64,000 nt of DNA from positions 2,418,001-2,482,000 of the forward strand of contig NZ_CP054150.1 in NCBI RefSeq assembly GCF_021310995.1, given 5' to 3'. Shown one piece after another: positions 1 to 64,000 of the stretch; positions within the stretch are counted from its first letter, which is position 1; each line of letters starts with the position of its first letter. Both the position numbers and the translations under genes were made by a program. The notes beneath the pieces are model-generated. The model was not told the DNA's origin. It did not search any database and saw only the letters and a program-made list of their open reading frames with translations. Source of the stretch: Agrobacterium vaccinii (GTDB taxonomy: Bacteria > Pseudomonadota > Alphaproteobacteria > Rhizobiales > Rhizobiaceae).

Positions 1-2
1 TC

Positions 3-782
3 AACGCGGCGTTCATCATCGTTCTCGTTTCGCTTCTGTTGCAGGGCTGGACCATCAAACCCGTTGCCACACGCCTCGGCCTCATCGTGCCGCCGCGCAT
101 GGGCGATGTCGACAAACTCGAAGTGGACCTGCCCGGTACCGCCACCCACGAACTGGTATCCTACCGCGTTGCAAAAGGCAGCGCGGTGTTACAGGGGGAG
201 CGCATTCCGCGCTGGGCCATGCCGTCGCTGGTGGTGCGGGAGGGCAAGTCCATTCGCTATCAATATGCTGGTCGCCTGCGCGAAAACGATCTGGTCTATC
301 TCTTCGTCATTCCCATCAATTCACGGCTTCTCGACCGGCTGTTTGCCAGCGCAAAACCGGTGACAAAGGATGACGAAGACCTGTTCGGCACTTTCGCCAT
401 CTCGCCCCAGCGCCCCGCGCGAGAACTGGATGCCTCCTATGGGCCGGGCCTTTTGACCATGCAGGAGCAATCGCTGACGGTTGCCGAGCTCATCACCAGC
501 CGTCTGGGCGGCAAGGCCGAATATGCCGACCGTGTGCGCCTGGGCTCATTGATCCTCATCGTCCGAGATCTCGATGAGAACCACGCCATTTCCAGCGTCG
601 GCATTTCACTGGAACCTGTGGAGCCCGCCATCACCCTGCCCGTCTTCATCAGCCTGAAGGAAATCGTCCACCGAACACGCAGCCATTTTGCCGAGAAACG
701 GCGTACGCGCCGCGCAGCAGCCACCGGTAACCCCATACCAGTGGCGGGCGACGACAGTACGCAGGCAGAAAATGATCGTTGA
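3..782 (+). CDS. Potassium/proton antiporter, CvrA/NhaP2-like (5'-truncated)
   Basis: This is the C-terminal 259 residues of a CPA1-type K+/H+ antiporter; the start lies outside the window. The reading frame is open from base 3. The first residues (about 1-25, ending in [14 protein letters not shown]) look like the end of the last membrane helix. Next comes a TrkA-C/RCK-C-like domain ([16 protein letters not shown] and following), then a CorC/HlyC-type C-terminal domain. This order of exchanger, TrkA_C and CorC_HlyC is typical of the NhaP2/CvrA family, inner-membrane proteins that exchange K+ for H+. The gene ends about 75 bp before pgk. The family call is by motif recognition; ion specificity is inferred. 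Confidence 0.8.
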
Positions 783-856
783 GCGGCTTGCACCTCGGGT
801 CAAGCATAGTATGTTCGCGCGCAAAGCCATTCCATCAACGACAGCAGGATCGACCT

Positions 857-2059
857 ATGCCCGCCTTCAAGACCCTCGATCACCTCACCGATATCGCCGG
901 AAAGCGCGTTCTTGTGCGCGTAGACCTCAACGTTCCGGTTGCTGACGGCAAGGTCACCGACAAGACCCGCATAGAACGCGTTGCCCCTACTATTCTCGAA
1001 CTGTCGAAAAAAGGCGCGAAAGTCATTCTGCTGGCCCATTTCGGTCGCCCGAAGGGTGAGCCCGTCGCCGACATGTCACTATCGCTCATCACCTCTGCTG
1101 TGGAAGAGGTTCTCGGCCATACCGTTCACTTCGCCTCGGACGCGATTGGAGAGCCTGCGGCAACCGCTGTTGCCGCCATGCAGAATGGCGACATTCTGCT
1201 TCTGGAAAACACCCGCTTCCACAAGGGCGAAGAAAAGAACGATGCCGCCTTCGTGGCCGAACTGGCAAAGAACGGCGATATCTACGTCAACGACGCCTTC
1301 TCCGCCGCCCACCGTGCCCACGCTTCCACCGAAGGTCTTGCGCGCCACCTGCCCGCTTACGCTGGCCGCACGATGCAGGCAGAGCTTGAAGCGCTGGAAA
1401 AGGGTCTCGGCGCACCTGCCCGCCCAGTCGTTGCCATCGTCGGCGGTGCAAAAGTCTCTTCCAAGATCGACCTGCTGATGAACCTCGTCAAGAAAGTCGA
1501 TGCGCTGGTCATCGGCGGCGGCATGGCCAACACCTTCCTTGCCGCACGCGGCACCCATGTCGGTAAGTCGCTCTGCGAGCATGATCTGGCCGAAACCGCC
1601 AAGCAGATCATGATCGAAGCCGCGACCGCAGGCTGCGCCATCGTGCTGCCAGAAGACGGCGTCGTTGCGCGTGAGTTCAAGGCCAATGCCGAAAACGAAG
1701 TCGTTGATATCAACGAAATCCCCGATGACGCAATGGTTCTGGACGTCGGTCCGAAATCCGTCGAAGCCATCAAGGGCTGGATTTCCCGCGCCGAAACGCT
1801 GGTCTGGAACGGCCCCCTCGGCGCCTTCGAAATCGCTCCCTTCGACAAGGCCACGGTCGCCGCTGCCCAGCATGCAGCCGAATGCACCAGAAACGGCAAA
1901 CTCGTCTCCGTCGCCGGTGGCGGCGATACGGTGGCCGCATTGAACCACGCGGGCGTGGCGGACGACTTCACCTACATCTCTACCGCAGGCGGTGCGTTCC
2001 TGGAGTGGATGGAAGGCAAGGTCCTCCCGGGTGTGGCGATCCTCACCGAACAGAAGTAG
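857..2059 (+). CDS. pgk: Phosphoglycerate kinase
   Basis: Cytosolic glycolytic/gluconeogenic enzyme that interconverts 1,3-bisphosphoglycerate + ADP and 3-phosphoglycerate + ATP. The protein has 400 residues, the usual length. Signatures: RVDLNVP (21-27), GGAKVSSKI (196-204) and the nucleotide-loop GGGDT (354-358). The frame is open further upstream to 779, but the family start [10 protein letters not shown] at 857 is preferred because the extra residues do not resemble PGK. It is followed by a toxin-antitoxin pair on the other strand and then by fba, so a glycolytic cluster is interrupted here. Confidence 0.97.
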
Positions 2060-2072
2060 TTGTCAAAAATCA

Positions 2073-2366
2073 CTATGCCGAATGTGCCTTGGCGGTCATA
2101 TCTACGCCAAGCGCACGCATGACGGCCAGCGTCGTTTTTAGCGTCGGGTTTCCCCGTTCGCTGAAAGAACGATAAAGCTGTTCGCGCGACAGCCCGGTCT
2201 TGCGGGATATCTCGGTCATACCCTTGGCGCGTGCCACCACGCCAAGGGCTTTGGCAACATAGGCCGCATCGCCTGTTTCAAATGCATCAGCCATGAAAGC
2301 GGCGATTTCTTCATCATCCACCAGTGCGGCGGCTGGGTCGTACGTGGAAAGCTTTTTACTCATCAT
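2073..2366 (-). CDS. HigA-like antitoxin of a type II toxin-antitoxin module
   Basis: A 97-residue DNA-binding antitoxin of the 'putative addiction module antidote' family. A helix-turn-helix lies at about residues 50-72 (MTEISRKTGLSREQLYRSFS). The N-terminal part (DDEEIAAFMADAFETGD) is typical of these antidotes and probably contacts the toxin. It is the second gene of the operon and overlaps the end of the toxin gene by 11 bp, the toxin-first order seen in HigBA systems. It probably represses its own promoter at the palindromes near 2667-2695. ATG codons at 2366 and 2363 are both possible starts. Confidence 0.85.
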   Translation of the reverse strand: MMSKKLSTYDPAAALVDDEEIAAFMADAFETGDAAYVAKALGVVARAKGMTEISRKTGLSREQLYRSFSERGNPTLKTTLAVMRALGVDMTAKAHSA

Positions 2367-2661
2367 CTAAAATCCATTCCTTGGCAAGTTTCTTGGCAGC
2401 AGCACTGTCGCGGGCTTGAGATCCCTTGTCTCCACCACAGAGCAAGACGATCAGGAGATTTCCGCGCTGCTGGAAGTAGATGCGATATCCCGGTCCATGG
2501 TGAATCCGCAGTTCACTGACGCCCTCACCAACTGGCTCAACGTCTCCCGGCAACCCTGCTGCCAGCCGCGTCAACCGCGCTGCGATGAGGGTTCTGGCAC
2601 GCTTATCTCTGAGGCGGGATTCCCATCTGACGAATACAGCTGTCTGCCTTAGTTCGATCAT
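2356..2661 (-). CDS. HigB/RelE-like toxin (phage Gp49-like killer protein)
   Basis: A 101-residue protein of the RelE/ParE superfamily, 'addiction module killer' subfamily. The family fold is expected to be a ribosome-dependent mRNA interferase. Visible signatures: the basic segment WESRLRDKRARTLIAARL (13-30), ELRIHHGPGYRIYF (50-63) and the strand LLIVLLCGGDKGSQ (69-82). The frame is open to 2721, but ATG 2661 (MIELRQ) fits the family start and a promoter lies immediately before it. The module sits between pgk and fba, facing the opposite way, so it looks inserted. Confidence 0.85.
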   Translation of the reverse strand: MIELRQTAVFVRWESRLRDKRARTLIAARLTRLAAGLPGDVEPVGEGVSELRIHHGPGYRIYFQQRGNLLIVLLCGGDKGSQARDSAAAKKLAKEWILDDE

Positions 2662-2666
2662 AAGAT

Positions 2667-2695
2667 TTTGTAGTGTAAAAACTACAATTGTACAA
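2667..2695 (-). promoter_or_regulatory. Promoter/operator of the HigBA-like module
   Basis: On the minus strand TTGTAC (2690-2695) and TACAAA (2667-2672) are spaced 17 bp, a good -35/-10 pair. The region holds two palindromes: TTGTAGT (2668-2674) pairs with ACTACAA (2681-2687), and TACAATTGTA (2683-2692) is self-complementary. These are plausible autoregulatory operator sites. The toxin ATG at 2661 lies only five bases past the -10, so the transcript may be leaderless or nearly so. Confidence 0.55.
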
Positions 2696-2751
2696 TCCTC
2701 GCTGAACCAATCATTTCGCATTTAAATTTTTTAAAGATTTTCTAAAGTTTC

Positions 2752-2786
2752 AAACGATTGAAAGCATTTCAATCGTTTCAATGATT
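2752..2786 (+). promoter_or_regulatory. Operator-like palindrome and probable promoter of fba
   Basis: A perfect 12-bp inverted repeat, AAACGATTGAAA (2752-2763) and TTTCAATCGTTT (2767-2778), is separated by GCA. TTGAAA (2758-2763) and ATGATT (2781-2786) are 17 bp apart and can serve as -35 and -10, so the palindrome would cover the -35 and most of the spacer. That is the layout of a repressor site. The regulator is unknown; a LacI-type factor is only a guess from the symmetric TTGAAAnnnTTTCAA core. Confidence 0.5.
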
Positions 2787-2853
2787 TAGCGCGCCATTTT
2801 CCTGCCTTGGAACTTCTGGTACCCCAAAATCATTGTGTCAAAGGAGATCTAAA

Positions 2854-3879
2854 ATGACAGAACGTCTTGAAGACATCGCAGTGAAGATGGTTGCCAACGG
2901 CAAGGGTTTGCTGGCCGCGGATGAATCCACCGGCACCATCAAGAAGCGCTTTGACACTATTGGTCTGGAATCCACCGAAACGAGCCGTCGTGATTATCGC
3001 GAAATGCTGTTTCGCACGGAAGACGCGATGAGTGGTTGCATCTCGGGCGTGATCCTCTATGAGGAAACCCTGTTTCAGAAAGCAGCAGACGGCACGCCTT
3101 TCGTTGACATCATCAAGGCTGCTGGCAGTCTCCCCGGTATCAAGGTTGATATGGGCGCCAAGCCGCAGGCTTTATTCCCCGGCGAAACGGTAACGGAAGG
3201 TCTTGACGGCCTGGCCGAGCGCTTGACAAAATATTACGAAGCAGGTGCACGTTTCGCCAAGTGGCGTGGCGTCATCAACATTGGCAACGGTCTGCCGACA
3301 TGGGGTTCGATCAAGGCGGATTCGCAGGCTTTGGCCCGCTACGCAGCTCTCTGCCAGCAAGCTGGCATCGTGCCGATCGTAGAGCCGGAAGTGCTGATGG
3401 ACGGTGAACCAGGCAGCCACAGCATCGACCGTTGCGCAGAAGTGACCGAATGGGTCCTGCGCACCGTCTTCACCGACCTGTACGACGCACGCGTCAATCT
3501 GGAAGGCATGATCCTCAAGCCAAACATGGTCATTGATGGCAAGAACGCTCGCAAGGCCTCTATCGACGAGGTTGCGGAGAAGACCGTCAAGGTTCTGAAG
3601 GTAACCGTCCCATCGGCAGTGCCCGGCGTTGCTTTCCTGTCGGGTGGCCAGTCAGCCGAAGAAGCAACGGCTCACCTCTCCGCCATGAACAGCGGTTATG
3701 ATCTGCCATGGGCGCTGACCTTCTCCTATGGCCGCGCGCTTCAAGAGACCGCCCTCAACGCATGGGGCGGCAAACAGGAAAACGTCGCGGCTGGACAGCG
3801 CGCCTTCCGTCACCGCGCGGAAATGAACTCGCTGGCGGCCCTTGGCAACTGGACAGAAGAGCAGGAAAAGGCCGCTTAA
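2854..3879 (+). CDS. fba: Class I fructose-bisphosphate aldolase
   Basis: Cleaves fructose 1,6-bisphosphate to dihydroxyacetone phosphate and glyceraldehyde 3-phosphate in the cytosol. The protein has 341 residues, near the class I length. LLAADESTGTIKKRF near the N-terminus and LEGMILKPNMV around Lys222 (the Schiff-base lysine of class I enzymes) identify it; there is no class II zinc motif. The start follows AAGGAG (2841-2846) at good spacing. It probably worked with pgk as a glycolytic cluster before the toxin-antitoxin pair separated them. A hairpin terminator follows at 3924. Confidence 0.96.
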   Translation: MTERLEDIAVKMVANGKGLLAADESTGTIKKRFDTIGLESTETSRRDYREMLFRTEDAMSGCISGVILYEETLFQKAADGTPFVDIIKAAGSLPGIKVDMGAKPQALFPGETVTEGLDGLAERLTKYYEAGARFAKWRGVINIGNGLPTWGSIKADSQALARYAALCQQAGIVPIVEPEVLMDGEPGSHSIDRCAEVTEWVLRTVFTDLYDARVNLEGMILKPNMVIDGKNARKASIDEVAEKTVKVLKVTVPSAVPGVAFLSGGQSAEEATAHLSAMNSGYDLPWALTFSYGRALQETALNAWGGKQENVAAGQRAFRHRAEMNSLAALGNWTEEQEKAA

Positions 3880-3923
3880 GCCTTTAGCCCAGCGCTACAA
3901 CGCTTCAAAAGATGATCGACCAC

Positions 3924-3952
3924 CGCCCGTGACACTATTGCGGGCGTTTTTT
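3924..3952 (+). terminator. Rho-independent terminator after fba
   Basis: CGCCCG (3924-3929) pairs with CGGGCG (3941-3946) and is followed by six T. It lies 45 bp after the fba stop. Confidence 0.8.
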
Positions 3953-4051
3953 GTCTTTCTGTTATCTCACGTCAATCTCCTCCCGCACCTCTTACCATTG
4001 CATCATATTGACCTTCGCGTAAAAGTAACTCGAATCTATCGGGAGGGATTG

Positions 4052-5698
4052 ATGGAGCGGTTTGACGTTGTGGTTGTGGGTGCCGGGCTGGCTGGGCTAG
4101 TTGCGGCGACGGAGGCGGCGGAACGGGGTCTGGCGGTCTGCGTCGTCGATCAGGAAGGGCAGCAGAACCTTGGCGGGCAGGCCTTCTGGTCGTTGGGCGG
4201 ATTGTTCTTCATCGATAGCCCCGAGCAGCGTTTCATGCGTATCTCCGACAGCCTCGACCTTGCACGGCAGGACTGGCTTGGTTCTGCGGGCTTTGACCGT
4301 ACCGAAGACCACTGGCCGCGATTGTGGGCGCAGGCCTATCTGGAGTTTGCAGCGGGTGAAAAGCGGGCATGGCTGCACGGGCTGGGCATGCGCTGGTTTC
4401 CGGTTGTCGGCTGGGCAGAGCGTGGCGGTGCCCATGCACACGGCCATGGCAACTCCGTGCCGCGTTTCCACGTGACATGGGGCACCGGTCCCGGTGTGCT
4501 GGCACCCTTCGTGGAGAAGGCGCAGCGGCTCGCAGGACGGGGATTGATCACGTTCAGGTTCCGCCATCAGGTGGATGCGCTGGAGACTGTGGATGGCGCG
4601 GTAACCGGCATCTCCGGCTCGCTGCTGGCGGCTGATCCTGTCCAGCGCGGGGAGAAAAGCAGCCGCGATGTGGTGGGCGACTTCCTGTTCGAGGCGTCCG
4701 CCGTCATCGTCACCTCCGGCGGAATTGGCGGCAATCATGATCTGGTGAGACAAAACTGGCCGGTCGACCGTTTGGGCCAACCGCCGGGGGAAATGGTATG
4801 TGGCGTGCCCGCGCATGTGGATGGTCGCATGATTGCTATCACCGAGGCGGCAGGTGGCGCGGTCATCAACCGCGACCGCATGTGGCATTACACCGAGGGC
4901 GTCAAGAACCACGACCCCATCTGGCCGATGCACGGCATCCGCATCCTGCCCGGCCCCTCGTCCTTCTGGTGCGATGCCAGTGGCGACCGCCTGCCAGCAC
5001 CTGCCTTGCCGGGTTTTGATACGCTGGGGACACTGAAAATCCTGCGCGAGCGCGGCAGCGATTACAGCTGGTTCATTCTGACGAAAGCGATCATTAAGAA
5101 GGAGTTTGCGCTTTCCGGTTCGGAGCAGAACCCGGATCTGACAGACAAGAATATCCGCCTGCTGCTGAAACGTCTGGGCAAGGAACCGGCAGGCCCGATT
5201 AAGGCCTTCATGGAGCGCGGCGAGGATTTTGCCGTGCGCGATACGCTGGAAGAATTGGTGCAGGCCATGAACGCGATCAGCGGCGAGGACAGGCTGGACG
5301 TCTCACATATCCGCACGCAGATCGAGGCGCGGGACCGAGAGCTTGCTAATAGCTTCAGCAAGGACGCGCAGATCACCGCCATCAGAGGCGCGCGCAATTA
5401 TCTCGGCGACAAGCTGATGCGCACTGCCAAACCTCACCGCCTGCTGGACCCGACAGCAGGACCGCTGATTGCCGTGCGTCTGCACATCCTGACGCGCAAG
5501 ACGCTGGGGGGCCTGCACACCGACCTTCAGGGGCGTGTGCTGGATGAGACTGGCAACGCCATTTCCGGCTTGTATGCGGCAGGTGAAGTTTCTGGCTTCG
5601 GCGGTGGCGGCATGCATGGCTACAACGCGCTGGAAGGCACGTTTCTGGGCGGGTGCCTGTTTTCGGGCCGGGTTGCCGGTCGCAGCGTCGGCGCTTAG
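4052..5698 (+). CDS. FAD-binding dehydrogenase (COG3573-type, fumarate reductase/ketosteroid dehydrogenase fold)
   Basis: A 548-residue flavoprotein. The N-terminal Rossmann motif VVVVGAGLAGLVAATEAA (from residue 6) binds FAD, and the C-terminal AAGEVSGFGGGGMHGYNALEG is the second FAD contact typical of the FAD_binding_2 superfamily. Overall it matches the predicted-oxidoreductase group related to 3-ketosteroid delta-1-dehydrogenase and fumarate reductase flavoproteins. The substrate cannot be told from sequence. It has no signal peptide and is probably cytosolic. The start at 4052 follows GGGAGG at 4041-4046 and begins directly at the FAD fold. Its stop overlaps the stop of the convergent ABC exporter by 3 bp. 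Confidence 0.82.
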   Translation: MERFDVVVVGAGLAGLVAATEAAERGLAVCVVDQEGQQNLGGQAFWSLGGLFFIDSPEQRFMRISDSLDLARQDWLGSAGFDRTEDHWPRLWAQAYLEFAAGEKRAWLHGLGMRWFPVVGWAERGGAHAHGHGNSVPRFHVTWGTGPGVLAPFVEKAQRLAGRGLITFRFRHQVDALETVDGAVTGISGSLLAADPVQRGEKSSRDVVGDFLFEASAVIVTSGGIGGNHDLVRQNWPVDRLGQPPGEMVCGVPAHVDGRMIAITEAAGGAVINRDRMWHYTEGVKNHDPIWPMHGIRILPGPSSFWCDASGDRLPAPALPGFDTLGTLKILRERGSDYSWFILTKAIIKKEFALSGSEQNPDLTDKNIRLLLKRLGKEPAGPIKAFMERGEDFAVRDTLEELVQAMNAISGEDRLDVSHIRTQIEARDRELANSFSKDAQITAIRGARNYLGDKLMRTAKPHRLLDPTAGPLIAVRLHILTRKTLGGLHTDLQGRVLDETGNAISGLYAAGEVSGFGGGGMHGYNALEGTFLGGCLFSGRVAGRSVGA

Positions 5699-7503
5699 CT
5701 GGACTTCACCAATGTCACGACCTCGTCGCTACCCGTCTCGAATTGCAGGCGGGCGAGCTTGGCATAGAGGCCACCTTGGCGAATGAGGCTCTGATGGGTG
5801 CCCTCTTCGATGATGCGGCCCTCATCCATCACCAGAATACGGTCTGCCTTCAGCACGGTGGCAAGACGGTGAGCGATAACGATGGTGGTGCGTTTGCTGA
5901 TGGCCTGATCCAGCGCCTTCTGCACCAGCGTTTCGCTTTCCGCATCCAGCGCCGAAGTAGCTTCGTCGAGCAGCAGGATCGGCGCATCTCGAAGGATGGC
6001 ACGGGCAATGGCAATGCGCTGGCGCTGGCCGCCGGATAGCGTTACGCCGCGCTCGCCGACAACGGTGTCATAACCTCCGTGAAGCTTGGTGATGAAGCCA
6101 TCCGCCTGGGCTGCAAGAGCGGCTGCGCGCACCTCCTCGCGGGTCGCATCCGGCTTGCCAAAGGCGATATTGTCATGGATCGAAGTCGCGAAAATCGCCA
6201 CGTCCTGCGGCACGATGGCAAGACGCGACCGCAGCTCTTCCAGCGAGACAGAGCGGATATCGGTGCCATCAACCGTAATGCGGCCCGACTGCGGATCGTA
6301 AAAACGCATCAGCAGCGAAAACACCGTGCTTTTACCGGCACCGGATGGGCCGACGATGGCAACCGTTTCACCGGCGGCAACCGTGAAGGACAGGTCCGAA
6401 AGGATCGGCCTGCCCGCCCCTTGCGGGTAATGGAAGGCAACGTTCTCAAAACACGCTTCACCGCGTGCGGGGCGCGGCAAGGCCGCGGGCACAGCAGGCT
6501 CTTCAACTGGAGATTTTTCGTTCAGCAGTTCCGACAGGCGTTCTGCAGCACCCCCCGCCTGCGATAGTTCACCCCAGACCTCGGACAATTGCCCAAGAGA
6601 ACTGGCCGCGATGACGGAGTAGAGAACGAATTGGCTGAGCGTGCCCGCCGAAATCGTACCCGTCAGCACGCCATGGGCGCCGTACCACAAAATGGCAACG
6701 ACGCTGCCGAAGACGAAGCTGATGGCGACCGCCGTCAGTACGGAACGGGCGCTGATGGCGGCGCGGGCACCCTGATACGCCTTTTCGACGGCGTCGTTAT
6801 AACGGCTGTTCGCCAGCAGCTCAGCATTGAAGGACTGGATCGTGCGGCTGGCCGATATGGTTTCAGCCGCAAAGGCCGAGGACGCCGCCAGCGTATCCTG
6901 CGTGGTTCTGGAGCGCGAGCGCACCGAGCGACCAAAGGCGATCAATGGAAAGACGATGAGGGGAATAGCCAGCAGCGCAAGACCCGCAAGGCGCGGGCTG
7001 GTATAGACCATCATGACCACCCCACCCAGACAGAGCAGGATGTTGCGCAGCGCAACGGAGGCGGAAGACCCGAAGGCGGATCGAATCTGCACCGTATCGG
7101 CGGTCAGACGCGAGGCGAGTTCACCGGAATGATTGGTATCGAAGAAGGCCTGCGACAGCGAGGTGAGATGAGCGAACACATCGCGGCGCAGATCGGTCAC
7201 CACACGCTCGCCGATGGTCATCACAAAGTAATAGCGCATGGCGCTGGCCAAGGCCAGAACGACCGCAATCGCCATCAGCACTGCAAAGTAGTTGTTGATC
7301 ATCGCGCCATCGGCACCCTCGAAACCGTGGTCGATAATCCGACGCACCGCAAGCGGCAGGGCAAGCGTGGTGGCGGAAGACAGAACAAGCGCAAACAGGG
7401 CGGCGGCAACCAGCCCGCGATACCGCTTAAGATACGGAAAGAGACTGGCCAGCGGTTTCGGCGTCCTGCGGCCTGCCGTTTTCTGGTCCTGAATAACTGC
7501 CAC
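5695..7503 (-). CDS. ABC exporter, fused membrane and ATPase domains (MsbA-like)
   Basis: A 602-residue half-transporter that would act as a homodimer in the inner membrane. Residues about 25-310 form the six-helix exporter domain. The ATPase domain has Walker A GPSGAGKST (385-393), signature LSGGQ (489-493), Walker B ILLLDE (509-514) and a switch His in VIAHRL. The arrangement matches MsbA/multidrug-type lipid or drug exporters. The substrate is unknown and no partner gene is adjacent. It is convergent with the FAD dehydrogenase. About 250 bp of apparently non-coding sequence separates it from rpmE. Confidence 0.9.
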   Translation of the reverse strand: MAVIQDQKTAGRRTPKPLASLFPYLKRYRGLVAAALFALVLSSATTLALPLAVRRIIDHGFEGADGAMINNYFAVLMAIAVVLALASAMRYYFVMTIGERVVTDLRRDVFAHLTSLSQAFFDTNHSGELASRLTADTVQIRSAFGSSASVALRNILLCLGGVVMMVYTSPRLAGLALLAIPLIVFPLIAFGRSVRSRSRTTQDTLAASSAFAAETISASRTIQSFNAELLANSRYNDAVEKAYQGARAAISARSVLTAVAISFVFGSVVAILWYGAHGVLTGTISAGTLSQFVLYSVIAASSLGQLSEVWGELSQAGGAAERLSELLNEKSPVEEPAVPAALPRPARGEACFENVAFHYPQGAGRPILSDLSFTVAAGETVAIVGPSGAGKSTVFSLLMRFYDPQSGRITVDGTDIRSVSLEELRSRLAIVPQDVAIFATSIHDNIAFGKPDATREEVRAAALAAQADGFITKLHGGYDTVVGERGVTLSGGQRQRIAIARAILRDAPILLLDEATSALDAESETLVQKALDQAISKRTTIVIAHRLATVLKADRILVMDEGRIIEEGTHQSLIRQGGLYAKLARLQFETGSDEVVTLVKSS

Positions 7504-7758
7504 GTTCTACTCCTGCTTTGCCGCTCATCCGTGGCTTTTCAGCCATTCCTGCGGCAAATTCCGCATCTCTGACAATGTGTGCTGCCAAGTGTGGAGCCAA
7601 GCATCGGCAGGCACTTGTTATCTCGGTGACCTTCATGTATAGGCTCCGCATCGAATTGGGAAGCCATGGCCAAATGGTCTATGGCTTCATTATTGAATTG
7701 GCTCAGTTGACGCAATTGCGGCAAATGGTCCGCAAGTCACCAAAGCAGGAATATTGTC

Positions 7759-7980
7759 ATGAAGGCTGAAATCCATCCAGACTATCACATGATCAAAGTG
7801 GTCATGACCGATGGCACAGAATACGAAACATTCTCCACTTGGGGTTCCGAGGGTCAGACCATGAACCTCGAAATCGACCCTAAGTCGCACCCGGCATGGA
7901 CTGGTGGCAACCAGCAGCTCATGGACCGCGGCGGTCGCGTTTCCAAGTTCAACAAGCGTTTCGGCGGCCTCGGCCTCTAA
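7759..7980 (+). CDS. rpmE: 50S ribosomal protein L31
   Basis: A 73-residue large-subunit ribosomal protein. The N-terminus [20 protein letters not shown] and the C-terminal NKRFGGLGL fit the alphaproteobacterial L31 form, which lacks the zinc-binding cysteines of the CxxC type. Monocistronic: the ABC exporter diverges upstream and a strong terminator follows 22 bp after the stop. Confidence 0.96.
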
Positions 7981-8002
7981 TCCTGTTGATACCTATGAAT
8001 GC

Positions 8003-8033
8003 AAAAACCCTGGAGCGATCCGGGGTTTTTTGT
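8003..8033 (+). terminator. Rho-independent terminator after rpmE
   Basis: AAAAACCC-T-GGA pairs with TCC-G-GGGTTTTT around a GCGA tetraloop (8015-8018), followed by a T run. Confidence 0.88.
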
Positions 8034-8137
8034 TGTTTGGGTGTTGGTAGGTGTGGCTTACGCTACCGTCGCACGGGCTTTAAGCTAAAGCCGTTAAGTC
8101 ATGGTGAGAGGTAGCTTTCGCGGAAATGCCCTTACCT

Positions 8138-8252
8138 CCGTCACCCCGCACTTGCTGCGGGGTCCAGCAGACGCGCGTCTGCGCGGCGACAGAGGTTCTT
8201 TCAGCCCAAGGACTAGGGCTGACTGGATACCGGCTCAAGGCCGGTATGACGG
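8138..8252. repeat. Dispersed palindromic intergenic repeat, copy A
   Basis: A 115-bp element that begins CCGTCA and ends TGACGG (terminal inverted repeat), with internal hairpins such as CCCCGCA/TGCGGGG and ACCGG/CCGGT. Copy B at 13309-13422 has the same ends, nearly the same length and the shared 3' core GCTCAAGG-CGG-ATGACGG. It lies in a gene-free stretch between rpmE and rcdA. It resembles the mosaic palindromic elements of Rhizobiaceae genomes. Nothing else is visible at 8034-8288. Confidence 0.7.
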
Positions 8253-8288
8253 AAAGAAGGGATGCCTCCCCTGCACGGCGCCATTCCC

Positions 8289-8324
8289 GGCTAAAAACAA
8301 AAAAAGCAGGCCGAAGCCTGCTTT
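8289..8324 (-). terminator. Rho-independent terminator of rcdA
   Basis: Read on the minus strand, AAAGCAGGC and GCCTGCTTT (8303-8324) pair around a TTCG loop, followed by a long T run. It lies 25 bp after the rcdA stop. Confidence 0.88.
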
Positions 8325-8348
8325 CCAAATTCTTGTTTCGACTGAAAC

Positions 8349-8864
8349 TCAGTTTCCAGCAAACGCCGTGCGCAGCAGGTTGAGCTGAGCCTGAACGCTG
8401 TTTTCATTGTCAGGAACCTTTGTCGCTTCGGTAGGGCGATAAATCTCGCGGTCCAGCAGAGCAACGCGGTTCTGGAGACGCAGGGAACGCTCTACGAGGT
8501 CACGGAAGGACTCAGGCAGATCGTTCCAGCCGGGTGCATTGCGATCAACGTTGAAGTTGTCGAGACGAACCTTGTTCTTCTCGCTCAATACTTGATCACG
8601 GCTCATCTCACCATTGTTAACAGCGCGCTGAAGAAGAAGCCAGGAGGCCATCTGCATGAGACGCGTTGTGAGGCGCATGGATTCCGCTGCGTAGAGGACG
8701 GATGCCATGCGGGGCAAAACTTTGGAGGCAGCACGGCCGGAGCCGTCCAGATAGGTCGCTGTCTCTTCCACCAGAGTCATACCCTCTGTATAGAGAGTTT
8801 TGAACTGGTTGGATGCTGCAGCGCGGCCAGCAAAGCTGATGGTATTCAAAACCTGTTCTGACAT
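8349..8864 (-). CDS. rcdA: RcdA, regulator of CtrA degradation (DUF1465)
   Basis: A 171-residue helical protein of the DUF1465 family, which contains Caulobacter RcdA. RcdA works with CpdR and PopA to bring the cell-cycle regulator CtrA to the ClpXP protease. Recognisable stretches are AASNQFKTLYTEGM, RMASVLYAAESMRLTTRLMQ and the C-terminal NSVQAQLNLLRTAF. It is monocistronic, with its own terminator. A perfect CtrA-type box lies about 120 bp upstream at 8980. In Sinorhizobium, rcdA is reported to be under CtrA control. Family assignment is strong; function here is inferred from relatives. Confidence 0.85.
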   Translation of the reverse strand: MSEQVLNTISFAGRAAASNQFKTLYTEGMTLVEETATYLDGSGRAASKVLPRMASVLYAAESMRLTTRLMQMASWLLLQRAVNNGEMSRDQVLSEKNKVRLDNFNVDRNAPGWNDLPESFRDLVERSLRLQNRVALLDREIYRPTEATKVPDNENSVQAQLNLLRTAFAGN

Positions 8865-8979
8865 TTTTCCAAATCCTGCTTACGCACCATACTAACTGGC
8901 AACGGGATAGAGGCTTAATAGTTCCGGCCTCTTTGTATTTTCAGGATGATACCAATAGCCCAAATGCGCAAGCTGATTA

Positions 8980-8994
8980 TTAAAGAAAGGTTAA
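8980..8994. promoter_or_regulatory. CtrA-binding box upstream of rcdA
   Basis: TTAA (8980-8983), seven bases, TTAA (8991-8994): a perfect match to the full CtrA site TTAA-N7-TTAA, 116-130 bp upstream of the rcdA start. Confidence 0.6.
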
Positions 8995-9025
8995 TACCCA
9001 CAGCTTTGGCAATATTGCAGGGCGA

Positions 9026-9130
9026 CAAAAAAAGAGCCGCAAAAGCGGCTCTCAAGGTAAAACAGGGAGAAAAATCAGACCAATTCGCCGTTGGGAGAAA
9101 CTGCCTGAAGTTCAGAAGAACTGAACATGT
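9026..9130 (-). ncRNA. Candidate small RNA upstream of rcdA
   Basis: On the minus strand a CTATAC -10-like element at 9128-9133 precedes a compact unit of about 100 nt. It has a 5' hairpin GTTCAG-TTCTT-CTGAAC (9110-9126), a presumably single-stranded middle with two CTCCC motifs (9093-9097 and 9065-9069), and a strong terminator, AGAGCCGC-TTTT-GCGGCTCT (9033-9052) plus seven T. Neighbouring genes (DUF1192 ending at 9221, rcdA starting at 8864) leave this terminator without another owner. The same stretch holds a 17-codon frame (ATG 9128 to TGA 9075), so a tiny peptide is an alternative. The CTCCC motifs could pair with Shine-Dalgarno sequences. Confidence 0.5.
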
Positions 9131-9150
9131 ATAGTAATCGCTTAAAAAGC

Positions 9151-9165
9151 TTAATTTATCGTTAA
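9151..9165. promoter_or_regulatory. CtrA-binding box at the candidate small-RNA promoter
   Basis: TTAA (9151-9154), TTTATCG, TTAA (9162-9165): a second perfect TTAA-N7-TTAA site. It is centred about 30 bp upstream of the likely start of the small RNA and so covers its -35 position, where CtrA usually binds to activate. Confidence 0.55.
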
Positions 9166-9220
9166 TGGTAAACGAAAAACTGCACCGCGCTGTAACGTTA
9201 ACAAAACGTTCCTCGCTACA

Positions 9221-9415
9221 TCAGCTGCGAAACAGGCTTTCGGCAGCCTTGCGACCGGCGGACTTCTTCTCGCGCTCGGCTTCCAGCCTTTCGATTTCCG
9301 CTCGCAAAATTGTGATGCGTCCCGTCAGCTCATCGACGGATAGAAGGCTGATATCACCGCCGACCACGTGAGTCGTGGCGGGCGATTTGGGCAGGTCGTC
9401 CTCGAATACACTCAT
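9221..9415 (-). CDS. DUF1192 family protein
   Basis: A 64-residue cytosolic protein of unknown function, conserved in alphaproteobacteria. It has a short acidic N-terminus, the motif DISLLSVDELTGRI (about 21-34), then a heptad-like helix ALRAEIERLEAEREKKSA-type region (about 36-55) that should form a coiled coil. Its ATG overlaps the stop of the upstream MFS gene by 4 bp (ATGA), so the two are translationally coupled. Confidence 0.88.
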   Translation of the reverse strand: MSVFEDDLPKSPATTHVVGGDISLLSVDELTGRITILRAEIERLEAEREKKSAGRKAAESLFRS

Positions 9416-10689
9416 ATTCCGGCTCCTTTTTCCAGCTCCGCATCGTCCTCGATGTACTGCGGCGCGCGCGGATCGAGCGACACACTTTCAGGCGTGGCCA
9501 TCGGTGCTGCTGCGGCTGTGGAGAAGTTGTCCTTCTCCGCCGTAGGCAGCGCCGCCCGTTGCCTGGAGCGGAATATAGCATAGGCAGTGATAAGAAGATG
9601 GGAAATCGCCGTGACCCCGAACAGGGCGTAAGGACCGTAAGACGTCATGATCGGTCCGCCCAGCGTGGGGCCGATAATGGTGCCGATACCGTAAAGCAGC
9701 AGCAGCCCGCCAGAGACCTTGACGAAGTCTTCCGACGACGCGAAGTCGTTGGCATGGGCGACTGCGATGGGGTAGAGCGCGTTTGCCGAGGCGCCATAGA
9801 CCGCGACCATGCCGATCAGCACATAGACATGGGACGGCTGAATGACGGCGACGGCCAGTCCAGCAAAGGCCGCGAGCCCCGACAGTCCCGCCAGAACGAA
9901 ACGGCGGTCTATCCGGTCAGACAGCTTACCGGCAGGAAACTGCGCCAGTGCACCGATGAAGATGGTGACACTGACCATGATGGCGATGGTGGTGGGATGC
10001 AGCCCTGCCCGTGCACCGAAAACCGCACCCAGCGTACCGTAGGCACCGTTGGCGATGCCGATGAGGAGGATGCCGACAAAGGAAACCGGCGAGGTGCGGT
10101 AGAGGGCGGGTAGATCAAGCTTGACCTTCTTCAGCGGTTGCGGGCTTTCTGCCTTCGACAACATGGCTGGCATGATGGCGACGCAGTAGATGATGGCGCA
10201 GACCATGAACAGCGACGTGGTGCTGACATTGCCGAAGGGCACGACGAGCTGACCGGCGACCACGCCGAACAGCGTGATGGCAATGTAGAGCGAAAAGATC
10301 GCCCCACGGCTTTCATTGGTAGCGCGCTCGTTCAGCCAGCTTTCGATGATCATCGATGTGCCTGCCGTGCAAAAGCCGGTAATGGCACGCAAAGCGACCC
10401 AGGACACATCATCGATGAACAGACCCGTCAGCAGCACCGTCAGGCAAATGAGAGCGACGAAGCTGCCGAAAGCCCTGATATGGCCCGCACGCCGCACAAT
10501 AGCGGGTGCCACGAAGCAGCCGATAACGAAACCCGCAGCCCAGGACGTACCGAGGAAACCAAGAACTTCGTTGGAATAACCTTCCGCCGAACCACGTACC
10601 GGCAAAAGCAGGCCCTGAAGACCGTTGCCGAGAAACAGAAACAGGGTGCTGGATAAAAGTGCGAATACGGGTAGAAGATTTCTGCTCAT
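9412..10689 (-). CDS. MFS transporter (YcaD-like)
   Basis: A 425-residue major facilitator with about 12 membrane helices. Signature segments are GTSWAAGFVIGCFVAPAIVR (helices 2-3), SWLNERATNESRG between helices 4 and 5, and FPAGKLSDRIDRRFVLAG after helix 8, the pattern of the YcaD subgroup. Substrate unknown. The frame is open to 10836, but ATG 10689 (MSRNLLPVFALLSS) places the start at the first helix. The hydrophilic C-terminal tail of about 45 residues precedes the coupled DUF1192 gene. Confidence 0.87.
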   Translation of the reverse strand: MSRNLLPVFALLSSTLFLFLGNGLQGLLLPVRGSAEGYSNEVLGFLGTSWAAGFVIGCFVAPAIVRRAGHIRAFGSFVALICLTVLLTGLFIDDVSWVALRAITGFCTAGTSMIIESWLNERATNESRGAIFSLYIAITLFGVVAGQLVVPFGNVSTTSLFMVCAIIYCVAIMPAMLSKAESPQPLKKVKLDLPALYRTSPVSFVGILLIGIANGAYGTLGAVFGARAGLHPTTIAIMVSVTIFIGALAQFPAGKLSDRIDRRFVLAGLSGLAAFAGLAVAVIQPSHVYVLIGMVAVYGASANALYPIAVAHANDFASSEDFVKVSGGLLLLYGIGTIIGPTLGGPIMTSYGPYALFGVTAISHLLITAYAIFRSRQRAALPTAEKDNFSTAAAAPMATPESVSLDPRAPQYIEDDAELEKGAGI

Positions 10690-10823
10690 AAAAGCCACTC
10701 TCATGCTGCTGCGATGCACTGTATCGGGATAGACGGGAATGTGCGCGAATAGGTTGCCGCCATAGGTGAACATAAAAATGTCCGCCCTGTGACGCTCATT
10801 CAATAAAGACAAAAGGTTTCGCG

Positions 10824-10979
10824 ATGACGAAGGCAATCGGGCTTTTTCTGCTGCTGGCGATGTGCATTCAACTCATCCGCCCGCTCGGGCTACCGGGTCT
10901 GCGCCGCCGTGGCGATTGCTGGAAGATTGCCGCCGCAGCCTTCGTTTTATGGACACTGGTACTCCTGCTGCGCCCTTAA
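10824..10979 (+). CDS. Small two-helix membrane protein, unknown
   Basis: A 51-residue open frame starting MTKAIGLFLLLAMCIQL and ending WTLVLLLRP, with a Shine-Dalgarno-like AAAGG (10812-10816) 7 bp upstream. Two hydrophobic segments (about 4-16 and 34-49) flank an Arg-rich loop GLRRRGDCWK, which suggests a small inner-membrane protein. It is transcribed divergently from the MFS gene and converges on the OmpA-like gene. I do not recognise a family. It is supported by coding appearance, start context and the lack of any other gene in the gap. Confidence 0.55.
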   Translation: MTKAIGLFLLLAMCIQLIRPLGLPGLRRRGDCWKIAAAAFVLWTLVLLLRP

Positions 10980-11037
10980 GAGCCGACGTGCGAAATCGAG
11001 CCATATCGCACTATCGGGACTTGCAAGATGTACCGGC

Positions 11038-12069
11038 CTATCGCTCGGTCAGCTTCAGCTCGATGCGGCGGTTCTGGGATCTGGCTTCCGGCGTATCGCC
11101 ATCGGCCAGCGGCTGATACTCGCCGAACCCTGCCGCAACCAGGCGGTTGGCCGGAACGCCCTTGGAAATTAGATACTTCACAACCGATGTCGCGCGCGCT
11201 GACGACAGCTCCCAATTGTCGCGGTAGCGACCGGAACCGGACAATTGCACATTGTCGGTGTGGCCATCCACGCGCAGAACCCAGTTGATTTCGGCGGGAA
11301 TTTCCTTGGCTAGGTCGATCAGCGCTGCCGCAAGCTTGGCCATTTCCGCCTGCCCCTGCGGGTTCAGATCATTACCGCCAGATGGGAACAGCACCTCCGA
11401 CTGGAACACGAAACGGTCACCGACAATGCGGATGTTTTCGCGGTCCGACAGGATTTCGCGCAGTCGTCCGAAGAAATCCGAGCGATAGCGGTTGAGCTCC
11501 TGTACGCGCTGCGCCAGCGCGACGTTGAGGCGACGACCGAGATCGGCGATCTTTACCTGCGAGGACGTGTCCTTTGCCTCGGATGCCTGCAAGGCGGATT
11601 CGACCGAGGCGATCTGGGCACGCAGCGCGGCGATCTGCTGGTTGAGGAGATCGATCTGAGCCGAGGCCCGCGTTCCGGCTTGACGCGCATCTTCCAGTTC
11701 ACCACTCAACTGACCCACACGGGCATTGGCAGCAGAACTGTTGCCCGCACCGGCATCCAGCAGGGATTGCAGGCGCGATCGCTCGCTTTCCGAGGAGGCG
11801 AGTGTGGATTGCAGGTTGGCGAGCGTGTCTTCGATGTCCTGTTTGCTGCCTTTTTCAAGCGCGAGCAATTCAGTCAGTTCGGAAATCTGGTTGTTGAGGC
11901 GGTTCAGCACCTCGTCCTTGCCGGAAATTTCACGCGAGAGAATGAACTGCGCCAGCACGAAAACCGTGAGCAGGAACATAATGGCCATGAGCAGTGTGGA
12001 CAAGGCATCCACGAAACCCGGCCAGTAATCGACACTCCGGTCGCGGCGGCGATTGCGCCCAAGCGCCAT
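11038..12069 (-). CDS. MotB-like OmpA-domain peptidoglycan-binding protein
   Basis: A 343-residue inner-membrane protein with one helix (about 25-44), a long coiled coil (about 50-190) and a periplasmic OmpA domain (about 215-340; VDGHTD 268-273, NWELSSARA 285-293, NRRIEL 333-338) that should grip peptidoglycan. Asp21 just before the helix, in WPGFVDALSTLL, is placed like the proton-binding Asp of MotB. With the MotA-like gene upstream it probably forms a proton-driven stator-type complex, not necessarily flagellar. A GTG at 12075 overlaps the upstream stop, but ATG 12069 has better spacing from GGGAG. The regular chemotaxis genes are absent here. Confidence 0.85.
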   Translation of the reverse strand: MALGRNRRRDRSVDYWPGFVDALSTLLMAIMFLLTVFVLAQFILSREISGKDEVLNRLNNQISELTELLALEKGSKQDIEDTLANLQSTLASSESERSRLQSLLDAGAGNSSAANARVGQLSGELEDARQAGTRASAQIDLLNQQIAALRAQIASVESALQASEAKDTSSQVKIADLGRRLNVALAQRVQELNRYRSDFFGRLREILSDRENIRIVGDRFVFQSEVLFPSGGNDLNPQGQAEMAKLAAALIDLAKEIPAEINWVLRVDGHTDNVQLSGSGRYRDNWELSSARATSVVKYLISKGVPANRLVAAGFGEYQPLADGDTPEARSQNRRIELKLTER

Positions 12070-12071
12070 AA

Positions 12072-13091
12072 TCACTCGCTCCCGTTATCGTGGCGGATGG
12101 AGCGCGGAGCGTTCTTCTGCTCCGCATCGATCCGCGCCGACAGGCGGTCCAGCGTGCGACGCAGGGACCGGGATTCCTCCTGCTGGGCCTCGATCCAGTC
12201 CCGCAGCATCTGCTGCTCGCCGCGCATGTTCTTGACGAGGCCCTGAATACCTTCCGCAAGGCTGGTCATGGCCGCCAACGAACGCTCGGTGCCGACAGCA
12301 CCATAGCCTGCGCCTCTCGCCTCACCCGTCACATCCGTGCCGGGATCGGTCACCGACGACAGCCAGTTTTCAAGCTCAGTGTAAAAACGGTTCTGGGCGC
12401 GACCGGCCTGCAAATCGAGAAAGCCGAGAATGAGCGAACCGGACAGACCCAGAAGCGACGAGGAAAACGCCGTGCCCATACCCGCAAGCGGTGCCGTGAG
12501 ACCTGATTTCAGCGATGACAGAATATCGGTGCTGTCACCCGCCGTTGGGTCCAGCCCCTGAATGACATCGCTGATGGCGCCGATGGTGCCGATCAGACCC
12601 CAGAAAGTACCGAGCAGGCCGAGAAACACCAGCAGGCCGATGAGATAGCGGGAGGTATCGCGCGATTCATCCAGCCGGGTGGCGATGGAATCGAGGATGG
12701 AGCGCTGCGTGACGGTCGAAAGCCGCACTTCGCCACGCTTGCCGATGACGGAATGCATGGGTGCCAAAAGCTTCGGCGCACGGCCCGCCTTATCGACGGT
12801 GCCAGCAGCCTGAAAGCCGTTGAACCAGCGCACTTCAGGGCGAAGGCTGAATATCTGCGTGAAGACCAGAATGATGCCGATGACGAGAACGCCGAGGATG
12901 AAACCGTTCAAGCCCGGGTTGGTCATGAACGCCGACTGCGCCTGCCTAAACAGAATGGCGGCCAGAAACGCAACGATGATGAGGAAGATGATCATCGTCC
13001 ACAGAAACGGCGTGGGGCTCGACAGCTTGTGATGATATTGCTTCGTCACCGGTTTCTCGACACCGAGATCAAGCCGTTCAGTATCCGCCAT
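12072..13091 (-). CDS. MotA/TolQ/ExbB-type proton channel protein
   Basis: A 339-residue inner-membrane protein with four helices: about 30-48, 64-82, then the paired channel helices around GLLVFLGLLGTFWGLIGTIG and LAGMGTAFSSSLLGLSGSL. The latter are the MotA_ExbB core. A C-terminal coiled tail (MLRDWIEAQQEESRSLRRTL) follows. It forms a two-gene unit with the OmpA-domain protein: stop and next ATG are 2 bp apart. ATG 13091 is chosen because AGAGGGA lies 9 bp upstream; the ATG at 13100 abuts that sequence. Confidence 0.85.
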   Translation of the reverse strand: MADTERLDLGVEKPVTKQYHHKLSSPTPFLWTMIIFLIIVAFLAAILFRQAQSAFMTNPGLNGFILGVLVIGIILVFTQIFSLRPEVRWFNGFQAAGTVDKAGRAPKLLAPMHSVIGKRGEVRLSTVTQRSILDSIATRLDESRDTSRYLIGLLVFLGLLGTFWGLIGTIGAISDVIQGLDPTAGDSTDILSSLKSGLTAPLAGMGTAFSSSLLGLSGSLILGFLDLQAGRAQNRFYTELENWLSSVTDPGTDVTGEARGAGYGAVGTERSLAAMTSLAEGIQGLVKNMRGEQQMLRDWIEAQQEESRSLRRTLDRLSARIDAEQKNAPRSIRHDNGSE

Positions 13092-13308
13092 AATGCCCAT
13101 TCCCTCTGGTATTGCCGCAACGCCCGCGCGAAAACCTCAGGGGATTCGGCAGCGCGTTACGGTTACGACGGGAAGCTAGTGTAAAATTACGACGAATTGA
13201 AGTGAAAAGCCGGTAACGTGACAAGGGTTTTTGCACGGCGTGGTCATGCCATGGCTGTCGAAGGTGTTGTTTGGCGGGAAATCCAGATTGTGTGACCGTA
13301 CCTATCGT
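13092..13308. other. Gene-free stretch before repeat B
   Basis: Leader of the MotA-like operon (Shine-Dalgarno at 13101-13107 on the minus strand) followed by about 200 bp in which I see no gene, terminator or strong palindrome. Confidence 0.6.
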
Positions 13309-13422
13309 CCGTCATCCCGCACTCGATGCGGGATTCAGTGCGATCAAGTCCTTGATCGCAAAATACTCTTTCGCACCGCAGACGCGGCGCTGCTGGATTC
13401 CCGCTCAAGGTCGGAATGACGG
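13309..13422. repeat. Dispersed palindromic intergenic repeat, copy B
   Basis: A 114-bp element with ends CCGTCA and TGACGG. It has internal hairpins CCCGCA/TGCGGG and GCGATCAAG/CTTGATCGC, and the same 3' core as copy A (8138-8252). It ends 12 bp from the 3' end of the inositol-monophosphatase gene. Confidence 0.7.
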
Positions 13423-13434
13423 GTGGAGGGTGTC

Positions 13435-14235
13435 TTAACGGCCCGGAACCGGACGGTTGACGACTTCCGTCAGTGCCCTGTGGATATATTCGTTTCCGGC
13501 GATGACGCTGCCATTGTCGAAAATGTCCTGACCGCCCTTCATGTCGCTGACGAAACCGCCCGCTTCACGGATGAGAACGAGGCCAGCGGCGATGTCCCAC
13601 GGTGCCAGACCGGTTTCCCAGAAACCATCGAGGCGACCGGCAGCGACATAGGCGAGATCGAGGGACGCGGCACCGAAACGGCGCACGCCAGCCACTTCGC
13701 CCATGACGTGACGAAGCTCGACCAGAAACTTACCGTGATCGCCACGGCCCAGATGCGGAACGCCGCAGCAGACGACGCAATCGGTGATCTGCTTGCGCGC
13801 AGCAACGCGAATGCGGCGATCGTTGAGGAACGCCCCGCCGCCACGCTCGGCGGTGTAGAGCTCATCGGTCGCGGGGTTGAAGATCACGCCAGCGACGATT
13901 TCGCCATTGCGCTCCAGCGCGATGGACACGGCAAACTGCGGAATGCCGTGCAGGAAGTTGGTGGTGCCATCCAAGGGATCGACGATCCAGCGGTGTGCGC
14001 CATCAGAGCCCTTTTCCTCGCCACCCTCTTCACCCAGAAAGTCGTAGGTGGGGCGGGCCTTCATCAGCTCGTCATGGACGATCTTTTCGGCTTTCAGGTC
14101 CGCCTGCGAGACGAAATCGCCGGGGCCCTTGACTGAAACCTGCAGGTTCTGCACTTCACCGAAGTCACGCGACAGCGATTTTCCGGCCTTGAGGGCGGCC
14201 TGAACCATGACATTGAGAAGGGCTGAACGGGCCAT
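13435..14235 (-). CDS. Inositol monophosphatase family protein (SuhB-like)
   Basis: A 266-residue Mg-dependent, Li-sensitive-type phosphatase. Metal-binding motifs are GEEGGEE (about 69-75), WIVDPLDGTTNFLHG (from about 83) and the C-terminal APWDIAAG (WD motif). It would hydrolyse inositol-1-phosphate or a related sugar phosphate; in some bacteria SuhB also acts in rRNA transcription. Exact substrate cannot be decided. It ends next to repeat B; the Sel1-repeat gene lies 140 bp upstream on the same strand. Confidence 0.92.
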   Translation of the reverse strand: MARSALLNVMVQAALKAGKSLSRDFGEVQNLQVSVKGPGDFVSQADLKAEKIVHDELMKARPTYDFLGEEGGEEKGSDGAHRWIVDPLDGTTNFLHGIPQFAVSIALERNGEIVAGVIFNPATDELYTAERGGGAFLNDRRIRVAARKQITDCVVCCGVPHLGRGDHGKFLVELRHVMGEVAGVRRFGAASLDLAYVAAGRLDGFWETGLAPWDIAAGLVLIREAGGFVSDMKGGQDIFDNGSVIAGNEYIHRALTEVVNRPVPGR

Positions 14236-14376
14236 AAAAATGTTCCTGAAAGGTGGCTGAACCTGCTAGCCAAAATTGCTGGCAGGCACGCGGATATGGT
14301 TTCTGATGGAAAGTTTGCGGTTCAAGACCACAAAACGCGCTGGATTTCAAGGCAAAAAGCCTATTCCGCCCGCAGC

Positions 14377-15564
14377 TCAGGCAGGCCGGAAGCGGTTGGC
14401 TGCTTCGATCGCCTTCTTCTGCTGGTCCTCTTCGATGCCCAGATAGAAATCCTCGAGACCGGGGTCCTTCAGTCCTGCACGACGAGACAGCACGTACCAT
14501 TTTGCGGCTTCCACCGGGTCTGGCTTGGTGCCCAGCGCCTGAACGTAGAGATGCGCGACCTTGTTCTGCGCCACGACATTGCCGCGCTGGGCGGCACCGT
14601 AGAGCCAGCGGAAGCCCTCTTCCAGGTTTCGCTCGCCGCCTGTCCCGTTCACCAGCCATATGCCGAGATCGACTTGCGCAGTATCGAACCCGGCCTTTGC
14701 CGCCCGCGTCAACCAGTCACGCGCCTTCGCCTTCTTTTCAGGCGGAACGTCCTTCAGGCTGAAATAGAGCTGAGACACCGCATATTGCGCATCCGCCACG
14801 CCCTTCTCGGCAGATTTTTCGTAAAACGGCAGGGCCGCATGCAGGCCGTTCGGCCCCGGCGTTTGGGAAACAAGAATTTGCGCCCAGTTGAATTCCGCCT
14901 CGGCATTGCCGGCCTCTGCGGCGCGGCGCATGTAGTCATCGGCCAGCGTCTTGTCGTGCTTGACCAGCTTGCCTTCCATCAACAGCAAGGCGAATTTGAA
15001 CATGGCGACGGGATCGCCACCCTTGGCCCCCTGCTCGTACCAGAAGGCCGCCGTCTTGTCGTTGCGGGCGATGCCGAAGCCGCGCGACATCATTTCGGCT
15101 ACCAATGTCTGGGCGGCGGCGTCACCCGTCTGGGCGCGGGTCAGCGCTTTGGACAGCGCCTGGACATATTCGCCGCGCTGATAATGGCCGTAGGCCTCGT
15201 CGATCTTGCCGGTAAACTTTTTCTCGGGCGGAAGTGCGGGCAATTCCGCGCCCATGCGCTGATAGACATTGACGCCGCCCGATGGCTGCAAATCCTTCTG
15301 CTCGTCGGAAACCACGCGTCCCTTGCGGATCGGTTCGGCATCCGCGTCAGAAGGGCGCGACAGAACCTCGGGCGATGGCTTGCTGGCCGGTCCGAAATCC
15401 GTGTCCTCGCCCATCGGCGTCGCATCGTCAGGCGTGGTCTGCGTCTCAACCCCCGGCAACAGCGGCTGCTGCTGATCTTGCGCGGAGGCAGCATGCGGCA
15501 GGACAACCCACGCAAGTGCGAAGGCGGTGGCAGAGAGACGGAAACGAAGCAAGCGAGCGATCAT
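14377..15564 (-). CDS. Secreted Sel1-repeat (TPR-like) protein
   Basis: A 395-residue exported protein with signal peptide MIARLLRFRLSATAFALA...AASA (cleavage about residue 28). A Pro/Asp-rich stretch follows, then six or so Sel1 repeats from about residue 105, for example RGFGIARNDKTAAFWYEQGA, KGVADAQYAVSQLYFSLKD and GFDTAQVDLGIWLVNGTGGE. Such repeats are protein-binding scaffolds; a periplasmic role is likely. ATG 15564 is preferred over TTG 15576, which overlaps the ThiE-like stop. It is in an operon with the ThiE-like gene, 8 bp apart. Confidence 0.82.
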   Translation of the reverse strand: MIARLLRFRLSATAFALAWVVLPHAASAQDQQQPLLPGVETQTTPDDATPMGEDTDFGPASKPSPEVLSRPSDADAEPIRKGRVVSDEQKDLQPSGGVNVYQRMGAELPALPPEKKFTGKIDEAYGHYQRGEYVQALSKALTRAQTGDAAAQTLVAEMMSRGFGIARNDKTAAFWYEQGAKGGDPVAMFKFALLLMEGKLVKHDKTLADDYMRRAAEAGNAEAEFNWAQILVSQTPGPNGLHAALPFYEKSAEKGVADAQYAVSQLYFSLKDVPPEKKAKARDWLTRAAKAGFDTAQVDLGIWLVNGTGGERNLEEGFRWLYGAAQRGNVVAQNKVAHLYVQALGTKPDPVEAAKWYVLSRRAGLKDPGLEDFYLGIEEDQQKKAIEAANRFRPA

Positions 15565-15572
15565 CGCGTGTA

Positions 15573-16226
15573 TCAACCGCCAAACCGTGGCGCTTTTTCG
15601 TCAAGCAACGCATTCGCTTCGGCCACAGCCCGAGCCGCGCCCGCGGCATGGTCAAACACCGCCAGTCGCAGCGCCACGAATTCTACCCCGGTTTCAGCGA
15701 CGGGGACGACGGAAGCGACATCCGAACCGCCCATCACGATGGCAGGAATCTCGATCATGGAAGCCCACCATTCGCCCAGCGCCATGTTCTTGGGGTGCGC
15801 TTCCGGCTTGATATCGCCTTCCAGCTTGCCGAAGAACATGTAATCAGGGTTGCTTTCACCCTGCTCCAGCGCCTTATGGCGGTCATCTGCATTGCCGCCG
15901 CCGACGATAAGCTTGGGTGCGAAGTTCTCGACAGCCTCGGACAGAGCTTCGGCACCGCCGATGACATGCAGGCCATCTGCCTTCACGCGGCTTGCCGTGC
16001 GGCTGTCGCCCGCAACCAGCGCCGCAGCACCGGCTTCCTGAACCATTGGCACCAGCGTTTCGGCACGTTTCTGGAAAGTCGCATCGTCGAGATCGTACTG
16101 CGGAATGATGACAGATGCGACATCCCCGCCCCGCAGCGCATCTGCCAATGTGCTGGCCTGATGGGCGACATCGTCATGCGCTGGAACGATCAAAACGAGG
16201 CGGCAGCGATTTTTGGGGGCAGTCAT
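15573..16226 (-). CDS. Thiamine-phosphate synthase-like (ThiE/TenI fold) protein
   Basis: A 217-residue TIM-barrel protein. RCRLVLIVPAHDD at the N-terminus and the phosphate-binding end PAIVMGGSDVASVVPVAETGVEFVALRLAVF fit the TMP-TENI family. The classical ThiE active-site HLGQ(E)D segment is not evident: the equivalent region reads KADGLHVIGGAEAL. It may not be a genuine thiamine-phosphate synthase, and no other thi genes or TPP riboswitch are nearby. ATG 16226 is preferred over 16238 on Shine-Dalgarno spacing, though this is not certain. Confidence 0.7.
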   Translation of the reverse strand: MTAPKNRCRLVLIVPAHDDVAHQASTLADALRGGDVASVIIPQYDLDDATFQKRAETLVPMVQEAGAAALVAGDSRTASRVKADGLHVIGGAEALSEAVENFAPKLIVGGGNADDRHKALEQGESNPDYMFFGKLEGDIKPEAHPKNMALGEWWASMIEIPAIVMGGSDVASVVPVAETGVEFVALRLAVFDHAAGAARAVAEANALLDEKAPRFGG

Positions 16227-16330
16227 CGGTTTTTCCATTTCCGCAGACAGAACGCTTCACGCGCAATCTGCACTCGTTTTCATGTCATACTTCCGATAAA
16301 CCGGACAGGCGAAAGGATCAACCGCCATCC

Positions 16331-17092
16331 ATGCTGCCCGATTTCCAATTTTTCCTCGTCGCCATCCCCGCAGTCATCCTCGTCGGCCTGTCAAAAGGCG
16401 GGCTGGGCGGCGCTTTGGCATTGATGGGCGTGCCGTTGATGGCGCTGGCCGTGCCGCCGGTGCAGGCGGCTGCAATCTTTCTGCCGATCCTGATTGCCAT
16501 GGATATGGTGGCGCTATGGGCATGGCGACACCACAATCACCGCGAAACGCTGCTGATCCTTTTGCCTGGTGCCTTGATTGGCATCGGCGTGGGCTGGGCG
16601 ACCTCTGCCATCATCTCTGCCGATACGATGCGTTTCATGCTGGCCATCGTCACCATCATCTTCGTGGCCCAGTATTTTTATGATCGCTTCGTCAAAGGTC
16701 CCAAGGTGGAGGTGGTCGCAAAACCTCAAAATCGCGCAAAGGCGACACTTTGGGGCTCGTTTTCAGGCTATTGCAGCTTCGTTGCGCATGCCGGTGGACC
16801 GCCATTTCAGATTTACGTAATGCCGCTGAAGCTCGACCCGAAAAGCTATACCGGCCTTTCCGTTCGCTTCTTCGCCATCGTCAACGCCATCAAGCTCGTA
16901 TCGTACTTCGCATTGGAAGCTATCGATACCACCAACCTCCTCGCATCGTTCACGCTGCTGCCGGTGGCCATCGTCTCGACCATGCTGGGTGCGCGGGTGG
17001 TCAGGTATCTGAAACCCTCGGTCTTCTATCCGCTGATGTATACGATGGTTCTGCTGGCGGCCCTTAAATTGCTGTGGGACGCCGTGGTCTGA
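16331..17092 (+). CDS. TauE/SafE family sulfite/organic anion exporter
   Basis: A 253-residue inner-membrane protein of about eight helices. The N-terminal GLSKGGLGGALALMGVPLMA and central SFSGYCSFVAHAGGPPFQIYVMPLKL are the two conserved repeats of the TauE/SafE (DUF81) family. Members move sulfite, sulfoacetate or other small anions; the substrate here is unknown. ATG 16331 begins directly before the first helix. It is divergent from the ThiE-like gene. Confidence 0.9.
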   Translation: MLPDFQFFLVAIPAVILVGLSKGGLGGALALMGVPLMALAVPPVQAAAIFLPILIAMDMVALWAWRHHNHRETLLILLPGALIGIGVGWATSAIISADTMRFMLAIVTIIFVAQYFYDRFVKGPKVEVVAKPQNRAKATLWGSFSGYCSFVAHAGGPPFQIYVMPLKLDPKSYTGLSVRFFAIVNAIKLVSYFALEAIDTTNLLASFTLLPVAIVSTMLGARVVRYLKPSVFYPLMYTMVLLAALKLLWDAVV

Positions 17093-17104
17093 ACAGGCCA
17101 AACA

Positions 17105-17150
17105 AAAGGCCCTGATCGCGATAGCAATCAGAGCCGGGCTTTCAGGCTGC
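17105..17150. terminator. Bidirectional hairpin between tauE and ydcH
   Basis: AAAGGCCCTGAT-C-GC pairs imperfectly with GC-A-ATCAG...GGGCTTT. On the minus strand it is followed by TTTTGTTT. It lies between convergent genes and could stop both. Confidence 0.55.
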
Positions 17151-17193
17151 GACGTAAACGAAACTGACGTCAGGCAACAAAGATATTGGAAAT

Positions 17194-17370
17194 TTAATGC
17201 TTCGTGGAGGCTTGCAGCCTCTGCATTTCGTCCTTCAGGCGCAGTTTCTTGCGTTTAAGATCCACAATCTGCTTATCATCCGAAGAGGGGGAAGCGAGAA
17301 CGGTTTCGAGCTCCTCCTCAAGAGCACCGTGTTTCTTTTCCAGCGATGCTATATGAGCCTGAATGGTCAT
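17194..17370 (-). CDS. YdcH-type DUF465 protein (copy 1)
   Basis: A 58-residue protein, MTIQAHIASLEKKHGALEEE at the N-terminus and RKKLRLKDEMQRLQ near the C-terminus, matching the YdcH/DUF465 family. These are small helical-hairpin cytosolic proteins of unknown function. The charged heptads (LEKKH...LEEELE) suggest a coiled coil. It is divergent from a second DUF465 gene at 17607, with 236 bp between the starts. Confidence 0.85.
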   Translation of the reverse strand: MTIQAHIASLEKKHGALEEELETVLASPSSDDKQIVDLKRKKLRLKDEMQRLQASTKH

Positions 17371-17606
17371 GCGGCACGTCCTTCCTTGTTGAACCTACCT
17401 CCAGCGCTCCATCGCTGGAGTTTCAGGTTTACGACACCAATGTGACATGGAACGCCTCCCTTGTCGAAGGAGAAATCAAGGCAATATCTGGGCAAAATGC
17501 TGACACGGGAAACTTCCCGTTACCGTCATTTGGTGGTACAGGCACCAAGACCGACAACAAAATGGCCGGATGGCGGTCCGGTTGTACCATATGGGGAAGA
17601 CAAGAG

Positions 17607-17810
17607 ATGCCCGATCAGGATCAGGCCGACGTTCGGCTGGTACTTGCGCGACTTCGCCAGGAACATGAAGATTACGATGCGGCGATCAACGCCATGATCC
17701 AGACCAACTGCGAAGCCTTGCGCATTCAGCGGATGAAGAAGAAGAAGCTGGTCATCAAGGACAAGATGACCCATATCGAAGACCAGATTATTCCTGATAT
17801 CATTGCCTGA
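17607..17810 (+). CDS. YdcH-type DUF465 protein (copy 2)
   Basis: A 67-residue helical protein with RLRQEHEDYDAAINAMI and the hallmark RMKKKKLVIKDKMTHIEDQI of the DUF465/YdcH family. The frame is open upstream, but ATG 17607 (MPDQDQADVRL), preceded by GGGAAGACAAG, fits the family length. It lies 15 bp before purE and so is likely co-transcribed with purEK. It is divergent from its paralogue at 17194-17370; the function is unknown. Confidence 0.85.
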   Translation: MPDQDQADVRLVLARLRQEHEDYDAAINAMIQTNCEALRIQRMKKKKLVIKDKMTHIEDQIIPDIIA

Positions 17811-17825
17811 TACGGAGATTGACCG

Positions 17826-18326
17826 TTGAGCACAGAGACACCGCCCGTCGCCATCATCATGGGTAGCCAGTCCGACTGGGAAACCATGAAAAACGCCGCC
17901 GACACGCTGGATGCGCTGGATGTGGAATATGAAGCCCGCATCATTTCCGCCCACCGCACGCCCGAGCGTATGTTCAGCTTTGCCAGCGGCGCGCGCGCGG
18001 AAGGCTTCAAGGTCATCATCGCCGGTGCCGGTGGTGCGGCCCATCTGCCGGGCATGACAGCAGCGCTGACGCCGCTTCCGGTGTTCGGTGTTCCCGTGCA
18101 GTCCAAGACCATGTCGGGGCAGGACAGCCTCTACTCCATCGTGCAGATGCCCGCCGGCATTCCCGTCGGCACGCTCGCCATCGGTCGCGCTGGCGCTATC
18201 AATGCCGCCCTTCTGGCCGCAGCGGTGCTTGCGCTATCGGACGAAGACCTCGCCGACCGGTTGGATGACTACCGTGCCCGCCAGACGGCAGCGATTGCCG
18301 AATATCCCCTGGATAGCGCGCAATGA
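17826..18326 (+). CDS. purE: N5-carboxyaminoimidazole ribonucleotide mutase
   Basis: Converts N5-CAIR to CAIR in purine synthesis. The protein has 166 residues. The N-terminal [14 protein letters not shown] and [13 protein letters not shown] are the CAIR- and phosphate-binding signatures of class I Pur[12 protein letters not shown] follows. The start is TTG at 17826, with GGAG about 8 bp upstream; the next ATG falls inside the conserved GSQSDW motif. purK follows with a 4-bp ATGA overlap. Confidence 0.96.
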
Positions 18327-19432
18327 CAGCGACGACTTCAGGCAAATCACGAACCATCGGCATTATCGGTGGCGGTCAGCTCGCCCGTATGCTGGCCATG
18401 GCCGCAGCCCGCCTCAACTTCCGCACCATCGTGCTGGAACCGCAGGCCGACTGTCCCGCTGCCCAGATCTGCAACCGCCAGATCGTCGCCGCCTATGACG
18501 ACGAAAAGGCGCTGAGCGAACTTGCCAGCGTGTGCGACGTCGTCACCTACGAGTTTGAAAACGTCCCGGTGGTTGCCGCCGAAATGCTGGCCGCCTCCGT
18601 CGCCGTCTACCCGCCCCCGCGCGCACTCAGCGCCTCGCAGGACCGGCTGACGGAAAAGAGCTTCCTCAACGATTGCGGGATTCCAACTGCCGGTTTTCGC
18701 CAAGTGGACAATCAGGCCGAACTGGAAGCAGCGCTATCCGAATTCGGCGGCAAGGGCGTTCTGAAGACCCGTCGCATGGGGTATGACGGCAAGGGCCAGC
18801 GTGTCTTCAAAGGTGGCGAAGACCTGACCGGTGCGTTCGATGCGTTGGGCGGCGTACCGCTCATTCTGGAGAGCTTCGTTGCTTTCGAGCGTGAAATATC
18901 GATCATCGCCACACGGTTCATCGATGGCACGGTGACCTGCTACGACCCCGCTGAAAACGTTCATCTGGGCGGAATTCTCCACACCTCCACCGTTCCCGCC
19001 AAGCTTTCCGAGGCCGCAAGAGCCGTCGCGGTGCAATCTGCGGAGAAGCTTCTCGCGGCGCTTGATTACGTCGGCGTCGTCGGCATCGAGTTTTTCGTTC
19101 TGGACGACGGATCTCTGGTTGCCAATGAAATGGCCCCCCGCGTTCACAACACCGGCCACTGGACGGAGGCCGCCTGTGTGGTCTCGCAGTTCGAGCAGCA
19201 TATTCGCGCCGTTGCAGGGCTTGTCCCCGGCTCCACAGAGCGCCATTCGGACTGCGTCATGACCAATCTGATCGGTGATGACGTTGATGATGTGCCGCAA
19301 TGGCTCGCCCAAAAGGACTGCCTCGTGCATCTCTATGGCAAGACGGAAGCGCGTGCAGGCCGCAAGATGGGCCACGTGACGCAACTCCTGAATGCCGGAA
19401 AACCCGGTGTTTCCAGCCAAATTGACTCTTAG
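18323..19432 (+). CDS. purK: N5-carboxyaminoimidazole ribonucleotide synthase
   Basis: ATP-grasp ligase that makes N5-CAIR from AIR, bicarbonate and ATP, feeding PurE. The protein has 369 residues. N-terminal [20 protein letters not shown] is the nucleotide-binding signature; [12 protein letters not shown] and [26 protein letters not shown] belong to the ATP-grasp domain. It overlaps purE by 4 bp. A small stem (AGCGTG/CACGCT, 19431-19446) begins at the stop codon, and a terminator follows. Confidence 0.96.
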
Positions 19433-19483
19433 CGTGTTGACACGCTGGGGATGACAAGGTAATTGCCTGCCAACCGAAAAGAG

Positions 19484-19505
19484 CGCGCCCTCGTAGCGCG
19501 TTTTT
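19484..19505 (+). terminator. Probable terminator after purEK
   Basis: CGCGC (19484-19488) pairs with GCGCG (19496-19500), followed by five T. The stem is short but GC-only. Confidence 0.6.
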
Positions 19506-19559
19506 GATTGTTTAGATATGCGTGGCAAGAAGCGTCACGCCAAACTGCGGACCAGTAAA

Positions 19560-19685
19560 ATGAAGATCAAGAACTCGCTTAAAGCGCTTAAGGCCCGTCA
19601 CCGCGATAACCGTCTGGTTCGCCGCAAGGGCCGCGTCTACATCATCAACAAGATGAACCCACGTTTCAAGGCTCGTCAGGGCTGA
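19560..19685 (+). CDS. rpmJ: 50S ribosomal protein L36
   Basis: A 41-residue protein, [20 protein letters not shown] at the start and [13 protein letters not shown] at the end. It is the zinc-free L36 type: it has no cysteines, as is normal for Rhizobiales. Monocistronic between purK and a TPR gene. Confidence 0.95.
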
Positions 19686-19786
19686 TTACCGGGTGTATCT
19701 GTGCCCGCCTTGTCGTGGCGGATCACATTGTTGATAGACCACAAAATTTGATTTCATAATTGGCGCAGCCGGATTATTCTGTCCGT

Positions 19787-20404
19787 ATGCGCCAGTTTTG
19801 TTTTTATGCCCTTCTCGCCGCCTGTCTCGCAACATCTGCGAGCGCCGAGCCTCTGACGACAGCCTCCCCTGCTGCCGATTCGCCCCCCACGGCTCAAGCG
19901 ACGACACCACCGGCAACGCTATCCGACGACGCGGTCACCGGCCTGTTTTCCAGTCTCAGAAAAGAACGCGACGCCCAAAAGGCACGTGTCATCGCCAACG
20001 AGATTGTCGGCGAGTGGACCGATTCGGGCAGTGCAACGATCAATCTTCTGATGAAATGGTCGCAGGAAGCCGCCGAAGAAAAGCGCAAGGCTGCGACTTA
20101 CGATTTTCTGGATCAGGCTATTCTACTGGAGCCGGATTATGCCGAGGCATGGTATCGCCGCGCATTGGTGCATTTTGCCGATGGTGATACCCGCAAGGCC
20201 ATGTCGGACCTAAACCAGACGCTGGAAAAAGAGCCGCGCTACTTCCCCGCCCTCGCCAGCCTTGCCAATATTCTCGAAAGCTCAGAGCGCAATGAACTCG
20301 CTTTGAAGGTATGGGAGCAATACCTCGCGATCTACCCAGCCGACAAAGAAGCGCAGAAGGAAGCCAGCGATCTCTCGGAGAAGCTGGCGGGAACGCGCAG
20401 CTAA
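19787..20404 (+). CDS. Exported tetratricopeptide-repeat protein
   Basis: A 205-residue protein with signal peptide MRQFCFYALLAACLATSASA (about 20 residues). LLAAC could also be a lipobox, but the hydrophobic run continues to an AxA-type site. A Thr/Pro/Ala-rich linker follows, then TPR helices from about residue 105, including AILLEPDYAEAWYRRALVHF and EPRYFPALASLANILESS. Probably a periplasmic scaffold. ATG 19787 is chosen over TTG 19760 because it starts the signal peptide. Partner unknown. Confidence 0.8.
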   Translation: MRQFCFYALLAACLATSASAEPLTTASPAADSPPTAQATTPPATLSDDAVTGLFSSLRKERDAQKARVIANEIVGEWTDSGSATINLLMKWSQEAAEEKRKAATYDFLDQAILLEPDYAEAWYRRALVHFADGDTRKAMSDLNQTLEKEPRYFPALASLANILESSERNELALKVWEQYLAIYPADKEAQKEASDLSEKLAGTRS

Positions 20405-20433
20405 CATCAGCCGGTTAGCAAAATGCGATTGCC

Positions 20434-21429
20434 TTAAGCGACTCCGATGCGCAAGAGATCGTGGAAGTGCACCAGGCCGATGGGGCGATTGTCTTCATCG
20501 ATCACGATCAGCGCGCCGATATGATGCTTTTCCAGCGTCGCCAGCGCAGCCGTTGCCAGAACGTTTCTGGTCACCGTCTTCGGGGTTGCCGTCATGATGT
20601 CATCGACGGCAAGCTCCGACAGATTGCGCGTCAAATTGCGCGCCATGTCGCCCTCGGTGACGATGCCGCAGAGACGGCCCTCGTCATCCAGCACAGCCAC
20701 GCAACCGAAATGCTTGCGCGCCAGAACGCCGATGGCGTCCTGAAGCGGTGTGCCCTTGGCCACCAGCGGCAGGCGCTCGCCCGTATGCATGATATCGCCG
20801 ACAAGCGCGAGGCTCGCGCCGAGTTTTCCGCCCGGATGAAAGACGCGGAAATCACCCGCGGTAAAGCTGCGCGCTTCCAGCAACGCGATGGCCAACGCAT
20901 CCCCCAGCGCGAGCTGCATCATGGTCGAGGTGGTGGGCGCAAGACCGTGCGGGCACGCCTCCTGCTCGTTCGGGATCAGCAGCACGATATCTGACGACTT
21001 CGCGAGAGAGGCATCGGGCGCGCAGGTCAGCGCAATCAGCGGAATGGAGAAGCGGCGGGTGTAGTTGATGATGCTGCGAAGCTCGACGCTCTCACCGCCC
21101 TTGGAAATGGCCAGCACCACATCATTGCCGCCGATCATGCCCAGATCGCCGTGGTTGGCTTCTGCCGCATGCACGAAGAAGGCAGGCGTTCCCGTTGACG
21201 CGAAGGTCGCCGCCAGCTTGGCACCGATATGCCCGCTTTTGCCAACACCCGTGATGATGAGCCGTCCGCCGGATTTACCGATGGTCTCCACGGCCCGCGC
21301 GAAACCATCTCCAAGTTCGCCCAGAAGCGCGTTTTCCAGCGCAATCAGGCCATTCTTCTCGATAGACACGGTCCGCAATGCAGACTCGACGGCATCGTTT
21401 TCAACCAGTGTGACAGCTCTCGTAATCAT
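20434..21429 (-). CDS. kdsD: D-arabinose-5-phosphate isomerase (KpsF/GutQ family)
   Basis: Interconverts ribulose 5-phosphate and arabinose 5-phosphate, the first step toward the lipopolysaccharide sugar Kdo. The protein has 331 residues. The SIS domain (GGRLIITGVGKSGHIGAKLA, about 56-75; HAAEANHGDLGMI; SKGGESVELR) is followed by two CBS domains (about 210-325). This is the full KpsF/GutQ/KdsD layout. No other Kdo or capsule genes are adjacent, so the housekeeping KdsD role is the likely one. ATG 21429. Confidence 0.93.
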   Translation of the reverse strand: MITRAVTLVENDAVESALRTVSIEKNGLIALENALLGELGDGFARAVETIGKSGGRLIITGVGKSGHIGAKLAATFASTGTPAFFVHAAEANHGDLGMIGGNDVVLAISKGGESVELRSIINYTRRFSIPLIALTCAPDASLAKSSDIVLLIPNEQEACPHGLAPTTSTMMQLALGDALAIALLEARSFTAGDFRVFHPGGKLGASLALVGDIMHTGERLPLVAKGTPLQDAIGVLARKHFGCVAVLDDEGRLCGIVTEGDMARNLTRNLSELAVDDIMTATPKTVTRNVLATAALATLEKHHIGALIVIDEDNRPIGLVHFHDLLRIGVA

Positions 21430-21570
21430 GCCCGGACTGATACTCTTTTCAATAAACGGTGTCTATCGGCCAAGCGCGCAGTTTGACGACTATCATGCGG
21501 GATTGGTCAACCAGATGTTAACCACATGCTTTTACTTTCGGGTAATAAATGGAAACGGGTCGAAGTGAGC

Positions 21571-23088
21571 ATGGTTGATAAAAGCACCGCAGGACGTCTG
21601 TCGACGTGGCGGAAGGCAGCGGCAGCGCTGTTGGCTTGCACCGTGCTGTGCCCGGCGGTGGAGGCGTTTGCGCAGTCAGCCACGCCGCCGCAGACATCGC
21701 CTGCCACCACACGCCCTTTGACCAGCGCAGACCCCTACTTTGGCCAGAACGATCTGTCCGTCATCGATCCTGACAGCAACAGCATCCAACGACAGCAAGC
21801 CCAGACCGACCGCACCGGCGACACGACCACGACGGGCGGCGTTCGCCCACCCTATACACCCGGCGGCGCGGTGGTCGAGCCGACAGATGAAGCGATCGAA
21901 TCCATCGATACCCGCGAAAACACGTTTGAGCCAACCGTCGATGGCGGCGAGAACGCCACGATAGACGATGGCACCGCCCCCGGCATCCGCGTGGGAACAC
22001 TGACCCTGCGTCCCTCGATCAGCCAGACGCTGAACCATGAGAACAAGACATTCGCCAACGGCTCCACAAGCCGCAACTATCTGACCTCGGAAATTCGCGG
22101 CACGCTGACCAGTGACTGGGCCCGCCACGCACTGACGATCACCGGCGATGGGGCCTATCAGCGCAATCTCGGCGGCAGCAGCGCAGGTGAGGAGCCGAGC
22201 GCCAATATCGGTGCCGATCTGCGCCTCGACCTTGGCGATGGCACGGAGGCGCACCTCACCGCCGGATATGCCTTCAGCCGTGAAGATACCAATGATCCCA
22301 ACGCCGTCTCTGGCGCTTCGGTGCAGGGCGGCGAACATGTGTTTACCGGCGGCGCATCCGTGGAGCGCAATGTCGGCATATTGAAAGCTCTTGCGGCTCT
22401 CGATCTTTCCCGCACGATTTACACGGATGCAAAGGGCGTCAATGGGCAGGCGATCAGCCTCAGCGATCGCGACCGCTACGGCGCGGGCATTCGCGGACGG
22501 CTGGGCTACGAACTGTCCCCTGCCCTCATACCCTTCCTCGAGGTCACGGCTGGCCTGACGAATTACGACCAGACGCGGGACAACACCGGTTATGAACGGT
22601 CATCCCAATCCTACGGCGCGAAAGTGGGTGCGCAAATCGATCTGGGCGAGAAGCTGAAGGGCGAAGCGGCCATCGGCTATCTCCGCAAGGGTTATGACGA
22701 CAACAGGCTTTCCGCAATCGACGCGCTGACCATTGATGGCAACGTTGTATGGTCACCGCAGCGCGGCACGAATGTCAGCCTGGGCCTTCGCACCACCATC
22801 GAGGATTTCGCGGGCGGCGCAAGCAGCGGCTGGATTTCTCGGCAATTGACGGCTGGTCTGACACAGCAGTTGCGAAGTGATCTCGTGGCAAGACTGACCG
22901 CCGGAATAGAGCGCCGCTCCTACCTCACATCCAGCATTCAGGATGAAACCGAATATGTCGCCGGGGCCGGGCTGACATGGAGCATCAATCGCTATCTCGA
23001 TCTGACCACCGATATCAGCTACGAGACGACCCCGGTGACCGACAACAGGCAGTGGCGCATCGGCGCCGGTCTGACACTGCGGCGCTAA
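21571..23088 (+). CDS. Outer-membrane beta-barrel protein (COG5338-like)
   Basis: A 505-residue exported protein. Residues 1-35 (MVDKSTAGRLSTWRKAAAAL...AFAQS) form a signal peptide. A disordered Thr/Pro/Asp-rich region (about 36-145) follows. From about residue 150 there are alternating amphipathic strands ending in aromatic residues, closing with WRIGAGLTLRR, as expected for an outer-membrane barrel. It matches the COG5338/BBP2-type beta-barrel group of Rhizobiales. ATG 21526 is possible upstream but would add 15 residues before the signal peptide. Substrate or role unknown. Confidence 0.78.
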   Translation: MVDKSTAGRLSTWRKAAAALLACTVLCPAVEAFAQSATPPQTSPATTRPLTSADPYFGQNDLSVIDPDSNSIQRQQAQTDRTGDTTTTGGVRPPYTPGGAVVEPTDEAIESIDTRENTFEPTVDGGENATIDDGTAPGIRVGTLTLRPSISQTLNHENKTFANGSTSRNYLTSEIRGTLTSDWARHALTITGDGAYQRNLGGSSAGEEPSANIGADLRLDLGDGTEAHLTAGYAFSREDTNDPNAVSGASVQGGEHVFTGGASVERNVGILKALAALDLSRTIYTDAKGVNGQAISLSDRDRYGAGIRGRLGYELSPALIPFLEVTAGLTNYDQTRDNTGYERSSQSYGAKVGAQIDLGEKLKGEAAIGYLRKGYDDNRLSAIDALTIDGNVVWSPQRGTNVSLGLRTTIEDFAGGASSGWISRQLTAGLTQQLRSDLVARLTAGIERRSYLTSSIQDETEYVAGAGLTWSINRYLDLTTDISYETTPVTDNRQWRIGAGLTLRR

Positions 23089-23090
23089 AA

Positions 23091-23116
23091 CAAAAATCCC
23101 GGCGCGAGGCCGGGAT
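23091..23116 (-). terminator. Rho-independent terminator of galU
   Basis: ATCCCGGC (23096-23103) pairs with GCCGGGAT (23109-23116). On the minus strand it is followed by TTTTTG. It lies between convergent genes. Confidence 0.75.
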
Positions 23117-23139
23117 ATCTGCATTTCGATAGAAAACTA

Positions 23140-24030
23140 TCACTTCAGCCTGTCGACGAGGGCCTTCAAAGGTCCTTCGATGGTTGGGCGAATATCGCCA
23201 CGTTCCAGCGCAAAAGCGACGTTGGCGAGGATGAAACCATCCTTGGCGCCGCAATCGAATGTTTCGCCGTTGAAGCTGTAACCGGCAAATTCCTGGGATT
23301 TCGCCAGCGTCAACATGCCATCGGTCAACTGAATCTCGTTGCCCGCACCGCGTTCCTGGTTTTCGAGAATGTCGAAAATCTCCGGCTGCAGAATATAACG
23401 GCCATTGATGTAGAAGTTGGAAGGAGCCGTGCCCTTGGCTGGCTTTTCCACCATCTGCGTGATCTTGAAACCGTCATTACCCACGGCGTCACCAACACCG
23501 ACAATACCGTATTTGTGCGTCTGGTCGGGCTCGCACTCCTGAACCGCCACGACGTTGCCACCTGTCTGATCATAAAGATCGACCATGCCCTTGAGGCAGC
23601 TTTTTTCTGAATGCATGATCATATCAGGCAACAGAACCGCAAACGGCTCGTCGCCGACAATGTCACGCGCACACCATACAGCGTGGCCAAGACCGAGCGG
23701 CACCTGCTGACGCGTGAAGCTTGCCGTGCCCGCCTTTGGCAGAAGACCGGCCAGCAGGGTCAGTTCGGCATTTTTGTTGCGCTCGCGCAGCATCTGCTCA
23801 AGTTCGAACTGAATGTCGAAGTAGTCTTCGATCACCCCTTTCCCACGGCCCGTTACGAAAACGAAATGCTCGATACCGGCTTCAGCTGCCTCATCCACCA
23901 CATATTGGATGACCGGCTTGTCGACCACGGTCAGCATTTCCTTCGGAACCGCCTTGGTTGCCGGCAGGAAACGCGTTCCAAGACCCGCCACCGGGAAAAC
24001 TGCTTTCCGAATTTTCTTCTGTTCTACCAC
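23140..24030 (-). CDS. galU: UTP-glucose-1-phosphate uridylyltransferase
   Basis: Makes UDP-glucose from UTP and glucose 1-phosphate for exopolysaccharide, cyclic glucan and lipopolysaccharide synthesis. The protein has 296 residues. The nucleotidyltransferase signature [20 protein letters not shown] (about 11-30) is followed by [17 protein letters not shown], and [20 protein letters not shown] sits in the sugar-binding half. The start is GTG 24030, with AGGAGG at 24036-24041 on the minus strand at ideal spacing. It ends before a shared hairpin. Confidence 0.96.
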
Positions 24031-24228
24031 ACGTTCCTCCTGGGAGACTCAACTGCATCAATAATCGCGCACGACTTTGTTATCCCAAAAGTGGCAAACT
24101 TTTGTAAAAGATGACGTTACCTTTGGTTAATGGTAAAGAATTTGTTGACTTTGAATTGCTAAAACATCGCTAAGCCCGATGCGTATCTCGCAATCGAACT
24201 GAAATTCGAGAGAAACGAAAGACTGCCG

Positions 24229-25464
24229 ATGAAAAAGCTGATCCTTTCCCCCATCCGCTCCCAAGTCCGTAAATTTGGCTGCATCGCGTTTGCGGGTATC
24301 GCAATCGCGCTTGCGCCAGCGCCTGCCAATGCCGATGCAGGCTTCCGCCAGTGGATCAACCAGTTCTATGCCACCGCCGCCAAGGAAGGCATCAGCAAAT
24401 CGACCTATCAGAAGGCTTTTGCCGGTGTGACAGAGCCCGACCCGGACGCGCTGCGCAAGGCAACCTTTCAGCCCGAATTTACCACTAAAATCTGGGATTA
24501 CGTCGATAGCCGCGTGAACCCTTACACGGTGCGCATCGGCCGTGAAATGAAGATGAAGCACGCCACGACGCTCAACTGGATCGAGCGTAACTTCAAGGTG
24601 GACAAGCATGTCATCCTCGCCATCTGGTCGATGGAATCCAATTACGGCGCGGTTTTGGAAAAGCCGGAACGCCTGCACAATATTCCGCAGGCGCTGGCAA
24701 CCCTTGCCTATTCGGACCCCAGACGCGGCAAGTTCGCCCGCACGCAGCTGATCGCAGCCCTGAAAATCCTTCAGAACGGTGACGTGACGCCGAAGCAGCT
24801 GACCGGCTCCTGGGCTGGCGCCATGGGCCACACACAGTTCATTCCCACAAGCTATCTGCTTTATGCGGTTGATGCTGATGGTAACGGCAAGCGCGACATC
24901 TGGCACTCCATTCCTGATGCGCTGGCAACGGCTGCCAATCTCTTGGCCAAAAACGGTTGGGAACCGGGCCGCACCTGGGGTTACGAAACTGTCGTTCCAA
25001 ATGGTGGCGGACGTTATGAGGGCCAGACCAAGAGCATGGCCGAGTGGCAGAAGCTCGGTTTCGCGCGCCCCAGCGGCAAGGGCTTTCCACGCGGTGCAGA
25101 CCGCGCCATGCTGAAAATGCAAGGCGGTGCCAATGGCCCAGGCTTCCTGATGACGAAGAACTTCTTCACCATCAAGAAATACAATTCGTCGGATAGCTAC
25201 GCTCTGGCCGTTGGCCTTCTGGCGGATGAAATCGCTGGAACCGGCGGCATGCAGCAGCGCTGGCCACGCCCGGACAACACGCTGGACGTAAAAGAAAAGT
25301 TTGAATTGCAAACCCGCATGAAAGAACTTGGCTATTACGATGGCGAGGTCGATGGCAATTTCGGCTCCGGTTCCAAGGCGGCCATCAGCGCCATCCAGAA
25401 ACGTATGGGCATGGAAAACGATGGCGAGCCCTCGCGACTGTTGCTGCGCGCCCTGCGCAATTGA
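24229..25464 (+). CDS. Lytic murein transglycosylase, MltB-like
   Basis: Cuts the MurNAc-GlcNAc bond of peptidoglycan in the periplasm, forming anhydro-muropeptides. The protein has 411 residues: signal peptide about 1-36 (ends PAPANADA), SLT_2-type catalytic domain about 37-335 with catalytic Glu136 in IWSMESNYGAV and the GAMGHTQFIPTSYL motif, and a C-terminal peptidoglycan-binding domain (about 345-405, KELGYYDGEVDGNFGSGSKAA). There is no lipobox, so it is soluble rather than lipid-anchored. It is followed 60 bp later by a DUF459 gene that may also act on the envelope. Confidence 0.93.
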   Translation: MKKLILSPIRSQVRKFGCIAFAGIAIALAPAPANADAGFRQWINQFYATAAKEGISKSTYQKAFAGVTEPDPDALRKATFQPEFTTKIWDYVDSRVNPYTVRIGREMKMKHATTLNWIERNFKVDKHVILAIWSMESNYGAVLEKPERLHNIPQALATLAYSDPRRGKFARTQLIAALKILQNGDVTPKQLTGSWAGAMGHTQFIPTSYLLYAVDADGNGKRDIWHSIPDALATAANLLAKNGWEPGRTWGYETVVPNGGGRYEGQTKSMAEWQKLGFARPSGKGFPRGADRAMLKMQGGANGPGFLMTKNFFTIKKYNSSDSYALAVGLLADEIAGTGGMQQRWPRPDNTLDVKEKFELQTRMKELGYYDGEVDGNFGSGSKAAISAIQKRMGMENDGEPSRLLLRALRN

Positions 25465-25525
25465 CAGACTTGGCTTGCGGCCTCAGACTTAGAAGACAAT
25501 AAAAAACGCCCAGGAGGCTAACGCC

Positions 25526-26755
25526 GTGGTGCACAAGACTGCAGGCAATTTTTGGAGGATAACACGGCGCGGAAGTGCCGTGTTTTTGTCCCTCGTCATC
25601 TGCCTGCCGGTGACATCGCAGGTTGCCCAAGCGCAGGAAATGCGCGAGCGTCGCACCCTGTTCGAAATGATGTTCGGCAGCCCCAACCGGCGCGATGACC
25701 GCATGTATGCGCCCGACAGAGAGCAGCCGAGAATGCGCAGGCAGCCCTCACGGGAAAATCGCGCCGTAACCCGCCCACAGGCACCGCGCAAGACGCCATC
25801 CGTGGTCCAGATGCGCACCGAAAAGCCCGGCCCCGTTGCCAAGCTTGAAAATGCTCGCCGTGTTCTCGTGGTGGGTGATTTTCTGGCCGGGGCCATGGGC
25901 GAAGCGCTGGTTTCGACCTTTGAAAGCTCACCCGCCATTGCAGTAGATGTGCGCTCCAACGGTTCCTCCGGCCTTGTGCGCACGGATTATTACGACTGGT
26001 TTTCCATTCTTCCACAATTCATCAAGGAAACCAGCCCCGCGACCATTATCATCATGCTGGGCTCCAATGACCGCCAGCAGATGGTCATGGGCGATGTCAA
26101 AGAAAAATACGGCACCGACCTCTGGCTCAAGGAATATGAGCGCCGCATCGATGCGCTGATTGCGCTGGCCAAACGTCAGCAGGTACCCGTTCTCTGGGTC
26201 GGCCTTCCGGCCTTCCAGTCGCCGTCATTGACCGCCGATTTCGTGAATTTCAACCGCCTATACCGCAGCCATATCGAAAAGGCGGGCGGAGAATTCGTGG
26301 ATGTCTGGGACGGCTTCGTCGATGAGGCCGGAAAATTCGTGACGACCGGGTCCGATGTCAACGGCCAGCAGGCGCGCCTGCGCGAGGCAGACGGCATCGG
26401 CATGACGCAGGCGGGCAAACAGAAACTGGCCTTCTACGTCGAAAAATTCGTCCGCCGCCACCTGGATGGCGCAGGCCCCGATCTGATGAAACTCGACGGC
26501 AGCAATCTACCAGCGCTCACCTCCCTCCCGGCGCTGGGCATAGACGCCCAACAGGTCCGCACGCAGCCTATCAGCCTCACCGACCCCGACCTCGATGGTG
26601 GCGATGTGCTATTGGGAGGCAAAACCCCTCCCAAACTCTCCGTCATGGAATCCCCTCGCGAAAAACTAACCAAACGCGGCCTGATGGACGACGCCCCGCT
26701 GGGACGGGTGGACGATTACCGCGTGCCCGCGCCTGCGGAGACGGCGGCGAAGTAA
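25526..26755 (+). CDS. DUF459 SGNH-hydrolase-like secreted protein
   Basis: A 409-residue protein with an N-terminal signal (about residues 15-37, ending VAQAQ). A basic Arg/Pro-rich linker (about 40-105) follows, then an SGNH/GDSL-like domain with block III IIMLGSNDRQQM. The block I segment reads VLVVGDFLAGAMG (113-125): the position of the catalytic Ser is Phe119, so ordinary esterase activity is doubtful. The start is GTG 25526 with AGGAGG at 25512-25517. The C-terminal 70 residues are Pro/Leu-rich and probably disordered. It is near the lytic transglycosylase and may be in the same transcript. Confidence 0.8.
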   Translation: MVHKTAGNFWRITRRGSAVFLSLVICLPVTSQVAQAQEMRERRTLFEMMFGSPNRRDDRMYAPDREQPRMRRQPSRENRAVTRPQAPRKTPSVVQMRTEKPGPVAKLENARRVLVVGDFLAGAMGEALVSTFESSPAIAVDVRSNGSSGLVRTDYYDWFSILPQFIKETSPATIIIMLGSNDRQQMVMGDVKEKYGTDLWLKEYERRIDALIALAKRQQVPVLWVGLPAFQSPSLTADFVNFNRLYRSHIEKAGGEFVDVWDGFVDEAGKFVTTGSDVNGQQARLREADGIGMTQAGKQKLAFYVEKFVRRHLDGAGPDLMKLDGSNLPALTSLPALGIDAQQVRTQPISLTDPDLDGGDVLLGGKTPPKLSVMESPREKLTKRGLMDDAPLGRVDDYRVPAPAETAAK

Positions 26756-26943
26756 AGGCGGCGACGTCATCGTCAAGGCCATAGTCAAAGCCGGATTGAT
26801 GAGCTTTTGCCGTTGAATTAGCGTGGGTAAACAAACGGCCGAAGTCTGCCGTTGGCCCGAAGCGGTCATAAATTCGCTCCAGGTAAGAGCAAAAATGACT
26901 CTGATGCGAAGAGGAATGGAACGCCTTGGGAGACGCGTTTGCG

Positions 26944-27486
26944 ATGGTCAGGCCGATATCAAAGATCAGACTTGCGATTTCCACCGACGCCCAGACACTC
27001 GGGGTCATTGGGCCCGCGACTTATGCGACAAGCTACGGTTATCTATGGGATGATCCACTTGCCTTGTCAGAGCAACTCCACACTTTTGGTGCCGATGCGT
27101 TCCGTTCGTTTATGCGCCGTGAAAACACACGGGTCTGGATCGCCGAGATAGACAACACGCCAGTGGGGTTCCTTACGATGGTGCTTGGCGTTGCTGATCC
27201 GGTAACTTTCGAAACAGACGGGGCTGAAATACCGCGAATATATCTTCTACCGGGCGCTCAGGGACATGGTTTGGGCCGAATGCTGATTGACGCCGCAACG
27301 TCTGAGGCAAGCAGGGAGGGGTTGCGGTATGTATGGCTGGATGTCATGACGTCTGCCACAAATGCCATTGAGGCTTATCGCAAATGGGGATTTGTCGACA
27401 TTGGGAAAAAGCCCTTCACCCGCCCGGTGAAAGCGAAATTTAAGGACATGATTATACTTCGGAAGTCTGCTGCTGTTTCGCATTAG
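26944..27486 (+). CDS. GNAT family N-acetyltransferase
   Basis: A 180-residue acyl-CoA-dependent acetyltransferase. The acetyl-CoA loop is QGHGLGRMLIDAA (106-118), preceded by strand IPRIYLLPGA. The helix/strand YVWLDVMTSATNAIEAYRKWGFVDIG is the typical motif B with the conserved Y. The substrate is not predictable. TTG 26926 is possible, but ATG 26944 has GGGAG 11 bp upstream and starts the fold. It stands alone; the 190 bp before it show no other gene. Confidence 0.85.
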   Translation: MVRPISKIRLAISTDAQTLGVIGPATYATSYGYLWDDPLALSEQLHTFGADAFRSFMRRENTRVWIAEIDNTPVGFLTMVLGVADPVTFETDGAEIPRIYLLPGAQGHGLGRMLIDAATSEASREGLRYVWLDVMTSATNAIEAYRKWGFVDIGKKPFTRPVKAKFKDMIILRKSAAVSH

Positions 27487-27525
27487 TCTTCCCATCACAT
27501 CTCACAGAGTTTCGCCATGTCCGCT

Positions 27526-27839
27526 TTATGGCGGGAAGCGGAAGACGGCAGTTGGCGCATCTGCGTGAATCGAGGCAGGTTCCGCTTCGATCCGAGCGCG
27601 TGACAACCCGAGCTTCAATGCGGGACTGAACGAAAAGGCTTGGAGCTCATCCAGCAGCCGGTCCGACATCATGCCTTCAAGTGGTCCAGCGCCCAACTGG
27701 CCGATTGCCTTTTGATGAACCACTACGTCTGCCCTGTCGATTATGGCCAGCACTCTCCACAGGACCATGTCTCCGGCTCTTTCGAAAGGCTGGTCGTCCA
27801 CCACCAGTTGTCAGTGTCCTCCGCATTCAAGAATGGCAT
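27526..27839 (-). pseudogene. Frameshifted remnant of a small protein gene (possibly DUF6869-like)
   Basis: Read on the minus strand, ATG 27839 opens MPFLNAEDTDNWWWTTSLSK and then runs into a stop. Another frame from about 27780 continues with MVLWRVLAIIDRADVVVHQK and GQLGAGPLEGMMSDRLLDEL to a stop at 27526. Joining the two gives a plausible soluble protein of about 104 residues whose WW, PE-W and AGPLE features recall DUF6869-type proteins (a weak recollection). The frame change lies near 27765-27780. The 5' end abuts the gltD terminator with no room for a promoter, which also suggests a broken gene. The 27-27.5 kb flank has no other content. Confidence 0.4.
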
Positions 27840-27843
27840 ACCA

Positions 27844-27876
27844 ACAAAAAACCTCCGAAGGGTAACCCTCGGAGGT
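27844..27876 (-). terminator. Rho-independent terminator of gltD
   Basis: AACCTCCG and CGGAGGTT arms plus an inner AGGG/CCCT pairing (27849-27876), followed on the minus strand by six T. It lies 24 bp after gltD. Confidence 0.88.
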
Positions 27877-27900
27877 TCAATTGTTCAGTTTCTGAATGCC

Positions 27901-29358
27901 TCAGCTCGGCAAAAGCGTCTCGCCCATCAGTGCTTCATCGATGGCACGCGCGGCCTGGCGGCCTTCGCGGATGGCCCAGACGACCAGCGACTGGCCGCGG
28001 CGCACGTCGCCTGCGACCCACATCTTGTCGACCGAGGTCTTGTAGTCCTTGTCGTTGGCGATGACGTTGGTGGAACCGCGACGGTCGGTGTTGAGCGTCA
28101 GCTTGCCGTCCATCTCTTTCAGAACGCTATCGGTGGCAGGGCCGGAAAACCCGATGGCGATGAAGGCGAGGTCGGCCTTGATGATGAATTCCGTGCCTGC
28201 GATGGGCTTGCGGCGCTCATCCACCTGGCAGCACTTCACGCCTGTCAGCACGCCGTCTTCGTCACCGACGAATTCGAGCGTTGCGACCTGAAATTCGCGG
28301 GCTGCACCTTCGGCCTGCGAAGAAGACGTGCGCATCTTGGTCGCCCAATAGGGCCAGACGGCGAGCTTGTCTTCCTTCTCGGGCGGCATCGGGCGAATGT
28401 CGAGCTGCGTGACCTTCACTGCACCCTGACGGAACGCCGTGCCGACGCAGTCAGACGCCGTATCACCACCGCCGACGACCACCACATGCTTGCCACCGGC
28501 AAGGATCGGATCGGAAGGCCAGCCGACGCTGTCGATGCTTTCGCGACCGACGCGGCGATTCTGTTGGACGAGGTAGGGCATGGCATCGTGGACACCATGG
28601 AATTCCGTGCCGCCGATGCCAGCCGGACGCGGTGTTTCCGAGCCGCCGCAATAGAGCACGGCATCGTGTTCCGCGAGTAGCGTTTCGACGGGCATATCGA
28701 CACCGACATTGACGCCGTAATGGAACGTCACGCCCTCGCCCTTGATCTGCTCGACCCGGCGATCGATGAAGTTCTTCTCCATCTTGAAGTCGGGAATGCC
28801 GTAGCGCAGCAAGCCGCCAGCCTTGGATTCGCGCTCATAGACATGCACATCGTGACCCGCACGCCCCAGTTGCTGGGCCGCCGCCAGACCGGCCGGGCCG
28901 GAACCGATGATGGCAACCTTCTTGCCGGTGTGAACCGTAGCAGGCTTGGGCACGATAAAGCCAAGCTCATAGGCCTTATCCGCAATCGCCTGCTCGACCG
29001 TCTTGATCGCCACCGGCGCATCTTCGAGGTTCAGCGTGCAGGCTTCCTCGCAGGGTGCCGGACAGACACGACCGGTGAACTCCGGGAAATTGTTGGTGGA
29101 ATGGAGGTTGCGGATCGCCTCTTCCCAGTTGTTGTTATAGACCAGATCGTTCCAGTCGGGGATCTGGTTATGAACCGGGCAGCCGGTCGGGCCATGGCAA
29201 TAGGGAATGCCACAGTCCATGCAACGCGCCGCCTGCTTCTGCACTTCCGGGTCCGACATGGGAATGGTGAATTCCCGGAAATGGCGAATACGATCCGACG
29301 CCGGCTGATACTTGCCAACCTGACGATCTATTTCCAGAAAACCTGTAACCTTGCCCAT
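27901..29358 (-). CDS. gltD: Glutamate synthase (NADPH) small subunit
   Basis: Beta subunit of NADPH-GOGAT: takes electrons from NADPH and passes them through FAD and iron-sulfur clusters to GltB. The protein has 485 residues. N-terminal cysteines C46, C49, C54 and C60 (CMDCGIPYCHGPTGC) and CPAPCEEAC bind Fe-S clusters; VAIIGSGPAGLAAAQQL is the FAD site and VVVVGGGDTASDC the NADPH site. ATG 29358 has GGAAGGGA upstream, only a few bases after the vapC stop. In most relatives gltD directly follows gltB; here vapBC separates them by about 740 bp. Confidence 0.96.
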   Translation of the reverse strand: MGKVTGFLEIDRQVGKYQPASDRIRHFREFTIPMSDPEVQKQAARCMDCGIPYCHGPTGCPVHNQIPDWNDLVYNNNWEEAIRNLHSTNNFPEFTGRVCPAPCEEACTLNLEDAPVAIKTVEQAIADKAYELGFIVPKPATVHTGKKVAIIGSGPAGLAAAQQLGRAGHDVHVYERESKAGGLLRYGIPDFKMEKNFIDRRVEQIKGEGVTFHYGVNVGVDMPVETLLAEHDAVLYCGGSETPRPAGIGGTEFHGVHDAMPYLVQQNRRVGRESIDSVGWPSDPILAGGKHVVVVGGGDTASDCVGTAFRQGAVKVTQLDIRPMPPEKEDKLAVWPYWATKMRTSSSQAEGAAREFQVATLEFVGDEDGVLTGVKCCQVDERRKPIAGTEFIIKADLAFIAIGFSGPATDSVLKEMDGKLTLNTDRRGSTNVIANDKDYKTSVDKMWVAGDVRRGQSLVVWAIREGRQAARAIDEALMGETLLPS

Positions 29359-29378
29359 GTCTCAGTCCCTTCCGCGGC

Positions 29379-29777
29379 CTATCGAAGCCAATTTTCAACT
29401 TTCAATCCCGGTACGCGGGAAAATTCTCTCTCATTATCCGTCACGACCACCGCATCGAGCGCAAGCGCGTGTGCGGCGATCAGCATGTCCATCTGGCCGA
29501 TCAACTGACCCTGCTCCTGCAAGGTACTGCGTATATCGGCGTAGTGCATATCCGCAGGCGATGCCCAAGGCGCGATCTCGAAGTTTGCCAGAACCTGCTC
29601 GACCAGCATTTCCAGCCGCCGTGAACCACGGTTGCGATATCCAAATCGAAGTTCCGCCGCCACAATGATGCTCGTCCCCAAATCCCCAATCGCAAGTGCC
29701 GCCGTGCGTTGACCCACCTTCTCTTCAGGAGATCGGATCAGGTTGGAGATGATGTTCGTGTCGTACAGATACCTCAT
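29379..29777 (-). CDS. vapC: VapC PIN-domain ribonuclease toxin
   Basis: A 132-residue PIN-domain endoribonuclease. The four acidic metal ligands are visible: D6 (YLYDTNIIS), E42 (VAAELRFG), D97 (GQMDMLIAAHAL) and D114 (VVTDNEREF). The C-terminal FSRVPGLKVENW is typical of VapC. It overlaps vapB by 4 bp (ATGA), as usual for a coupled toxin gene. Its stop lies 20 bp before gltD, so expression of the module and of gltD are probably linked. Confidence 0.92.
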   Translation of the reverse strand: MRYLYDTNIISNLIRSPEEKVGQRTAALAIGDLGTSIIVAAELRFGYRNRGSRRLEMLVEQVLANFEIAPWASPADMHYADIRSTLQEQGQLIGQMDMLIAAHALALDAVVVTDNEREFSRVPGLKVENWLR

Positions 29778-30040
29778 TCTGGAAAATCGATGTCCACCGG
29801 CTCCGGTGGATAGTCCTCGATTTCCGGCATCTGGTCTTCCTCAGAAAGCGGCTCAAGTGTGCGCAGCCACGCCACCAAACCCGCAGGAGAGCGAGGCGCC
29901 CTCACCGGATGAACAAGCAGATCACCATTTTCATTCATGCTGATTTCCACCTGATCCGCTTCGAATTCGAATTCCTTGGGAATTCGTATCGCCCGGCTTC
30001 TCCCATTGTTGAAGACTTGTGCAATCTTGACGACGTTCAT
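29774..30040 (-). CDS. vapB: VapB antitoxin, AbrB/MazE-type
   Basis: An 88-residue antitoxin. The N-terminal swapped-hairpin DNA-binding domain is MNVVKIAQVFNNGRSRAIRI followed by PKEFEFEADQVEI, the VapB/AbrB pattern. The acidic C-terminus (PEIEDYPPEPVDIDFPE) should block the toxin active site. ATG 30040 is chosen: GGAGG lies 5 bp upstream, and further ATGs at 30052 and 30067 would run into the operator palindrome. It should repress its own promoter. Confidence 0.9.
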   Translation of the reverse strand: MNVVKIAQVFNNGRSRAIRIPKEFEFEADQVEISMNENGDLLVHPVRAPRSPAGLVAWLRTLEPLSEEDQMPEIEDYPPEPVDIDFPE

Positions 30041-30052
30041 GACCGCCTCCAT

Positions 30053-30080
30053 CCTGTAATATGACAAAGCATATCACAGG
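30053..30080 (-). promoter_or_regulatory. VapB operator palindrome
   Basis: CCTGTAATATG (30053-30063) and CATATCACAGG (30070-30080) form an inverted repeat with 10 of 11 positions paired and a 6-bp spacer. It lies just upstream of the vapB Shine-Dalgarno and 16 bp after the gltB stop, the expected place for VapBC autorepression. Confidence 0.65.
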
Positions 30081-30096
30081 ACTTGTCGAAACCCAA

Positions 30097-34836
<4,740 letters not shown>

Positions 34837-35192
34837 TTTTCGTCCCTCCTGCAACAGGTTGCATGGCTTCACGCAGAGAGGCGGATGCTCGACCTCTTTC
34901 ACCGTTTCCGGATAATGGCTTTGCGTCCGCTTATCAATTTAGGACAGCAATGCTGTCTCAATTCTGGTGGGATTTTGACAGAAACAGCTACGCTCTGCAA
35001 GTCCACCCCGACATTTTATAAACACAGAAAATGACGCTATATGTCTCGGTCGTGAATCTTCGCGCAATTTTCTTCCGACAAAGCGACGAAATCATTGCTT
35101 TCATTGCTGGATTTGCGTTCCCCGCGATAAGGCCATAGAACGACAATCGTTTGTCAGTCCGGCCACTCCCAACTCATCGAAAGTGCAGACCC
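34837..35192. other. Divergent promoter region gltB / threonine aldolase
   Basis: 356 bp without a gene. The gltB Shine-Dalgarno lies at 34845-34851 on the minus strand. AT-rich sequence from 34930 to 35130 probably holds both promoters. I could not pick a convincing -35/-10 pair, terminator or riboswitch. Confidence 0.5.
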
Positions 35193-36248
35193 ATGTTTTT
35201 TGCTTCCGACAACTGGGCAGGTGCCCACCCCGCAATCAATGAGCGGTTGATGAAAGAATCCACCCGGTTCGCCGCCGCGTACGGCACAAGCGAACTGGAC
35301 CGGGCCATCGAGAAGCGCTTCAACGAGATTTTCGAGCGCGAAGTCGCCGTGTTCTTCGTTGGCACCGGCACCGCTGCCAATTCTCTGGCCATGGCCAGCG
35401 TCGCCCGCCCCGGCGGCATCGCATTTTGTCACTCCGAAGCCCACGTGATCGAGGACGAATGCGGAGCGCCGGTCTACTTCTCCAACGCCTCGCGCCTGAT
35501 GCCGGTCGCCGGACCCAACGGCAAGATGCTGCCAAAGAACCTCGAAGCCGCCATCGGCCGCTTTCCGCCCGGCTCCATCCATCAGGGCCAACCGATGCTG
35601 GTGACAGTAACACAGGCGACGGAACAAGGCACGGTTTACGAGTTGGATGAAATCGACGCCATCTCGGCAATTGCCAAAAAAGCCGGTGTACCGCTGCACA
35701 TGGATGGCGCCCGCTTCGGCAACGCCATGATCGCACTCGACACCACGCCAGCGGAAATGACATGGAAGCGCGGAGTCGATATCCTGTCCTTCGGCGCAAC
35801 CAAGAACGGTTGCTGGTGCGCCGAAGCCATCGTCTACATGGATCCGAAAACGGCAGAAGACCTGCCCTTCATCCGGAAGCGCTCCGCCCAGCTTTTCTCC
35901 AAAACCCGCTTCATGGCCGCCCAATTCGACGCCTATTTCAAGGACAATCTCTGGCTGGAACTGGCCTCCCACGCCAATGCCATGGCGACGCGCCTGCGCG
36001 AAGGACTGTCGGCTTCCAACAGTGCACGCCTGGCCTGGCCGACCCAATCCAACGAGCTTTTCGTGGTGCTGAACAAAGACAAGGCCAAAGCCGCCAAAGA
36101 AGCCGGTGCCAGCTTCTACGACTGGCCCGTACCGCACGACATGCCGGAGCCTGTGGGCGAGAACGAACAGCTCATTCGGCTTGTGACCAGCTTTGCAACG
36201 CTGGAAAACGACGTGGATGATTTCTTGCGGATTTGTGGCGGGGCTTGA
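35193..36248 (+). CDS. Low-specificity threonine aldolase / beta-eliminating lyase
   Basis: A PLP-dependent enzyme expected to split threonine or allo-threonine to glycine and acetaldehyde. The protein has 351 residues. Asp171 in HMDGARFGNA contacts the PLP ring and Lys204 in DILSFGATKNG is the Schiff-base lysine. FVGTGTAANSLAM is the phosphate-binding region. The start is set at MFFASDNWAGAHP (35193), the family N-terminus. The frame is open to 35151 without supporting homology. It is divergent from gltB. Confidence 0.9.
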   Translation: MFFASDNWAGAHPAINERLMKESTRFAAAYGTSELDRAIEKRFNEIFEREVAVFFVGTGTAANSLAMASVARPGGIAFCHSEAHVIEDECGAPVYFSNASRLMPVAGPNGKMLPKNLEAAIGRFPPGSIHQGQPMLVTVTQATEQGTVYELDEIDAISAIAKKAGVPLHMDGARFGNAMIALDTTPAEMTWKRGVDILSFGATKNGCWCAEAIVYMDPKTAEDLPFIRKRSAQLFSKTRFMAAQFDAYFKDNLWLELASHANAMATRLREGLSASNSARLAWPTQSNELFVVLNKDKAKAAKEAGASFYDWPVPHDMPEPVGENEQLIRLVTSFATLENDVDDFLRICGGA

Positions 36249-36263
36249 AGCGGAACGGAGCTG

Positions 36264-36447
36264 AACCCTCACTTGCAATTTCTAACACTTGAGCAAAGCT
36301 CAAGATGTTGAAATTGCTTTCTCTCCCACAGGGGGAGAGATAACGCGAATGCCGCGCCGCTTGCTCTTTTACCTCTCCCCTTGTGGGAGAGGATAGAAAA
36401 TCAAGAGCTTAGCAGAGCTAAGTCTTAGATTTTCTTGGTGAGGGGTA
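36264..36447. repeat. Mosaic palindromic intergenic element
   Basis: About 184 bp built from nested inverted repeats: outer CCCTCAC/GTGAGGG; two side hairpins (GCAATTTC...GAAATTGC, 36275-36317, and AAAATC...GATTTT, 36397-36433); and a 19-bp central pair, CTCTCCCACAGGGGGAGAG with CTCTCCCCTTGTGGGAGAG (one mismatch). It lies between the 3' ends of two convergent genes. It shares the CTCTCCC/GGGAGA core with the elements at 53.3 and 60.1 kb and may also end transcripts. Confidence 0.65.
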
Positions 36448-36458
36448 CCGCCACGCGT

Positions 36459-37325
36459 TCAAGCAGCACTCCCCGGCACCATCCTCTTCGCCATCACCAG
36501 TTTCGACAGCGCCTCCACCAATTCCGCATCCGCCCCCTTTCTCGGCTGGAGCACGAATTCCACATCTTCCAGTGCCGGAAGCGCGCCCTTCGGCAGTTCC
36601 CGCAAGCCCGATGGGGCCATGCTGCGGGGCTGGACCAGAACGCCCATTCCGGCGCGGGCGGCGGCGGTTAACCCGCTGAGACTGCCGCAGGTGCAGACAG
36701 TGCGCCAGGCGACACCGGCGCGGTCGAGCGCTTCCTGGGCTGCCTTGCGGGTGATGCTTGGCGGCGGGAAGGCGATGAGCGGAAGGGCGTTTTCGCGCGA
36801 CAGAACGGCATCCGGGTCTTTCGCCAGCCACACAAGCGGTTCGCGGTAAAGGAAGTGACCGAGGTGATCGCCTAGCCGTCTTTTGGCCAGCACGACATCT
36901 AGCTCGCCATTGTCCTGCATTTCGTAAAGAGAGCCGCTGAGCGCCACCGTCAGTTCCAGATCGACCAGCGGATAGAGCCGCGTGAACTCCTCCATAATGA
37001 CGGTCAGGCGGCTCGCAACGAAATCCTCGGAGACGCCAAGGCGCAGGCGACCGCGCAGCCTGCTTTCACCGAACAGAGCCGCGACCTTGTTGTTGATATC
37101 CAGCATGTTGCGGGCGTAACCCAGCAAGGCCTCTCCCTCTGGCGTCAGGCGCACGCGATGGGTATCGCGTGCGATCAAGCGTTGACCGAGAAAGGCTTCC
37201 AGCCGTTGAATATGCTGGCTGAGCGTCGACTGGCCAATCCCCAGGCGTTCTGCGGCGTGCGTGAAACTCATGGTCTGTTCCAGCGCAATGAAACTGGCGA
37301 GGTGTTGGAGGTTCAGCATGCTCAT
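36459..37325 (-). CDS. LysR family transcriptional regulator
   Basis: A 288-residue LysR-type regulator. The winged HTH is at about residues 18-62 (SFTHAAERLGIGQSTLSQHI, then RRLEAFLGQRL-type dimer helix); the effector-binding domain runs from about 92 to 285. It is divergent from a BASS-family transporter, the classical arrangement for a LysR regulator and its target, so it probably senses the transported solute. ATG 37325 and ATG 37319 are both possible starts; both lie within an extended inverted repeat that may be its own operator. Confidence 0.9.
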   Translation of the reverse strand: MSMLNLQHLASFIALEQTMSFTHAAERLGIGQSTLSQHIQRLEAFLGQRLIARDTHRVRLTPEGEALLGYARNMLDINNKVAALFGESRLRGRLRLGVSEDFVASRLTVIMEEFTRLYPLVDLELTVALSGSLYEMQDNGELDVVLAKRRLGDHLGHFLYREPLVWLAKDPDAVLSRENALPLIAFPPPSITRKAAQEALDRAGVAWRTVCTCGSLSGLTAAARAGMGVLVQPRSMAPSGLRELPKGALPALEDVEFVLQPRKGADAELVEALSKLVMAKRMVPGSAA

Positions 37326-37373
37326 CCTGAAACGTGATAACTGTTAGTTTTTGCATCTCGTTTCATGATGAGC
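37320..37373. promoter_or_regulatory. Extended inverted repeat between lysR and the BASS transporter
   Basis: GCTCATCCTGAAACG (37320-37334) and CGTTTCATGATGAGC (37359-37373) form 15-bp arms with one mismatch and a 24-bp gap. It occupies the divergent promoter region, as a LysR-type operator would. Its left arm covers the lysR start codon. Confidence 0.55.
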
Positions 37374-37425
37374 GATACTGTGCGCGAGTTCAAGACTAAA
37401 CCGAATAACGGAAAGACGTCCCACC

Positions 37426-38433
37426 ATGTCCCGCTTCCTGCCAGACCGCTTCACCATGATGCTGGTTGCCACTGTCATCGTTGCTTCACTGCTGCCGATC
37501 AGCGGAGTGCCGGCGCATTATTTCTCCATCGCGACCAAATGTGCGATTGCACTGCTGTTCTTTTTGCATGGTGCACGGCTGGCACGGGACGTCGTTGTTG
37601 CGGGCATTCTGCACTGGCGTCTGCATCTTGCCATTCTGCTCGTCACCTTTGGCCTGTTTCCGCTGCTCGGCGTCGGGTTGGGTTATATCCCTGAAAGCAT
37701 CCTACCCGCCCCGCTCTACCTCGGCGTCCTCTTTCTGTGTGTGCTGCCGTCTACGGTGCAATCCTCCATCGCGTTCACTTCCATGGCAGGTGGCAATGTC
37801 CCAGCTGCAATTTGCTCGGCGTCGGCCTCCAATATTTTCGGCATGTTCCTGACACCGCTGCTGGTCGGTTTGCTGTTTACCGTCGGTGGTCAGGGGGGCG
37901 GCTTTTCGCTGGATGCGTTCGCCCAGATTTTTCTGCAATTGCTGCTGCCCTTCATCGCAGGCCAGTTGCTCCAGCCATGGATCGGCGACTGGATACGCGC
38001 CCGCAAGACACTGCTGTCTCCGGTGGATCGCGGCTCCATCCTGATGGTCGTCTATCTCGCCTTCAGTGAAGCCGTCATCGAAGGCATCTGGAAGGAATTC
38101 ACCCTGCGAGACATCGCCGTCCTCATCGGCATCAATATGCTCCTGCTCGCTGTTGTCTTGTGCGTCACCATGTTCGGCAGTCGTCTGCTGGGCTTCAAGA
38201 AGGAAGACGAAATCACCATCACCTTCTGCGGCTCCAAGAAAAGCCTTGCGAGCGGCGTGCCGATGGCGGGCGCGATCTTCGCGGGTCAGAGCATCGGCGC
38301 CATCGTGCTGCCCATCATGCTGTTTCACCAGATTCAATTGATGGCCTGCGCCGTGATTGCTCAACGTTACGCCAACAGGGCCAAGGAAAAATCGCAGCGC
38401 GTAGCCGACGAGCTTGTACTGCCGGAAGCATAA
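37426..38433 (+). CDS. Bile acid:sodium symporter-family transporter (SBF-like, YfeH type)
   Basis: A 335-residue inner-membrane protein with about ten helices, of the SBF-like CPA group. Conserved segments: FFLHGARLARD, LCVLPSTVQSSIAFTSMAGGNVPAAICSAS (a crossover region) and TFCGSKKSLASGVPMAGAIF, the second one. It probably moves an organic anion with Na+ or H+. It is divergent from the LysR gene that likely controls it. ATG 37426 starts directly before helix 1. Confidence 0.88.
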   Translation: MSRFLPDRFTMMLVATVIVASLLPISGVPAHYFSIATKCAIALLFFLHGARLARDVVVAGILHWRLHLAILLVTFGLFPLLGVGLGYIPESILPAPLYLGVLFLCVLPSTVQSSIAFTSMAGGNVPAAICSASASNIFGMFLTPLLVGLLFTVGGQGGGFSLDAFAQIFLQLLLPFIAGQLLQPWIGDWIRARKTLLSPVDRGSILMVVYLAFSEAVIEGIWKEFTLRDIAVLIGINMLLLAVVLCVTMFGSRLLGFKKEDEITITFCGSKKSLASGVPMAGAIFAGQSIGAIVLPIMLFHQIQLMACAVIAQRYANRAKEKSQRVADELVLPEA

Positions 38434-38460
38434 AACAAAAGCGGCCCCGAAAGGGGCCGT
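38433..38460 (-). terminator. Rho-independent terminator of hsp20
   Basis: CGGCCCC (38442-38448) and GGGGCCG (38453-38459) around a 4-nt loop; minus-strand T-rich tail TTTTGTTTTA. It lies 22 bp after the hsp20 stop. Confidence 0.8.
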
Positions 38461-38481
38461 TCGTATCATGGGATGAGAAGA

Positions 38482-38964
38482 TCAGTTGACCTGGGTCGGC
38501 GTAACCTGCGCTTCGATCTGTTTTGGCTCATCCGTCACGTCTGAAACAATCGCGATACGGCGCGGTTTCATCGCTTCTGGAATGTTGCGGAAGAGATCGA
38601 TGTGCAGCAGACCGTTCTTCAGAGAAGCGTTCTGTACCTCGACGTGATCGGCAAGCTGGAAGCGGCGCTCAAAGGCGCGCTTGGCAATGCCGCGATAGAG
38701 GAATTCGCCCTCATTGTCCTTGGTGTCTTCTGCCTTTTCAGCCTTGACCGTCAACACGTTGGCACGAGACTCGATGCTGAGTTCGTTTTCATCGAAACCG
38801 GCCACCGCCATGGTGATGCGGTAGGTGTTTTCGCCGGTGCGCTCTATGTTGTAGGGCGGGTAGGCCTGTGCCTGCTCCGGCTGGCCGAGACCATCGAGCA
38901 TGGAGAAAAGACGGTCGAAACCGACTGTGGAGCGGTAAAGTGGCGAAAAATCAACGTGACGCAT
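38482..38964 (-). CDS. Small heat-shock protein, Hsp20/IbpA family
   Basis: A 160-residue ATP-independent chaperone that holds unfolding proteins. The N-terminus MRHVDFSPLYRSTVGFDRLF is the class A rhizobial form. The alpha-crystallin domain spans about 36-140 (YNIERTGENTYRITMAVAGF; GFDENELSIE; the dimer loop FLYRGIAKRAFERRFQLADH). The C-terminal extension has the IAI-type motif RRIAI. It is preceded by a ROSE-like leader and an RpoH-type promoter, so it should be induced by heat at both the transcription and translation level. Confidence 0.95.
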   Translation of the reverse strand: MRHVDFSPLYRSTVGFDRLFSMLDGLGQPEQAQAYPPYNIERTGENTYRITMAVAGFDENELSIESRANVLTVKAEKAEDTKDNEGEFLYRGIAKRAFERRFQLADHVEVQNASLKNGLLHIDLFRNIPEAMKPRRIAIVSDVTDEPKQIEAQVTPTQVN

Positions 38965-39056
38965 GGTGTCCTCCTAGGAAGCGACTGTTTGCGGTTATGG
39001 TCCTCACCCCGTTTGGGCGATGAGTGACCGGATACGGCCCCGTTCTGGCGACCGTG
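38965..39056 (-). promoter_or_regulatory. ROSE-type RNA thermometer in the hsp20 leader
   Basis: A leader of about 92 nt between the predicted start of transcription and ATG. It ends with UCGCU (38980-38984), a 4-nt loop UCCU, then the Shine-Dalgarno AGGAGG (38970-38975). This matches the ROSE signature U(U/C)GCU facing the ribosome-binding site. Upstream stems are visible, such as CTCATCGCCC/GGGGTGAG and CGGTCGCCAG/CGGGGCCG. ROSE elements melt on warming and free the ribosome-binding site. Confidence 0.75.
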
Positions 39057-39062
39057 ACCAAG

Positions 39063-39091
39063 AGATGGGAAGGCCCGTGGCGGAGTTCAAG
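39063..39091 (-). promoter_or_regulatory. RpoH (sigma-32) promoter of hsp20
   Basis: CTTGAA (39086-39091), a 16-bp spacer and CCCATCT (39063-39069) on the minus strand match the alphaproteobacterial heat-shock sigma consensus. Confidence 0.75.
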
Positions 39092-39170
39092 AGGATTTTC
39101 GCGCCAGATGCGATGTGAACTTTATCTGAACGAGAGATTCCGAAATCGTTCATTTTACCATCGCTAAATA

Positions 39171-39278
39171 AGCAGCATCGGAGGCTATCTCCGGCGGCAG
39201 AAGTGTAACGTCCCTTCTTCTTCTGTCATCTTCGCCGGAACCGCGACTGCTAACACCGACGGTTCCGGCAATTTTTCC
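39171..39278 (+). ncRNA. Candidate small RNA or attenuated leader
   Basis: A TAAATA -10-like element (39165-39170) precedes a hairpin CGGAG-GCTAT-CTCCG (39179-39193), an unpaired CTTCTTCTTCTG stretch (39215-39227) and a strong terminator, GCCGGAACC/GGTTCCGGC (39235-39270) plus TTTTT. Upstream on this strand is only the divergent hsp20 promoter, so the terminator has no protein gene to serve. The following gene starts at about 39370, so this is either an independent small RNA of about 100 nt or a leader with an attenuator. The -35 is poor. Confidence 0.45.
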
Positions 39279-39369
39279 CGCAATGCGCACCTTTTCCTTT
39301 GACGCCAACCGGCCCGCCACCTATCCCGTTCTGAAACACCTTTTCAGTGCCAAGTCGGAAACAGCACCC

Positions 39370-40311
39370 ATGACCGAAGCCATATTGCACGCCACCCCGG
39401 GCAACCCCGTGCCCGAAAACCACATTGCAGGCTTCTTCACCGGTCACAAAAACAGAAAGCTGCGCTACGCCATTTTCCGCTCCAGCCGGTCCGTGGCGCG
39501 CGGCACCATCGTGCTGCTGCACGGTCGCAACGAATGCATCGAGAAATATTTCGAGACGATCGACGACCTCACCACAAAAGGCTTCTGGGTCGCCACCTTC
39601 GACACGCGCGGACAGGGCGGATCTGACCGGCTGCTGAAGAAAGTGCAGGCTGGTTACGTCCGACGCTTTGCCGATTACGGCAAGGATATCTCGCTGTTTT
39701 TAGAGCAGGTGGTGCTGCCCGACGCGCGCCTGCCCTTTTTCATGATCGCCCATTCCACCGGCGGACTTGCCGCCCTTTCTGTAGCGCCGATGCTGTCCAA
39801 CCGCATCGAACGCATGGTGCTGAGCTCACCCTTCGTGTCACTCAGCGGCCAATCCTTGCCAGCAGGGTGGATCAGGATCATCGCCACGCTGCTGACCCTC
39901 ACCGGCTTTGGCGGCGTCCAACTGGGCAAGGACCAGCGAGAACGCCAGTTCGAGGGCAATCCGCTGACATCGGACCCTGTGCGCTTTGCCCGCAATGCGT
40001 CCATCGGCCTCAAACATCCCGAACTCTTCATCGGTGCACCCACGGCGCGCTGGCTGTTCGAAGTGTTGAAGACCATGCCCTGGGTAACGAGACAGGATCA
40101 TCTGACCAGGATCACAGTCCCCACACTCATCCTCGCGCCGATGCTCGACACCATCTCCCGCTACGCCGCGCTGGAAGAACTTTCCCGCAACTTCCGCGCC
40201 GCCCAACTCATCCCCGTCACCGGCGCCCGCCACGAATTGTTGCTGGAACGGGACGTCTATCGCACCCAGGCCCTAGCCGCCATCGATGCATTTTTCGCGC
40301 CGGAGGACTGA
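39370..40311 (+). CDS. Alpha/beta hydrolase, lysophospholipase (PldB-like)
   Basis: A 313-residue hydrolase of the Hydrolase_4/monoglyceride-lipase-like group. The oxyanion-side motif GTIVLLHGRNEC and nucleophile elbow IAHSTGGLAA (Ser in HSTGG) are clear. The Asp (PMLDT) and His (GARHELLLE) complete the triad. It probably acts on lysophospholipids or monoacylglycerols. The frame is open to ATG 39283, which sits five bases after a terminator T run without a Shine-Dalgarno. MTEAILHATPGNPVP at 39370 is the likely start. Confidence 0.85.
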   Translation: MTEAILHATPGNPVPENHIAGFFTGHKNRKLRYAIFRSSRSVARGTIVLLHGRNECIEKYFETIDDLTTKGFWVATFDTRGQGGSDRLLKKVQAGYVRRFADYGKDISLFLEQVVLPDARLPFFMIAHSTGGLAALSVAPMLSNRIERMVLSSPFVSLSGQSLPAGWIRIIATLLTLTGFGGVQLGKDQRERQFEGNPLTSDPVRFARNASIGLKHPELFIGAPTARWLFEVLKTMPWVTRQDHLTRITVPTLILAPMLDTISRYAALEELSRNFRAAQLIPVTGARHELLLERDVYRTQALAAIDAFFAPED

Positions 40312-40372
40312 GGCGGCAAGAGAGCATGTCCCACTTGAAGGGAAGCATCCCACTCGGTTGGCCACGCCCTGA

Positions 40373-40403
40373 ATAAAAAATGGCGGCGCAAAAGCCGCCG
40401 CCA
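40373..40403 (-). terminator. Rho-independent terminator of gapR
   Basis: TGGCGGCG (40381-40388) pairs with CGCCGCCA (40396-40403). On the minus strand it is followed by TTTTTTATT. It lies 55 bp after gapR. Confidence 0.88.
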
Positions 40404-40457
40404 TCAGGATTTCTCAGGTGAAGCTGTGGCGAGGCCAAGGCCTTGCCGCAAGCATGA

Positions 40458-40727
40458 TCATTCCATGCCGAGTGCGGCCATATAAGTCTGCAAAATCGTT
40501 TCTTCCTCGATACGCTCGTTGGCGTCTTTCTTACGCAGACGGATGATCGTCCGAATGGCCTTGGTGTCGTAGCCGCGACCCTTGGCTTCGCCCATAACAT
40601 CCTTGATATCACCCGAAATCGCCGCCTTTTCTTCTTCAAGACGCTCGATGCGCTCAATGAACTGGCGCAGTTCGGCGGCGGCGACGGTTTCGGTTGTGGC
40701 TGTTTCGTCCATCATTTCATCCTTCAT
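40458..40727 (-). CDS. gapR: GapR, nucleoid-associated protein (DUF2312)
   Basis: An 89-residue DUF2312 protein. In Caulobacter GapR clamps overtwisted AT-rich DNA ahead of forks and transcription and stimulates topoisomerases. Conserved features: the long helix [20 protein letters not shown], then [20 protein letters not shown] with the DNA-contacting lysines, and [23 protein letters not shown] 40727 or 40715 (MMDET) may start it. It has its own terminator. The role is by homology. Confidence 0.92.
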
Positions 40728-40863
40728 GGTGGCGGCTCATCTGGAGCCTTGTGCGTCACACGGCGAAGTCTTCGCCTGCTGCCGTTGCGGGCAGCTGAAA
40801 TTCCCGGCTGGTGCACTGCCCGGCTGCGAGCCTCACGTCAAGCCGTTTTGGGCCACAGCGCCC

Positions 40864-41172
40864 TTATTCCTTAAGTGAGTTCTGCGCGAATGAGACTTTC
40901 TGGGCGTCGCTCGCCTCGGCCTGATGCAGGCTTTTCCACGTATCATAGGGCATGCCGTAGACCATCTCGCGCGCAACGTCCTTGCTCACGTCATGGCCTG
41001 CATCCTTAGCCGCTTCCGCGTACCAGTTGGACAGGCAGTTACGGCAGAACCCTGCCAGATTCATCATGTCGATGTTCTGCACGTCCGTGCGCTTCTGCAA
41101 ATGGCTGACCAGCCTGCGAAAAGCCGCCGCTTCGAGCTCCATTTTCTGCCGTTCGTCGAGTTCGCTCATCAT
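40864..41172 (-). CDS. DUF1244 family protein
   Basis: A 102-residue cytosolic protein of the DUF1244 family, unknown function. Conserved core: AFRRLVSHLQKRTDVQNIDM, then NLAGFCRNCLSNWYAEAAKD with two cysteines that suggest metal or redox chemistry, and MVYGMPYDTWKSLHQ. Starts at 41172 or 41169. The N-formylglutamate amidohydrolase gene lies 9 bp upstream, so the two are an operon. Confidence 0.9.
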   Translation of the reverse strand: MMSELDERQKMELEAAAFRRLVSHLQKRTDVQNIDMMNLAGFCRNCLSNWYAEAAKDAGHDVSKDVAREMVYGMPYDTWKSLHQAEASDAQKVSFAQNSLKE

Positions 41173-41181
41173 GGTCTCCGC

Positions 41182-41970
41182 TCAATAGGGTCCGGTTCGC
41201 GAGGCGAACTGCCGATATTCGTGCAGGGTGGGATCATCGTTCATTGCGGCAAAAATGGGGGCGAGCCGTGCTGCCCAGTCTGCAATACCCGCCTCATCGC
41301 CAATCAGGTCTTGGCGCACTTCAAGGAGCGCATGGGGAACGCCCTTCACCATGCAGTGACGATACATCGTGTCGCCCTTGAGCGCGCCGTCATAGGGCTC
41401 GTTGTCACCCACAAGAATATCGCCCGCGGCTCGCAGATGCGCCAGCAGAGGCCTGACCGCCCGGTGATCCGTGTCCCACAGCACCGCTGCATGCCATGGG
41501 CGCGCGACGTCTTTCCAAAACGGCGTGTAGGAATGGAGCGACAAAACCAGAGGCGCCTTGCCGGATGTCGAGGCAACGCGGTCAAGTACCTCACCCACGG
41601 CATTGTGATAGGGCCGATGATACGCGTTGAGGCGCAAATTCCACTCATCAGAGGTGATTGGATGGTTGCCGGGAATAATGGCGCCATCGGAGATTTTCAT
41701 GATGAGCGTCGGGTCGTCCTCGCCGCGATTGGGGTCGATCAGCAGGCGGGAAAAACGACTCATCACTGCGGGCACACCCAACTGCGCGGCCAGTTTGCGC
41801 GTCAGACCCTTGATACCGATGTCGAAAGCGATGTGCCGGTGAAAAGCGGCTTGCGGCAGACCCAGATTCCCGTATTTTGACGGCAGAAGGTTCGTGGCGT
41901 GATCTGCAAGCAGGACCATGCCTTTGTCATAATCACCTTCTAGGATTTCGTATGGCTGGAAGTCTGACAT
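41182..41970 (-). CDS. N-formylglutamate amidohydrolase family protein
   Basis: A 262-residue zinc hydrolase of the FGase family (PF05013), which can release formate and glutamate from N-formylglutamate in histidine breakdown. Motifs: VLLADHATNLLPSKYG at the N-terminus, RFSRLLIDPNRGEDDPTLIM (substrate Arg region) and LVLSLHSYTPFW with the metal His. No hut genes are adjacent, so the substrate is uncertain. ATG 41970 (MSDFQPYEILEGDYD) is the family start; no strong Shine-Dalgarno is seen. Operon with the DUF1244 gene. Confidence 0.88.
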   Translation of the reverse strand: MSDFQPYEILEGDYDKGMVLLADHATNLLPSKYGNLGLPQAAFHRHIAFDIGIKGLTRKLAAQLGVPAVMSRFSRLLIDPNRGEDDPTLIMKISDGAIIPGNHPITSDEWNLRLNAYHRPYHNAVGEVLDRVASTSGKAPLVLSLHSYTPFWKDVARPWHAAVLWDTDHRAVRPLLAHLRAAGDILVGDNEPYDGALKGDTMYRHCMVKGVPHALLEVRQDLIGDEAGIADWAARLAPIFAAMNDDPTLHEYRQFASRTGPY

Positions 41971-42166
41971 TTGGGATTTCTTGATAGCCGCTGAGGAGAG
42001 ACGCTTGATGGCATGGCTAGACGCCACGCGCAAGTTTGGAAGCCCGGACAGCCATCGGCACCGACGTACGAGAGACCCGACCGGAGATATAATCGATTGA
42101 ACTCGCGTTGACTTTCTCGGGCGTCCGCGCCAAGAAGTGTTCTCATATCATAACCATGGAATCCGG

Positions 42167-42649
42167 ATGGAAGCCGTGCCACACACATTCTCCGCTCTCC
42201 TTGCTAAATACCGGCGCGCGATACGCTTTTTCTCCGCAGCCGCCGTTCTCAGCACCCCCCTCCTCGTTGCCCAACCGGCATGGGCAGACTTCCGTGTCTG
42301 CAACAGCACGCAGAACCTCGTCGGCGTCGCCATCGGCTATCGCGGACAGGAAGGCTGGGTCAGCGAAGGCTGGTGGCAGGTGCCTGCCTCCACCTGCGCC
42401 ACGCTGATCGAAGGCGAGTTGCAGTCACGCTATTACTATCTCTACGCTGAAGACGCCGCCCGTGGTGGCCGATGGACGGGTGACGTCAACATGTGCGTTG
42501 CCGAAAACGAGTTCAAGATCAACGGTGTAGACGATTGTTACGCCCGTAGTTTCCAGCGCATGGGTTTCAAGGAATACGATACGGGCAGACAAGGAAGCTG
42601 GATGGTCCAGCTTTCGGACACGCCAGGTACACAGGAAAGTCAGAACTGA
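42167..42649 (+). CDS. Exported DUF1036 protein
   Basis: A 160-residue protein: signal peptide about 1-41 (RFFSAAAVLSTPLLVAQPAWA), then the DUF1036 domain with FRVCNSTQNLVGVAIGYRG, GWVSEGWWQVPASTCATLIEG and RYYYLYAEDAARGGRWTG. Four cysteines probably form disulfides in the periplasm. Function unknown. The stop overlaps the pyk start (TGATG), a coupled pair often seen together in Rhizobiaceae. ATG 42167 is preferred over GTG 42137. Confidence 0.85.
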   Translation: MEAVPHTFSALLAKYRRAIRFFSAAAVLSTPLLVAQPAWADFRVCNSTQNLVGVAIGYRGQEGWVSEGWWQVPASTCATLIEGELQSRYYYLYAEDAARGGRWTGDVNMCVAENEFKINGVDDCYARSFQRMGFKEYDTGRQGSWMVQLSDTPGTQESQN

Positions 42650-44088
42650 TGAAGCGCAATCGTAAAGTCAAAATCCTTGCAACTCTCGGGCCTGCTTCGT
42701 CCGATGAGGCAATGATCGAGAAGCTCCATCTGGCCGGTGCCGATCTCTTCCGCATCAATATGAGCCATGCCAGTCATGATGTAATGCGTAGCCTGATCCA
42801 GCGCATTCGCGCCGTGGAAAGCCGCGTTGGTCGCCCCATCGGCATTCTGGCCGACCTTCAGGGCCCCAAGCTGCGCGTCGGCAAATTTGCAGACACCAAG
42901 GTCGATCTCGTTCAGGGACAGACATTCACCCTCGACAACAACGAAGCGCCTGGCGACAAGAACCGCGTTTTCCTGCCGCATCCAGAAATTCTGGAAGCCG
43001 TAAAGCCGGGCGATCGCCTGCTGATCGACGATGGCAAGCTGCATCTGCGCGCTGAAAAATGCGACGGCAAGAGCATCGTCACGACGGTCGTTTCCGGCAC
43101 GAAAATCTCCGACCGCAAGGGCATCAGCCTGCCTGATACGCTTCTCGGCGTCGGTGTCCTGACGGATAAGGACCGCGTCGATCTGGACGCCGTTCTGGCC
43201 ACGAACGAAGTGGACTGGGTTGCCCTGTCGTTCGTTCAGCGGCCTGAAGATCTGGTCGAAGTGCGCAAGATTGCAGGCAACCGCGTTGGCCTGATGTCCA
43301 AGATCGAAAAGCCGCAGGCTGTTGAACGCATCGAGGAAATCATCGCGCTGTCAGACGCTCTGATGGTGGCCCGTGGTGACCTTGGCGTGGAAATGCCGCT
43401 GGAAGCCGTTCCGGGCATTCAGAAGCAGCTGACACGCGCCTGCCGCAAGGCTGGCAAGCCGGTTGTCGTTGCCACGCAGATGCTGGAATCGATGATTTCG
43501 GCTGCGGTTCCAACGCGCGCCGAAGTGTCCGACGTTGCGACCGCCGTGTTCGAAGGCGCAGACGCCATCATGCTGTCTGCCGAATCCGCCTCCGGTGACT
43601 ACCCGGTCGAAGCCGTCTCCACCATGGCTTCCATCGCCAGCACCGTGGAGCAAGATCCCTACTACTCCAACATCATCTACGCACAGCGCCCACAGCCTGA
43701 AGCAACTGGCGCCGACGCGATTTCGCTCGCAGCGCGCCAGATCGCCGAAACGCTCGGTCTCTCTGCAATCGTGACCTACACATCGTCAGGCACCACCGGT
43801 CTGCGTGCCGCGCGCGAGCGCCCACAGGTGCCGATCATCGCGCTCTCACCAATCATCCAGACGGCACGCCGCCTGTCGGTGGTCTGGGGCCTGCACTGTG
43901 TGGTCACGGGCGATGCCAGCGACCAGGACGACATGGTCAACCGCGCCTGCCGCATCGTGGTGGACGAAGGCTTCGGCAAGCCGGGCAACCGCATCATCAT
44001 CTCCGCTGGCGTCCCGCTCGGCACCCCAGGCGCCACCAACATGGTCCGCATCGCCTATATCGGCTCCGACGGCCAGAGCGGCGTTTGA
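42649..44088 (+). CDS. pyk: Pyruvate kinase
   Basis: Last step of glycolysis: phosphoenolpyruvate + ADP to pyruvate + ATP. The protein has 479 residues. KILATLGPAS at the N-terminus, FRINMSHAS (substrate and K+ site), MSKIEKPQAVERIEEI with the catalytic Lys, and MVARGDLGVEMP mark it clearly. The C-terminal domain (from about 350) contains the effector region. ATG 42649 shares one base with the DUF1036 stop. It is followed by a strong bidirectional terminator. Confidence 0.97.
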   Translation: MKRNRKVKILATLGPASSDEAMIEKLHLAGADLFRINMSHASHDVMRSLIQRIRAVESRVGRPIGILADLQGPKLRVGKFADTKVDLVQGQTFTLDNNEAPGDKNRVFLPHPEILEAVKPGDRLLIDDGKLHLRAEKCDGKSIVTTVVSGTKISDRKGISLPDTLLGVGVLTDKDRVDLDAVLATNEVDWVALSFVQRPEDLVEVRKIAGNRVGLMSKIEKPQAVERIEEIIALSDALMVARGDLGVEMPLEAVPGIQKQLTRACRKAGKPVVVATQMLESMISAAVPTRAEVSDVATAVFEGADAIMLSAESASGDYPVEAVSTMASIASTVEQDPYYSNIIYAQRPQPEATGADAISLAARQIAETLGLSAIVTYTSSGTTGLRAARERPQVPIIALSPIIQTARRLSVVWGLHCVVTGDASDQDDMVNRACRIVVDEGFGKPGNRIIISAGVPLGTPGATNMVRIAYIGSDGQSGV

Positions 44089-44136
44089 CGTAATGCACGG
44101 AGCGGCCTGAACGCCGCTGCCTATATCCTGAAACGG

Positions 44137-44171
44137 GAAAAAAGCGCGGAACATTCCGCGCTTTTTTTTAT
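44137..44171. terminator. Bidirectional terminator between pyk and the repeat protein
   Basis: AAAAAAGCGCGGAA and TTCCGCGCTTTTTTTT pair around a 3-nt loop; runs of A and T on both sides let it serve both convergent genes. Confidence 0.9.
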
Positions 44172-44191
44172 GGCTGGTCTCTGCCGGAATA

Positions 44192-46399
44192 TCAGTTCGA
44201 AGAGTACGCCCTGACAATCACATCGACCTGAGCATCGCTCATTTGCTGAACCTGCTCGGTCGTGAAGGATTTGATCTTCGCAGCCGAGAGCCCCGAAAGC
44301 GTTTCGGTGCTCAGTCCAGAGATGGCATTCTTCTTGATCGATGCGATCTCCACATCCGTAAAGCTGCTGAGCTCATCAGAAGACAATGTCGCGGTGTGTT
44401 TAGCGCTCAATGCAGATATCTGCACGCTGTTGAGAGCGGTAATGTTGGCGAGGGTCAAAGCGTCGAAACTGGCCGTGCTGAGGGACCCGATCTGCTTTGA
44501 TGTCAGCGCTTCCAGCTTCTTGACATCGAGACCAGCCATGAGATCGGTCGAAAGACCACTAAGCTGCTTTGCCGTCAAGGCGCCAAACTGGTCATCCGTC
44601 AGTGCCGCCATTTGTGCGGTCGAAAGGGCATTCATCTGAGCCGTCGTCAGAGAAGCGATCTGCGCGGTGGTGAGAGCCATAAGCTTACTGCTGGAGAGCC
44701 CCGCAAGCGCATCCGTCGTCAGGCCGGAAATGGAGGCCTTCTTCATCGAAGCGATCTCGCTGGAAGTGAAACTGTTGAGTTCATCAGCCGATAGCGTCGC
44801 GAGGAGCTTTGCGCTGAGGCCGGCAACCTGACCATCCGTCAAAGCGGCGATGCTGACGGAACTCAAAGCATCAAACTGTGCCGTGGAGAAGGCCGCCAGT
44901 TGCTTCGTCGTCATGGCATCGAGTTTGATACCCGAGAGATTGGCAAGTGTATCAGTCGAGAGACCTGCGATCTGCTTTGCCGTCAATGCTGCGAACTGGC
45001 TCGATGTCAGGGCCGCCAATTGCGAAGAGGTCAAGGCCTGCATCTGCGTAGACGTCAGTGCCGATATCTGCGCGGTGGTTAAAACCGCAATCTTGCTTGT
45101 TTGAAGACCCGCAATCGCATCCGTCGTAAGGCCGGAAATCGACGTCTTCTTGATTGAAGCAATCTCGCTGTTGGTAAAGCTGTTGAGTTCGTCAGCCGTT
45201 AGTGTGGCGATCAACTTGGCGCCAAGCCCCGAAATCTGTCCGTCGTTCAAAGCCACGATGCTCGATGAATTCAAGGCTTCAAACTGCGCGGAAGAAAAGG
45301 CCGCGATCTGCTTGGTGGTCATCCCGTCAAGCTTGCCGCCGGCCAGAGTGGCAATCGTATCCGTAGAAAGCCCGGCGATCTGCCTGGCCGTCATCGCTCC
45401 AAACTGCGCCGATGACAGCGACGACAGTTGCGTATCTGTCAGCGCCTGCATCTGTGCGGACGACAGGGCAGAAATCTGGACACTCGTGAATGCGGCAATC
45501 GTGGCCGTCGAAAGGTTTGCCATCGCTTCCGTCGATATCGCGGAGACAGCGGTCTTCTTGATGGACGCGACTTCTGAAGCCGCGAACTTATTGAGTTTTT
45601 CTGCGGAGAGTGTCGCTATCTGCTTTGCGCCCAGCGCGGAAACCTGTGACGCGTCGAGCGCTTCGATATTAGCCGAACTCAACGCCCCAAACTGGCTGGT
45701 CGTCAGCGATGCGAGCTGTTTGCTCGTCATCGCCTTGAATTGCGTAGACGTCAGATCGGTGATGATTTCTTCCGAGAGACCAGCAATCTGTCTGGGAGAA
45801 AAGGCGGAAAACTGCGCTCCGCTCAGTGCGCCGAACTGCGTTTTCGTCAGCGATCCGATCTGGGTCGACGACAAAGCGCCAATCTGGACCGTCGTCAGGG
45901 CAGCAAGCTTGTCTGTCGTCAACCCGGAGAGCGCCGTCGGATCGATGGAGGAAATCGACGTCTTTTTGATGGAAGCAATTTCAGCGCCGGTGAAGCTGTT
46001 CAAATCGTCTGCGGACAGGATCGCAATCTGCGACGAGGTCAGTGCCGACACCTGCCTGCTGTCGAGCGCTTCTATCTGCTCATCGGAAAAGGAATCCAGC
46101 TGGTCGGCGTAAAGCGCGCTGATCTGCTGAGTCGTCAGACCGGAAATCTGTCCTGCGCCGATCGCGTCCAGCTGGTCCAGGGACAGGCCGGTCACCGCTT
46201 TGGGCGCGAGCTGACTGATGACCTGGTTACTCAGAGAAGAGATCACCCCGGCGTCAAGGACACTGACCTGCGTCGATGTTAGAGCTTTGACTTGCGCCGC
46301 ACTGAGACCAACGAGGTCGTCACTCGTCAACGTCGAAATCATGGAGGTTGCAAGAGACGCAATCTGCCGCGGTGAGATATTGGCGAGTACAGAAGTCAT
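44192..46399 (-). CDS. Octapeptide-repeat protein, 91 tandem octads, unknown function
   Basis: 735 residues made almost wholly of an 8-residue unit, L-(T/S)-x-x-Q-(I/L/F/M)-x-(A/G/S), for example LTTAQISA, LTSSQFAA, LTAKQIAG. After 7 residues there are exactly 91 octads. They form a 15-residue cap, five super-repeats of 17 octads (136 residues), and a 40-residue end. The super-repeats are residues 16-151, 152-287, 288-423, 424-559 and 560-695, each closing with (D/E)LN(S/K) F-x-x-x-E-(I/V)-A-S and an I/M-K-K octad. There is no signal peptide, membrane segment, Cys or Trp. The S/T-x-x-Q pattern looks like repeated helix-capping boxes, which suggests a solenoid of short helices. I do not recognise a characterised family. 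The reading-frame integrity and codon-level divergence between copies argue for selection on the protein. Confidence 0.8.
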   Translation of the reverse strand: MTSVLANISPRQIASLATSMISTLTSDDLVGLSAAQVKALTSTQVSVLDAGVISSLSNQVISQLAPKAVTGLSLDQLDAIGAGQISGLTTQQISALYADQLDSFSDEQIEALDSRQVSALTSSQIAILSADDLNSFTGAEIASIKKTSISSIDPTALSGLTTDKLAALTTVQIGALSSTQIGSLTKTQFGALSGAQFSAFSPRQIAGLSEEIITDLTSTQFKAMTSKQLASLTTSQFGALSSANIEALDASQVSALGAKQIATLSAEKLNKFAASEVASIKKTAVSAISTEAMANLSTATIAAFTSVQISALSSAQMQALTDTQLSSLSSAQFGAMTARQIAGLSTDTIATLAGGKLDGMTTKQIAAFSSAQFEALNSSSIVALNDGQISGLGAKLIATLTADELNSFTNSEIASIKKTSISGLTTDAIAGLQTSKIAVLTTAQISALTSTQMQALTSSQLAALTSSQFAALTAKQIAGLSTDTLANLSGIKLDAMTTKQLAAFSTAQFDALSSVSIAALTDGQVAGLSAKLLATLSADELNSFTSSEIASMKKASISGLTTDALAGLSSSKLMALTTAQIASLTTAQMNALSTAQMAALTDDQFGALTAKQLSGLSTDLMAGLDVKKLEALTSKQIGSLSTASFDALTLANITALNSVQISALSAKHTATLSSDELSSFTDVEIASIKKNAISGLSTETLSGLSAAKIKSFTTEQVQQMSDAQVDVIVRAYSSN

Positions 46400-46784
46400 G
46401 AGCGCGAGACACCGTAAATTACTGATCAGGAATGAAGTCTACACAACGAAACTTGCCCCGGTATTGCGCGATAGACTGCGACAGCCGTCGTAACACGGCG
46501 CACAAATTCCATCGCAGCCAAAGGGCAGAGCCATCTTGCAAACAGCTATAGTCGGGAACATGGCTCATAAGAGCCGGGCGCATCAAACTAGCTTCATGCG
46601 TGCAGAATTCTATAAACTCTGCCTGTGCGCCGAGAGACGAAATCGTCTCGATCTACATGGTCTAATCAGCAAAAATCTAAATGAGACACTTACTATACTA
46701 ACCATCTGTACAATAACAACACAGATAATTCTCGTCAAGATCACACCGCCAAGTTTATGCAACCCCCACTACCAAATAAAACGA
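46400..46784. other. AT-richer gene-free stretch upstream of the octad protein
   Basis: About 385 bp with lower GC than the surroundings, notably 46660-46780. It should hold the promoter of the octad-protein gene. A palindrome CTCATAAGAGCCGG-type and CGAAATCG-type inverted repeats are small. I see no gene. Confidence 0.45.
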
Positions 46785-46820
46785 AAAGGCCCCGTCATAG
46801 GGATGACAGGGCCTTTTCTA
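46785..46820. terminator. Terminator of the DUF882 gene
   Basis: AAAAGGCCC, GTCAT, loop, ATGAC, GGGCCTTTT form a long stem; on the minus strand TTTTCGTTTTATTT follows. It lies 28 bp after the DUF882 gene. Confidence 0.85.
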
Positions 46821-46847
46821 TTTCTGGATGCACAATCAGTGCAAAAT

Positions 46848-48740
46848 TCAGGGCATCTTGATCGGTGTGCTGAAGCGGCTGGAGTCGATCGCTGCGGCAC
46901 CCGGGCGGAAGCTGGCGGTTGCCGCAGAGGCGGACATGTCGTGGCTCAGCATACGGTTGTTGACGACGCGTGGAGCCTTGACTGCGCGACCGGTTGCGCC
47001 CTTGTCCTGGCTCAGTGCCCAGTCGGAGATTGCTTCCTGCGTCAGACGACCACCGCTCACCATGGCCTTTTCGGATACGGCAGCATCCTGCTTGCTTGGG
47101 CGACCACCCTTGGTGGGAAGACCGGCAACCAGACCGCTGTCCTTTGCACGGGGCTTCACGTCGAATGCGTCGCCATAGGCGGCAGCGGCAGATGGTGCAG
47201 CCTTGGCCGTCTCTATACGCTTGGCGGCAGGCTGTGTTGCGGTGGCGCTGCGATCGAGGGAGGCCGGGAACTGTGCAGCCGATGGCATGGCCGTCGCGGT
47301 GATGGAGGAACGGGCATCCTGTCCGCTCTGCTCAAGGGCAGCAACGACCACGGGCGAAAGGCTTGCCTGCTGCTGCTCGGCATCGTCTTCCTGGCCATCG
47401 GTGTCTGCATTGGCAGAAGCAAGCAGTGCTTCGGCAACAGCCGGACGGTTGGCCGGAACCGGAACGTGGGCCGCCAGCGCATCACCCGGCATGTCTTCGG
47501 AGCCGAGAGCAGCTGTCATGACGGAACCGTCGGCGTCACCCTTCATGCGGCGCGGCCCGAGAAGGGTCGGCACAGGAATAGAGTATTGCGCCAGATCGGC
47601 GAATTGCTGCTCGGCGGGTGCGGCTGTCGGCGTTGGCATGGTTGCCGCCTGAAGCGCATCCTGCGCGGCATTACGAGCCGGTGAATAGAGTGCCGTGGCC
47701 AGACCCGTCTGGTTTTCCTGATTGCGGAACGCAGGACGTGCCGTTGGCAACGGGGCATCGACAACGCCCGGCAGCGGCTGAGCGGATGCGACAGCAACTG
47801 CGGCTGGCGCCTCTTCCGGCTCCTGCGCAACGGGAGCAGCGGCAGGCGCCGAAGACCGGGCTGCAGGTGCAGGTGTTGCAATGCTTTCGGAATCTTCGTC
47901 CTCGTCACCACCGCCAAACAGCGTGGCCAGCAACGTCTTGCGCTTGCCGCCAGAGGAAGAGCTGGCAGGACCGTCACCGGCTGTGCCGGCGACCTGAACC
48001 GATGAAGAGCTGACGCGCTTCTTGTAATCGGCAAGGGCCACATCATAGCCCGGCAAAGGCTTGCCATCGGCAGGCAGATGGATGGTGTTGCCTTTGGGGA
48101 AAATACGCACCAGTTCTTGGCGGCTCATGCGCGGCCAGGCACGGACATTGCCGACATCGAGATGCACGAAAGGCGAGCCGGAGGTCGGGTAGAAACCAAC
48201 GCCACCGATCTGCATCTGCATGGCGATTTCACGAAGGCGGGAAAGCTTGACACCAGGAATGTAGAAATCCATGGCCTTGCCCAATGTGTGCTGGCTGCTC
48301 TTTGCGACACCCTTGGTGCGCGACCGCAGCATGCCATTGGTTTCTGGCGAGCGGAAAGCAGAGACGACATTGATATAATCGGTGCCACCGGAACGGCGAT
48401 AGACTTCCCACACCAGATCGAACAGACGCGGGTCCATCTTGGTCGGCTGATTGCGACGCCAGTCACGCAGGAAGCGGTTCAGCTCCTGAAGACCTTTGGC
48501 GTCATACTTGCCGTTTCGCTTGAACGTGATGACGGCTTTTTCTTTGGTGTGGATATAATAGAGCTTGAGACTACGGGTCTCGGCGGCGGCCTGCGTCGCC
48601 GAAAGTCCAAGGGCGGGCATGGCGACCAGCATCAGGCACACGCATGTAACGACGCGTGCCGACAGCTTCGTGCCTATATCTTTAATCAAGCCGCGCGCTA
48701 TCTTGCCCGAGAGCGCGATATTCCGATGCAGATAAAGCAA
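46848..48740 (-). CDS. DUF882 (M15-type) peptidoglycan peptidase-like protein
   Basis: A 630-residue protein. N-terminal hydrophobic segment (about 28-52, ending ATQAAAE) is a signal peptide or anchor. The DUF882/M15 domain (about 55-215) has SSQHTLGKAMDFYI and GGVGFYPTSGSPFVHLDVG, whose His/Asp/His are the expected zinc ligands of D-Ala-D-Ala-type peptidases. The remaining 400 residues are Ala/Pro/Ser-rich and low-complexity, probably disordered, with acidic GGGDEDEDSES. The start is a TTG at 48740 with only a weak GGGAT upstream, so the exact N-terminus is uncertain. Confidence 0.82.
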   Translation of the reverse strand: MLYLHRNIALSGKIARGLIKDIGTKLSARVVTCVCLMLVAMPALGLSATQAAAETRSLKLYYIHTKEKAVITFKRNGKYDAKGLQELNRFLRDWRRNQPTKMDPRLFDLVWEVYRRSGGTDYINVVSAFRSPETNGMLRSRTKGVAKSSQHTLGKAMDFYIPGVKLSRLREIAMQMQIGGVGFYPTSGSPFVHLDVGNVRAWPRMSRQELVRIFPKGNTIHLPADGKPLPGYDVALADYKKRVSSSSVQVAGTAGDGPASSSSGGKRKTLLATLFGGGDEDEDSESIATPAPAARSSAPAAAPVAQEPEEAPAAVAVASAQPLPGVVDAPLPTARPAFRNQENQTGLATALYSPARNAAQDALQAATMPTPTAAPAEQQFADLAQYSIPVPTLLGPRRMKGDADGSVMTAALGSEDMPGDALAAHVPVPANRPAVAEALLASANADTDGQEDDAEQQQASLSPVVVAALEQSGQDARSSITATAMPSAAQFPASLDRSATATQPAAKRIETAKAAPSAAAAYGDAFDVKPRAKDSGLVAGLPTKGGRPSKQDAAVSEKAMVSGGRLTQEAISDWALSQDKGATGRAVKAPRVVNNRMLSHDMSASAATASFRPGAAAIDSSRFSTPIKMP

Positions 48741-48947
48741 TTTGATCCCCGCCTGGCAGACAATTCGTCACATTGTCCCACATGAACCTCAATTACGGTC
48801 ACACGATGGCAATTTTGCCACACATGGACATTCATCCTCTATATAGTGAATGCGATACTAACAAGAGGTTTATAGACCGTAAGTGAATATCCTTGCCCAG
48901 GAGTTAACAAATATCGGTTTTGCTAAACTAAGCCGGCTTTGCCGCCA

Positions 48948-50510
48948 TCAAGCGGCATCACGCAGCGGATCATCGGGATCAATGCCATAATCCTTCAACT
49001 TACGGTATAGTGTCGACCTTCCGATGCCGAGTTTGCGGGCCACCTGGCTCATCTGTCCACGATAGAACCGCAGCGCAAACCGGATCAGTTCCTCTTCGAT
49101 ATCGGCAATCTTGCGCACATCACCGCTGTCATCGGTCGAGGCAATCAGGCTGCCGCCGGGAAAGACGGCGCCGGTCGAGCGATCATCGTCATTCGCCATA
49201 GCCTCCATCACGGACACGATGTCGGCGGTGCTGCTGCGTGTTTCGACCGGTGGCGGTGCGACCAACAGGGAACGCTCGCTCGGGCGGTGCGGCATGTCTT
49301 CCACGGCCACGCCGTCCATGAACTCGGGCACCTGAAGCGCGATCTGCGGGAAATCCGCTTCCGTCAACTCGTCACCCTGGGCCAAAACGACCGCGCGGAA
49401 CACGGCATTTTCCAGTTGGCGAATATTGCCCGGCCAGTCGTAAGCCGTCAGCAAGGCCAGCGCACCGGCGCTGACGCCCAGCGAATGCGGCAGTTTCTGC
49501 TCGACGGAAAAACGTTCTGCAAACACGCGCGCCAGATAGGGAATGTCTTCCTTGCGCCGACGAAGGGCCGGAATGGTGATGGGGAAGACGTTGAGGCGAT
49601 AATAGAGGTCTTCGCGGAAGCGGCCTTCCTTGACCTCTTCGATCAAATCCTTGTTGGTGGCCGAAATTAGCCGCACGTTGACCTTCTGGACTCGTGCCGA
49701 ACCGACGGTCTCGATTTCGCCCTGCTGCACCGCGCGCAAAAGCTTGACCTGCACTTCGAGCGGCAGATCGCCGATCTCGTCCAGAAACAGCGTGCCGCCA
49801 TCGGCTTCCATGAACTTGCCCATGTGCTTTTCGGTGGCACCGGTAAAGGCACCCTTTTCATGGCCGAACAGAATGCTTTCCACAAGATTGTGCGGAATGG
49901 CGCCGCAATTGACGGTGATGAACGGCTTGCCGGAACGGTCGCTGCCGGACTGCACGGCGCGCGCGATCATTTCCTTGCCGACGCCGGATTCGCCTTCCAG
50001 CACGACCGGGATATTGGATTGCGCTGCCCGCTGCGCCAGTTCGATGACGCGCAGCATGGCCGGGCTTGCCGACACGATATCATTGAAATTGACGGCGTGG
50101 TTGCGCGAACGTTTGCCGGTGCGGGCCTTGGCCTCGCGCTGGTCGAGCTTCAGCGCATTGGCAATGGCCGAACCGATGCGCTCTGGCGACACGGGCTTGA
50201 CCACGAAATCGAAGGCACCGGCGCGCATGGCCTGCACCACCGTATCGATGCCGCCCTGGCCGGTCTGGACGATGACGGGCACATCGGTGCCCAGCTCTCC
50301 AACAGCCTTGAGAAAAGACAGACCGTCCATCTCCGGCATCATCAGATCAAGAACGATCACGCTGATATCGCCGCTGTGTTGTTTCAACAGCTCCAGTCCG
50401 ACCCTGCCGTTTTCGGCAAGGATTGGGTGGTGACCATAACGCTCCACCGCTTGTTTAAGCAGGCGGCGCTGAACAGGGTCGTCATCGATAACGAGTACTT
50501 GCGCTGTCAT
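48948..50510 (-). CDS. NtrC-type sigma-54-dependent response regulator
   Basis: A 520-residue regulator: receiver domain 1-120 with phospho-acceptor Asp55 (VIVLDLMMPEMDG), AAA+ domain about 145-385 with Walker A GESGVGKE (173-180) and the sigma-54 contact GAFTGA (220-225), and a Fis-type HTH at the C-terminus (SQVARKLGIGRSTLYRKLKD). A 90-residue linker separates AAA+ and HTH. No histidine kinase is adjacent, so it is an orphan regulator in this window. Its target genes are unknown. Confidence 0.93.
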   Translation of the reverse strand: MTAQVLVIDDDPVQRRLLKQAVERYGHHPILAENGRVGLELLKQHSGDISVIVLDLMMPEMDGLSFLKAVGELGTDVPVIVQTGQGGIDTVVQAMRAGAFDFVVKPVSPERIGSAIANALKLDQREAKARTGKRSRNHAVNFNDIVSASPAMLRVIELAQRAAQSNIPVVLEGESGVGKEMIARAVQSGSDRSGKPFITVNCGAIPHNLVESILFGHEKGAFTGATEKHMGKFMEADGGTLFLDEIGDLPLEVQVKLLRAVQQGEIETVGSARVQKVNVRLISATNKDLIEEVKEGRFREDLYYRLNVFPITIPALRRRKEDIPYLARVFAERFSVEQKLPHSLGVSAGALALLTAYDWPGNIRQLENAVFRAVVLAQGDELTEADFPQIALQVPEFMDGVAVEDMPHRPSERSLLVAPPPVETRSSTADIVSVMEAMANDDDRSTGAVFPGGSLIASTDDSGDVRKIADIEEELIRFALRFYRGQMSQVARKLGIGRSTLYRKLKDYGIDPDDPLRDAA

Positions 50511-50680
50511 GTCAGGCTCCGGTTTCCGGTTTATGGACCTGCTTCATGCTGGCCCTTTGAACCGAATGTGACATGGAAGGCTTGAACATCCAGTTTTGAG
50601 ATTTGCTTGCATTTTATGCATTGCCACGGGAAACAGAGCCCCCATATGCTTTGGCGAAGAGATAAAGAGGAAAGCCCGAT

Positions 50681-52525
50681 ATGACCTTGACGACATCGAT
50701 CCCCCTGCCCGCCTTTTCGCCCGCAGACGCAGGGGCTGCCGCCCTCGGTGACCTCCCGACATGGAAGCTGTCCGATCTCTACCCCTCTGCCGATTCACCG
50801 CAATACAGGCAAGCGCTGGAAAAGGCGGCGAGCGACGCAAAGGCGTTCGAAGCGAAATGGAAGGGCAAGCTGGAAGCCGCCGCCAAGCTTTCCGGCGATC
50901 AGGGCCTCGGTGCCGCACTGAAGGAATATGAAGCGCTGGACGATCTTCTCGGTCGCATCGGTTCCTTCGCTGGCCTCACCTATTTTTCCGATACATCGAA
51001 CCCTGCCAACGGCAAGATTTATGGTGACGCCCAGTCGAAGCTCACCGAGATGTCGTCGAATCTGCTGTTCTTCGCGCTTGAGCTCAACCGCATCGAAGAC
51101 GCGACGATCGACGCAGCCATCGCCAACGATCCGCTGACCGGCCATTACAAGCCGTGGCTGGTGGATTTGCGCAAGGACAAGCCGCACCAGCTGGATGACA
51201 GTCTGGAACAGCTGTTCCTCGAAAAGTCGATGACCAGTGCCGCCGCCTTCAACCGTCTGTTCGATGAAACCATGTCGGAGCTGCGTTTTGAGGTCGACGG
51301 CAAGAGCCTGGCGCTGGAGGAAACGCTCAACCTGCTTCAGGAGCCGGACACGGAAACCCGTAAAAAGGCAGCGCAGGCGCTGAGCGCCACCTTCAAGGAT
51401 AATCTTCGCGTCTTCACGCTGATCACCAACACGCTCGCCAAGGATAAGGAAATCTCCGACCGCTGGCGCAAATTCGAAGACATTGCCGACAGCCGCCACC
51501 TGGCCAACCGCGTCGAACGCGAGGTGGTGGATGCGCTGGCGCAGGCGGTGACGCAAGCCTATCCGCGACTGTCGCACCGTTACTATAAGATGAAGGCCAA
51601 GTGGCTCGGCATGGAGCAGATGAACTATTGGGACCGCAACGCACCGCTGCCCGATACGTCCAACGCCGTCATTCCCTGGGACGACGCCAAGGACATGGTG
51701 CTCTCGGCCTATGGCGATTTCGCGCCCGAGATGGCCGATATCGCCCGCCGCTTCTTCGATGAAGAGTGGATCGATGCGCCTGCCCGCCCCGGCAAGGCAC
51801 CCGGCGCCTTCGCGCATCCTACCGTGCCCTCCGCGCACCCTTACGTGCTGGTCAACTACCTCGGCAAGCCGCGTGACGTGATGACGCTGGCGCACGAGCT
51901 GGGCCATGGCGTGCACCAGGTGCTGGCCGGTGGACAGGGCGCTCTTATGTGCGCCACGCCGCTGACCTTGGCCGAGACGGCATCGGTCTTTGGCGAAATG
52001 CTGACCTTCCGCAAGTTGCTGGATGGCACCAAGGACGCACGCGAACGCAAGGCGCTTTTGGCCCGCAAGGTCGAAGACATGATCAACACGGTGGTGCGCC
52101 AGATCGCGTTTTATGAGTTCGAGCGCAAGGTGCACACCGCCCGCAAGGACGGCGAGCTCACCGCAGAACAGATCGGCGAGCTCTGGCTCTCCGTCCAGCG
52201 GACAAGCCTTGGACCAGCGATCAAGATTTCCGAGGGCTATGAGAACTGGTGGACCTACGTTCCGCACTTCATCCACTCGCCCTTCTATGTCTATGCCTAT
52301 GCCTTCGGCGATTGCCTCGTCAACTCGCTCTATGCGGTCTACCAGAATGCCGATAGTGGTTTTCAGGACAAGTATTTCGAGCTGCTGAAGGCTGGCGGAA
52401 CTAAGCACCATTCCGAACTGCTGAAGCCCTTCGGTCTCGATGCGACCGATCCTTCCTTCTGGAACAAGGGCCTGTCGATGATCGAAGGCTTGATCGACGA
52501 GTTGGAAGCGTTGGATAAAGAGTAG
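50681..52525 (+). CDS. pepF: M3 family oligoendopeptidase (PepF-like)
   Basis: A 614-residue cytosolic zinc peptidase that cleaves oligopeptides. Zinc motif HELGH (405-409) in TLAHELGHGVHQVL, with the third ligand Glu in LAETASVFGEM. The layout (helical N-terminal lobe, then catalytic domain) matches M3B oligoendopeptidase F. ATG 50681 follows AGAGGAAAG. It is divergent from the NtrC-type regulator. Confidence 0.93.
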   Translation: MTLTTSIPLPAFSPADAGAAALGDLPTWKLSDLYPSADSPQYRQALEKAASDAKAFEAKWKGKLEAAAKLSGDQGLGAALKEYEALDDLLGRIGSFAGLTYFSDTSNPANGKIYGDAQSKLTEMSSNLLFFALELNRIEDATIDAAIANDPLTGHYKPWLVDLRKDKPHQLDDSLEQLFLEKSMTSAAAFNRLFDETMSELRFEVDGKSLALEETLNLLQEPDTETRKKAAQALSATFKDNLRVFTLITNTLAKDKEISDRWRKFEDIADSRHLANRVEREVVDALAQAVTQAYPRLSHRYYKMKAKWLGMEQMNYWDRNAPLPDTSNAVIPWDDAKDMVLSAYGDFAPEMADIARRFFDEEWIDAPARPGKAPGAFAHPTVPSAHPYVLVNYLGKPRDVMTLAHELGHGVHQVLAGGQGALMCATPLTLAETASVFGEMLTFRKLLDGTKDARERKALLARKVEDMINTVVRQIAFYEFERKVHTARKDGELTAEQIGELWLSVQRTSLGPAIKISEGYENWWTYVPHFIHSPFYVYAYAFGDCLVNSLYAVYQNADSGFQDKYFELLKAGGTKHHSELLKPFGLDATDPSFWNKGLSMIEGLIDELEALDKE

Positions 52526-52611
52526 GGATAATCCGGCGAGGCTCCCATTTCGGGCAAGCTTCGCCGGTTCATATGCCTCACCTTACGTAAACAGCATCAC
52601 GGACTAAGAGC

Positions 52612-53247
52612 ATGAAGCGTAAACCGGCTGATTTGACCCTACGGGAAACATTGCGCTGGGAACCCGAAACCGGTTTCCGGCGGCTGGAACAGCACATGCG
52701 CCGTCTGCTGCGCTCGGCCGACGCGCTGGGCTTTCGCGCGCCTGCCGATACGGCTAAGGCGCTGAACGCTGCGGTCAGCGGCAGCGAGCCGATGACCGTG
52801 CGTGTAGTGATGAACTACAAGGGCGAATTGGACATCGCCGCCGAACCCTTCATTCCGCTTTGTGAGGGTGCCGTCTGGCGGGTGAAGATTGCGGAGAAGA
52901 CGCGTCTGGATTCCAGCGACACCTTCTACCGCCACAAATCCTCGCGCCGCGAACCCTATGATGCCGCACGCGCGGAGTTTTCAGCCAAGGAAGCGGACGA
53001 AGTCCTGCTTTTGAACGAGCGCGGCGAAATTTGCGAGGGATCCACCACCAGCGTCTTTGTGGAGGGTGCGGAAGGCCAATTGCTGACCCCGCCACTCGAC
53101 AGCGGCATTCTGCCGGGCGTGCTGCGCGCCGATCTTATTCGGGAACGCAAGGCCCGCGGACAGGCACTGAGGCCGCAGGATTTGGCGGGACGGAAGCTGT
53201 TTGTTGGTAATTCATTGCATGGGTTGGTGGCGGCGGAATTGGTGTGA
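52612..53247 (+). CDS. Class IV aminotransferase, 4-amino-4-deoxychorismate lyase-like
   Basis: A 211-residue PLP enzyme of the class IV fold. Lys109 in TFYRHKSSRREPY is the expected PLP lysine and Glu142 in GEICEGSTTSVFVE is the conserved PLP-contact acid. LLTPPLDSGILPGVLR is the phosphate-cup motif. Length and motifs fit ADC lyase (PabC), which makes p-aminobenzoate for folate; a branched-chain aminotransferase would be longer. ATG 52612. No pabB gene is adjacent. An IS110 element follows. Confidence 0.83.
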   Translation: MKRKPADLTLRETLRWEPETGFRRLEQHMRRLLRSADALGFRAPADTAKALNAAVSGSEPMTVRVVMNYKGELDIAAEPFIPLCEGAVWRVKIAEKTRLDSSDTFYRHKSSRREPYDAARAEFSAKEADEVLLLNERGEICEGSTTSVFVEGAEGQLLTPPLDSGILPGVLRADLIRERKARGQALRPQDLAGRKLFVGNSLHGLVAAELV

Positions 53248-53305
53248 GGTAAGCGGCCACGCTTTCGTTGGCTTTACGTTTATGCACCGCGGGTGTGGCT
53301 ACCCC

Positions 53306-53448
53306 CTCTGCCCTGCCGGGTATCTCCCCCACAAGGAGGGAGATCGGCAGGAGGCATGCTCCCACTCCATCCGCAGCAGTAGCGATGGGCAAGAGGTTTC
53401 AACGAGTCGATCTCCCCCCTTGAGGGGGAGATGTCCGGCAGGGCAGAG
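53306..53448. repeat. Palindromic intergenic repeat next to IS110
   Basis: A 143-bp element with perfect 14-bp terminal inverted repeats CTCTGCCCTGCCGG (53306-53319) and CCGGCAGGGCAGAG (53435-53448), and inner GATCTCCCCC-type palindromes. It resembles the element at 60002-60185. The insertion sequence begins directly at its right end. Confidence 0.72.
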
Positions 53449-53463
53449 CGACTGTCTTGGCAG

Positions 53464-54612
<1,149 letters not shown>

Positions 54613-54622
54613 TTACCGCCCC

Positions 54623-55552
54623 TCACCCCAACACCCATTCCACCCGTGACCGCCCTTTTTGCTTCGCTTCATACAACGCACGGTCGGCCCGCTGATATAG
54701 CTCCGTACTACTCTCCCCCGGTTGGAACAGCGCAAGTCCTGCCGAGCAGCTGTAACAAAAATCCGCAGCGCCCGGAAAAGGGCATGATGTCCGCACCTTT
54801 TCTAACAGCCGCTCCACGATGCCGATGCACTCGGACAACACAGTTCGGGGCATGATGAGAGCGAATTCCTCGCCGCCGACCCGACCGAACGTGTCGGAGC
54901 GGCGGATGGTGGAATGGGCGATGCGCACGAAATCACGCAGGACGATATCCCCGCCCTGATGACCGAAACGGTCGTTGATGCCTTTGAAGAAATCAATGTC
55001 CATGATGCAGAGCCCAAACGGGCTTTCGAGGCCCTTCTGGACATTCTCGACCTGTACGGCAAGTTTGGTGAAGACAAAGCGGCGGTTGGCGGTTCCGGTC
55101 AGTTCATCGGTCTGGGCGGCACGCATGGCAATGTCGCGGTCTTGCCGCAAGCTGCGCTGGTTCTGTCGCAATTCGGTGATATCGCTGCCCACGCACAGCA
55201 TCCAGCCATCCGCCTGTACCGTCTCCGTCATCCAGATCCAGCGCCCGTCATGCAGGTCTAGCTCCAGCCCGCGAAACGGCAGCTTGCCGCGACGTGACTG
55301 CGCCGACAGAAACCACGCCTCGTAATCGGACGTGGTGATGATCAGGCCTTTCCGATCGCGGTAGTTCGCCAGCAGAAGGTCAGCCCATGTCGGGAATGCG
55401 TCATCAGGAACATTGAAGGCCTGCCGAAACGCACGATTGGCGTGGCGAAGCCTGTCTTCCGTGTCGTAAAGGGCGATAAAGACAGGCGTCATGTCCTGAA
55501 GCGCGATGACGCGCTCGATAAGACTATCCAAACTGGCAGTCTCCTGACGCAC
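54623..55552 (-). CDS. Diguanylate cyclase with PAS domain
   Basis: A 309-residue protein: PAS sensor about 10-130 (IALYDTEDRLRHANRAFRQA; GRWIWMTETVQADGW) and GGDEF domain about 140-305. The active site is GGEEF (226-230), and an RxxD inhibitory site (RRSD, 217-220) sits five residues before it. LTGTANRRFVFTKL starts the domain. It makes cyclic di-GMP from GTP and should show product inhibition. There is no membrane segment, so it is probably cytosolic and ligand- or redox-sensing. There is no adjacent phosphodiesterase. Confidence 0.93.
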   Translation of the reverse strand: MRQETASLDSLIERVIALQDMTPVFIALYDTEDRLRHANRAFRQAFNVPDDAFPTWADLLLANYRDRKGLIITTSDYEAWFLSAQSRRGKLPFRGLELDLHDGRWIWMTETVQADGWMLCVGSDITELRQNQRSLRQDRDIAMRAAQTDELTGTANRRFVFTKLAVQVENVQKGLESPFGLCIMDIDFFKGINDRFGHQGGDIVLRDFVRIAHSTIRRSDTFGRVGGEEFALIMPRTVLSECIGIVERLLEKVRTSCPFPGAADFCYSCSAGLALFQPGESSTELYQRADRALYEAKQKGRSRVEWVLG

Positions 55553-55774
55553 TCTCGTTTTCTCCGGTTGAACCTAACTGCAACTTCTGATCCGCCCCAT
55601 TATAATTGACGAATTGAAAATTCGTAGTCCGAAGCTATATCGATGATTTTATCAGGGGCCGGGGCCTGACGATTTACCCTTTGCGCAATCTTCATACGCC
55701 CGTCATCCGGCTACCCTTTATTGTTGGTGGGTATTCATTTAGCTTAAGCATTGTCTTCACAAAGGAAATTCAGA

Positions 55775-57223
55775 ATGACGGACGTTGAACATCCGATTTA
55801 CGGCGAAATTACCGGTCCCATCATCATGATCGGTTTCGGCTCCATCGGGCGCGGCACGCTTCCCTTGCTGGAGCGGCACTTCAAGTTCGACCTGTCCAGG
55901 CTCGTCGTCATCGATCCACGTGAAGACATCGCCGAGTATCTTCAAAGCCGCAACATCCGGCATGTGCGCGAGCATCTGACCAAGGAAAACTACAAGGATG
56001 TGCTGAAGCCGCTCGTCAAGAATGTGGAAGGCCAAGGTTTCTGCGTCAACCTATCCGTAGATGCCTCCTCCGTGGATCTGATGAAGCTGTGCCGCAAATA
56101 CGGCATGCTCTACATCGACACCGTCGTCGAACCCTGGCCCGGCTTTTACTTCGATACCGATGCGGACAATGCCGCGCGCACGAACTATGCGCTGCGCGAA
56201 ACCATGCTGAGGGAAAAGGCCAAGCGCCCCGGCGGCACGACGGCTGTTTCCACCTGCGGCGCAAACCCCGGCATGGTCTCGTGGTTCGTCAAACAGGCGC
56301 TGGTCAATCTGGCAAACGATACGGGCCTCGAATTCGAAGAGCCGGCAGCGCATGATCGCGAAGGCTGGGCGAAGCTGATGCAGACGCTGGGCGTCAAGGG
56401 CGTCCACATTGCCGAGCGCGACACCCAGCGCGCAAAAGACCCCAAGCCGTTCAACACCTTTTGGAACACGTGGTCGGTCGAAGGCTTCATTGCCGAGGGC
56501 ATGCAACCGGCGGAACTGGGTTGGGGCAGCCACGAAAAATGGATGCCGAAGAACGCCAAGAAGCAGAAGAAAGGCCGCAAGGCCGCCATCTTCCTTGACC
56601 AGCCCGGCGCCACCACCCGCGTGCGCACATGGTGCCCGACGCTAGGGGCGCAATACGGCCTGCTCGTGACCCACAATGAAGCGATATCGATTTCCGACTA
56701 TTTCACCGTGCGTGACAAGCGTGGCCATGTCGATTTTCGTCCGACCTGCCATTACGCCTATCACCCGTGCAACGATGCGGTGTTGTCGCTCTACGAAATG
56801 TTCGGCAATGGCGGCGCAGCCCAGCCGGTGCAGCACGTCTTGACCGAGGGCGAGCTGACCGATGGCGCTGACGAACTCGGCGTGCTGCTCTACGGCCATG
56901 AGAAGAATGCCTACTGGTACGGCTCACGCCTGACGCTGGAAGAGGCTCGGAAGCTTGCTCCTAACCAGAATGCGACTGGACTTCAGGTCAGCTCTGCCGT
57001 GTTGGCGGGCATGGTCTGGGCGCTGGAAAATCCGCAAGCCGGTATCGTCGAGGCAGACGAGGTGGATTACCGCCGCTGCCTCAGCATCCAGCGTCGCTAT
57101 CTCGGGCCCGTCGAAGGACATTATACCGACTGGACACCGCTTGAAGGCAGGCCCGGTCTCTTCCCAGAAGATATCGATGCGGATGATCCATGGCAGTTCC
57201 GCAATATTCTGGTGCGCGGATAG
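55775..57223 (+). CDS. hss: Homospermidine synthase
   Basis: NAD-dependent enzyme that joins two putrescines (or putrescine and spermidine) to give sym-homospermidine, a main polyamine of Rhizobiales. The protein has 482 residues. The Rossmann motif is IIMIGFGSIGRGTLPLLERH (from residue 16). STCGANPGMVSWFVKQAL and NTFWNTWSVEGFIAEG are the conserved catalytic-half segments. ATG 55775 follows AAAGGA; a TTG upstream at 55751 lacks spacing. It is monocistronic, with 220 bp of non-coding sequence before it. Confidence 0.93.
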   Translation: MTDVEHPIYGEITGPIIMIGFGSIGRGTLPLLERHFKFDLSRLVVIDPREDIAEYLQSRNIRHVREHLTKENYKDVLKPLVKNVEGQGFCVNLSVDASSVDLMKLCRKYGMLYIDTVVEPWPGFYFDTDADNAARTNYALRETMLREKAKRPGGTTAVSTCGANPGMVSWFVKQALVNLANDTGLEFEEPAAHDREGWAKLMQTLGVKGVHIAERDTQRAKDPKPFNTFWNTWSVEGFIAEGMQPAELGWGSHEKWMPKNAKKQKKGRKAAIFLDQPGATTRVRTWCPTLGAQYGLLVTHNEAISISDYFTVRDKRGHVDFRPTCHYAYHPCNDAVLSLYEMFGNGGAAQPVQHVLTEGELTDGADELGVLLYGHEKNAYWYGSRLTLEEARKLAPNQNATGLQVSSAVLAGMVWALENPQAGIVEADEVDYRRCLSIQRRYLGPVEGHYTDWTPLEGRPGLFPEDIDADDPWQFRNILVRG

Positions 57224-57381
57224 AGCCGCTACACGCCCTCTGGTGCCGGTTTGCAACGCTCTCATTTTTGTGGAGGCCCTTGGGAACCGGTGCATAGAGG
57301 TCGTCGTTCGCTTGCAATAAAACCAACTTCAATCCATGGTCTTTTCACAGAGATCGACAAGAATCGCAGGAGACGAAAGAG

Positions 57382-57753
57382 ATGAATTTCAAGACAGGCG
57401 CCGCCTTGGTTCTGGCCGCAATTGCCGCCTCTTCATGCGCTCCTAACGCGCCATCGCCTCGCCCCATGGCATCCGCCATGCCGCAGGGTCCGGCTGTTGA
57501 TGGCCGCTGGGTGGACAAGAACGGCATCGTCTCCACCTTCCAGGCGGGCGCCTTCTCCACACGCTCGACAGACAGCAATACGCTGCTGGCATCCGGCACC
57601 TATGTGACGCTGTCGCCAACGCTTTACGAGATCAACATGACCTCGCTGGTGCGCAACACGCAGTCGCGCGTTAATTGCGCGCTGATCTCCCGTTCGCAGC
57701 TCAACTGCACCACGGATAGCAACAGCCAATTCACGCTGACGCGTCAGGGCTGA
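57382..57753 (+). CDS. Omp10-like outer-membrane lipoprotein
   Basis: A 123-residue lipoprotein: signal and lipobox end at Cys19 ([12 protein letters not shown]). The mature domain has [40 protein letters not shown] and [20 protein letters not shown], closely resembling Brucella Omp10. Two cysteines in the last third (VNC, LNC) likely form a disulfide. Probably anchored in the outer membrane; role unknown. It is followed by a strong terminator. Confidence 0.88.
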
Positions 57754-57784
57754 GCCAGCAAAACAGAGTGCTTGCGTTAATTTC

Positions 57785-57811
57785 AACGCGCGCGTGCAGC
57801 GCGCGTTTTTT
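57785..57811 (+). terminator. Rho-independent terminator after the Omp10-like gene
   Basis: AACGCGCGC (57785-57793) pairs with GCGCGCGTT (57799-57807), followed by TTTT. Loop GTGCA. Confidence 0.88.
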
Positions 57812-57958
57812 ATTTGCACAACCCTGTCATATTTCTACTTGCGGCAGATGCTGCGAGATGAAAACATCGCCTTTGAACCAGTGTCATGATTTCGCAGTAG
57901 CTATGGCAGCAGGACGAGCCTTCCGGCTTCGTACACGGCAAACAGGAGAGAGAAGACG

Positions 57959-59908
57959 ATGAACAGGATTTTGAGATTTGGCCTGATGACCGCCTCGGTC
58001 GTTGCGCTTTCCGCCGGTGCGGCTCTGGCCGATTACCAACTCAATATTCTCCACATCAACGATCTGCATTCGCGTATCGAAGCGATCAACAAGTTCGACT
58101 CCACCTGCTCCACGGCTGAAGCCGACAAGAAAGAATGCTTCGGCGGCATCGCCCGCGTCAAAAGCGCCATCGACGCCCGCCGCACAGAGCTTGGCGCCAA
58201 TGCCAACATTCTCGTGCTGGATGCTGGCGACCAGTTTCAGGGTTCGCTGTTCTACACACAGTATAAAAGCGGTCCCGTTGCCGAATTCATGAACGGCATC
58301 GGTTTCGACGCCATGGCCATCGGCAACCACGAATTCGATGATGGTCCGGCGGAACTGCTGAAGCTCATCAATGCGGTCAAGTTCCCGATCATTTCCGGCA
58401 ACACCAAGATTGCCGATGGCTCCGAGCTGAAAGACAAGTTCAAGGGTTACATCATCAAGGAAATGGGCGGCCAGAAGGTTGCCGTCGTATCCGTGCTGGC
58501 CACAGACACCAACGAAACATCGTCCCCCGGCGACAAGGTCACGTTTGAAAACGAGATCGAGTATCTGAAGGGTGCCGTCAAGGAAATCCAGGATCAGGGC
58601 GTCAACAAGATCGTTGTGCTATCGCATGTCGGTTACGTCAAGGATCAGGAAATCGCCCGCTCGGTCGATGGTATCGACGTCATCGTCGGCGGCCACAGCC
58701 ACACGCTGCTCTCCAGCACCGATCCGAAGGCCGCAGGTCCCTACCCCACGCTGGTCAAAGACCCATCTGGCGTCGATGTTCCGATCGTCACCGCCTATGC
58801 CTACTCCAAATATCTCGGCGATCTGACTGTCACCTTCGACGATAACGGCGTGGTGAAGTCCACCAGCGGCGCACCGAAGCTGCTCGATGCATCCGTCACA
58901 CCGGACGAAGCCTTCACCAAGCGCGTCGCCGAACTGGCTGCTCCGCTTGAAGAAATGAAGCAAAAGGAAATCGGCACCAGCGAAGCGGCCATCGATGGCG
59001 CGCGCGAAGTCTGCCGCGTCAAGGAATGCACCATGGGCAACCTGGTGTCGGATGCGCTGCTCGACCGCGTGAAGGATCAGGGCATGACCATCGCCATCCA
59101 GAACGGCGGCGGTTTGCGCGCTTCCATCGATGCCGGTCCTGTGACCATGGGCGAAGTGCTGACGGTTCTGCCATTCCAGAACTCCATCGCCACCTTCCAG
59201 ATCAAGGGCGTCGATCTCGTCGCAGCGCTTGAAAATGGTGCGAGCCAGATCGAGGAAGGCGCAGGCCGCTTCGTGCAAACGGCTGGCCTGAAATACAGCT
59301 TCGACCGCTCCAAGCCAGCCGGCAGCCGCATCGTCTCCGTCGAGGTCAAGGAAGGCGATAACTTCGTCAAACTTGACCCTGAAAAGACCTATGGCGTGGT
59401 GACCAACAACTATACCCGCACCGGCGGCGATGGCTTCAAGACCTTCGCAACCAAGGCCATCAACCCCTACGACTTCGGACCAAGCCTTGAAGATGCCGTC
59501 GCCGCCTATATCGGTTCGCACAGCCCCTACAAGCCTTACACCGATGGCCGCGTGATGGATGTAACGCCAGCCGACTACGTGGCACCTCCAAAGGAAGCCA
59601 AGCCAGCAACACCTGCGGCCCCTGCACCTGCAACAACTGCGCAGGCTCCAGCTGCCACGGCACCTGCGGCTCCCGCTCCAGCCGCAACGGCGCCAACCAC
59701 CCCGGCACCGGCAACCACGACATCGGCCCCTGCCACGACACCAGCCGCTGCTGGGAAATACGTCGTTGCACGCGGTGACTCGCTGTGGAAAATCGCTGCC
59801 GAGAAATACGGCAACGGCGCAGAGTGGAAGAAGATCGCTGAAGCCAACGCGCTGAAGCGTCCAAACCACATCGAAGTTGGTGAAGAACTGAACGTTCCGG
59901 CGCAGTAA
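57959..59908 (+). CDS. Bifunctional metallophosphatase/5'-nucleotidase with C-terminal LysM
   Basis: A 649-residue exported enzyme: signal peptide about 1-24 (ALSAGAALA), metallophosphatase domain with LHINDLHSRIEAI and AIGNHEFDDGP (metal ligands), 5'-nucleotidase C-terminal domain with VKECTMGNLVSDALLDR and TGGDGFKTF. Then an Ala/Pro/Thr linker of about 65 residues and a LysM domain (about 600-648, VVARGDSLWKIAAEKYG). It would release nucleosides and phosphate from nucleotides in the periplasm while held to peptidoglycan by LysM. It is followed by a terminator-like hairpin. Confidence 0.9.
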   Translation: MNRILRFGLMTASVVALSAGAALADYQLNILHINDLHSRIEAINKFDSTCSTAEADKKECFGGIARVKSAIDARRTELGANANILVLDAGDQFQGSLFYTQYKSGPVAEFMNGIGFDAMAIGNHEFDDGPAELLKLINAVKFPIISGNTKIADGSELKDKFKGYIIKEMGGQKVAVVSVLATDTNETSSPGDKVTFENEIEYLKGAVKEIQDQGVNKIVVLSHVGYVKDQEIARSVDGIDVIVGGHSHTLLSSTDPKAAGPYPTLVKDPSGVDVPIVTAYAYSKYLGDLTVTFDDNGVVKSTSGAPKLLDASVTPDEAFTKRVAELAAPLEEMKQKEIGTSEAAIDGAREVCRVKECTMGNLVSDALLDRVKDQGMTIAIQNGGGLRASIDAGPVTMGEVLTVLPFQNSIATFQIKGVDLVAALENGASQIEEGAGRFVQTAGLKYSFDRSKPAGSRIVSVEVKEGDNFVKLDPEKTYGVVTNNYTRTGGDGFKTFATKAINPYDFGPSLEDAVAAYIGSHSPYKPYTDGRVMDVTPADYVAPPKEAKPATPAAPAPATTAQAPAATAPAAPAPAATAPTTPAPATTTSAPATTPAAAGKYVVARGDSLWKIAAEKYGNGAEWKKIAEANALKRPNHIEVGEELNVPAQ

Positions 59909-59922
59909 TTGTTCGATATCAC

Positions 59923-59975
59923 TCTATCGAAGCCTGCTCGGTAACGGGCTTCGATAGAAGACTCTATTTTTGACC
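59923..59975 (+). terminator. Terminator after the 5'-nucleotidase gene
   Basis: TCTATCGAAGCC (59923-59934) pairs perfectly with GGCTTCGATAGA (59947-59958), followed after 8 bases by TATTTTTG. Confidence 0.7.
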
Positions 59976-60001
59976 GCGGACGCATAAATGCCGTTTGCAG
60001 C

Positions 60002-60185
60002 AGAGGTCAGTGGGTGTGGCTCACCCCCCTCTGTCCTGCCGGACATCTCCCCCTCAAGGGGGGAGATCGATATGCTGCGACGTTGCGGCTATCTTCAGCG
60101 TCGATCGTTTTAGCGAAGGTCTCTCGCCTTGCCGATCTCCCCCCTTGAGGGGGAGATGTCCGGCGAGCCACACCCACTGACCTCT
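60002..60185. repeat. Long palindromic intergenic element
   Basis: 184 bp with perfect 21-bp outer arms (60002-60022 and 60165-60185, starting AGAGGTCAGTGGGTGTGG) and perfect 29-bp inner arms (60041-60069 and 60133-60161, GGACATCTCCCCCTCAAGGG-type). The left side has an extra 18-bp segment (60023-60040). The 63-bp centre is unpaired. It is related to the repeat at 53306-53448. The remaining gene-free sequence up to 60372 should contain the hemH promoter; I see no iron-responsive motif. Confidence 0.78.
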
Positions 60186-60372
60186 ACCGCATCACTGTTC
60201 AGAACTCAGATGGCTACACTTATATCCATATATCACTCAGTCCTCACCACGCGTTGAAATGCCGCGCAGGTTCTATCAAAAATCAATTCAGATTGGCGGA
60301 TCAATGCTCTACAACATGATCCAACACGATGGTCCTGGCGTATGTCTGGCCAAACAATGTAGGTTCAGGACG

Positions 60373-61422
60373 ATGATCGAAGATAACTCCACGCTTCAAA
60401 CCGCTCATTTCCCGGCAGATCACCCGAAGGTCGCCTTCGGCAAGGTCGGCGTTCTCCTTGTCAATCTCGGCACACCCGATGGCACCGACTACAAATCGAT
60501 GCGCCGTTATCTGGCGGAGTTTTTGAGCGACAAGCGCGTTATCGAGTGGTCGCGGCTGTTCTGGTACCCCATTCTCTACGGCATCGTGCTCAACAAGCGC
60601 CCGCAGAAAGTGGGCAAGGCCTATGAGGAAATCTGGAACCACGATCTGAACGAGAGCTACCTGCGCACCTACACCCGCAACCAGGGCGAGGCGCTTGGAA
60701 AGATGCTGACAGACCTGCCCAATGTGGTGGTCGATTGGGGCATGCGTTATGGCAACCCGAGCATTGCCGAACGCATGGACGCGCTGAAGGCGCAAGGCTG
60801 TGAAAAAATCCTGCTGTTTCCGCTCTATCCGCAATTTGCGGCGGCAACGACGGCCACCGTCAACGACAAGGCCTTCGAATATCTGATGAAGCAGCGCTGG
60901 CAACCTGCGCTGCGCACCGTGCCGCCCTACCACGATGACGAAACCTATATCGATGCGCTCGCCAACTCCGTCAAAGCGCATCTGGCGACGCTGGATTGGG
61001 AGCCTGAAAAAATCCTCGCCTCCTTCCACGGCATTCCGCAGTCCTACTTCAAAAAGGGCGACCCCTATCATTGCCAGTGCATGAAGACGGGTCGCCTGCT
61101 GCGCGAAAAACTGGGATTGGATAAGGACCGCTTCATGATCACCTTCCAGTCCCGTTTCGGGCCGGAAGAATGGTTGCAGCCCTACACTGACAAGACGGTG
61201 GAGAAGCTTGCCAAGGAAGGCGTCAAGCGCATTGCGGTCATGAATCCGGGTTTCGTGTCCGACTGTCTGGAGACGCTGGAAGAAATCGCGGGCGAAGCTG
61301 GCGAAATCTTTCACCACAACGGTGGCGAGAAGTTTTCACATATCCCTTGCCTGAACGACAGTTCAGAGGGTATGCGGGTTCTCGAAAAGGTTGTACGCAG
61401 GGAGTTGCAGGGCTGGGTGTAA
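60373..61422 (+). CDS. hemH: Ferrochelatase
   Basis: Inserts Fe2+ into protoporphyrin IX, the last step of heme synthesis. The protein has 349 residues. GVLLVNLGTPDGTDYKSMRR at the N-terminus, LFPLYPQFAAATTATVND and SFHGIPQSYFKKGDPYHCQC (active-site His) are diagnostic; ITFQSRFGPEEWLQPYTD follows. ATG 60373 (MIEDNSTLQ) is chosen; the frame is open to 60259 without homology. It is single-gene by spacing, with the SPFH gene 43 bp downstream possibly co-transcribed. Confidence 0.95.
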   Translation: MIEDNSTLQTAHFPADHPKVAFGKVGVLLVNLGTPDGTDYKSMRRYLAEFLSDKRVIEWSRLFWYPILYGIVLNKRPQKVGKAYEEIWNHDLNESYLRTYTRNQGEALGKMLTDLPNVVVDWGMRYGNPSIAERMDALKAQGCEKILLFPLYPQFAAATTATVNDKAFEYLMKQRWQPALRTVPPYHDDETYIDALANSVKAHLATLDWEPEKILASFHGIPQSYFKKGDPYHCQCMKTGRLLREKLGLDKDRFMITFQSRFGPEEWLQPYTDKTVEKLAKEGVKRIAVMNPGFVSDCLETLEEIAGEAGEIFHHNGGEKFSHIPCLNDSSEGMRVLEKVVRRELQGWV

Positions 61423-61465
61423 ACGCAGCCGACATAAGACCTAGCAGCATATGAGGGAGATGGGG

Positions 61466-62530
61466 ATGTTTGATCTGGGTGGTTTCGATATTGTCGTGAT
61501 CGTCGTCGTGGGGCTCGTCATTCTGACGCTGTTTGCCGGCATCAAGACGGTGCCGCAGGGCTATCGCTACACGGTGGAACGCTTCGGGCGCTACACGCGC
61601 ACCCTCGAACCTGGCCTCAATATCATCGTTCCGTTCATCGAAAGCATCGGAACGCGCATGAATGTCATGGAGCAGGTGCTGGATATTTCACGCCAGGAAG
61701 TTATCACGCGTGACAACGCCAGCGTCACCGCAGATGCCGTTGCCTTCTATCAGGTGCTGAACGCGGCGCAGGCCGCCTATCAGATTTCCAATCTGGAAAA
61801 TGCCATCCAGAACCTGACCATGACCAACATCCGTTCGGTCATGGGCTCGATGGATCTTGACGAGCTTCTCTCCAACCGTGACGCCATCAATGAACGCCTC
61901 CTGCGTGTTGTCGATGAAGCCGTTGGGCCATGGGGCATCAAGGTCACGCGCATCGAAATCAAGGACATCGCGCCGCCAAAGGATCTCGTGGAATCCATGG
62001 GCCGCCAGATGAAGGCGGAACGTGAAAAGCGCGCACAGGTTCTGGAAGCGGAGGGGTCGCGCGCTGCGCAGATCCTGCGCGCCGAAGGGGCCAAGCAATC
62101 CGCCATCCTCGAGGCCGAGGGCCAGCGCGAAGCCGCCTTCCGCGATGCTGAAGCGCGCGAACGTCTGGCCGAAGCGGAGGCCAACGCCACCCGCATGGTC
62201 TCGGAAGCCATCGCCGCAGGTGATATCCACGCCATCAACTACTTCATCGCCCAGAAATACACCGAAGCCATGGCGGCCATCGGTACCGCGAAGAATTCCA
62301 AGATCGTGCTGATGCCGATGGAAGCTTCTTCGCTGATCGGCTCGCTCGGCGGTATCGGCGCCATTGCCAAGGAAGTGTTCGGTCGCGGAAGCGATGCGCC
62401 GTCCGCACCCGAAACCCCTGCCCCGACACGCCAGCGCAGCTCCGTTCCGCCGTCCTCCAGCCGCCCATCGGCCCAGACCATCAATGTGACCATCCCCAAC
62501 AACCCGTTCGGCCCGTCATCGGAGAGATGA
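61466..62530 (+). CDS. SPFH/stomatin-like membrane protease regulator (QmcA type)
   Basis: A 354-residue protein: one N-terminal helix (about 5-25, [17 protein letters not shown]), SPFH domain (about 27-190; [40 protein letters not shown]) and a coiled coil rich in AEA repeats (about 190-260). The C-terminal 60 residues are Pro/Ser-rich. Such proteins form ring-like oligomers in the inner membrane. ATG 61466 is preferred: AGGGAG lies 6-7 bp upstream. ATGs at 61451 and 61460 do not have this. An NfeD gene follows by 1 bp, the usual pair. Confidence 0.92.
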
Positions 62531-62531
62531 G

Positions 62532-62996
62532 ATGATCGCGAGACTCGTCACCGATCTCGGCCCGTGGAGCTGGTGGATACTGGCGGCCCTGCTGCTGGCC
62601 GCAGAATTGCTGGCACCCGGCGTGTTCCTAATCTGGATCGGTGCCGCCGCCCTCGTCATCGGCGCCATCTCGCTGGCGCTGTGGGACACTGCCATCTGGA
62701 GTTGGCAGCTGCAATTGTTGCTATTTGCCGTCCTGTCGATCGCATTCGCGCTTCTTGGCCGCCGATATTACGGCAGAGACCACGCCAAAACCGACGAGCC
62801 CTTCCTCAACCAGCGCGAAGCCAGCCTCATCGGCCGCACAGCCACCTTGCATGAGCCGATTGCGGAAGGCCGTGGTCGTATCAAGCTGGATGACACATGG
62901 TGGCCCGTACAGGGCGAGGACGCACCTGCCGGTGCCCGAGTCCGCATCGCATCCGCCCACGGGCGCACGCTCACCGTGGAGCAGGTTCCGAACTGA
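62532..62996 (+). CDS. NfeD-like membrane protein
   Basis: A 154-residue protein with two or three N-terminal membrane helices (WSWWILAALLLAAELLAPGV; AALVIGAISLAL; LLLFAVLSIAFALLG) and a C-terminal OB-fold (about 85-150, LIGRTATLHEPIAEGRGRIK; WPVQGEDAPAGARVRI). NfeD proteins partner with SPFH proteins in membrane quality control. It is the second gene of the pair; no protease Ser/Lys is present, so it is the short non-catalytic form. Confidence 0.9.
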   Translation: MIARLVTDLGPWSWWILAALLLAAELLAPGVFLIWIGAAALVIGAISLALWDTAIWSWQLQLLLFAVLSIAFALLGRRYYGRDHAKTDEPFLNQREASLIGRTATLHEPIAEGRGRIKLDDTWWPVQGEDAPAGARVRIASAHGRTLTVEQVPN

Positions 62997-63194
62997 CAAG
63001 CTGCGGGTTTCACGCACACCTCGTGAGCGCTCGGTTCGCCCTTTGGCTGATTCGAGTCTCATCATCTGAGCGCTATGCTGCACTGCACCATGCAACTGGT
63101 GCATCTCTTATCTTCCTGAAAATCAATTCTGAATTCGATAGCGATGCTGTAGGCATGCTGTCCATTGTCAGATGGATAAAAAGGTTTTCAAGAC

Positions 63195-63578
63195 ATGGAT
63201 TTGCAGCCACCCGCAGATATGGAACTGACCCTACGTACCCTCGCCATGCCCGCCGACGCCAACCCGGCAGGCGATATTTTCGGCGGATGGGTCATGTCAC
63301 AGATGGACTTGGCCGCCTTCGTGCGCGCCAATGATGTGGCAGGCGGTCGCACGGTCACGGTGGCCGTCAACGAAATCGTCTTCAAGAAACCGGTCAAGAT
63401 CGGCGACACGCTCTGCGTCTACACCCGCATCGAAAAAGTAGGCCGCACGTCCATCACCCTCAAAATAGAAGCCTGGACCCGCCGCCACTCGCAACAATCC
63501 CGCGACAAGGTCACGGAAGCGGTGTTCATCATGGTGGCCGTGGATGACGAGGGCAACCCGAGGGCGGTCGGTGGCTAA
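63195..63578 (+). CDS. Acyl-CoA thioesterase (YciA-like hotdog)
   Basis: A 127-residue hotdog-fold thioesterase that splits acyl-CoA to free acid and CoA. The signature ADANPAGDIFGGWVMSQMDLAA (catalytic Asp region) and VNEIVFKKPVKIGDTLCVYT are the YciA pattern. ATG 63195. It has about 200 bp of non-coding sequence upstream and stands alone. Confidence 0.92.
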   Translation: MDLQPPADMELTLRTLAMPADANPAGDIFGGWVMSQMDLAAFVRANDVAGGRTVTVAVNEIVFKKPVKIGDTLCVYTRIEKVGRTSITLKIEAWTRRHSQQSRDKVTEAVFIMVAVDDEGNPRAVGG

Positions 63579-63652
63579 CCCACCACTCAGCTAGAAGCGC
63601 TCTTTAATGGCGTTGCTGAGTGTCGTTGCAACAAACGCAAAATCGGATTTGC

Positions 63653-64000
63653 TTAGAACTTCACGCCCAGACCAACCCGCACAGCGTTCTGATCGATATC
63701 ACCGTTGAGCAAAGGGCCTAACGCGCCGTAATCGTAGTTTTTGTCGCCGAAGTCAGTATAGCGGTATTCAACGCGGCCGAAAATCATGTCGGTGAACGCG
63801 TAATCAACACCAGCACCGACCGTGTAGCCGTTAAAGGTCTCTTTGTTCTTTGGAAATCCCGGCGTCACAAGATAGCCGCGTCCGACAGCCCAGCCAGCGG
63901 TGCCGTAAACGAGAGCCCGGTCGAATGCGTAACCCGCGCGGGCCCGAACAGAGCCCTGCCAGTCCAAGCCGTATTCGAACCGGTCAGGCGCAAGTATTGT
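63653..64000 (-). CDS. Outer-membrane beta-barrel protein (Omp25/RopB-like), 5'-truncated
   Basis: The last 115 codons of an outer-membrane protein whose start lies beyond the window. It has the alternating strands of the Omp25/OmpA-like porin family: GSVRARAGYAFDRALVYGTA, ETFNGYTVGAGVDYAFTDMI and FGRVEYRYTDFGDKNYDYG, closing with VRVGLGVKF whose terminal Phe is the usual barrel-assembly signal. The frame stays open to base 64000. Surface-exposed outer-membrane role inferred by family. Confidence 0.88.
   Translation of the reverse strand, partial: TILAPDRFEYGLDWQGSVRARAGYAFDRALVYGTAGWAVGRGYLVTPGFPKNKETFNGYTVGAGVDYAFTDMIFGRVEYRYTDFGDKNYDYGALGPLLNGDIDQNAVRVGLGVKF

Follow-up and report, generated by a model that had tools for sequence, protein, structure and literature searches.

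An octad-repeat protein of Agrobacterium vaccinii, the common rotation of its family, and a TPR/GT41 glycosyltransferase that tracks the family

What does a protein built almost entirely of eight-residue units do, and why does it hold their phase so strictly? The question is raised by a gene in a window of 64,000 nucleotides (the whole stretch analyzed) from Agrobacterium vaccinii, whose genome comprises 4.87 Mb in three contigs. The gene is an ATG-initiated open reading frame on the minus strand encoding 735 amino acids, that is, 7 residues plus 91 octads of 8, with zero insertions or deletions (Table 1). The original prediction, made from the sequence alone, gave the same coordinates, strand, and length, and described the octads as exact. 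The phase is unbroken; the residues, however, are not exact, as position 5 is Q in only 45 of 91 octads. Position 1 is L, F, I, or M in all 91, position 2 is S or T in 68, and position 6 is I, L, V, F, or M in 89. Self-identity is 28% at a lag of 8 residues, versus 3-9% at every other lag up to 9, and the strongest self-match is at 136 residues (17 octads, 53% identity). This second layer of 17 octads, also predicted originally, is present in five copies, followed by six C-terminal octads; I/M-K-K octads recur at 18, 35, 52, 69, and 86, a spacing of 17. As claimed, neither Cys nor Trp occurs. Ser and Thr make up 201 of the 735 residues, and no signal peptide is evident by eye.

Table 1. Features of the octad gene and its upstream region (positions in the window).
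Feature	Position	Strand	Basis
735-aa all-octad ALTTAQ-repeat protein; stop codon 44192-44194	44192..46399	-	ORF, PF20080 292.7 bits, AlphaFold2 model
7-residue start MTSVLAN	46379..46399	-	sequence comparison
Super-repeat 1, residues 8-143, 17 octads; most diverged	45971..46378	-	self-comparison
Super-repeat 2, residues 144-279	45563..45970	-	self-comparison
Super-repeat 3, residues 280-415	45155..45562	-	self-comparison
Super-repeat 4, residues 416-551	44747..45154	-	self-comparison
Super-repeat 5, residues 552-687	44339..44746	-	self-comparison
C-terminal 6 octads, residues 688-735	44195..44338	-	sequence comparison and AlphaFold2 model
Inverted repeat CGGYTC-N4-GARCCATGTT, upstream of gene	46557..46576	-	alignment of upstream regions
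Two overlapping sigma-70-like promoter matches, upstream of gene	46692..46738	-	consensus match only

Starts resembling the first seven residues (MASEIAS, MTSIISS, MTSIIPS) are found in the orthologs and in both paralogs, and by eye in several other closed relatives; C-terminal ends of the type QV....I.AY are common to the orthologs and both paralogs. The upstream inverted repeat is preceded by GCATGAAGC and is recognizable in 10 of 11 aligned upstream regions (the window and 10 orthologs; it is absent from L036). Both of its arms are changed together in three aligned rows, and the genome holds no other perfect, mismatch-free copy. The sigma-70-like matches (3 found in the upstream region versus 1.1 expected) are putative and come from consensus matching only.

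The five super-repeat copies share 45-70% of their nucleotides and 33-68% of their residues in pairwise comparisons; therefore, the gene contains no recent duplicates. The original statement that the array is not a recent expansion holds to the extent that the copies are strongly diverged, but the array is not static, as the number of super-repeats differs between species. The window protein and its 11 orthologs have 74, 91, 108, or 125 octads, all of which are 6 modulo 17. Between the window gene and its closest relative, L010, dN is 0.26 and dS is 2.3 (NG86, near saturation), with 204, 123, and 437 differences at the three codon positions. Octad positions 1 and 5 changed in 14 and 13 of the 91 octads, and position 4 in 55. 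The open reading frame is a real coding sequence. A low-complexity array that is tolerated without having a function would fit the fast divergence of the protein, which is 50-67% identical to six orthologs versus 95-99% identity in 11 loci for the Pyk encoded beside it. We regard this explanation as very improbable: frame and phase are kept in the window protein and all 11 orthologs, length changes only in steps of 17 octads, dN is far below dS, and positions 1 and 5 are conserved.

The original prediction of a solenoid of short helices agrees with the AlphaFold2 model of the whole protein, which contains 91 helices, one starting every eight residues (mean pLDDT 92.3, pTM 0.62). Confident disorder, named beforehand as a possible refutation, is absent. 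For residues 144-415 alone the pLDDT is 93.0 and the pTM 0.84. The predicted fold of one short helix per octad is thus very probably correct; the long-range shape is uncertain, given the pTM of the full model. The only long helix in the model comprises residues 722-733, at the C-terminal end. Chains of leucine-rich repeat proteins match by sequence, but the model contains no beta strand, and this assignment was rejected. HeliScrew4 (PDB 9zem), whose name suggests a designed protein, has the same type of octad (E 4.8e-17 over 105 residues with phmmer, 1.1e-30 over 107 with the profile); it is only 120 residues long, the likeness is known here from the sequence match and the name, the open-licence PMC papers searched include none on it, and it is absent among the fold-search matches listed. 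Of the first seven Foldseek matches listed for the fragment, six are mesothelin chains, with probabilities of 0.96-1.00. Mesothelin is described as a right-handed solenoid whose 24 short helices form nine layers (PMC10035497), and stereocilin and otoancorin are predicted to resemble it (PMC2628672). The TM-scores do not exceed 0.39 for the fragment or 0.42 for the whole model, and PF06060 (mesothelin) does not match the 735-aa protein among 12 Pfam rows with E up to 10. The likeness to these animal proteins is a resemblance, not membership. One relative, P0044, has a weak PF06060 row below the cut-off and also carries PF00353 (RTX).

The 735-aa protein scores 292.7 bits against the Pfam profile PF20080 (ALTTAQ repeat), for which the gathering cut-off is 26.4, and matches it in 26 stretches. 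The original prediction knew of no function. The protein is not an orphan, as it has this family and two paralogs in the genome; PF20080 itself is not well characterized, as far as we found, and the match therefore leaves the original finding standing. A search by family name and accession found no paper on PF20080 among open-licence PMC papers. The open frames of the family range from about 600 to over 5,000 residues, and in relatives elsewhere the repeats are accompanied by RTX, calpain-type protease, matrixin, or Ig-like domains, whereas the 735-aa protein consists of octads only. Members in plasmid records that are listed with a name are called "hypothetical protein", and a few relatives are named otherwise. 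The unrelated Pfam models CAAP1, DUF4351, Sigma70_r4_2, and LRR_EndoS also exceed their own cut-offs on the octads of the 735-aa protein; such matches are a likely source of wrong annotation.

We used Fourier analysis to compare the octad sequences of 64 proteins (the window protein, 11 orthologs, and 52 others including the two paralogs) with shuffled octads. The pooled spectrum peaks at 0.295 per octad, equivalent to 3.4 octads per turn; the main other peaks (0.41, 0.115, and one between 0.16 and 0.20) are aliased harmonics of this frequency. The fundamental band lies above the 95% shuffle maximum in 61 of the 64 proteins (the exceptions are L078, L079, and L083). The highest peak is both significant and at a harmonic in 58 of 64; in L061, L072, L077, L079, L083, and L089 it is off the harmonics or not significant. 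The top peak of L061, at 0.185, is close to harmonic 4. These counts cover neither L063, L065, L091, L092, L095, L096, and L098, loci at which every ORF failed the octad filter, nor three ORFs shorter than 40 octads. In a protein with a duplicated unit of 17 octads any multiple of 1/17 gives a peak; thus, a period of 3.4 octads cannot be established from the window group by itself and depends on the other members. Local maxima of self-similarity at both 7 and 10 octads, which are not produced by duplication of 17 alone, are present in 47 of the 52 proteins outside the window group (L072, L079, L080, L083, and L089 failed). In the family, self-similarity peaks at lags such as 7, 10, 17, 24, 27, 31, 34, 38, 44, and 61 octads, all near multiples of 3.4, with some members peaking elsewhere (e.g., at 2, 4, or 5).

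As read from these sequences, the octads of the PF20080 family share one common rotation of approximately 0.295 turn, or about 106 degrees, per octad; sampling at one-octad steps gives the same signal for +106 and -106. This finding is new, and both the period rule and the GT41 link described below are absent from the literature searched, which covers open-licence PMC papers. At 3.4 octads per turn, a stretch of 17 completes five turns. The original suggestion that the strict phase reflects a structural constraint is strengthened, and a superhelix of this period would explain super-repeats of 17. Residues of family members form stripes, e.g., Gly at position 8 versus Asp at positions 4 and 5 in the 2390-aa paralog.

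The window gene sits between pyk/DUF1036 and an M15_2 peptidase gene, an order kept in 11 of 11 orthologous loci. The 1415-aa paralog (L029:5796-10043; 176 octads, 6 modulo 17) is located near an operon read as ATP-grasp/DUF403. Its identity at lags of 17 and 34 octads is 76-79%, and it is far more uniform than the window copy. The 2390-aa paralog (L030:6098-13270; 297 octads, 8 modulo 17) lies directly before fliF, with genes for GT41 and UDP-galactopyranose mutase (GLF) upstream and, downstream, another GT41 gene. Many genomes of the same genus have open frames of similar length (2390-2462 aa). We take pyk (pyruvate kinase), DUF1036, and ATP-grasp/DUF403, as well as CheB, VisN, and VisR, to be such from their sequences; the names FliF, GT41, GLF, M15_2, and N-formylglutamate amidohydrolase were assigned in searches.

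In 37 genomes of the genus, the presence or absence of ALTTAQ and of TPR/GT41 agrees in 36 (26 with both, one with ALTTAQ only, none with GT41 only, and 10 with neither); the exception, G017, has one weak ALTTAQ match without GT41. The distance between octad and GT41 matches is 0.6-4.3 kb in 26 of 26 genomes (upper bounds, among the matches listed). The genome search for GT41 covered 49 genomes with a named family locus (all 57 loci outside the window group, less L082 and seven on short contigs). It found GT41 genes in 48 of them, versus base rates of 106 of 289 genomes in the class and 133 of 398 in the phylum. A GT41 gene lies in the examined flank of 17 of the 57 loci outside the window ortholog group, where approximately 0.34 genes are expected (if each gene gives two profile matches); L047 and L075, which count among the 17, are partial matches at the locus edge. 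The Caulobacter vibrioides control genome scores for both families.

The link is weaker in the class and phylum draws than in the genus. In the class, 5 of 6 ALTTAQ genomes have GT41 versus 101 of 283 others (Fisher 0.026, ignoring descent); GT41 is within about 5 kb of ALTTAQ in four of the six, and G250 is the exception without GT41. In the phylum, the counts are 19 of 28 versus 114 of 370 (Fisher 1.3e-4, ignoring descent), and the nine ALTTAQ genomes without GT41 include G755, with 20 matches. Carriers with 20 or more ALTTAQ matches have GT41 in 17 of 18 cases, but 14 of the 18 are from one family, and this cut was chosen after the data were seen. An octad ORF is absent from 30 of 40 GT41 regions examined, a selection from the matches listed that leaves out Rhizobiaceae and the listed genes of G097, G104, G106, and G107. 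The adjacent ORFs read beside the 1415-aa paralog include no GT41, and no GT41, GLF, or T1SS genes were detected in the examined flanks of 11 of 11 window orthologs; the window gene may therefore have left the module. Some GT41 ORFs in octad-bearing genomes (L110, L111, and L118; 2506-3213 aa) are single frames that contain several tandem GT41 matches; two of these frames are from Candidatus Magnetaquicoccus. That a TPR/GT41 (OGT-like) glycosyltransferase tracks the PF20080 family is a new observation, and a functional link between the two is highly probable.

The link could be indirect if GT41 served flagellin and the octad proteins were separate passengers of flagellar clusters. In this genome a GT41 gene is located about 1 kb from a flagellin gene, and in G014 one adjoins two flagellin genes. 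FlmG is described as a soluble TPR and GT-B enzyme that modifies Caulobacter flagellins in the cytosol before export (PMC7591256). We nevertheless consider this reading quite unlikely. All 37 genus genomes have flagellins, but only 26 have GT41; therefore, GT41 loss goes with octad loss, not with flagellin loss. The GT41 beside octad genes in Rhizobiaceae is of the kind we call GT41a (beside GLF and the octad giant), with 60-82% identity in full-length matches versus 37-39% to GT41b (beside flagellin). G003, G006, G025, and G036 have no match to the flagellar references in 20 kb around the module (two stretches are partly masked), and their GT41 is 60-62% identical to GT41a versus 38-39% to GT41b. 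In addition, pairs in Pseudomonas adjoin T1SS genes. Flagellar genes do lie in the flanks of 8 of 57 loci (L042, L043, L053, L058, L063, L064, L082, and L091) and of L154, counts that stand without a background rate and include several close kin. Some of the flagellar and T1SS queries were taken from L113, L143, and L136. These overlap L064, L091, and L068, and the matches at the latter three are self-matches whose identity rests on Pfam. Two of the 11 window-ortholog loci also encode a flagellin of about 600 residues approximately 4 kb from the ortholog (L031:12472-14250 and L037:12427-14223).

GLF and GT2 genes are typical of polysaccharide loci, and the window locus lacks GT41, GT2, and GLF. 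The octad protein could thus be an unglycosylated secreted adhesin near enzymes (GT41, GT2, and GLF) that make an unrelated surface polysaccharide. This has little chance of being right: GT41 is the recurrent neighbor of octad genes, with GLF and GT2 present only at times, and known TPR-bearing GT41 enzymes are protein O-glycosyltransferases.

Is the octad protein exported? Giant adhesins secreted by type I systems are typically acidic and free of Cys. The octad proteins share these traits (zero Cys in 87,056 octad residues; pI 4.2-5.7 in the 14 proteins computed), along with great length in relatives and T1SS neighbors in Pseudomonas: genes for a T1SS ABC transporter, HlyD, and OEP adjoin the octad/GT41 pair in three of them (L136, L139, and L142; queries from L136). 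The window protein differs, as the Pfam scan found no RTX repeats (PF00353) in it and no T1SS gene was detected beside its gene. The T1SS references have no match in the flanks of the 11 orthologs, and the window has one 32% ABC match, 38 kb away. In six further GT41 regions, each from a different betaproteobacterial genome (L108, L117, L135, L138, L141, and L144), ABC and HlyD matches adjoin GT41 with no octad ORF in the examined stretch; with ABC identities of 26-30%, these are weak evidence. Of 61 relatives, 53 have a PrtD-type T1SS gene above the cut-off, whether or not they carry ALTTAQ, and this gene therefore discriminates nothing. In beta- and gammaproteobacteria, a companion of about 270 aa is repeatedly encoded next to octad genes, often together with GT41 (L113:8605-9456, L143:12672-13475, L142:10535-11398, L086 near 10405, and L093 near 10862); two examples scanned had no Pfam match.

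The octad rod might instead stay in the cytosol as a scaffold or sponge that holds or regulates GT41, TPR against octad solenoid, and be neither exported nor modified. No secretion signal is evident by eye in the 735-aa protein, the conserved neighbors of its gene read as housekeeping (presumably pyruvate kinase; N-formylglutamate amidohydrolase), and adjacency to GT41 suits a binding partner as well as a substrate. The absence of Cys, the T1SS genes adjoining the pair in three Pseudomonas, and relatives fused to RTX, matrixin, or Ig-like domains argue against a cytosolic role, which we judge unlikely.

Our best explanation, to which we give an even chance, is an octad rod that is glycosylated in the cytosol by GT41 and exported as a surface or flagellum-associated fiber. 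Each octad would be one short helix, as predicted by the model, and at the period read from the sequences the whole protein would be a rigid superhelical rod in which the 17-octad super-repeat makes five turns and brings the same octad, e.g., I-K-K, back to the same face. The family would work with the TPR/GT41 O-GlcNAc-transferase-like enzyme, in Rhizobiaceae often with GLF; GT41 would glycosylate Ser and Thr of the octads before export, and the exported fiber would serve attachment or motility. The precedent is FlmG and flagellin (PMC7591256), which share a soluble TPR glycosyltransferase acting on Ser/Thr of a protein before export and the flagellar neighborhood of some octad genes, but the acceptor proposed here is the octad rod, not flagellin. 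In the genus, TPR/GT41 shares genomes with the family and adjoins octad genes. The window gene has no GT41 beside it, and its product would therefore be modified only in trans, by the GT41s beside the 2390-aa paralog next to fliF. Glycosylation of the family is likely; for the window copy its prospects are slightly less than even, and export of that copy could go either way. The GLF partner suggests galactofuranose.

For the PF20080 family, these results yield a structural rule that can be tested (3.4 octads make one turn, 17 make five) and a partner that can be tested as well, TPR/GT41, which GLF often accompanies in Rhizobiaceae. A bolder and doubtful extension is that octad proteins form a class of their own among bacterial glycoproteins of the surface or flagellum: long screws with chemically distinct stripes, their length evolving in five-turn (17-octad) quanta in the Agrobacterium orthologs, which a dedicated OGT-like enzyme would modify ahead of export, possibly with a galactofuranose-containing glycan, and which would leave via T1SS or the flagellar apparatus, depending on lineage. 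With regard to the flagellar route, the octad protein starts MTSVL and MTSII resemble the MTSIL of the same strain's flagellins. If true, this would be a new class of bacterial O-glycoprotein with a built-in ruler and a natural many-site substrate for OGT-like enzymes, and it would explain why the super-repeats of the Agrobacterium orthologs come in multiples of 17 octads. Caulobacter vibrioides, where both families score, may offer a model organism.
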